Shown here piece by piece: positions 1 to 36,429 of a stretch of 36,429 nucleotides of DNA (its first letter is position 1; every line of letters starts with the position of its first letter). The stretch covers positions 1-36,429 of the forward strand of contig CANRBV010000011.1 in the NCBI GenBank assembly GCA_947628965.1, in the 5' to 3' direction. The notes below the pieces were generated by a model, which worked only from the letters and a program-made list of their open reading frames with translations, had not been told where the DNA came from and did not search any database. The translations under genes and the position numbers were made by a program. The DNA comes from an uncultured Bacilli bacterium (GTDB lineage: Bacteria > Bacillota_I > Bacilli_A > RF39 > UBA660).

Positions 1-50
1 GTAGCATTCTTTATATAATAAGTTTTTTCTCCAACTTTTACTAATTCCAT
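1..50 (-). CDS. partial CDS (N-terminus only, MELVKVGEKTYYIKNA...), possibly an MBL-fold hydrolase
   Basis: ATG at 48-50 (minus), good SD (AGGGAGGA) about 8 nt upstream, open to the window edge; family guess from N-terminal sequence only. Confidence 0.4.
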   Translation of the reverse strand, partial: MELVKVGEKTYYIKNA

Positions 51-140
51 AAATAAAATCCTCCCTACAAATTACTAATTTATCTCATTAAATATTATAA
101 CAAAATTTTTAAGGTAAGTTTAGGGGTACTGCTAAATTTA

Positions 141-680
141 CTACATACTACTTTTTTCTCTGTTTTCTTTTAGATCATCTAAATATTTTTGCCAAGATAT
201 ACGCCTATCTATTGCTGTATATCTAATTATAATCCACATAAGAACATCATAAACTTGTTCTTTTTTTATTTCAGCAGATAAGCAATATTTCTTAATACAA
301 GATATGTCTATTGGTAAATCAAATTGTTGTCCTTTATAACCGATAACTTTCAATAATAAATCATCAGCAATTTGATCTCCTTCATCAATTATTGTATCAA
401 AATCTTCTTTTTTGCTAGTGTAATAATCCGTTATATCATCTACATCTCTAGTTATTTTACGATAAAAGTCAATCGTTAAATTAGTTTTTAACTTTTCTAA
501 TAACTTATTAATGGTGATAGATATTACTTTATCTTTCTCTTCATTAGATAGGTCATCAATTAAAAAACTCAAATCTTCAAACTCTAAATCTAATACATCA
601 AGTACCTTTGTAAGTTCATCACCAGCATTTCTAATAATTGCTTTACTAATCTCATCAATTCTATCAGTAGTCTTATTCAT
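141..680 (-). CDS. hypothetical protein, acidic/helical, 179 aa
   Basis: Complete ORF with start and TAG stop; no family recognised. Confidence 0.65.
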   Translation of the reverse strand: MNKTTDRIDEISKAIIRNAGDELTKVLDVLDLEFEDLSFLIDDLSNEEKDKVISITINKLLEKLKTNLTIDFYRKITRDVDDITDYYTSKKEDFDTIIDEGDQIADDLLLKVIGYKGQQFDLPIDISCIKKYCLSAEIKKEQVYDVLMWIIIRYTAIDRRISWQKYLDDLKENREKSSM

Positions 681-739
681 TTTAGTTCCTCATTTCTATA
701 TTTTTCTAAACTTACCTATATTTAATTATATCACTAATT

Positions 740-765
740 ATTCAGTAAGTCGTACTTTTGTGAAT
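740..765. promoter_or_regulatory. candidate operator palindrome ATTCA-N2-AAGT-CGT-ACTT-N3-TGAAT
   Basis: Imperfect inverted repeat in the divergent intergenic region just upstream of the XRE regulator. Confidence 0.4.
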
Positions 766-805
766 ATTTAAAACATCAATGGGAAAATTATAGTTGGTGA
801 TTGGT

Positions 806-1261
806 ATGATAGATAATAATTTAAGATATTGTCGTGAAGAACTAGAAATGACACAAGAAGAATTAGGTATAATACTTGGTGCAAGTAAACAAATTGTTTC
901 AAATTGGGAAACAGGTTATGTTTTTATGCCTTTAACAAAATTAGTAAGATTTTGTAATTTATATAACTATTCATTAGATTTTGTTGTAGGTTTTACAAGA
1001 AAGAATATTAAATATAATAAAGAGATTAAATTAGATTCTAAACTTATAGGAAATAATTTAAAAACTTTAAGAAAAAGTCTAAATTTAACACAACAAAAAA
1101 TATCTGATAAATGTAATTTATATCAAGCAACTTATAATCACTATGAAACAGGATATAGTCTAATAAAGATAATTCCAGCTTATTCCATTTGTAAAACATA
1201 TAATATTTCAATGGATTGGCTTGTTGGAAGAAGTAAGAATCCTAAAATAACAAATAAATAG
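806..1261 (+). CDS. transcriptional regulator with two XRE-type HTH domains
   Basis: NLRYCREELEMTQEELGIILGASKQIVSNWETG and NLKTLRKSLNLTQQKISDKCNLYQATYNHYETG are tandem XRE HTH motifs; ATG at 806 preferred over the TTG at 794. Confidence 0.8.
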   Translation: MIDNNLRYCREELEMTQEELGIILGASKQIVSNWETGYVFMPLTKLVRFCNLYNYSLDFVVGFTRKNIKYNKEIKLDSKLIGNNLKTLRKSLNLTQQKISDKCNLYQATYNHYETGYSLIKIIPAYSICKTYNISMDWLVGRSKNPKITNK

Positions 1262-1264
1262 AAA

Positions 1265-1304
1265 AAGCGAGTTATGTAACGAATACACAACTCGCTTATT
1301 TTTT
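1265..1304. terminator. bidirectional intrinsic terminator
   Basis: AAGCGAGTT...AACTCGCTT stem followed by T-rich tract between convergent genes. Confidence 0.75.
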
Positions 1305-2061
1305 ATATTTCTATTTCATCAAGATCTTCATTTACATCTTTAAACCATCCTAATTCTTCATCCCATATAATATCATTATTTTTAAGTCTTTCGATGTTAT
1401 TTAAAATAGATTGTTTTAAATATCCAAATTTATTTACTATTTTTTCACCATTTTCATCCACGAAATTTCTTTCTAATACTCTAGGTATTATATAATGCAA
1501 AATAGTGAGAATATCGCTAATTTCATATTCATTTAATAGATTATTAAATAACTTATCATAATTATAAATATCCGTATCATCTTTTGTAATATATTTTCTA
1601 TCAATTAAATCAAATGTTAAAAAATGATGATTGGTTTTATCTACTTTATCTTTTTGTTCTTTAATACTTTGTATATTAGTATTTATTTGGGTATCTTTTT
1701 CAAGCGATTGAAAATCAAGGTCTAGGTTTTCTGTATCTTGTTTTTGGATATATGGTTCTAAATGAGGTTCTTCATAGATATTATAGACATATTCAAACTT
1801 TTTACTTTCCGTTTGATTTGGATATAATTTAGTAACTGATAAATATCCATTTTGTTTTAATTCAGTTAAAGCACTTTTTAAAGATGTAATTCTTTCTTTA
1901 GAGTTAGCAAGTAAACCTGGAAGAGAATAGTCCCAATCCTCTGGTAAAGATAGCATATAAGATAAAAGACCTTTAGCTTTAAGACTTAGATTTCTATTTT
2001 GTAGATGGTGATTACTCATAATTGTAAAATTTTTAGTTTTTTTAACTTTAAATACAGCCAT
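1303..2061 (-). CDS. helix-turn-helix replication/phage-ICE accessory protein
   Basis: MAVFKVKKTKNFTIMSNHHLQNRNLSLKAKGLLSYMLSLPEDWDYSLPGLL... is typical of HTH/replisome-organizer-like proteins on mobile elements; start at 2061 has SD AAAGGGTG. Confidence 0.65.
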   Translation of the reverse strand: MAVFKVKKTKNFTIMSNHHLQNRNLSLKAKGLLSYMLSLPEDWDYSLPGLLANSKERITSLKSALTELKQNGYLSVTKLYPNQTESKKFEYVYNIYEEPHLEPYIQKQDTENLDLDFQSLEKDTQINTNIQSIKEQKDKVDKTNHHFLTFDLIDRKYITKDDTDIYNYDKLFNNLLNEYEISDILTILHYIIPRVLERNFVDENGEKIVNKFGYLKQSILNNIERLKNNDIIWDEELGWFKDVNEDLDEIEI

Positions 2062-2093
2062 TCGTATCACCCTTTCTTTTATTTTTATCATGA

Positions 2094-2120
2094 AAAAAAT
2101 CCTAAATTTCTTAGGATTTT
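2094..2120 (-). terminator. intrinsic terminator overlapping the stop codon of the 2111..2734 gene
   Basis: minus: AAATCCTAAGAAATTTAGGATTTTTTT hairpin plus T-run. Confidence 0.65.
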
Positions 2121-2734
2121 AAGTCAAAAATATCTTCATTAAATATTTCTTTAAATGGTTTTACAAAATACCTCCAATTACTTGGTATTTTATCATTACC
2201 ACTTCTTACATAATCTACTCCGTTATAATAGACACATTTTAATATCCAATAATATTTAGTGTAATCATAAGCATCCCCGTAATGCCCATTCCAAACATTA
2301 GGTTTATATCTTTTAAAACTAGATAAAATTTTATTTCTATCTTTAATTGAAAGTGATTTATTTTCTTTAATTGCTATCCAATTAACTTTTATAGTGTATT
2401 TTGGATTCTCTTTATCACTAAAATCAAAGATATACTTATAATAATTATCATGGATACAAATTATAAAAGTTATGATGGATATATCAACTGTGTACATAAC
2501 TTTTCTTGAATGAAAGGTATTACCACAGTCTTTACAATACCTATTTGGTGATCTATAAGACATTTGCTCTCCATCAAAATCATACTTTACTAATCCATGC
2601 TTTCTATAATTGATATGAAGGCCTATATCTTCTTGATCGATATAATTAGGTTTGTCTTTCTTTCCACCTAAATACCCATAGGCAATATTAAAAGTATTCT
2701 GACTATTACAATACGGACAATTAGCTTTTCCCAT
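2111..2734 (-). CDS. zinc-ribbon hypothetical protein
   Basis: CPYC at N-terminus and CKDC at residues 67-70 give a four-Cys zinc-ribbon pattern; complete ORF. Confidence 0.6.
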   Translation of the reverse strand: MGKANCPYCNSQNTFNIAYGYLGGKKDKPNYIDQEDIGLHINYRKHGLVKYDFDGEQMSYRSPNRYCKDCGNTFHSRKVMYTVDISIITFIICIHDNYYKYIFDFSDKENPKYTIKVNWIAIKENKSLSIKDRNKILSSFKRYKPNVWNGHYGDAYDYTKYYWILKCVYYNGVDYVRSGNDKIPSNWRYFVKPFKEIFNEDIFDLKS

Positions 2735-2798
2735 CTAATTCCTCCAAATTCCATGAGTTTTTTAAACAAAAAAGCTTTTAATTCTCGTTTTTCGACAT

Positions 2799-2990
2799 GT
2801 GTCTTTGGTCGGTGTGATTACTGGTGAATTTTTAGTAAGTAAAAAAGGTATTGGTTACCTTATTATTTATGGAACACAAGTATTCAATTTAAATATTGTT
2901 ATGAGTGGTATTATCATTTTAATTTTCATTTCCTTTGTTCTTTATGAATTTATGAATTTATTAGAAAAAAGGTTAATAAAAGAAAAATAG
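2799..2990 (+). pseudogene. 3' fragment of an ABC transporter permease (SsuC/TauC/NitT-type)
   Basis: SLVGVITGEFLVSKKGIGYLIIYGTQVFNLNIVMSGIIIL...LLEKRL matches the conserved C-terminal part of these permeases; the N-terminal part is absent upstream. Confidence 0.6.
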
Positions 2991-3018
2991 CATTTTGTTT
3001 TTACAATTTGCTATTTTT
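2983..3018. terminator. bidirectional intrinsic terminator
   Basis: AAAAATAGCA...TGCTATTTTT between convergent ORFs. Confidence 0.65.
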
Positions 3019-3868
3019 TATTTTCCAATTTTTCTTTTTCATCTGTATATTGATAGTTCAATTTGTTTTGATTGGTAATAACGGATTCTCCCAGTAGATT
3101 TTCAATTTCATCTCTTGTGTTTTTAGCAACTTGCCCACCTGCATGAGCGACTTTTATATTTTCTTCTAATCCTTTAGGTTTCGTTTTCTTTGCTAGTCTC
3201 TTTGTTACCTCTTCACTTATATCCGTTAGAGATACTTCTATATTATCCATATTATCTCGAAGTGATTCTTTACGAAGGCCTTTGTATTCTTTATATTCTT
3301 TAGCAGTCATTCCAGACCAGGTTTTATAGATTTCATTCGTTAAGATAGCAAATTCTTTATTTTCTGTAATACCATTTTCTTTCCATACATCTGTAAGTTC
3401 TTTTCTATCTTGAATACTTTGCATTCTTTTTGTAATCCATTTTTCTTCATAACCTTTTGCTCTATACAAATCCATAGACCTTTGAGCTGCTATTGATGGG
3501 TCAAATACTTCATCAACTCTTTCACTACCAAGTTTTGCTAACCAAAGTTTCACAGGCTCTGCATTTTTACTTGGAATGGATTCAATTATTCTAAACATTC
3601 CTTTAATATCAACAACATCAGTTTTATAATATTTTCCATCAGAAGATTTTAATTTCAGTTGGTCACAATTTGTGACCGACTGATTTCCTTCTTCTTTTAG
3701 TCTCCCTTTTAATACATTCCAATAATGCCTAGGATTTTTACTATCTGTTAGAACCCTTACAATATCTACAACACTGATATAATATTTTTCACTTTCTTTA
3801 TCCCAAACAGTTCTAATTGTTTCATTATTAAATATCTTATTTACTAAATGCATTTTATCTTGATTCAT
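3011..3868 (-). CDS. BRO-N / phage-antirepressor-like protein
   Basis: IRTVWDKESEKYYISVVDIVRVLTDSKNPRHYWNVLKGRL is a BRO-N-like N-terminus; start at 3868 has a strong SD AGGAGG. Confidence 0.7.
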   Translation of the reverse strand: MNQDKMHLVNKIFNNETIRTVWDKESEKYYISVVDIVRVLTDSKNPRHYWNVLKGRLKEEGNQSVTNCDQLKLKSSDGKYYKTDVVDIKGMFRIIESIPSKNAEPVKLWLAKLGSERVDEVFDPSIAAQRSMDLYRAKGYEEKWITKRMQSIQDRKELTDVWKENGITENKEFAILTNEIYKTWSGMTAKEYKEYKGLRKESLRDNMDNIEVSLTDISEEVTKRLAKKTKPKGLEENIKVAHAGGQVAKNTRDEIENLLGESVITNQNKLNYQYTDEKEKLENKK

Positions 3869-3993
3869 GCCAAACCTCCTTATAAGAAAATTATACATTA
3901 AGAACATTTGTTTGACAATGCTTTTATTTTTCTTTTCTAAAGTACATTATAACATAGAAAAACAAACCATATAACTAGTCTGTATTGCTTAAC

Positions 3994-4027
3994 AAAAAAG
4001 CAAGTGATTGTAAAATATATCTCACTT
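3994..4027 (-). terminator. weak intrinsic terminator downstream of the SDR gene
   Basis: minus: AAGTGA...TCACTTGCTTTTTTG. Confidence 0.4.
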
Positions 4028-4097
4028 ACTCATACAGATTGTAATTATTTTTTTATTAATTTTTTTAAATCATCAGATATTTATTTTTTAATAAATA

Positions 4098-4841
4098 CTA
4101 GTTTCTTGCCGCACCATCTACTTGTAAGATTACTCCTGTAATATAGTTTGCCATATCACTTGCCAAAAATAGAAATGCATTGGCAACATCCCTAGGCTCT
4201 CCAATTCTTCCTAAAGGAATTGATTTTATTAAGGGTTCAATCATATCTTTTGGCAAATTTGCTATCATATCCGTTTTGATAATTCCTGGTGCTACAGCAT
4301 TAACTCGAATATGAAAAGGAGCAAGTTCGCGTGCCAAAGACTTTGTAATTCCATTCACTGCAAATTTAGAAGCTGGATAACCTACACCTGAGGGTTGACC
4401 ATAAATACTAACCATTGAACTGGTATTTAAAATTACACCCTCTTTTTGTTCTTTCATATAAGGAACAACGGCTTTAGACATATTAAAGACTGCATTCACA
4501 TTTAAATTCATAATATTTGTAAAATCTTCACTTGTAGTTTCCTCTATTTTTTTATTTGCTGAGATCCCAGCATTATTAATAACAATATCAATTCTACCAT
4601 AATTTTTATAAATCTCATCTATAGTTTTTCTAACACTTTCATAATCATTAAGATTAGGAGCAAAACCTATAGCGTCATAGCCTTCCTTTTTTAACTTTTC
4701 TACTGCTTCAATGGCTGTTTCTTTTCGTGAGCCAAATAAAATAACAGTAGCATGATTTTCAATAAAGGATTTTACAATTTCATAACCAATTCCCCTAGTT
4801 CCACCCGTAACAATTACAACTTTGTCTTTAAAATCTAACAT
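4098..4841 (-). CDS. SDR-family oxidoreductase, 3-oxoacyl-ACP reductase-like
   Basis: TGGTRGIG, NNAG, YPASK motifs; C-terminal FLASDMANYITGVILQVDGA. Confidence 0.9.
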   Translation of the reverse strand: MLDFKDKVVIVTGGTRGIGYEIVKSFIENHATVILFGSRKETAIEAVEKLKKEGYDAIGFAPNLNDYESVRKTIDEIYKNYGRIDIVINNAGISANKKIEETTSEDFTNIMNLNVNAVFNMSKAVVPYMKEQKEGVILNTSSMVSIYGQPSGVGYPASKFAVNGITKSLARELAPFHIRVNAVAPGIIKTDMIANLPKDMIEPLIKSIPLGRIGEPRDVANAFLFLASDMANYITGVILQVDGAARN

Positions 4842-4906
4842 TTACATTCTCCTCAAACAATTTTATAAATATAGTGTATCAAAAGCTAATAGAAAATGCA
4901 AAATGA

Positions 4907-7900
4907 TTATTCGCTCCTTAAAGCTTCAACAGGATCTTTCTTTGACGCTGCTCTTGCTGGAATTAAACCACCAATTAAAGTTAAAAGAATAGAAAGGAAA
5001 ACCAATATTAAAGCTGCGTTAAATGGTAATGATGCAGAAAGAGGAATATTTCCAGTAAAATGATGTAATACATTATTAATAATTGGTATAAAAGAATAAG
5101 AAATTCCAATTCCAAATAATCCAGATAAGAAACCTATAATAAAAGTTTCAGCATTAAAGATAGAAGAAATATTTCCCTTAGAAGCTCCTATAGCTCTTAA
5201 AATTCCAATCTCTTTGGTTCTTTCATAAACAGAAATATAAGTAATAACTCCTATCATAATACTTGATACTACAAGAGATATAGATACAAAGGCAATTAAA
5301 ACATAACTAACAGCATTTACGATTGTTTTCACAGAAGACATAAGAATTCCTGTTGTATCAGAAAAATCAATTTCTTTTTCATCATCTACACTCTTATTAT
5401 ATTGTTCTATAAAAGATAAAAAATGATCTTTTCCTTCAAAACTATTAAAATAAAAGGAAATATATGTTGGTTCTTCTTTATCTTGATAACCTAATAATAT
5501 TAAATTTGATTTTTGCGTTGTTTCTGTAGGATTCATCATAGCATTTACTACTCGAGTAAGTTCATTTTCCGAAAAATTAAGCGTAAAAGCATTAGCAATT
5601 TTATCTTGATCTACATGAAAAGCATCCGCAATATGGCTCGATAGATTTGAAGTTAACTCTCCAACTTTGGTTAATATTGTTGTTCTCATTAAAGTTTCAG
5701 TCATCGTTTTAGCCATTGTCTCCTCTACACCTATTATTCCTGCACTATTAAGCGTTTCTTTAATGATAGAATTTTTAAGTGACCCTTCAACCATAGCTTT
5801 AGGATTTTCTGAATCTAAAACAAATTCTGGATTTATAGTACTCATTGTAGCATTATATAAAGTAACATACCCCTTTAATAAACTATTTAATATTCCTTCA
5901 TAAATGGTTTTAAAATTCTCTTTTGGAATTATATATTCTTTTTCTAATTTCTGTAAAATAGTATCAATTTCTTTACTTTCCAAATAGTTTTTAACAATTT
6001 TCTCCGTATCGTTTAAATAAAATTCAGTTTCTATTGAATCAAAAATTCCATTGGCCAATGTCTCTAACGTATCTTGAAAAGCTTTTTTAGCAGGTGTAGT
6101 ATCTGTAGTAATGGCTTCATTTATTTGCTTCATATATTCTTGAGTTTCTTCTTCCAATGATTTTTGATCAATATTAATATTAAATGCACTTTGTAGTTTT
6201 TGACTATCAACTTTCACCAAATCTGAAAATTCAAAATCAAAATCATTCTTTTTATTATCAAACTTATTTCCCGAAAAAACATCGATATCTATATTTTTTA
6301 GTTGTTCTTGTACTACCTTGGTATCTTTGGCATAATCAATAATATAATCAATTAAGTCTGATGTATAAGCTACTCCTGGATTAAGAGCCATTGAAGAGAC
6401 TCCGCTTTTTGGACTTACAATTCCCACAATTTTTAATTTCTTAGCTTTTTCATAAATATTTTTCATATAAGATTCATCATTTGACATATCTTCATAAACA
6501 TCATATTTTGAATTATATTTATAAGTATCTGCTGGCATAACTAATCTTAAATCAACATTCATTAAATCTTCATAAGTAAATGTCATAGGTTCATTATGAA
6601 TATCGACAGATTCTCCACTCATAATACTTTTAACCATATCACTAAGCTCATTTGTATCACGAAATCCTAAAGAATAAACGAGTAAATCGGAAATAGAATT
6701 TGGTTCAGATAGAACAATAAGCATTTCATCATATTTTTCAGGCCATCTACCTGCCAAAACATCATAATCATCTTTTATTTCTTCTTGATTGTCTACCATT
6801 TGGGAAAAAATAGAAGCCATTGTAGAATAAGTACTTGTAATAGAACCATTTCCCATCATAGAACTAAATAGATTACTTGGATTAATTTTAGCCAATTTTT
6901 TTGTTGCATCAATTGTATAAATGTTAGGATCGATACTATAAGAATAAGAAACATTTGATATATCTTCTTCCACTTCAGAGTAGTTTTTTTCTAAATACCT
7001 TTTAAAACTTTTTAAATCATTTGTACTTACACTCGATAACATAGATGTAATATATTGTTGTTCTTTGACTTCATTTGAATGATTAGAATCATTGCTTCCA
7101 CTTCTCATGGATAATAACAAATTTGTAATATCCATGGTTTCTTGTTGAATCGTAAGTGGATAAGAAGTTAATGTTTCTTCTTGAATGGAATCTACATAAT
7201 TTTGAAATCCTTTAGAAACAGCTAAAATTAGGGCAATCCCAATTATCCCAATTGAACCAGCAACCGAAACTAAAATCGTTCTTGCTTTTTTGGTCATTAA
7301 ATTATTAAAAGATAAAGATAAAGCCGTTAGAAAGGACATCTTTGTTTTTTTCGATTTATTTTTTATATTTTCTTTTGGTTCTTTTGTATCTACTTTACCA
7401 TTATAAGGATTTGAGTCTGAAACAATTTTACCATCCTTAATATTAATAATTCGACTAGAATATTGAAAAGCCAAATCTGGATTGTGAGTAACCATAATTA
7501 CCAAACGATTTAAAGCAATCTTTTTAAGTAACTCCATAATTTGGACAGAAGTATCTGAATCAAGTGCTCCAGTAGGTTCATCTGCTAAAATAATTTCAGG
7601 ATCATTAATAAGTGCTCTTGCAATAGCAACTCTTTGCATTTGCCCTCCTGATAATTGATTTGGTTTTTTATTAATATGAGAGGCTAAACCAACTTCTTTT
7701 AAAGCTTGAATTGCTCTTTTTTTGCGTTCGTTTTTAGAAATACCTGATAAAGTTAAAGCAAGTTCCACATTTTTTAAAATCGTTTGATGAGTTATTAAAT
7801 TATAACTTTGAAAAATAAAACCAACTCTGTGATTACGATAAGAATCCCAATCTCGATCTTTAAACTTTTTAGTACTTACTTCATTCACGATTAAATCTCC

Positions 7901-8077
7901 TGAAGTATATTCGTCTAATCCCCCAATTATATTTAAAAAAGTTGTTTTTCCTGAACCTGATGGCCCTAATATAGAAGCAAATTCATGCTTTCTAAAATTG
8001 ACACTTACCTTATCTAAAGCCTTTTGTTCAAAACCAGCCGTTTTATACACTTTAGTAATATTCTTAATTTCTATCAT
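4907..8077 (-). CDS. ABC transporter, fused ATP-binding/permease (MacB/FtsX type) with a large extracytoplasmic domain
   Basis: Walker A GPSGSGKT, signature LSGGQMQR, Walker B ILADEP; C-terminal FtsX-like TM domain ERTKEIGILRAIGASK. Confidence 0.92.
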   Translation of the reverse strand: MIEIKNITKVYKTAGFEQKALDKVSVNFRKHEFASILGPSGSGKTTFLNIIGGLDEYTSGDLIVNEVSTKKFKDRDWDSYRNHRVGFIFQSYNLITHQTILKNVELALTLSGISKNERKKRAIQALKEVGLASHINKKPNQLSGGQMQRVAIARALINDPEIILADEPTGALDSDTSVQIMELLKKIALNRLVIMVTHNPDLAFQYSSRIINIKDGKIVSDSNPYNGKVDTKEPKENIKNKSKKTKMSFLTALSLSFNNLMTKKARTILVSVAGSIGIIGIALILAVSKGFQNYVDSIQEETLTSYPLTIQQETMDITNLLLSMRSGSNDSNHSNEVKEQQYITSMLSSVSTNDLKSFKRYLEKNYSEVEEDISNVSYSYSIDPNIYTIDATKKLAKINPSNLFSSMMGNGSITSTYSTMASIFSQMVDNQEEIKDDYDVLAGRWPEKYDEMLIVLSEPNSISDLLVYSLGFRDTNELSDMVKSIMSGESVDIHNEPMTFTYEDLMNVDLRLVMPADTYKYNSKYDVYEDMSNDESYMKNIYEKAKKLKIVGIVSPKSGVSSMALNPGVAYTSDLIDYIIDYAKDTKVVQEQLKNIDIDVFSGNKFDNKKNDFDFEFSDLVKVDSQKLQSAFNINIDQKSLEEETQEYMKQINEAITTDTTPAKKAFQDTLETLANGIFDSIETEFYLNDTEKIVKNYLESKEIDTILQKLEKEYIIPKENFKTIYEGILNSLLKGYVTLYNATMSTINPEFVLDSENPKAMVEGSLKNSIIKETLNSAGIIGVEETMAKTMTETLMRTTILTKVGELTSNLSSHIADAFHVDQDKIANAFTLNFSENELTRVVNAMMNPTETTQKSNLILLGYQDKEEPTYISFYFNSFEGKDHFLSFIEQYNKSVDDEKEIDFSDTTGILMSSVKTIVNAVSYVLIAFVSISLVVSSIMIGVITYISVYERTKEIGILRAIGASKGNISSIFNAETFIIGFLSGLFGIGISYSFIPIINNVLHHFTGNIPLSASLPFNAALILVFLSILLTLIGGLIPARAASKKDPVEALRSE

Positions 8078-8188
8078 TTCTTCACCTTAATTTTCCATTT
8101 AAAAAATTTTTTAGCAAACAACAATATATTATATACTAAAAAATAAGATTATTCCACTATAATGCATAAATAACAAAAAAAATTTATT

Positions 8189-8536
8189 TCAGGCCCTTTT
8201 CAATAGCGTATCTTCTTTAATTGATTTGGTATAATTTAATAATTCAATATATTTTTCTAAGAAGGCTTTTTTCATTTCTATTGGATAAGAATAATTCCCG
8301 ACATAGTTTTGCATTTCTTGATAAGCAAGATTTCTATGAATATTACTAAGCATTCCTATTGCACTATTTATAGTTAAATAAGAATAAAAATTTTTTATAT
8401 TTTGTATATCCTCTTTAAAAAGACTTTCTATTGGATAACCATCTTTTATTTTTTGATAAGTATTTAAAATAGATTTTACAATATCTTCATTCGATATTCC
8501 TTTATTTTGAATACTATAAATTGTTCTAATTTTCAT
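8189..8536 (-). CDS. hypothetical protein, 115 aa
   Basis: Complete ORF ending in TGA; no family recognised. Confidence 0.55.
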   Translation of the reverse strand: MKIRTIYSIQNKGISNEDIVKSILNTYQKIKDGYPIESLFKEDIQNIKNFYSYLTINSAIGMLSNIHRNLAYQEMQNYVGNYSYPIEMKKAFLEKYIELLNYTKSIKEDTLLKRA

Positions 8537-8658
8537 ATTTTTTCCTCTCTTTTATAGAAATTATGAGTCTTTACTTTACCTCTTTTTTCTAAGTTTGTCA
8601 ATTAAACAACTATTATATTTTATTCTAAATTGGAAATACTAGTATTAGGTGAAAAAAT

Positions 8659-9333
8659 ATGGAAATTATAATTCGTTCTATAATAATGTTTATTGTTTTA
8701 TTTATTATCGTAAAATTTCTTGGCAAGAAACAAATAAAAAATATGACTTTATACGATTATATTTTAAGCATTACAATTGGTTCTATTGCAGCGGATACTA
8801 TAATTAGTTTAGATACGCCTTTATACGATGGTATTCTTTCTTTGGTTTTATTTGGATGTATTGGATATATCACAAGTATTTTAGCTTACCACAATCACAC
8901 TGTCGAAGAAATTATAGATGGTGAACCTCTTGTTTTGTTTGAAAATAATGATTTCAATTATGAAAACTTAGAAACGGCAAAATTGAGTGTAGCTAAAGTA
9001 TTAGAAAATTGTCGTTTAAAAGGTTGCTTTGATATTAATGAACTTGATTGTGCTGTACTAGAACCATCTGGAGATATCTCTATTCTTCTAAAAGGAGACT
9101 CTCAACCTATTACAAGCAATGATTTAAAAAGTACTGTTCAAAAAAATAGTAAAAAGCAAACATTAAATCATTTAGTTATTGTCGATGGTGTTTTAAATGA
9201 AAAAGAATTAAAAAAAGCCAAGAAAAGTTATCATTGGCTTACCAATTATTTAAAAGAAAAGGAAATTCTTTTAGAAAGAGTTACTCTTCTATCTATAGAC
9301 AAAAATAATAAAATTACACTATTTAGTAAGTAA
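8659..9333 (+). CDS. DUF421 / YetF-family membrane protein
   Basis: N-terminal TM helices with FLGKKQIKNMTLYDYILSITIGSIAA and later EPLVLFENNDFNYENL. Confidence 0.88.
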   Translation: MEIIIRSIIMFIVLFIIVKFLGKKQIKNMTLYDYILSITIGSIAADTIISLDTPLYDGILSLVLFGCIGYITSILAYHNHTVEEIIDGEPLVLFENNDFNYENLETAKLSVAKVLENCRLKGCFDINELDCAVLEPSGDISILLKGDSQPITSNDLKSTVQKNSKKQTLNHLVIVDGVLNEKELKKAKKSYHWLTNYLKEKEILLERVTLLSIDKNNKITLFSK

Positions 9334-9352
9334 CATTGTTTTGTTACTTTTT
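9328..9352 (+). terminator. intrinsic terminator
   Basis: AGTAAC-loop-GTTACT followed by TTTTTT. Confidence 0.6.
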
Positions 9353-10350
9353 TAAATTACTTTATCTTTTTGTTCATTGAATTCTTCTATGTATTCATCT
9401 AAAGCACTAAATAATTGATTTTTAAAATCAGGATTATAAAAATCAATTCCAATACTTAAACAAATATCTTCTACACTTTTATCCTGCTCACTTACATGAT
9501 TATTTAAATAAACTATATCTTCAAACTTACAATATTTACGAGCATAAATGGCAAGCATTGTCCCTAAAACATATCGATAGTTATAATTGATAAAAAATGC
9601 ACTTAAATATTTACCACACTTTTCAGGATTTCTTTTTATTTTTTCTTTATTTAAATCTTCTACTTTATATAAATGGTTATATAGTTGTTTACATTCTCCA
9701 TCAAAATTTTTAAAAACACCCATATATTGATTCAATAAAGATTTTGTATTTTCATCTAAATTGCCAAATGTTACAAAAGCTTCTAGCACGATTTCATAAT
9801 TAAAAAGTACCTTTGCATGATTATAAGCTATTTTTAATCTTTTATTATAATCTATCTCTTCTTTAGAAATTCCTCTTTGTAATAGAAAATCCGTTGCAAA
9901 AATATCAAAATAAATCGCTAAAAATTCACTTAAAGAATTTAATCTTCTGTTATTTTCATAATGAATAAATTCATGAATTAAGTCACATACATCATCATAA
10001 TTAAATTGTCTATTAATATTAATTATTTTTTTTATTTCATTTTCACAATTTATAAAGGTACAATTTGAATCCCTATATTCATTTTCATAACCGAAATCAA
10101 GTTCACCACTTGCAAGCAATCGATCAAAATCATTTAAATAATTTTTATCAATTTGTTCTATTATTTCTCTAGAGAGTATATAAATTTCTTCAAAAGTTAA
10201 ATGATTTGATTTGGTTTCATTATAGATTTTTTTCTTTTCCATAAAACTAACAAAAGCATCATTTAAACGTGCAATATTTTGAATATTATCAATTAAAAAT
10301 TTATTTTCTTCTTCCAAATAAACACATATATCATTTAAATAATCATGCAT
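9352..10350 (-). CDS. putative zinc metallopeptidase (M3/oligoendopeptidase-F-like), 332 aa
   Basis: HEXXH motif in DLIHEFIHYENNRR with downstream SLSEFLAIYFD; start moved to ATG 10348-10350 because the tracked start lies inside ssrA. Confidence 0.65.
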   Translation of the reverse strand: MHDYLNDICVYLEEENKFLIDNIQNIARLNDAFVSFMEKKKIYNETKSNHLTFEEIYILSREIIEQIDKNYLNDFDRLLASGELDFGYENEYRDSNCTFINCENEIKKIININRQFNYDDVCDLIHEFIHYENNRRLNSLSEFLAIYFDIFATDFLLQRGISKEEIDYNKRLKIAYNHAKVLFNYEIVLEAFVTFGNLDENTKSLLNQYMGVFKNFDGECKQLYNHLYKVEDLNKEKIKRNPEKCGKYLSAFFINYNYRYVLGTMLAIYARKYCKFEDIVYLNNHVSEQDKSVEDICLSIGIDFYNPDFKNQLFSALDEYIEEFNEQKDKVI

Positions 10351-10391
10351 AGAAAAACTCGAACTATAAAAGTCCAAGTTTACTATCAATT

Positions 10392-10742
10392 TGGTGGAGC
10401 AGAGGGGGGTCGAACCCCTGTCCAAAATATCCTATGATAAAATTTCTACAAGTTTAGCTAGATTTAAATTTCATTTTATAACTGGCTATAGCGTACCTAT
10501 TATAAAACTAGTTTAATAATATTCATTATAGAAACTTAAACAATTTCTATAATATATCTTATATATATGACCCTCTATCTTATCCTATAAGATAAAATAA
10601 GTAGAAGTCTCCCACACCTTTAATTAGGCAAAAGCAGGAGTTAAATTATTTGTTTTGTTATTTATTTTTTTGGTGCATTTTAGGTATGCCTACCACTTGC
10701 CATCTTATCTAGTAATAATTGTCGAAAGCCATTTACTGCCCC
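10392..10742 (-). ncRNA. ssrA: transfer-messenger RNA (tmRNA)
   Basis: 5' GGGGCAG pairs with 3' CTGCTCC-ACCA (7 bp acceptor); T-arm AGGGG-TTCGACC-CCCCT; internal tag ORF ending GCTTTTGCCTAA. Confidence 0.95.
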
Positions 10743-10788
10743 GTGTAAGTATATTAGCATAAAATTTAAAAAATTTCCATAAAATTAT

Positions 10789-10817
10789 GTGACAATATGT
10801 TTTATTTATTGTATAAT
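10789..10817 (+). promoter_or_regulatory. sigma-A-type promoter for the 10843 gene
   Basis: GTGACA - 17 nt - TATAAT. Confidence 0.65.
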
Positions 10818-10842
10818 AAAAAACCAAAAGAAGGAAAGAAAT

Positions 10843-11424
10843 ATGTACGAAGAAAAAGAAATCAAATATAATAAAAGAAAAAAAGAAAAAACAAAAAAGA
10901 ATAACGAGAAAAAAATTGTAGCATCAAAAAAGGACACTAAAGATACAAAAAAAACAAATAATAAAAAGAAAAAAAAGTTTTGTATCGCTATTCCTCCAAT
11001 TTTAAAAAGAATTGATTATCAAAAACTTTTTACTAAACTTTTTATTTTAGTATTAATCATGATGTTGATTATTTTTACTATTTCACGTATTAAAAAATAT
11101 AATGAAAAATTAAATGATACTTTTAATGAAAATATTGCCACAATAACCAGTGCAGCTACTAAGTATTTTGAAGAAATTACATTACCGCAAAATACAAAAG
11201 ATTCGATTTCTTTTCTTTTAGATGAAATGAAAAATTTAAATTTAATTGATGATATTAAAGATGATAACGATCAAGTATGCGATTCTATTAATAGTTATAT
11301 CATACTTACCAATATTGCTCCTAATGAATACCGTTTAAAAATCTACTTAAAATGTCCAAACAAAGAAAAAATAGTTGAGCAAAAACTTGTTTGTAGCGAA
11401 AAAATTTGTAACATAAAAAAATAG
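10843..11424 (+). CDS. Lys-rich single-TM protein, hypothetical
   Basis: MYEEKEIKYNKRKKEK..., TM segment LFTKLFILVLIMMLIIFTI; SD AAGAAGGAAAG; tracked GTG start at 10789 falls within the promoter. Confidence 0.7.
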   Translation: MYEEKEIKYNKRKKEKTKKNNEKKIVASKKDTKDTKKTNNKKKKKFCIAIPPILKRIDYQKLFTKLFILVLIMMLIIFTISRIKKYNEKLNDTFNENIATITSAATKYFEEITLPQNTKDSISFLLDEMKNLNLIDDIKDDNDQVCDSINSYIILTNIAPNEYRLKIYLKCPNKEKIVEQKLVCSEKICNIKK

Positions 11425-11446
11425 AAAAATTTTCTATTTTTTTTAA
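11414..11446. terminator. bidirectional intrinsic terminator
   Basis: AAAAAATAGAAAA/TTTTCTATTTTTT between convergent genes. Confidence 0.7.
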
Positions 11447-11772
11447 AGGTCTAATATTTCAGTTTCCTTTTCTTCTTCTTTTTCTATTGGCATAGAATCA
11501 TTTATAGGAGCATTTGGAGTGTTAGACATTATAATAACATCTTTTTTAACTTCATTTGCTTCATTTAGACCCATATCCATATTTGCACTTTCTTGAGGTT
11601 CATCTATTTTCAAATTCTTTAAATCAGGTGCTATAGCCTCATCAATCTTTTCATCTTTATTTTTTTTCTCGTTTGTATCAACTAAATAACCAATTAAAGC
11701 AAAAATTAAAATAAAGGAAATAATAATAAACCATAAATAATTATTTACTAAAAAATCAATAAAAGCTTGCAT
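11443..11772 (-). CDS. small single-TM protein with acidic C-terminal tail
   Basis: Complete ORF; N-terminal hydrophobic helix YLWFIIISFILIFALIGYLV. Confidence 0.6.
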   Translation of the reverse strand: MQAFIDFLVNNYLWFIIISFILIFALIGYLVDTNEKKNKDEKIDEAIAPDLKNLKIDEPQESANMDMGLNEANEVKKDVIIMSNTPNAPINDSMPIEKEEEKETEILDL

Positions 11773-11816
11773 GTATCCATCCTCCTTATTCTATATAATA
11801 TGATAAAATTTATTTT

Positions 11817-12887
11817 TTATGAAATAGATAATTGTTCTCCTTTAGGTTGAATTTGAATATAAGTATTTCCATCATTAACTACAAGAGGTGTGCCATCTTT
11901 TAATTTATAAACCGTTTTACTACTACGACTTGTTTTTTCCCAAGTAATAGGAATAGCATACCCTTCACTTATATAATACCCCGTTCCTTTACCAATATTA
12001 TCTAAATCTTGTCGATCTTTACTATCTCCACTAATGGTTGTATTTTTTACTTGATAAGTAAGAATATTTTTAGCCGTATATTGTTGTTTCGTTACATAAT
12101 CCGTATGAGCTTTACCATTTACACTGCGCTTATAAGTTTTTGTTGCTTCATCATAAGTATAGGAAGAAGTTACACTTTTTGAATAAGTAATATCCACTTG
12201 ATTTGCCAAAATTGCACCTTCCATATTAGCTAAATCAATTGCTTTAGCACTATAGGTAAGTAAAGGAGATTCTTCTGTTGTTTTACGGTATCCCAATTTT
12301 TCAATACCTTTATTTATAAGTTCCATAGATGAAAAAGCTCTATGCTCAGTAGCTATTGGTAAAGTATTATCTTTCCAAAAATATGTATTTCCATAAACTA
12401 AACCATTAACATTATTAATTTTTAACTTACTTATATCATTCGCTGCATATTCACTATAACCCCAGTGAACATAAATGGCATCATTTTCTAATACATAATC
12501 TAAATAGTAATGTCTAGAACTTCTAATGCTTCCAATCCTTGCAGTATCAGCATCTTTAAAAACGGCCATCATTCTAGTAATTCCACCTTCAACAATCATT
12601 TCATAAACAAGATAAGCATCTTGTAATCCAGCTTGATAAGGTCTTGCTGTTGAAATATTATTAATCATTACTGCAATAGGTCTTGAATTACTATTTAAAT
12701 CAATGATATGAATATCTTCACTTACAGGTTCTTTTTGTTCAGGTTGTTGCAAAGGTTTTTCTTCGGTTTTAGGTTTATTAAATGCCAAAGCTAAGACCAA
12801 AATAAGTATAAATAGAATTATACCACTACCTATAATCAGTTTTTTCTTCCCATCCTTTGTCAAACTTAATTTTTTTGTTTTCTTCAT
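11817..12887 (-). CDS. DUF3048-domain exported protein (YerB-like)
   Basis: N-terminal TM, then RPIAVMINNISTARPYQAGLQDAYLVYEMIVEGGITRMMAVF. Confidence 0.85.
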   Translation of the reverse strand: MKKTKKLSLTKDGKKKLIIGSGIILFILILVLALAFNKPKTEEKPLQQPEQKEPVSEDIHIIDLNSNSRPIAVMINNISTARPYQAGLQDAYLVYEMIVEGGITRMMAVFKDADTARIGSIRSSRHYYLDYVLENDAIYVHWGYSEYAANDISKLKINNVNGLVYGNTYFWKDNTLPIATEHRAFSSMELINKGIEKLGYRKTTEESPLLTYSAKAIDLANMEGAILANQVDITYSKSVTSSYTYDEATKTYKRSVNGKAHTDYVTKQQYTAKNILTYQVKNTTISGDSKDRQDLDNIGKGTGYYISEGYAIPITWEKTSRSSKTVYKLKDGTPLVVNDGNTYIQIQPKGEQLSIS

Positions 12888-12935
12888 ACTACTATCACCT
12901 TAATACATTATAGCATAGAAGAAAAAAAAAGAGAA

Positions 12936-13370
12936 TTAATACTTTCTATTCTCTCGTTCTTCATCACGTTTTTTTATACTTTCTCTTTTATCATAAATTT
13001 TTTTACCCTTACAAACCCCAATCAAAAGTTTTGCTTTTCCTCTTTTTAAGTAAAGTTTTAAAGGAATAATACTATAACCTTCACGATTTACCGCTTCCTT
13101 AAGCTTTTGAATTTCTTTTTTATGAAGAAGCAATTTTCGATTTCTTGTTTCTTCATGATTAAATTGGTTTCCTTCTTCATATTTTGCAATAAACATATTT
13201 AAAACATAAGCTTCATTATTTTTGATTACAACATACGTGTCTTTTAAATTCGCAGAACCAACTCGAATACTTTTTATCTCTGTTCCTAAAAGGGCAATAC
13301 CTGCTTCTAATTCACTTTCTATCGTGTAATCAAAAGTTGCTTTTCTATTTTTGATTTCCATCTTGATCAC
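12936..13370 (-). CDS. smpB: SsrA-binding protein SmpB
   Basis: [42 protein letters not shown]... [32 protein letters not shown]. Confidence 0.97.
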
Positions 13371-15459
13371 TCTTTATAATTTCAAAATCAATCATAGCGG
13401 TTTCTTTTGAAGCACTTATCACTTTTACTTTTAATTTATCTCCAATGCGATATTGTACTTTAGTATTTTCTCCAATTAATGCAAGCTTTTCAGGAACATA
13501 ATGGAAATAATCTCCTTTTAAAGTACTTACGTGTACGAGTCCTTCTACTAAATTTGGTAGTTCTACAAAAAATCCAAAATTAGTAACAGTGGAAATCATA
13601 CCTACATATTCTTCTCCGATATGACTTTCCATATATTCAGCCATTTTCATATCTAAAACATCACGTTCTGCATTAACACTTCCTACCTCTTTTAAACTTG
13701 AATGTTCCGCAATATCTACAAGTGCACTATCATAATAACTAATGGTAGACATGGATAAATCTTTTTCAACTAAATATTTTTTTAAAAGGCGATGAACCAT
13801 CAAATCTGGGAACCTTCTTATAGGACTTGTAAAATGAGTATAAGCTTTACTACCTAGTCCAAAGTGCCCAATATTATCTTTTGAGTATTCCGCTTTTTTC
13901 ATACTACGTAAAAGCATACTTGATAAGATAGTAAATTTCTCCTTATCAGAAAGTTCATTTAATAACTTTTGCATAGATATCGGGGTTAAATCCGTTACTT
14001 TTGTTTGTAGTTCATACCCTAAAAGCTTTACTAAGTTTACAAAATCATCAATTTTTTCACTATTTGGGGTTCCATGAACACGATAAATAAATGGTAAATC
14101 CATATTGTAGATATGAGTAGCAACCGTTTCATTTGCTGCAATCATAAAGTCTTCGATTAACATTTCACCATCTTCGCGTTCTCTTTTTACAATATCAATA
14201 GCACGTCCTTCTTCATCTTGTACGACTTCTGCCTCATCAATATCAAAATCAATATAACCACGGGAAATTTTTTCTTTACGCAAGATATGAGCAAGTTCAT
14301 TCATTTTCTTTAAAGTTGGAGCAAATTCTTGATAATCTGGTGCTACTATATCGCGCATTAATATATCGTTTACAGCTTCATAAGTCATTTTCTTACGACT
14401 TTTAATATAACTTGGGAAAATATCGTAACTTACTACTTTACCACGACCATCAATTTTCATAACACAACTCATGGTAAGACGAACAACACCTTCATTTAAA
14501 GAACATATACCATTCGATAATTTATGAGGTATCATGGGAATTACTGTATCAGCAAGATAGCAAGAAGTTCCTCTTTCATAAGCGGTATCGCCAAGGGCTG
14601 TATTTTCTTTTACATAATGGGATACATCCGCAATGTGAACTCCTAGTACATATAAGTCGTTATCCATTTCTAAACTAATAGCATCATCAATATCTTTTGT
14701 ATGAGATCCATCAATCGTAAATATTTCTTTATTTGTTAAATCCATGCGACCTACTAAATCTTTTGGATCTACCTCTGTTGGAATACTTTCAAGTTCCTTT
14801 TCTACATCTTTATTAAATTCAGTTTCGATACCAAATTTACAAGCAATCGATAAAATATCTACTCCTGGATCATCTTTATGTCCTAGTATTTTTATTACTT
14901 CAGCTAAGTATTTTTTAGGGCCAAGTTCTTTATCTAATCTTATAACGACTTTATGACCTGGAACACAATTATTTAAACTTTCTTTTTTAAGAACAAGTTC
15001 AATATCTTTTTTATCGTCATCTAAATCAATTTGCATTTCATTATCTTTAACTATTACTTCCCCAACCAAATCACTAAGATCCCTTTTTAAAATACGTAAA
15101 ACTTTTCCTTCTTTTTTAACACCACTTCGAATAATTTCAGATAGAACAATATCATCATGAATTGCCCCATTTAAATTATCACTTGCAATATATAAATCGT
15201 CTTCTTTTTCTAAGATTACAAACCCATATCCTTTTTTATTTACAGTAAGTCTTCCAATTTTTAAATTTGGACAGTTTTTAAGTAAAATATATCGATCTTT
15301 CTTAGTTTTATAAAGAACATAATCTTGAACTAATTCTTCTAAAGTATCACATACATTTTTATATTCTTCTGGTGTTGTAAGTCCTAGTAAATCATTAATT
15401 TCTATAGCTTCCTTTGCTTCATAAATATTTTCTAAAACACTTATTATTTTTTCTTTCAT
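13345..15459 (-). CDS. rnr: ribonuclease R
   Basis: RNB motifs ([35 protein letters not shown]) and C-terminal S1 domain. Confidence 0.97.
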
Positions 15460-15463
15460 TTTC

Positions 15464-15853
15464 TCATTCCTTTACTTTACAAGTTTTTACGTTCTCTATC
15501 CATTGGATACTAACTACATATTTATTTTGATTATCTATAACTTTTTCTCCTGTATTGGGATTTTTTAAAGTATCGGAGATTAAACCACTATTTACTAATT
15601 CTTCAATAGAAATGGTACAATTATTATTAGATTTGCAAGTATTTCTTTTCTCTGTATCCCATTTTGTTTCCACATATGTACAGGCACTATCTTCTAATTC
15701 TTTTTTAAACTCTTCATATTCTTGATCATTTTGTTTACTTAATATTCCTGTCATATTATTTGCAATCACAATTCCTATTAAAGCCATAATACCAATTGTT
15801 GCAATAAGTTCAAGCATAGTAAAACCCTTATTATTTTTCATATCTTTCACCAT
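15464..15853 (-). CDS. type IV pilin-like / pseudopilin protein
   Basis: KGFTMLELIATIGIMALIGIVIANN prepilin N-methylation/cleavage motif. Confidence 0.8.
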   Translation of the reverse strand: MVKDMKNNKGFTMLELIATIGIMALIGIVIANNMTGILSKQNDQEYEEFKKELEDSACTYVETKWDTEKRNTCKSNNNCTISIEELVNSGLISDTLKNPNTGEKVIDNQNKYVVSIQWIENVKTCKVKE

Positions 15854-15930
15854 TTTTATTATAACCCATAAAAAGACAAAAAAAAAGCAAAGTCACATTT
15901 ACTTTACTTTTAATTACTTACTTTTTTAAT

Positions 15931-16149
15931 TTATTTAAGAAATAAAACAAAAGAAATAATAAAGAAGACTATCCCCAAAAATAGGGTAATACGACTAATT
16001 AAAAGTTCAATTCCACGCTCTTTCGTATTTTGAAATAAACTTTCATTCCCTCCCGTAATAATTTGTGCAGAATCACTAGCTTTATTACTTTGTAATAAAA
16101 CAATTGCAATTAATAAAATTGATACAACTAATAATATTGTTTCTAACAT
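15931..16149 (-). CDS. secG: preprotein translocase subunit SecG
   Basis: MLETILLVVSILLIAIVLLQSNKASDSAQIITGG...; start moved to 16149. Confidence 0.85.
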   Translation of the reverse strand: MLETILLVVSILLIAIVLLQSNKASDSAQIITGGNESLFQNTKERGIELLISRITLFLGIVFFIISFVLFLK

Positions 16150-16200
16150 TTTTAAACACATCCATTCGTTAAAGTATATTATCATACTTCCTAAAAAATA

Positions 16201-16782
16201 TCAACACAATAATTTATTTTCAATAATTGCCATAATTTCATCTTTTCCCTTTTTGGTAATTGTTGAAAAAGGAATAAAGTCATTCTCCAATTTTAGAGTA
16301 TCACGAATCAATTTATCTTGTTTCATACGATTATTTTTTGTCACTTTATCATACTTAGTTGCAACGATAGTGATATCTAAATTATAATATTTTAAAAAGT
16401 TATACATGAGTACATCATCTTCCGTTGGTTTATGACGATAATCAATTAGTAAAAAAACGTGTTTTAATTCTTCTCTATTTTTTAAATAATCTTCTATCAT
16501 AAGCCCCATCTTCTTCGTAGTTCCTTTATCTACTTTGGCATAACCATATCCTGGGACATCGATTAAATAAAATAAATCATTTATTAAATAAAAGTTAAGA
16601 GTTTGGGTCTTTCCTGGCTTAGAACTTGTTCTAGCATAGTTTTTACGATTAATTAATGTATTTATAAAGCTACTTTTTCCAACATTACTTCTACCTACAA
16701 GCAAAAATTCACATTTTTTATCTTGAGGATATTGACTTTGTCTTACAGCAATGTTTTTTAAATCCACTGTTTTGATTTCCAT
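16201..16782 (-). CDS. engB: ribosome biogenesis GTPase EngB/YsxC (YihA family)
   Basis: GRSNVGKSSFIN, KPGKTQTLNFYLI, DVPGYGYAKV, TKYDK. Confidence 0.96.
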   Translation of the reverse strand: MEIKTVDLKNIAVRQSQYPQDKKCEFLLVGRSNVGKSSFINTLINRKNYARTSSKPGKTQTLNFYLINDLFYLIDVPGYGYAKVDKGTTKKMGLMIEDYLKNREELKHVFLLIDYRHKPTEDDVLMYNFLKYYNLDITIVATKYDKVTKNNRMKQDKLIRDTLKLENDFIPFSTITKKGKDEIMAIIENKLLC

Positions 16783-16851
16783 TCAAATCACCTTGGGGTT
16801 ATTATACAAGAAATAAAGTAGATTTGCAAATTTCTAAAATAATTCATAAAT

Positions 16852-19041
16852 TCATTGTTTATTTGGAGCAAGAACGATACGGAAAGTACGACTACCTGAT
16901 TGTTCTCCATTCCAAGGTCTAAAGTAAAATATTCCTGCCGAAGTTCCATCAATAGCTTGTCCTCCACGATTAAACCATGTTTTATTTTCATCTGCCTTCG
17001 TTATAAAAGATGCAGCATCATCATACCAACTACTAATATTAGTAGTTAAATGATCATATACCTTTGCTTCAAATGGTCCTAATTCTCCTGTTGCATCACC
17101 AAGTATTCTTCTCGAATAGTCATTACCACTTGTTCCCGTTTTATATAAATCATAATATTTAGAATCATTAGGCAAAGTCACTGTTGTAAAGCCATCAGAG
17201 CCATAACTTAATTTATGATTTCCATCTTCAAGTCCTGCCATTACATATTCAAGTCCTCCGCCATTTAAATCATAAATACCACTATAAGTTCCTGTCGTGC
17301 TAGCTTTCGCACTTTCTATATTTCGATAAGATATCGTCGTATTCGCATCCGTTCCAAATTCGTTACAAGCCTCTTTTGATTCACTACAAGAAATGCTTTC
17401 ATTTCCAGAACCAGTAGTAGGTTCATTTACGGCAGCATAACCAGTTTTAAAATTTCCGTATTTATCTTGATAATTATTAATGGTTACTTCTTCGCAGCTT
17501 GCTGTAGCATCAGCATTTCTTGTGCATCTTCCATAGATGGAGTTAGTAAGATAAGCGACTGCACCCCACTCGGTATTTTTCATCATATGACTTTCTAAAT
17601 CTCTTTTATAATCAAAAGCATTTTGATAGGCATTTGCAATATTTATTTCTCTCCAAGTATAAGATCCAGGTTTTATAATAATTTTATTAGTATTTAAGAT
17701 ATTAGCTTCTGTACTACTAGATGAAAATGTTGATTTATTATTTGCTCCATTATAACCTGTTTCAAATTTTCCTACCCATAATCCCGTAACATCTCCAAAA
17801 GAGGTGAACGCTGGATGGGTCATCCAATCTCCAACTTTACAATTTCCATTATCTTCCAAAACGCCTGGAGTTTTGCATTCCCCTGTTTTATCACTTGTAT
17901 TCACAGTTCCAAATTTTATGTGAATAGCTTGTATTTTATTATCATTAATTTGTGATAGTTCATTATAAGAATCTCCCATATCAAACAATCTATATTTAAA
18001 TTTTGGTATCCATACAAAATAACTCTCAATTATACCTTCTGGTATAACTTCTCCTGCTTCTTGTTTTCTTTCGGTAAAATCTACAAATTTAGTAATACTG
18101 GTTCCATCAAAAAGTTTAATATCTTCAGTAAAGCCTTTTTCGATTTCTTCATCGGAAATAACGCGATCAAAAATTCCTGCTTGTTTTACATTAAGATAAG
18201 GATGCCCCTTTGTTTCCTCTGGATTCTTTCCTATAAAAAAACTTTTATCTGATGTTTTTATTTTTCCTTCTATCTCCTTAGTAAATAATGTTCCATTTAC
18301 ATATAAATTCATCACATGTCCATCATACGTTCCTACGATAGTATAGTATTTAGTTGTTTCTGGAACTACATCGCTTACTAATTCTTCAAATTTACCAGTA
18401 CTTTCATTATAGAAAGAAAAAGCAATTTTATGAGTGCTACTTTCCAAATAAATACTCATTCCACTAGTGTTTGTTTTATTAGAAATTAAAGCATATTGCG
18501 TATCTGTTTTTGTTAAATCCTTTACTTGAACTCGTATCGCTAAACTTACTTTATCAAAATTATGATTTCCTTGTCCTAAATTGATATAACAATCTGTGCA
18601 CGTTAAATCTACACGACCCGTATTATTTGTTCCTTTAACATTACCTGAAGCTTCCAAAGATTTATAACTATTTTGGGTTATTACCGCATTTGCCCATTTC
18701 TTTCCGCAATAATCATACCAATCACTATTCTTAGAATCGACTTTAGTTACAACACTATTCTCATCAATTACAACGGGTATTAAATTCCCAGAAATAACTG
18801 GTTCTGCACCATTTAAGTTTGGATCACATATTGGTTGAAAATTAGGAATTACACCATTTAAAACATTAAAAGACATTTTTTCTTCATATATCGCAAAACT
18901 TCGATATAAAGTTATTCCACCTATTACAAGTACAATTGCTATTATTGCACCAATTATCATTTGTTTTTGTTTCTTATTCTTTGTAAACTTTTGTAGTTTA
19001 TCAGCATTCTTTTTTTCATTGGTAAAGTTTTTCTCAAACAC
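16852..19041 (-). CDS. large exported/membrane-anchored protein with LamG/concanavalin-like domain
   Basis: Basic N-terminus plus TM; LamG-like YALISNKTNTSGMSIYLESSTHKIAFSFYN...YYTIVGTYDGHVMNLYVNGTL; C-terminal FRPWNGEQSGSRTFRIVLAP. Confidence 0.75.
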   Translation of the reverse strand: MFEKNFTNEKKNADKLQKFTKNKKQKQMIIGAIIAIVLVIGGITLYRSFAIYEEKMSFNVLNGVIPNFQPICDPNLNGAEPVISGNLIPVVIDENSVVTKVDSKNSDWYDYCGKKWANAVITQNSYKSLEASGNVKGTNNTGRVDLTCTDCYINLGQGNHNFDKVSLAIRVQVKDLTKTDTQYALISNKTNTSGMSIYLESSTHKIAFSFYNESTGKFEELVSDVVPETTKYYTIVGTYDGHVMNLYVNGTLFTKEIEGKIKTSDKSFFIGKNPEETKGHPYLNVKQAGIFDRVISDEEIEKGFTEDIKLFDGTSITKFVDFTERKQEAGEVIPEGIIESYFVWIPKFKYRLFDMGDSYNELSQINDNKIQAIHIKFGTVNTSDKTGECKTPGVLEDNGNCKVGDWMTHPAFTSFGDVTGLWVGKFETGYNGANNKSTFSSSSTEANILNTNKIIIKPGSYTWREINIANAYQNAFDYKRDLESHMMKNTEWGAVAYLTNSIYGRCTRNADATASCEEVTINNYQDKYGNFKTGYAAVNEPTTGSGNESISCSESKEACNEFGTDANTTISYRNIESAKASTTGTYSGIYDLNGGGLEYVMAGLEDGNHKLSYGSDGFTTVTLPNDSKYYDLYKTGTSGNDYSRRILGDATGELGPFEAKVYDHLTTNISSWYDDAASFITKADENKTWFNRGGQAIDGTSAGIFYFRPWNGEQSGSRTFRIVLAPNKQ

Positions 19042-19124
19042 AATTCCATCGTCCTTTCCATATCTTTCTTTTATTGTACAAAACTTTTAATTTTTTTTCA
19101 AGATTAGCAAAAAAAAGAATTAAA

Positions 19125-21122
19125 CTACTCTAAATTGTCTAATTCTTTTATGGCTTTTTCAAGTTCTTCTTTTGTCATTTTTGTATAACCTTTAATTTTA
19201 TTTGCTTTAGCAATCTCTCTTAATTTTAATAAAGATGGTTCATCTTCTTTTAAAGATTCTAAGTTTTCTTCAATTTTACCTGTAGTAACAAGAGATTCAA
19301 TCTCTTCTTTCGTTAATGTTTCTCTTTCTATTAACGCTTTACTTAAAGTCATTACTAAATCTTCATTATCGCTCAATATTTTTTTAGCATCTTTATAACA
19401 ATTTTCAATAATTTTGCGAACTTCTCTATCAATTTCTAAAGCAACTTGGTCAGAATAATTTTTCGTTTTATTATAATCTCTTCCTAAAAAGACACCTTCA
19501 CTTTTTTGTTCATATTGCATCGGTCCAAGTTCACTCATACCATATTCAGAAACCATACTACGAGCAATATTTGTTGCTTTTTTAAAATCATCACTTGCTC
19601 CTGTTGTAATTTCACCTAAGAATAATTCTTCTGCGGCACGACCTCCAAGCAAACCCGTAATTGTTGCAAGTAATTCTTTTTCAGTCATAACAGATATCTT
19701 TTCTTCTTTTGGAAGCATCATCGTATATCCTCCTGCCATACCACGAGGAATAATGGTTATTTTGTGAACTTCATTAGCATCTTCTAACTTAATCCCTATA
19801 ACCGCATGGCCTGATTCATGAATACTTACGAGTTTCTTTTCTTTATCTGTAATTTTACGACTTGTTTTCGCAGGGCCCATTAATACACGATCGGTTGCCT
19901 CATCGATATCATCCATCGTAATAGCATTTTCATCTTTTCTTACGGCAAGCAACGCTGCTTCATTAAGTAAGTTTTCTAGATCTGCTCCACTAAATCCTGG
20001 AGTTCTAGCACTTACATTTTCCAAACTTACATTTTTATCTAATATTTTATTACGGGCATGTACTTTTAAAATAGCTTCTCTTTCTTTCGTATCAGGTAAG
20101 TTAACGGTAACTTGTCTATCAAATCTTCCTGGTCTTAATAAAGCAGGGTCCAAAACATCTGGTCTATTGGTTGCAGCAATAATAATAATTCCTTCATTTG
20201 CTCCAAACCCATCCATTTCTGTAAGCAATTGGTTTAATGTTTGTTCACGTTCATCATGGCCTCCACCAAGTCCAGCTCCCCTTTGACGACCTACTGCATC
20301 AATTTCATCAATAAAGATTAAACATGGAGCATTTTTCTTAGCTTCTTTAAACATATCTCTTACACGACTTGCACCTACACCAACGAATAATTCTACGAAA
20401 TCAGAACCACTAATATAATAAAATGGTACATTAGCTTCTCCTGCAACTGCTTTAGCTAACAATGTTTTACCTGTTCCTGGAGGGCCTACTAATAGAACAC
20501 CTTTAGGTATTCTTGCTCCTAACTTTTGAAATTTTTTAGGATTTTTTAAGAAGTCAATAAGCTCTGAAACTTCTTCTTTTTCTTCTTTAAGTCCAGCGAC
20601 ATCACTAAATTTAGTTGTTCCTCCATCTTCGGACAATTTGGCACGACTTCTACCAAAATCCATGGAATTTTTATTACTTCCTGCCATTTTAGTAATTAAA
20701 ATGTAAGAAGCACCAATAATGATTACTAAAGGCAAGAAATTTATAATGATGTAAAGTAAAGATATAGAGCCTGGATCTTTGTTTGTTTCATATACTTTTA
20801 AATCATGTTCTTTAGCATAATTGGTAATCTCTGTTAAATCTTCTTCAACAACTTTAGCCGAAAAACTTTCTTTTTCCTTATAATTTGCTAGTTTTCCTTC
20901 AATATAGTAAACAGAATCATTACTTTTTGGAGTTATCGTAATTTCCGTTACATTACTTTTTTCTAACTCACTTAAAAGTTCTCCTGTTGTTAAACTATGA
21001 TTGATTGTTCCCCCAAAATTTAATATGGTTAATACAAAAAAGATAACCACTATTAATACTAAATAAGGAAATAAATTTTTAATGGTGTTATTATTATTAT
21101 TTTTCATATTCATTCTCCTCAC
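19125..21122 (-). CDS. ftsH: ATP-dependent zinc metalloprotease FtsH
   Basis: [21 protein letters not shown] region, HESGH zinc motif. Confidence 0.97.
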
Positions 21123-22443
21123 TCATTTCATATTTATATATTATATCATAAAATTCATCTATATTTTTATCAAACTTTGATTTTTTTAATCCTGGTATCC
21201 ATAAAATTGTTCCATTACTATCTGTAACTATAGGATAAGTATCTCTTTTACTCATGGGCACTTTTTCATCAATAAAGATTTTATTTATTTTTTTTGTACC
21301 CTGCATATTCTTAACTTCCATAGCATCTTCCCTTTTTCTTGTTCTTATTTTTAAAGGAAGAGTAATTTCCTTCGAATTTAATCGTAAAAGATAATTACTT
21401 TTTACTATATCCGTATTATCAATTTTAACAATTTTTTCATTTTCGCTTAATTTAACACAATCTTCTAATATATATTCTTCTCTAACCAAACTTTTTTTAT
21501 GTTTAAAAAATAAAGTATCGAATTCTTTTAAAAGAATTTTATTTAGAGGTAAATTTATTTCTACATTAGGTTTTTTTGATTCACATAATTTTAATATATT
21601 GTCTACGTGTGCATCACAAATATTTTCTAGATTATCTTGATATTCCTCTTTTAATATATATTCGATGATTCGCTTTTTTATAAGTGGCTCTAACTTATTT
21701 AATTCGCGCAAATTTACTTTACCAAAACTCATGGTTTTCGTCAAGGCATCTTCTGTCTTTTTTTGTAGATAAGCCTCTATATTTTCTAATTCCTCACTTA
21801 ATTTTAAATATTTTAAATGAATATTTTTATTTTCTTTTTTTAAAAAGGGAAGTATATATTTTCGATAGCGATTCCTTGTATGTTTATCACTCTCGTTAGA
21901 TTGATCAATACAATAAGAAATATGATTTCTTTTACAATAGATAAGAATATCTTCTTTCGTTACATACACAAGAGGTCTTATTAAATCATAATCTGCAAAA
22001 TGGGTTATTTTTTTAAAACCAGCATAACCTGCTAAAGAGCTTCCTCTAGTAATATGCATTAGTATCGTTTCTACTAAATCATCGCCATGATGGGCAGTGA
22101 GCAAAAGAGAGGCATGATACTTTTTTACTATTTCTTTAAAAAAAGCATATCTTTTTTTTCGTGCAACGGCTTCAAAATTCGTATTTTGTTGAATATTTAG
22201 AGTAATAGAATCAAAAATACAATGATTTTCTTCTACTTTTTGTTTTACAAAAATTTCTTCTGCATCACTTTGTTCTCTTACATGATGATTTACATGAGCA
22301 CAAATTATAGTTAAATGGTATTCTTCTTTTAATTTTAATAAAATGTCAAAAAGGCACATTGAATCAGGGCCTCCTGAAAGTCCCAAAACAACAATTGAAT
22401 TCTTTTTTAGTGTTTTTTTTAAAAATTCCCATGTATATTTCAT
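21097..22443 (-). CDS. tilS: tRNA(Ile)-lysidine synthase
   Basis: [11 protein letters not shown]-loop, [25 protein letters not shown]. Confidence 0.95.
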
Positions 22444-22500
22444 ACAATCACCTAAATATGTTTTTCTATTGTAATGCTTCTAGTAAAAAAAAGCAATTTT

Positions 22501-23590
22501 TTACTTCTTTTTACTTTTTAAAACGGATTCCATAATAGGTAAAATATCTCCATCTAAAACTTTTAAAGCATTACTCGTTTCATAGCCACTTCGATTATCT
22601 TTTACCATTTTATAGGGTTCTAAAACATAGCTTCTTATTTGACTTCCAAAATTAATATTTTCCATATTACCTTTTAAATTCTTTTGTTCTTGTTCTTGCT
22701 TTTGTAGTTCCATTTCATAAAGTTTATTTTTTAATATTTTCATTGCTTGTTCTTTATTTTGCATTTGACTTCTTTCATTTTGACAAGTCACAACTATTTT
22801 AGTTGGCAAATGGGTGATACGAACTGCAGAATTTGAGGTATTAACACTTTGTCCCCCTGCTCCGCTTGAATGATAAACATCAATTTTTAAATCACTTTCT
22901 TTAATTTCAATATTGATTTCTTGATTATAGGAAGGAGTTACTAAAACGGATGCAAAAGAAGTATGACGTCGCGCATTAGAATCAAAAGGAGAAATGCGCA
23001 CTAAACGATGAACACCTTTTTCATTTTTAAAATAGCCATAAGCAAAAAGTCCTTTAATGTACATAGTAAAACTTTTAAGACCTGCCTCTTCTGCTTTTTG
23101 ACTTTCAATAATATCATAGGAATAACCATTATTTTCACAAAAACGCATATACATGCGAGCAAGCATACTTGCCCAATCGCATGATTCTGTACCTCCTGCT
23201 CCAGGATGAATTTCCAAATAACAATTTAATTTATCATATTCTTCATTTAATAAACAATTTATTTCCAGAGCATCTATTTCTTTTTCTAAAAGCTCTTTTT
23301 CTTCACAAATACTTGTCCATTCATTTTCTTCTAGAATAGAAATAAGTTCTAAATTATCAACAATATTTTTTTTAATTCTTTGATATTCTTCAATTTCTTT
23401 TTTTAAAAGCACTAATTCTTGATTTACTAAAGAAGCCTCTTCAATATCTTGCCAAAAATCTTCCCTTTTCGTTTTCTCCTCTAAAGAATGTAGTTCTTCT
23501 TCTTTTTTGGTTAAGTCAAAGAGACCTCCCTAAATCATCAATTCTTTCTAATAAATGATTAAAATCGTTTATTAATTCTTTTTTTTCCAT
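22501..23590 (-). CDS. prfB: peptide chain release factor 2, expressed by programmed +1 frameshift (24-aa leader to UGA at 23518-23516, then shift; 362 aa in total)
   Basis: minus: ATGGAAAAAAAAGAATTAATAAACGATTTTAATCATTTATTAGAAAGAATTGATGATTTAGGGAGGTCTCTTTGAC; main frame has GGQ (GAGGQSVN) and SPF (RISPFDSNARR). Confidence 0.97.
23515..23531 (-). promoter_or_regulatory. prfB programmed +1 frameshift signal (SD-like AGGGAGG, 3-nt spacer, CTT-TGA-C)
   Basis: AGGGAGG TCT CTT TGA C, same spacing as E. coli AGGGGGTATCTTTGAC. Confidence 0.95.
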
Positions 23591-23621
23591 TATTTTTTTC
23601 TCCTTGTACTTCTATTAATAT

Positions 23622-23680
23622 AAAAAAGCGCCATATCATAACTTAATAGCTATGATATAACGTTTCCCCAATAGTAGGCG
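23622..23680 (-). promoter_or_regulatory. structured leader / attenuator-like element upstream of prfB
   Basis: CGCC...GGCG closing helix, ATATCATA...TATGATAT hairpin with 3' TTTTTT, between a strong promoter and the prfB ATG. Confidence 0.6.
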
Positions 23681-23698
23681 TTACTTTTTTACATTTTG

Positions 23699-23727
23699 AT
23701 TATAATTCTTTTTTTTATAGATTACAA
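23699..23727 (-). promoter_or_regulatory. sigma-A-type promoter of prfB leader
   Basis: TTGTAA - 17 nt - TATAAT on minus strand. Confidence 0.75.
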
Positions 23728-23769
23728 GTTAAACTACAAAAAGGCAAAACATAGGCGCAATTTCTTTTT

Positions 23770-25386
23770 CTATTTTTCTAAAGTTTCCAAAACATTTGGC
23801 ACCAATTGTTTTTTTCGAGATAATAAATTTTTTACAAAATAACCTTGATGAAATTCTAAATTGTTAAAAACATCTTTCATTAAAGTATCACTTTGCGTGT
23901 CATAAAAAATATAAGAGCCATTTTTTTCAATATCAGTAATTAAAACAATGACAATATCAAATTTTCCACTTGCCATTTTATCAATTTCATTTATAAAAGT
24001 ATCTATATCGGATGCGATATCTTCATAATCCATCGTAAATATTTGACTAATACCAACAAACTTATTGTTTACCCTAAATGATTTAATATCCTCTTCTAAT
24101 AAATCTTCTGCTTTTTTGCCTTTAATTGAAAAACCAGCTTTTACCATATCATGACCATATTTTAAAATATCAACTTTAGCAATTTTAGCAAGTTCTTTTA
24201 CAACTTTTCGATCCATTTCTGTAGCAGTTACTGATTTTAAAAGTAAAGTATCCGATAAAATAGCTGACAACATAATTCCTGCCATGTCTTTAGGGATTTT
24301 AATATGATTTTCCATATACATTTGATAAATAATGGTACAAGTTGCTCCAACAGGCATACTTCTAAAATTAATAGGAACGGTAGTTCCCGCATTTACGAGA
24401 TTGTGATGATCAATAATTTCATCAACAATAGCTTCTTCGATACCATCAACACTTTGACTCAATCCATTATGATCGACTAAAATAACATGTAATCTTTCAA
24501 ATTGATTAACATCACTACTTTTAATTAAACCAAGGCATTTCAAAGATTTATTTACCACAGGAAAATTAGTATAGCCAAGTTTTTCCATTAATTCTAAAAA
24601 ATCAGTACGATAATCTAAATAATTAACACTTACAGGATTTTCTTCCATTTGAACAGAAGAAATATAATTCGAATAAATTAAATGACTAGAAGTATGATAA
24701 GTATCTAAATCCGTTTTAATGATACTTACTTTGTTTTCTTTTGCTTTTAAAAGTAATTTTTCATCAATTTCACAACCACCTGTTACAATAATTAATTGTA
24801 CTTTAGAGTCAATTGCATATTCTAAAACTTTATAGCGATCTCCTACTAACATAATATTTTCATGACTTAATTTAATATTTTCTAAAATAGTTTTACTTTG
24901 ATAAGCTGCAGCAATAATTTTACCATCAAATTCTTCTTGAAACTGTAAAATCATTTTTCCGTTAATTGCTTTTAAAATATTATCACTACTTGTTTTTAAT
25001 AAATCATGATCTCCATTAATAAATTGTTTGGCTAATTCTTTTAAAGTAACAAGTCCTTTTAATTTTTTAGATTCATCTACAATACAAATACCTGTTTCAG
25101 CTTCTTCTTGCATTAAAGAAAATGCATCAATAATAGAAGTTTTTTCATCTACCATACAATTTTTATTGTATTTCATATTTCGCACTTGAACCTTTACATC
25201 ATTTAAATATTCTGGTTCTTTTACATGAAAATAATTTAAAACATACTTTGTTTCATTATTAATATGCCCTAATACTTTTGGAATTGTATTAAAACCTAGT
25301 TGGTTTTTTAAATACGATAAACTAATACTTGCACACACAGTATCTGTATCAGGTCTTTGATGCCCTATTACATACGTTTTTTCCAT
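23770..25386 (-). CDS. manganese-dependent inorganic pyrophosphatase (DHH family) with CBS and DRTGG domains
   Basis: GHQRPDTDTVCAS, VDHNGLSQ, IDHHN; intervening CBS-like segments (KNCMVDEKTSIIDAFSLM...). Confidence 0.93.
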   Translation of the reverse strand: MEKTYVIGHQRPDTDTVCASISLSYLKNQLGFNTIPKVLGHINNETKYVLNYFHVKEPEYLNDVKVQVRNMKYNKNCMVDEKTSIIDAFSLMQEEAETGICIVDESKKLKGLVTLKELAKQFINGDHDLLKTSSDNILKAINGKMILQFQEEFDGKIIAAAYQSKTILENIKLSHENIMLVGDRYKVLEYAIDSKVQLIIVTGGCEIDEKLLLKAKENKVSIIKTDLDTYHTSSHLIYSNYISSVQMEENPVSVNYLDYRTDFLELMEKLGYTNFPVVNKSLKCLGLIKSSDVNQFERLHVILVDHNGLSQSVDGIEEAIVDEIIDHHNLVNAGTTVPINFRSMPVGATCTIIYQMYMENHIKIPKDMAGIMLSAILSDTLLLKSVTATEMDRKVVKELAKIAKVDILKYGHDMVKAGFSIKGKKAEDLLEEDIKSFRVNNKFVGISQIFTMDYEDIASDIDTFINEIDKMASGKFDIVIVLITDIEKNGSYIFYDTQSDTLMKDVFNNLEFHQGYFVKNLLSRKKQLVPNVLETLEK

Positions 25387-25400
25387 ATAACTTCTCCCTT

Positions 25401-27350
25401 TTATTCACTTTTCATTTCAAATAAAACATTTCTAAGTTCCATTGCTCTTTCGAAATCCAAATTCTTAGCAGCACTTTTCATTTCTTCTTCAATACGAAGC
25501 ATTAGTTTTTCTTTTTCTTTCTTACTCATCTTTTCTTCAGGAACAATTTTTTCTTCTGCATCATTACTAATGACTTCTTTAATTTCTTTTTCTATTGTCT
25601 TAGGTATTATACCATGTTCTTCGTTATATTTCATCTGAATTTCTCTTCTTCTTGACGTTTCTTTGATAGATTCATCCATGGCATCACTTATCGTATCTGC
25701 ATACATAATGACATGTCCATGTTCATTTCTTGCCGCCCTACCAATCGTTTGAATAAGACTTCTACCACTTCTTAAGAAACCTTGTTTATCGGCATCTAAA
25801 ATACAGATTAAACTTACTTCTGGAATATCTAGTCCTTCTCTTAAAAGGTTAATTCCAACAATACAATCATAAATTCCCATACGTAGTTCTTTTATAATTT
25901 TTAAACGTTCAAGAGTTTTAATCTCACTATGTAAGTAAGCTACTTTTATATTCATTTCTTTTAAATAATTAGTCAATTCTTCACTCATTCGAATGGTTAA
26001 AGTTGTAATTAAAACTCTTTCATTTCTTTCTTTTCGCAAATGTATTTCATTTATAATGTCATCAATTTGGCCAAGAGTCGGTCTAACATCAATTGTTGGA
26101 TCTAGTAGTCCTGTTGGACGAATGATTTGTTCAACGCACTTTCCATTCGTTTTTTCAAGTTCATAATCTCCAGGGGTAGCGGAAACATAAATGGCTTGAT
26201 TAATTTTACTTTCAAATTCATCATACTTTAAGGGACGATTGTCTAACGCACTTGGAAGACGAAATCCATAATCGACAAGAGTTTGCTTGCGCATCCTATC
26301 CCCATTATACATTCCTCTTACTTGCGGTAAAGTTACATGGGATTCATCAACCACTAATAAAAAATCTTTAGGAAAAAAATCGATTAAACAAGTAGGTGTT
26401 TCTCCTTCCCCTCTTAAAGCCAAATGTCTCGAATAGTTTTCAACACCACTACAAAAACCAGTTTCTTTTAGCATTTCAATATCATACAATGTTCTTTCCC
26501 TTAAACGTTGCTCCTCCAATAATTTATTTTGACTTTTCAATTCTTCTAAACGGCTTTTAAGTTCCTCTTCAATACGATGAATGGCTTCCTTCATTTTTTC
26601 ATCACTCGTAACAAAGTGACTTGCTGGAGAAATAGTTATCGTTTTTTTATTTTGAATGATTGCTCCTGTTACAGGATCAAAACTTTGAATGGATTCTACT
26701 TCATCGCCAAAAAGCGATATACGGATTCCATTTTGATGTTCATTAACTTGGATGATATCAATAACATCTCCTCTTACGCGGAAAGTTCCTCGGTGAAAAT
26801 CTATATCGCTTCTTTCATAAGTCATATCGACCAATTTATTAATTATAGTATTTCTAGAAATCGTATCACCAACGGTTAAAATAAGCATTTTGTTAATATA
26901 TTCTTCTTTTTCTCCAATACCATAAATACAAGAAACACTAGATACAACAATTGTATCAGGATTATTAATTAAGGAAGAGGTAGCAGCATGTCTTAATTCA
27001 TCTATTTCATCATTAATGGATGAATCTTTTTCAATATAAGTATCACTAGATGGCACATAAGCTTCTGGTTGATAATAATCGTAGTAACTAACAAAATATT
27101 CAACATGATTTTCTGGAAAAAGTTCTTTTAGTTCTGCATAAAGTTGCCCAGCCAGTGTTTTATTATGAGCTAAAACAAGTGTTGGTTTGTCAACTTGTTG
27201 TATCACATTAGCAATTGTAAAAGTTTTCCCTGTCCCCGTAGCCCCTAGCAAAACTTGTTCTCTTTTACCATTGTTAATACCTTCTACTAACTCTTTAATA
27301 GCTTCTGGTTGATCTCCACTAGGCTGATATTTTGATACTAAATGAAACAT
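25401..27350 (-). CDS. uvrB: excinuclease ABC subunit B
   Basis: [35 protein letters not shown]-terminal UVR motif; start at 27350 has SD AGGAGG. Confidence 0.97.
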
Positions 27351-27419
27351 AAGTGCCTCCTTTTTTATAAAATATATAGCATAAATTTTCAATATAATAT
27401 TTTATCACTAAACTATAAA

Positions 27420-27452
27420 CAAAACAAGGAAACAACTATATGTTTCCCTGTT
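27420..27452 (-). terminator. intrinsic terminator
   Basis: minus: AACAGGGAAAC...GTTTCCTTGTTTTG. Confidence 0.5.
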
Positions 27453-27493
27453 CTTATTTTAAACTTTTTTTGATTTTTTATGTTAAAAATTTA

Positions 27494-27727
27494 TTAAAGC
27501 ATTTTTCTTTTTAAAGTATCTTCAACATCTGTTGAACCTTCAATATTTAAAGTATCCGTACCAAATATACCTTCTATACTAATCTCATAGTCTAAATAAT
27601 TATCAAATTTTTCTTTTTCTAATTTTAATTTTTTTTCACTTATCCCCTTATTCCGTTCTTCTTTTTGTTTATTTGAAAAACATTTTAATAAAATATAATT
27701 AATTTGTTGTAATTTTATTTCTAACAT
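27494..27727 (-). CDS. small hypothetical ORF, 77 aa
   Basis: Complete ORF overlapping the preceding ORF stop; low support. Confidence 0.35.
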   Translation of the reverse strand: MLEIKLQQINYILLKCFSNKQKEERNKGISEKKLKLEKEKFDNYLDYEISIEGIFGTDTLNIEGSTDVEDTLKRKML

Positions 27728-27921
27728 ATTTTTATTTCTTTTGATGAAATTTTATAAATATATAATTCCACAAAATCAACTGCTGCTATAAAAGATTGGG
27801 CTTCTTCTAATGAAAAATATTGAGAAATACTATTAATAAGTCCATTTAAATTTGAATGAAAATATAAATTCTTCATCTCTTTTTCCCCAATAACACAAAT
27901 TAATTTTTTAACTATTTCCAT
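27721..27921 (-). CDS. small hypothetical ORF, 66 aa, in frame with the mazF stop upstream
   Basis: Complete ORF; frame stays open upstream to the mazF TAG. Confidence 0.35.
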   Translation of the reverse strand: MEIVKKLICVIGEKEMKNLYFHSNLNGLINSISQYFSLEEAQSFIAAVDFVELYIYKISSKEIKIC

Positions 27922-27960
27922 TTCTAATGGATAAGCATGTCTTTGCCCTTTTTTGATAGA

Positions 27961-28293
27961 CTATAATTCTATTATTCCATTAATAATATCTATAATTTCT
28001 TCTAACTCTTCTTCTTTTATTTTTTCAACAAATGATAATTTTCTTGCTTTAAAATCAATACTTCTAATATGTTCACATAATACTGAACCTTTTACTTTTT
28101 TTGTGTTTATTAATTCATAATGGGTGAAAAATTTCTTTGTATTTGTAGTAATAGGACACAAAACTACTAATCCAGTATATTTATTATAAGTGTCTCTACT
28201 AATAACAATTGCTGGTCTTAATCCTGTTTGTTCATGTCCTTTAGTAGGTGCAAAATCCATATAACAAATATCACCTTGTTTTGGTATATACAT
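27961..28293 (-). CDS. MazF/PemK-family endoribonuclease toxin
   Basis: PKQGDICYMDFAPTKGHEQTGLRPAIVIS; VLCPITT; GSVLCEHIRSIDFKARKL. Confidence 0.93.
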   Translation of the reverse strand: MYIPKQGDICYMDFAPTKGHEQTGLRPAIVISRDTYNKYTGLVVLCPITTNTKKFFTHYELINTKKVKGSVLCEHIRSIDFKARKLSFVEKIKEEELEEIIDIINGIIEL

Positions 28294-28553
28294 TAATCAA
28301 ATTTTTCCTTTCCTAAATCTTCTCCCCAATCATATAATTCAACACTACCTTTTTCATTATTAGGCAATTTTTCAAACATTTTAAATCTTTCTTCTAAAGT
28401 TAAATGCCTTTTTTTAGATTTTGATATTATAATTCTATCTTTTTCTTGAATTAAATCAACCTTATCATTTGTCTTTAAATTTAGTGATTTTAAAAAACTA
28501 CTAGGGATTCTTATTCCATCAGAATTTCCCCACTTTTGAAGTCTTGCTTCCAT
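28293..28553 (-). CDS. MazE-family (AbrB-fold) antitoxin
   Basis: MEARLQKWGNSDGIRIPSSFLKSLNLKTNDKVDLIQEKDRIIIS; TAATG overlap with the toxin start. Confidence 0.92.
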   Translation of the reverse strand: MEARLQKWGNSDGIRIPSSFLKSLNLKTNDKVDLIQEKDRIIISKSKKRHLTLEERFKMFEKLPNNEKGSVELYDWGEDLGKEKFD

Positions 28554-28575
28554 GATATCATCTCCATTCATTTAT

Positions 28576-28604
28576 AGAATATACAAAGTTTATACATTTG
28601 TCAA
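28576..28604 (-). promoter_or_regulatory. mazEF promoter with direct repeat TGTATA in the spacer
   Basis: TTGACA - 17 nt - TATTCT; spacer carries TGTATA-AACTT-TGTATA. Confidence 0.7.
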
Positions 28605-28660
28605 TTATATTTTACTATTATTATATCCAAATTAATAATTATTACTAAAATTTAATCCCG

Positions 28661-29656
28661 TTATTCTCTATTACATCCTATATCTTTATGATTTAAATCT
28701 TTATAAATTGCGTAAGTTAAACATTTTAATCCACCATGACAGGATTCTGAATCCTCACAATTTTTACATTCATCAGGAATTTGATATTCTCTTAATTTCT
28801 TTAATACTTCATTATTTTTATATAAATCATACATCTTTTTTTCAAATAAGTTACCAACAACTATCGGCATTCTTCGACATGGAACTAAATCACCATTTTC
28901 CATAACAGTTAACAAACTATCTCCTGCTGTACATCCATAAGCAAAATCATTCGTCATTTGAAATTGCAAAGCTCGATACATTGAAATCGTCGTATTATTA
29001 TTTTTTATTTTTTTTAATTTGTTTCTCTCTTTACTCATAATAGATAAATATTCTCTTGTTTGCTTATAATTTAACGCTAAATCCTTATCTTCTGAATCAC
29101 CTAAAGGAATATATCTATCAGACCAAACATTGTTTACATCATATTTTCTAGCATATTTTACAACTTTAGGAAATTCTTTATAATTTAATTTAGTAGCAGT
29201 AAAGGAGATAGAGGTAAAAATATCTTGATTTCTTAAATTAACAATTCCTTTTGCGATTTTGTTATAAGTACCTTTACCTCTAATATAATCATTTGTTTTT
29301 TTGCCACCTTCTAAACTTACTTGAACATAATAAGGATTGTAACTTTTAATTTTTTTAGCAATCTCTTCCGTAATAAGAGTACCATTTGTAAGTATAGAAA
29401 AAGTAATGAAATCTTGATCTTTTTTTATGAGGTCTAAAATCTTAAATAAATGGGGATTACATAATGGTTCTCCACCAGTTATATTTATATGCCCTTTCAT
29501 TTTTAATTTTTTTAGTAATTCTTTAAATTGATTATATATATCAACTAACTCTTCATATTTTAATTGAATAGGTTTATGGGATTCTTGATAACAATGTAAG
29601 CATTTTAAATTGCAGTTTTCACTCAAATGCCATTGCAAAATAAATCTTTTTACCAA
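28661..29656 (-). CDS. radical SAM / SPASM-domain protein, TTG start, 331 aa
   Basis: CNLKCLHC (CxxxCxxC), NITGGEPL, C-terminal Cys cluster CRR...CKNCEDSESCHGGLKC...GC; TTG at 29654-29656 is preceded by GGAGG motifs. Confidence 0.85.
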   Translation of the reverse strand: MVKRFILQWHLSENCNLKCLHCYQESHKPIQLKYEELVDIYNQFKELLKKLKMKGHINITGGEPLCNPHLFKILDLIKKDQDFITFSILTNGTLITEEIAKKIKSYNPYYVQVSLEGGKKTNDYIRGKGTYNKIAKGIVNLRNQDIFTSISFTATKLNYKEFPKVVKYARKYDVNNVWSDRYIPLGDSEDKDLALNYKQTREYLSIMSKERNKLKKIKNNNTTISMYRALQFQMTNDFAYGCTAGDSLLTVMENGDLVPCRRMPIVVGNLFEKKMYDLYKNNEVLKKLREYQIPDECKNCEDSESCHGGLKCLTYAIYKDLNHKDIGCNRE

Positions 29657-31845
29657 GAACCTCCACCTCCACAAGAAGAGCATCCTCCTCCACAGGAAGA
29701 ACATCCACCACCGCAAGAAGAACATCCGCTAGAACTAGAACCACCACCCCCTGAAGAATGAACTGGTTCTGGATAATATACATTATCATATAAAGAATAA
29801 TAAGAATAGTCACTTTCATAGTTGAATGTTCCCATATCCATTTCAGGAATAGGGATATTTTCAAATTTCTTTATCCACTTTTTAGAAATATTCATAGCAT
29901 AAGTATATGGAAGAATGTTGTAAAAATAATTTGGATTTTCTAAAACTAATGCTTCTAATCTTGGCTTTTCTGCTGTAACTAAGAAATTTCTAAATCCTTT
30001 TACTTTAGCCGTAATATATTCACCATATTCGGTCTTTCTCTTCATAAATATCGTAAAGAATAAATTTATCAAATTACATATAAATGATAAATAATATAAA
30101 ACACTCCAATTAGGATCTAAATCTTCTACATATTTATAAGAGATTATACTTAATATTAAAATAACTATACTTCTAAAAATTGCACCCCCAATTTGTTTTG
30201 ATGCTATACTATCATGAACCTTATCTTTAAAACTGTTCTTTAATTCTGAAGCAATATCATTAAATGCTCTATAGAAAGTATGATGTTCACTTAAAATTAC
30301 AACATCCTTACTTTCAAATAATCGATCATAAACAATTTTCTCCATACTTGATAATGTAGGAAATTTAGACGCATCAGCTGCATACTTTTCCATATCCTTA
30401 TTATATTGTTCAACTTCTTTATCATAAGCTGCTTTTTTCTTATCAACATCTTTTAATCTTGCTTCTTCATTATCGTTAACAATTTCTATATAACCATCAT
30501 TTACTAGTTTGTCTTTAACAGCTAAAAATTTATCAATATTAGATTCTAATAATTTTGTATCACCTTTTTTAAATAAATGAATCATCATAGTCTTTTCTGA
30601 TTGATTTAAATTATTATCAGCATCTTTTAATTTTTTAACTTCTATTTGTCGTTTTGGTAGTGTTTTATCAAAATCTTTTACTGCTTTTGGTTTTATAAGT
30701 AAATTCGTTATTTGAATGTTATTATCTTCGTCTTTTAAATCATCAATTTTGATATAGCCTTTACTTGCTAATTGAATAATTAGCGAAATTGTGAATTTCT
30801 TACTTGCTTGTCTTTTGTTAAAGACATATCCGACTTCAGCAGAACTTAAATCATCTGGTGGATAAAATTCAACTGTTTGAGCCTTTTTAGGATGATCTTT
30901 ACCATACTTAACCCATTTATAAATAGTCCATGCCGTTAATGCAAATATAATCATTGAAATCATGAAAGAACCCCATCCATAATTCCAACTACCACCAACA
31001 AAATAACCTTCTGGTAATTCTATATCTAATGTTAATGATTTCTCTAATGGTTCATAGTAATATAAAGCAAAATATTCTTCATCACACGCTCCATCTTCAC
31101 TTAATCGCCACTCATCACTACAATAATCTTTTAATTGTTTTTTATAATTTTTCTCCTCATTGAATGTTGCGTATAAAGTATTTCCAATTATAGAAAAATC
31201 GACGACATCTGTAACATCATTTTTTCTAAACTTATCGGTAAAAAATTTAACATTATATCCATCAATATTTTTAGGCATATTAACCTGAATTGAGGCATTT
31301 TTTATCTCAGTTCCCCAATAATCACCATACGCATGGAATATTAATTCGTCAAAATTTTTATAAGGATCTTTTCCCATATCGTATGTATATTTAATGACAT
31401 AAGTTTTTTCCCCTTCACCTACATACTTATTGGCACTACCAATTTTAATTCTTGCTTTTCTTTTAACTGTATCTAAACTATAAGGATCTCCTACTGCACG
31501 ATAATTAGATATTGTTGCCTTTCTTTTTATCGTATCTCCATCTTGACCTGTATATTGCAGCCATAAAGGGGTAAATTTATATATACCATGATGATAAGAT
31601 TCATACCAATCAACGGTAATTTTTTCAGTAACTTCAACTTTATTGTCTTCTTTTACATCTAATAAAACATTATAAGCAGAAATTGTAAAACCATCCGCTA
31701 GTTTTTCAGTGCCTGCATCATCCCCAAAATATGATTCAAGCCCTGTTATAATAACACCTAGAATCATAAAGGCTAAGTAGCCAACCCAAAAGAATCCAAA
31801 TAATTTTCCTATAAAATTTCCACTCTTGTGAGATTTTTTTGCCAT
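29650..31845 (-). CDS. DUF2207-family membrane protein with C-terminal CSSCGGG repeat tail
   Basis: N-terminal TM, YNVLLDVKEDNKVEVTEKITVDWYESYHHGIYKFTP, TM helices, YPPDDLSSAEVGYVF; tail SSSSGCSSCGGGCSSCGGGCSSCGGGGSW. Confidence 0.88.
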   Translation of the reverse strand: MAKKSHKSGNFIGKLFGFFWVGYLAFMILGVIITGLESYFGDDAGTEKLADGFTISAYNVLLDVKEDNKVEVTEKITVDWYESYHHGIYKFTPLWLQYTGQDGDTIKRKATISNYRAVGDPYSLDTVKRKARIKIGSANKYVGEGEKTYVIKYTYDMGKDPYKNFDELIFHAYGDYWGTEIKNASIQVNMPKNIDGYNVKFFTDKFRKNDVTDVVDFSIIGNTLYATFNEEKNYKKQLKDYCSDEWRLSEDGACDEEYFALYYYEPLEKSLTLDIELPEGYFVGGSWNYGWGSFMISMIIFALTAWTIYKWVKYGKDHPKKAQTVEFYPPDDLSSAEVGYVFNKRQASKKFTISLIIQLASKGYIKIDDLKDEDNNIQITNLLIKPKAVKDFDKTLPKRQIEVKKLKDADNNLNQSEKTMMIHLFKKGDTKLLESNIDKFLAVKDKLVNDGYIEIVNDNEEARLKDVDKKKAAYDKEVEQYNKDMEKYAADASKFPTLSSMEKIVYDRLFESKDVVILSEHHTFYRAFNDIASELKNSFKDKVHDSIASKQIGGAIFRSIVILILSIISYKYVEDLDPNWSVLYYLSFICNLINLFFTIFMKRKTEYGEYITAKVKGFRNFLVTAEKPRLEALVLENPNYFYNILPYTYAMNISKKWIKKFENIPIPEMDMGTFNYESDYSYYSLYDNVYYPEPVHSSGGGGSSSSGCSSCGGGCSSCGGGCSSCGGGGSW
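29669..29731 (-). repeat. three 21-bp tandem units encoding the CSSCGGG-type tail
   Basis: ccacaagaagagcatcctcct / ccacaggaagaacatccacca / ccgcaagaagaacatccgcta on plus. Confidence 0.85.
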
Positions 31846-32405
31846 TATATTTTTACCTTTACACTTTCTCTTTCTGATTCATTTGCTTCAAACATAGCTT
31901 TTGATTTATACCCTAATATTTTTGCAACAATATTACTTGGGATCATTTCAACTTTGTTATTATAATTTCTAACTACTGCATTATAATACTTTCTTGACTC
32001 TGCAATTTCATCTTCAATTTTACTTAATGATTGTTGTAAACTTAAAAAGTTTTCATTTGCTTTCAAATCTGGATATGCTTCAGCTAGTGCCATTAATTTT
32101 GTAATGCCACCTGTTATTTGCTCATTCGTTTTAAGCTTTTGTTCATCAGATAAATTATCATAAGATTTTACACTATTTCTAATCTCAACTATTTCTTTTA
32201 ATGTATCTTTTTCATGTTTCGCATAACCTTTAACAGTTTCTACTATATTAGGAATCAAATCCCATCTCTTTTTTAAATAGACATCCATGGTTGCAAAACT
32301 TTCTTTTACCATGTTTTTCAATTTAACTAATTTGTTAAATGTGATAAAAAAATAAAATACAATTACTAAAACAACCCCTATTATAATCCATAAAATATAA
32401 TTCAT
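31845..32405 (-). CDS. LemA family protein
   Basis: N-terminal TM then FNKLVKLKNMVKESFATMDVYLKKRWDLIPNIVETVKGYAKHE; RKYYNAVVRNYN. Confidence 0.95.
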   Translation of the reverse strand: MNYILWIIIGVVLVIVFYFFITFNKLVKLKNMVKESFATMDVYLKKRWDLIPNIVETVKGYAKHEKDTLKEIVEIRNSVKSYDNLSDEQKLKTNEQITGGITKLMALAEAYPDLKANENFLSLQQSLSKIEDEIAESRKYYNAVVRNYNNKVEMIPSNIVAKILGYKSKAMFEANESERESVKVKI

Positions 32406-32424
32406 ATATACTTCTCCTATTATG

Positions 32425-32454
32425 ATTATAACCTTCCCCTCGAAGTAAAGTCAA
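32425..32454 (-). promoter_or_regulatory. promoter of the lemA / DUF2207 / radical SAM operon
   Basis: TTGACT - 18 nt - TATAAT, followed by SD AGGAG and lemA ATG. Confidence 0.7.
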
Positions 32455-32593
32455 TCAAAATGGACATTGTATAGTTTTTAAACAATTCTTTAATAGTTTA
32501 TTTTATCAAAATATTGATTAAGAGTAGAAAAGGATATCTAGATTCAGTACATAAAAATTATTTGTATAAAATTTCACCAATTTATCACACAAC

Positions 32594-32627
32594 AAAAAAG
32601 GAAGACAACTTTTTATTGCTATCTTCC
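32594..32627 (-). terminator. intrinsic terminator of the coiled-coil gene
   Basis: minus: GGAAGATAGCAATAAAAAGTTGTCTTCCTTTTTT. Confidence 0.75.
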
Positions 32628-32640
32628 TAAATTAACAATA

Positions 32641-33777
32641 TTAAATTTTTTCGTAAGTTGCTATGTATTTACCTGTAAGATAATCTTTGTCCCCTAATCC
32701 ATTTTCGACAAGTCTTCTTGAAGAGATTAATTCCCATCCAACAAATTTATATCCAGGTTTTGCAGCAGGTGCAGTAACTGTGATTTCGGTTATATTGGCA
32801 CGTCTTCCTACTAACATTGTAGATACTTGTTTACCGTTAGAATCAGTAAATCCTTCACATTTGTCTGAATCACATTCTAATTCTACAAACCAAATATGAC
32901 CACTATCACCACAATAATCTTGCGTACAATGAATTGTTAAATTTTTGTTTGTACTATAAAAGTGGAATTCCACTTTTTTCTTTGCAGCTTCTTCTTTTAT
33001 TTCTTCCTCTTGTTTTTTAGTTTTTTCGTTTATTTGTTCTAACAATTCTGGATAATTATTAAGATCAAATTTTGAACCTTGTTCTTCTTCTTTTTTGTTT
33101 TCAGAAGTATTATTTGCTGTAGTTGCATTATTTGCAGTTTTATTAGATGATGTAAGTGGCTCGCTTTCTACTTTTGTTTCGGCAGCCTCTTTAGAAGCTT
33201 CCTCTGCTTCTTTTCTTATTCTTTCAGCTTCAGCAGCTTTCAAAGCTTGTTCTGCTTCTGCATCTTTTCTTTTTTGTTCTGCAATTTTAGCGTCTTCTTC
33301 TGCTTTTTTAGCTTTTGCTTCGGCTTCTTCCTTTGCTTTTAAAGCTTGTTGTGCTTGTTCTTCGGCCTCTTTAATCTTAGCGTTTAAGGAAGCTTTCTCA
33401 TCTTCTGTTTTAGCACTTTCTAATGCCTTTTTAGCTTCTGTTACAGTTGCTTCAGCATTTTTAATTGTTTCTTCAGCATTTGTAATTTCTTTTTTCGCTT
33501 CTTCTTTAACAGCTTCAACCTTTTTTTCTTCTTCTTTAGCAGCTTCTACTTTTTCATTTGCATCGATTACTAGTTTTTCTGCTTCAGTAAGAGCTGTTTT
33601 AGCATCTGAAATTATTTCTTCAGAATTTTCTTTTTCTGCATAATTTAATGCTTTTTGGTTGCTTATTTCATTAAAGAAACTTTTATTGCTTATAACCTTT
33701 GAAGTAATCACAGCTCCCGTAACAGCACCAGTAGTTACAACAATAGGTAAAATAACTTTGACTATTCCTTTTTTCAT
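32641..33777 (-). CDS. exported Ala/Glu/Lys-rich coiled-coil protein with C-terminal beta-repeat-like domain
   Basis: N-terminal TM/signal, long coiled coil (EAEAKAKKAEEDAKIAEQKRKDAEAE), C-terminal PGYKFVGWELIS. Confidence 0.75.
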   Translation of the reverse strand: MKKGIVKVILPIVVTTGAVTGAVITSKVISNKSFFNEISNQKALNYAEKENSEEIISDAKTALTEAEKLVIDANEKVEAAKEEEKKVEAVKEEAKKEITNAEETIKNAEATVTEAKKALESAKTEDEKASLNAKIKEAEEQAQQALKAKEEAEAKAKKAEEDAKIAEQKRKDAEAEQALKAAEAERIRKEAEEASKEAAETKVESEPLTSSNKTANNATTANNTSENKKEEEQGSKFDLNNYPELLEQINEKTKKQEEEIKEEAAKKKVEFHFYSTNKNLTIHCTQDYCGDSGHIWFVELECDSDKCEGFTDSNGKQVSTMLVGRRANITEITVTAPAAKPGYKFVGWELISSRRLVENGLGDKDYLTGKYIATYEKI

Positions 33778-33883
33778 TTTAACCCTCCATATATAATATA
33801 TTTGATAAAAACAAGAAATTTCCTGCTTTATCGCCCTTAATATATCGTATTTTAAGCAAAATGTAAAGGACTTTTTTATTTTA

Positions 33884-33916
33884 GAAAAAAGAAATGCCTA
33901 TATAACATTTCTTTTC
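33884..33916 (-). terminator. intrinsic terminator
   Basis: minus: GAAATG...CATTTCTTTTTT. Confidence 0.6.
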
Positions 33917-33929
33917 AATTTAAAGTAAC

Positions 33930-34289
33930 CTATCTTCTTTGACCTCTTTCAATAAGTCCACGGTTTGTAGCTTCATCAATAATGTAATATAATCGATCTT
34001 GCCAACGTTGCATTTCATCAAAATCATGATTTCTATAATAATAATTTCGAGCATTTTGGTGTCTAGTTAATTCTGTTAAAAGTTCTTCATCACTTAAACT
34101 CCAAATATCAACATATTTATCTTGTTCTGAAAAACCATGATTAGACTCTTCTTTTTTTTCATCAATTGTAGTATATTCACTGGGCCCTATATTATTATGT
34201 ATCCAAGTTTGCTCATTTTTCTTATTAAGTAATTCATTTTCTTGATTATAATTAGGTACAGATTTATATAAATCATCTCTTAATCCCAT
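33930..34289 (-). CDS. hypothetical protein, 119 aa
   Basis: Complete ORF with SD; charged/aromatic, no family recognised. Confidence 0.6.
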   Translation of the reverse strand: MGLRDDLYKSVPNYNQENELLNKKNEQTWIHNNIGPSEYTTIDEKKEESNHGFSEQDKYVDIWSLSDEELLTELTRHQNARNYYYRNHDFDEMQRWQDRLYYIIDEATNRGLIERGQRR

Positions 34290-34326
34290 ATTATTTCCCT
34301 CCTAATTTTATTTTAAACTACTCATT

Positions 34327-34377
34327 AAAGTTTTGCAAGTTCATTTGCAAAACTTTCTAAAAATAAAAGTTTTGCAA
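34327..34377. repeat. three copies of AAAGTTTTGCAA (two direct, one inverted)
   Basis: 34327-34338 and 34366-34377 direct, 34345-34356 inverted, all 12/12 identical. Confidence 0.85.
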
Positions 34378-34387
34378 ACGTAGCATC

Positions 34388-35287
34388 TTATCTTCTTTTT
34401 ATTAATTTCTTAAGAACAAGCCCTAAAATAGTAAGCAAGATTAAAGAAATAGGAATCCATAGTAACCAACGATTGTCTTTCTTTGACTCTTCTACCTCCA
34501 CTACAAAATTATCCTCTTCTTTTATTTCTTCCGCTATTTTTTCTTCTTCTCTTGTGATGTAAAGAATATAAGTACTAGAAGATTTATCTTCTGCTGTCAC
34601 CTTTATACGAATTGTATTTTCTCCAATATCTAGCGCATACTCTTCTTTCCATTCTGCTTTAGAGGTCTTTTTTTCAGGTTCTACATTTAATTTAATTTTC
34701 TCTGTTTCATATGGAACAGTAAGAGTATAAGTAAAAACATCCTTTTGAAAGTTAATAGAAATGTTTAGAATTTCTAAAGTCTTTAAAAAGCTATTTGAAT
34801 CTTTTTTTGTTGTTGTATTACTAGTAGAACTAGTACTTTTACTTGGAACTTTATCTAAATAAATAAAACCTGTTAGATAAATGCCAGATCCTGAACCAAT
34901 TTCAAAACTTGTAGTTCTTTCTTGCTTTTCTGCTCCGACAACACCACCTTCAATAATTTGCATATAATCATCAAAAACCTCAAGAACATAGGCAACGTGC
35001 CCATAGCCATAAAAACCAGAATAAACGGCAATTGAATTATCACGAGGTTCTTCTCCTACTTCATATCCAGCATTCTTAGCACTCTTAAGCCAGTTCACGG
35101 CATTTCCCCAACCACCTGGCAAAGCAATTCCTAGCCTTTCATACACCTCTTGCCAAACCACTCTTGTACAAGGAACACTTTCTTCACCATTAAAAGTTTG
35201 CGTTTTTGGATAGGGATTCGTTGCAGCAAAAACAAATAAAGGACTAAATAAACATAGAACAAAAAATATAAGAATACTTTTTTTCAT
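34388..35287 (-). CDS. CHAP-domain cell-wall hydrolase-like protein with cadherin-like beta-sandwich domain and C-terminal TM anchor
   Basis: Signal peptide; VPCTRVVWQEVYERLG (Cys) and GYGHVAYVLEV (His); NISINFQKDVFTYTLTVPYETEKIKLNVEPEKKTSKAEW; TM LLWIPISLILLTILGLVLKKLIKRR. Confidence 0.75.
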   Translation of the reverse strand: MKKSILIFFVLCLFSPLFVFAATNPYPKTQTFNGEESVPCTRVVWQEVYERLGIALPGGWGNAVNWLKSAKNAGYEVGEEPRDNSIAVYSGFYGYGHVAYVLEVFDDYMQIIEGGVVGAEKQERTTSFEIGSGSGIYLTGFIYLDKVPSKSTSSTSNTTTKKDSNSFLKTLEILNISINFQKDVFTYTLTVPYETEKIKLNVEPEKKTSKAEWKEEYALDIGENTIRIKVTAEDKSSSTYILYITREEEKIAEEIKEEDNFVVEVEESKKDNRWLLWIPISLILLTILGLVLKKLIKRR

Positions 35288-35291
35288 AACA

Positions 35292-36275
35292 TCACCACTT
35301 ATCACATGTTAAAGAATACTCTTCACAAATCTCTTTTGTTAATAATTTATCATAAGGACTATAAACTCCATAACCAGGTAATGTCACATAAATAGCCTCT
35401 TTAAATGTACTACCAATTTCACTATCTATACTTTTTTCACTAGCTTTTAATTCATCATTAATCTCATGATAAGCTGTATTACTTATTCTTAAATACTCAT
35501 ATTTGTAATCAATGCCATGCCCATCAATTACAGAGGTAAACTTAATTCCTTTTTTCTTTTCCTTTTCAATTTTTTGAACTACTGCTTTAGCTTTATTTTC
35601 TTTTTCACTATCAAAAGTAAATTTATTTTTAACCGCATCTAAAAAATCATCTAAACCTAAATCGATACCATCGCTATTTTTATCCTCATTCCAACCAATG
35701 GTAAGTTTTTTCTTACCAGCAAGTTCTGGAAAAACTTCTTCCAAATTGGTAATAAAATAATATCCCCCTGGTTGAGCATAATTTTCATAATGAATTGTAA
35801 CAGAAATATAATCATTTAAATTAATCTTATCAATAGTAGAACTGCTCTTGCTACTTGTATTATTTGTTGAACTTGACGCACTTGAAGTCTCTTTATTTTC
35901 GCTCGTTGTTTCTTTAACTTGTTCTTTTTCCCAAGTTGCCTTTAACGTAATATTTTCGTTAATTATGGTATTAAAATCAAACTCTTCATCGTTATACATC
36001 CAAGAAACAAAACTATAACCATCTCTTTTAGGATTTTCTGGTTTTACAGCCGTATTACCATTGTCAACTTTTAAAGGACTAACTGGCTCTCCACCATTTG
36101 AATCAAATAGTACGGTATAAACTTGCTTTTCCTCTTCTTCTGGTTTAACCTCCTCTATTTCATAAATTGGTTCTGTAATTTCTTTACCTCTTTGATACAA
36201 AGAAAAGCAAAAGCCTGCTACAAGTAACACAATTAAAACAACACAACCTATAATAATCCACTTTTTATTTTTCAT
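35292..36275 (-). CDS. membrane-anchored surface protein with Listeria-Bacteroides (InlB B-type) repeat
   Basis: N-terminal TM; YTVLFDSNGGEPVSPLKVDNGNTAVKPENPKRDGYSFVSWMYNDEEFDFNTIINENITLKATW. Confidence 0.8.
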   Translation of the reverse strand: MKNKKWIIIGCVVLIVLLVAGFCFSLYQRGKEITEPIYEIEEVKPEEEEKQVYTVLFDSNGGEPVSPLKVDNGNTAVKPENPKRDGYSFVSWMYNDEEFDFNTIINENITLKATWEKEQVKETTSENKETSSASSSTNNTSSKSSSTIDKINLNDYISVTIHYENYAQPGGYYFITNLEEVFPELAGKKKLTIGWNEDKNSDGIDLGLDDFLDAVKNKFTFDSEKENKAKAVVQKIEKEKKKGIKFTSVIDGHGIDYKYEYLRISNTAYHEINDELKASEKSIDSEIGSTFKEAIYVTLPGYGVYSPYDKLLTKEICEEYSLTCDKW

Positions 36276-36429
36276 ACAAACAACTTCCTTTTTCCTAATT
36301 CTAACATATTGTATTGAAAAATAAAATAAAGAGTTCTACTTTAAGATACTCTATTCAATTGAAAAAGTAAATTGCGTTCAAAGACAAAGAAGTGAAACTT
36401 AGTCTTTCATCAAATTTAGTCAAGGACGA

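Follow-up and report, generated by a model that had tools for sequence, protein, structure and literature searches.

A cysteine-tailed DUF2207 membrane protein and an adjoining radical SAM/SPASM enzyme in Bacilli: a candidate RiPP-like system on a membrane-protein tail

The window analysed here, the whole stretch of 36,429 nucleotides, carries on its minus strand a lemA gene, a gene for a DUF2207 membrane protein and a gene for a radical SAM/SPASM enzyme (rSAM), which follow one another with overlapping ends. The features on which the analysis draws are as follows.

31845-32405, (-): lemA, the first gene of the operon here (PF04011, E=1.6e-53)
29650-31845, (-): DUF2207 membrane protein, 731 aa (PF09972 and PF20990)
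28661-29656, (-): radical SAM/SPASM enzyme, 331 aa, with a likely TTG start (PF04055, E=1.8e-25; PF13186, E=3.4e-8)
29653-29727, (-): codons of the Cys-rich C-terminal tail GCSSCGGGCSSCGGGCSSCGGGGSW, the proposed substrate (conserved sequence; disorder in the model)
29785-29811, (-): codons for DUF2207 residues 679-687, a short predicted helix before the tail (AlphaFold model)
29656-29675, (-): GGAGG-type Shine-Dalgarno within Gly codons, with the overlapping rSAM start codon (from the sequence)
32425-32454, (-): promoter-like site TTGACT-18-TATAAT (consensus match only)

The promoter-like site lies directly 5' of lemA and is itself preceded by a terminator-like hairpin (32628-32599); since such matches are frequent in the AT-rich DNA here, the match alone is no proof of a promoter. 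The sequence-only reading of this locus had described a three-gene unit with overlapping junctions, and the junctions were observed as described. Between lemA and DUF2207 the overlap is TAATG, and the DUF2207 stop falls within the start region of the rSAM gene, where a TTG at 29656 overlaps the final DUF2207 codons, Trp and stop (CTTGGTAA). It is likely that this TTG is the rSAM start, and an ATG or TTG overlapping the DUF2207 Trp-stop recurs in nearly all rSAM orthologues. At locus L106 the overlapping ATG reaches a stop after four codons, and the start there is likely to be the next ATG, five bases 3' of the DUF2207 stop. A longer rSAM ORF of 354 aa, starting at 29725, was rejected as an over-extension in which the tail repeat is read in another frame. 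Taken together, the Shine-Dalgarno and the start overlap suggest that translation of DUF2207 and rSAM is coupled. Of the proposed three-gene unit, the gene order and overlaps stood, while lemA as a constant member did not. It was seen in 12 of the 37 loci described below, a figure that is a lower bound because several loci are truncated; with lemA seen in only at least 12/37, it was rejected as a needed third part, and the unit is therefore the DUF2207/rSAM pair.

Directly 3' of the rSAM gene lies a MazE/MazF-type toxin-antitoxin pair (27961-28571 of the window, minus strand; PF04014 and PF02452). Further along the window, at 34388-36275 on the minus strand, a CHAP-domain protein with a cadherin-like domain is encoded beside a Listeria-Bacteroides-repeat protein, and both are probably cell-surface proteins.

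Membership of the membrane protein in DUF2207 was indicated by PF09972 (72 bits) and PF20990 (92 bits), both above the gathering score. Its tail, GCSSCGGGCSSCGGGCSSCGGGGSW, contains six Cys as three CSSC units in place of a plain Gly/Ser tail, exactly the sequence that had been claimed. Gly and Ser make up almost all of the non-Cys residues, and about half of the tail Cys precede Gly and about half precede Ser. The host genome (1.23 Mb, about 91% complete) carries three DUF2207 genes with lemA before each; the other two encode Gly/Ser tails, have no tail Cys and no adjoining rSAM gene.

The C-terminal CxxCGGGGSW was found to be invariant in 37/37 relatives, with synonymous codon changes, and the GGG ahead of the last CxxC was equally invariant (37/37). 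Chance or a repeat artefact as the source of the tail was rejected on the basis of this conservation with synonymous changes. The upstream CSSC units were gained, lost or degraded among the same relatives. In the most distant pairs, identity falls to 34-38% in the DUF2207 body and stands at about 67% in the enzyme and ~100% in the tail, where the DUF2207 protein is most strongly conserved. Because a sister clade of Gly-tailed DUF2207 proteins likewise ends in GGGGSW, the Cys tail may have arisen from a Gly/Ser tail by replacement of Ser or Gly with Cys.

Four transmembrane helices were predicted for the DUF2207 protein, and hydropathy together with the positive-inside rule gave a cytosolic C-terminus for the proteins examined. 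A cytosolic tail, so predicted, would be reachable by a cytosolic enzyme. The prediction agrees with the published topology of S. mutans DUF2207, which has a Gly/Ser-rich intracellular C-terminus (PMC10457818). The AlphaFold model of the protein (pLDDT 82) shows four membrane helices and folded domains, with a tail that is disordered over residues 695-731 (pLDDT under 50). A helix was predicted at residues 679-687; this segment is moderately conserved, with gaps, and it might be a recognition element for the enzyme.

The next gene had been read as a radical SAM enzyme with a SPASM-like Cys cluster and too short an N-terminus for an RRE, and both points were borne out. PF04055 and PF13186 are above their cut-offs, and the enzyme has the CxxxCxxC motif and seven SPASM Cys expected of a SPASM maturase: in 36 sequences C14, C18 and C21 of the cluster motif CNLKCLHC are invariant, as are C241, C259, C296, C299, C305, C311 and C327 of the SPASM region. 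The spacing in the latter is C-x2-C-x5-C-x5-C, and the C-x5-C at 305-311 is C-x2-C in ACGX enzymes and at locus L246. An extra Cys65, in GGEPLC, is also invariant. Only 13 residues precede C14, the first cluster Cys, too few for an N-terminal RRE, and a PqqD-like RRE (PF05402) was not found in the host genome at its completeness of about 91%.

Among NCBIfam models the enzyme was matched best by ACGX (TIGR04340; 153 bits, cut-off 400), followed by SbtM (TIGR04082; 146 bits against a cut-off of 350, with positions 199-497 of 516 matched), and PapB ranthipeptide maturases (NF047865) gave 110 bits against a cut-off of 340. The ACGX, SbtM and GeoRSP models match 36/36 members scanned, and the window enzyme lies far below their cut-offs. 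As every curated cut-off was missed, a known NCBIfam family name was rejected for the enzyme; with true ACGX enzymes only 24-25% identical to it, membership in a known unrelated family, which would have spoken against the proposed role, was not observed. Foldseek comparison of its AlphaFold model (pLDDT 84) gave SuiB, SkfB and anSME as top matches (anSME TM about 0.77), so that the closest folds are SPASM enzymes modifying proteins and peptides; sequence searches of solved structures returned distant SPASM enzymes only. At L246 (G772; minus strand, 1015-1197 and 1498-2517) a radical SAM/SPASM enzyme 31% identical to that of the window lies near a 60-aa peptide ORF ending GGNWCFGCTNCNCN (CFGCTNCNCN), and the two probably form a separate RiPP system.

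A scan of 85,462 species genomes yielded 37 orthologues of the enzyme, 62-98% identical, the next best sequence being 26% identical; the scan used two short peptide patterns, and the count is thus a lower bound. Most orthologues belong to Bacilli genomes from gut and rumen, and one further source is Pseudobutyrivibrio sp. YE44 (L099). In 37/37 a Cys-tailed DUF2207 gene was found directly upstream, all ending in CxxCGGGGSW. Within 145 genomes of the window's family, close relatives of the enzyme were present in four (68-100% identity; next best 32%), each directly after a Cys-tailed DUF2207 gene (4/4). We inspected 123 other DUF2207 C-termini in these 145 genomes. Gly/Ser tails accounted for 109; none contains more than one Cys (a single incidental Cys occurs in one tail), and none is accompanied by an rSAM enzyme of the Cys-tail type. 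The contrast of 4/4 Cys tails with the enzyme against 0/109 gives a Fisher p=1.6e-7, not corrected for phylogeny. A six-frame search for CxxCGGGGxW matched 4/145 genomes, exactly those with the enzyme and at that locus.

When 200 genomes of the Pseudobutyrivibrio family were searched blind for the tail motif, three matches were returned: the known locus, a fortuitous match that lies in no DUF2207 tail, and a DUF2207 gene new to the set. This new locus, L238 (G649), encodes a DUF2207 protein with a one-CSSC tail, GGGCSSCGGGGSW, and has lemA before that gene and the enzyme after it. With a stricter motif of two full units, 392 genomes of the phylum returned the window only, in a sample that held few genomes of the window's family. 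Gene neighbourhoods vary apart from the DUF2207/rSAM pair, and in 39 loci with differing other neighbours neither a Cys-tailed DUF2207 without the enzyme nor an enzyme without a Cys tail was found. The expectation that the rSAM gene co-occurs specifically with Cys-type tails was thus upheld, no Cys-tailed DUF2207 having been seen without the enzyme. No relatives were found in viral contigs or plasmids, the viral scan being by strict peptide patterns, and a virus or plasmid origin was rejected on this ground.

Tree distances of the enzyme and of the DUF2207 body were correlated (r=0.79; 0/2000 permutations). The Cys-tailed DUF2207 proteins form one clade with full support, and the pairing therefore represents one association kept over long divergence and not many independent ones. 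Shared ancestry and linkage account for part of the pairing. In both trees L238 and L099, the two loci of the Pseudobutyrivibrio family, branch in separate positions among the Bacilli sequences, and this scattered placement suggests more than one horizontal transfer of the pair as a unit.

The comparative evidence makes it very probable that the rSAM enzyme modifies the Cys-rich tail of its upstream partner, the DUF2207 protein. The tail had been put forward as the substrate from the window alone; strict pairing in 37/37, the conserved tail and its predicted cytosolic, disordered state support that proposal. The radical SAM/SPASM enzyme would be a dedicated maturase, and its substrate the Cys tail of the preceding DUF2207 protein. 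The DUF2207 body would serve as the RiPP leader and hold the tail on the cytosolic side of the membrane, and the core would be the C-terminal CxxCGGGGSW, usually after one or two further CSSC-GGG units. Translational coupling would ensure that enzyme and substrate are made together.

As to the chemistry, sactionine-type thioethers, in which a Cys sulphur is joined to the alpha-carbon of Gly or Ser with a change of -2 Da per link, are our leading guess, held tentatively and by analogy. The guess was made because the tail is otherwise almost all Gly and Ser, both of them proven acceptors in streptosactin, where the S to C-alpha links are Cys25-Ser28 and Cys31-Gly34 (PMC8172795). This i to i+3 geometry fits the second Cys of a CSSC unit only, since the residue three places after the first is itself a Cys. 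It also speaks against a thioether that neither of the best-scoring families, ACGX and SbtM, is known for such links, and that SbtM forms a thiooxazole.

The SbtM match points to the main rival, in which the tail Cys would be turned into thiooxazole-type heterocycles, with four hydrogens lost each, giving a membrane-tethered metal-binding tail like the products of SbtM or of MNIO enzymes on bufferins. Among NCBIfam models SbtM ranks second, with a match to 36/36 members scanned, the enzyme is described as forming a thiooxazole with loss of four hydrogens (PMC11002830), Gly follows about half of the tail Cys, and TIGR04222 membrane proteins with Cys/Ser/Gly tails pair with MNIO enzymes (PMC12452194). 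We nevertheless find this outcome doubtful: the score of 146 stands against a cut-off of 350, about 200 N-terminal positions of the SbtM model are missing here (the match begins at position 199), and for about half of the tail Cys the next residue is Ser and not Gly. Structural likeness to anSME, which acts on a whole protein and ranks with the closest folds (TM about 0.77), would allow a conversion of Cys or Ser side chains of the tail to formylglycine aldehydes. We consider this very unlikely indeed, as the sulfatase motif, C/S-x-P/A-x-R, is absent, the tail has no Arg, and the best NCBIfam matches include no anSME model.

CxxC motifs are common metal binders and disulfide formers, and the tail could also be an unmodified metal- or redox-active element, the enzyme having another target and its link to DUF2207 reflecting shared operon ancestry only. 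That all pairs come from one origin is in keeping with such a view; however, Cys tail and enzyme were never apart in the 39 loci and DUF2207 is most conserved in its tail, which makes it improbable that the tail is left unmodified.

The nearest analogues of a maturase acting on the DUF2207 tail are the TIGR04222/MNIO, QhpD, streptosactin and ACGX systems, none of them identical. The nearest conceptual analogue is the TIGR04222/MNIO pairing, in which multi-pass membrane proteins adjoin MNIO (DUF692) enzymes and the tail is a proposed, unproven substrate (PMC12452194). Common to both are a multi-pass membrane protein, a low-complexity C-terminal tail of Ser, Gly and Cys, and an adjacent gene for an RiPP-type oxidative enzyme. 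However, the membrane family is another one: the DUF2207 protein did not match the TIGR04222 model in an NCBIfam search up to E=1, where its sole match was a chance one to MscL. The MNIO enzyme uses non-haem iron whereas the enzyme here is a radical SAM protein, the TIGR04222 tail is predicted to be periplasmic and not cytosolic, and the association is loose, a third of the genomes being without the enzyme.

ACGX enzymes resemble the one described here in being short, in having no N-terminal RRE and in having a Cys substrate rich in Gly/Ala/Ser; true members adjoin SACGSACGxGDK-repeat peptides, and they differ in this free short peptide substrate, in the Cys spacing of the SPASM region and in their 24-25% identity. 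SbtM, the second-best model, likewise modifies Cys/Sec in a peptide, but has a long N-terminal region and a peptide substrate, and the window enzyme is below its cut-off. In streptosactin, Cys is linked to Ser and Gly, acceptors present in this tail (PMC8172795), yet the product is a short secreted peptide, and GggB is likened here by its described chemistry and not by sequence. QhpD and anSME, also of the radical SAM/SPASM kind, take full-length proteins and not short peptides as substrates (PMC8326336), but those substrates are soluble enzymes with other motifs, and sequence similarity is low.

In the open-access literature, with subscription papers mostly outside this coverage, no description of a DUF2207 and radical SAM pairing was found. 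The system probably represents a new RiPP-like class, in which a radical SAM enzyme would act on the cytosolic tail of a full-length multi-pass membrane protein and form crosslinks or heterocycles from its Cys residues, without leader cleavage, RRE or export, the modified peptide staying tethered to the membrane. The presence in one genome of three DUF2207 paralogues, one with Cys and the enzyme, offers a built-in control, and the one-CSSC tail of L238 is a minimal tail that simplifies testing. If true, the proposal would carry radical-SAM RiPP chemistry beyond small secreted peptides, to a resident integral membrane protein. It would also open a biochemical route to DUF2207, a widespread Gly/Ser-tailed family of unknown function; in S. 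mutans, loss of DUF2207 reduces tolerance of acid and peroxide (PMC10457818).
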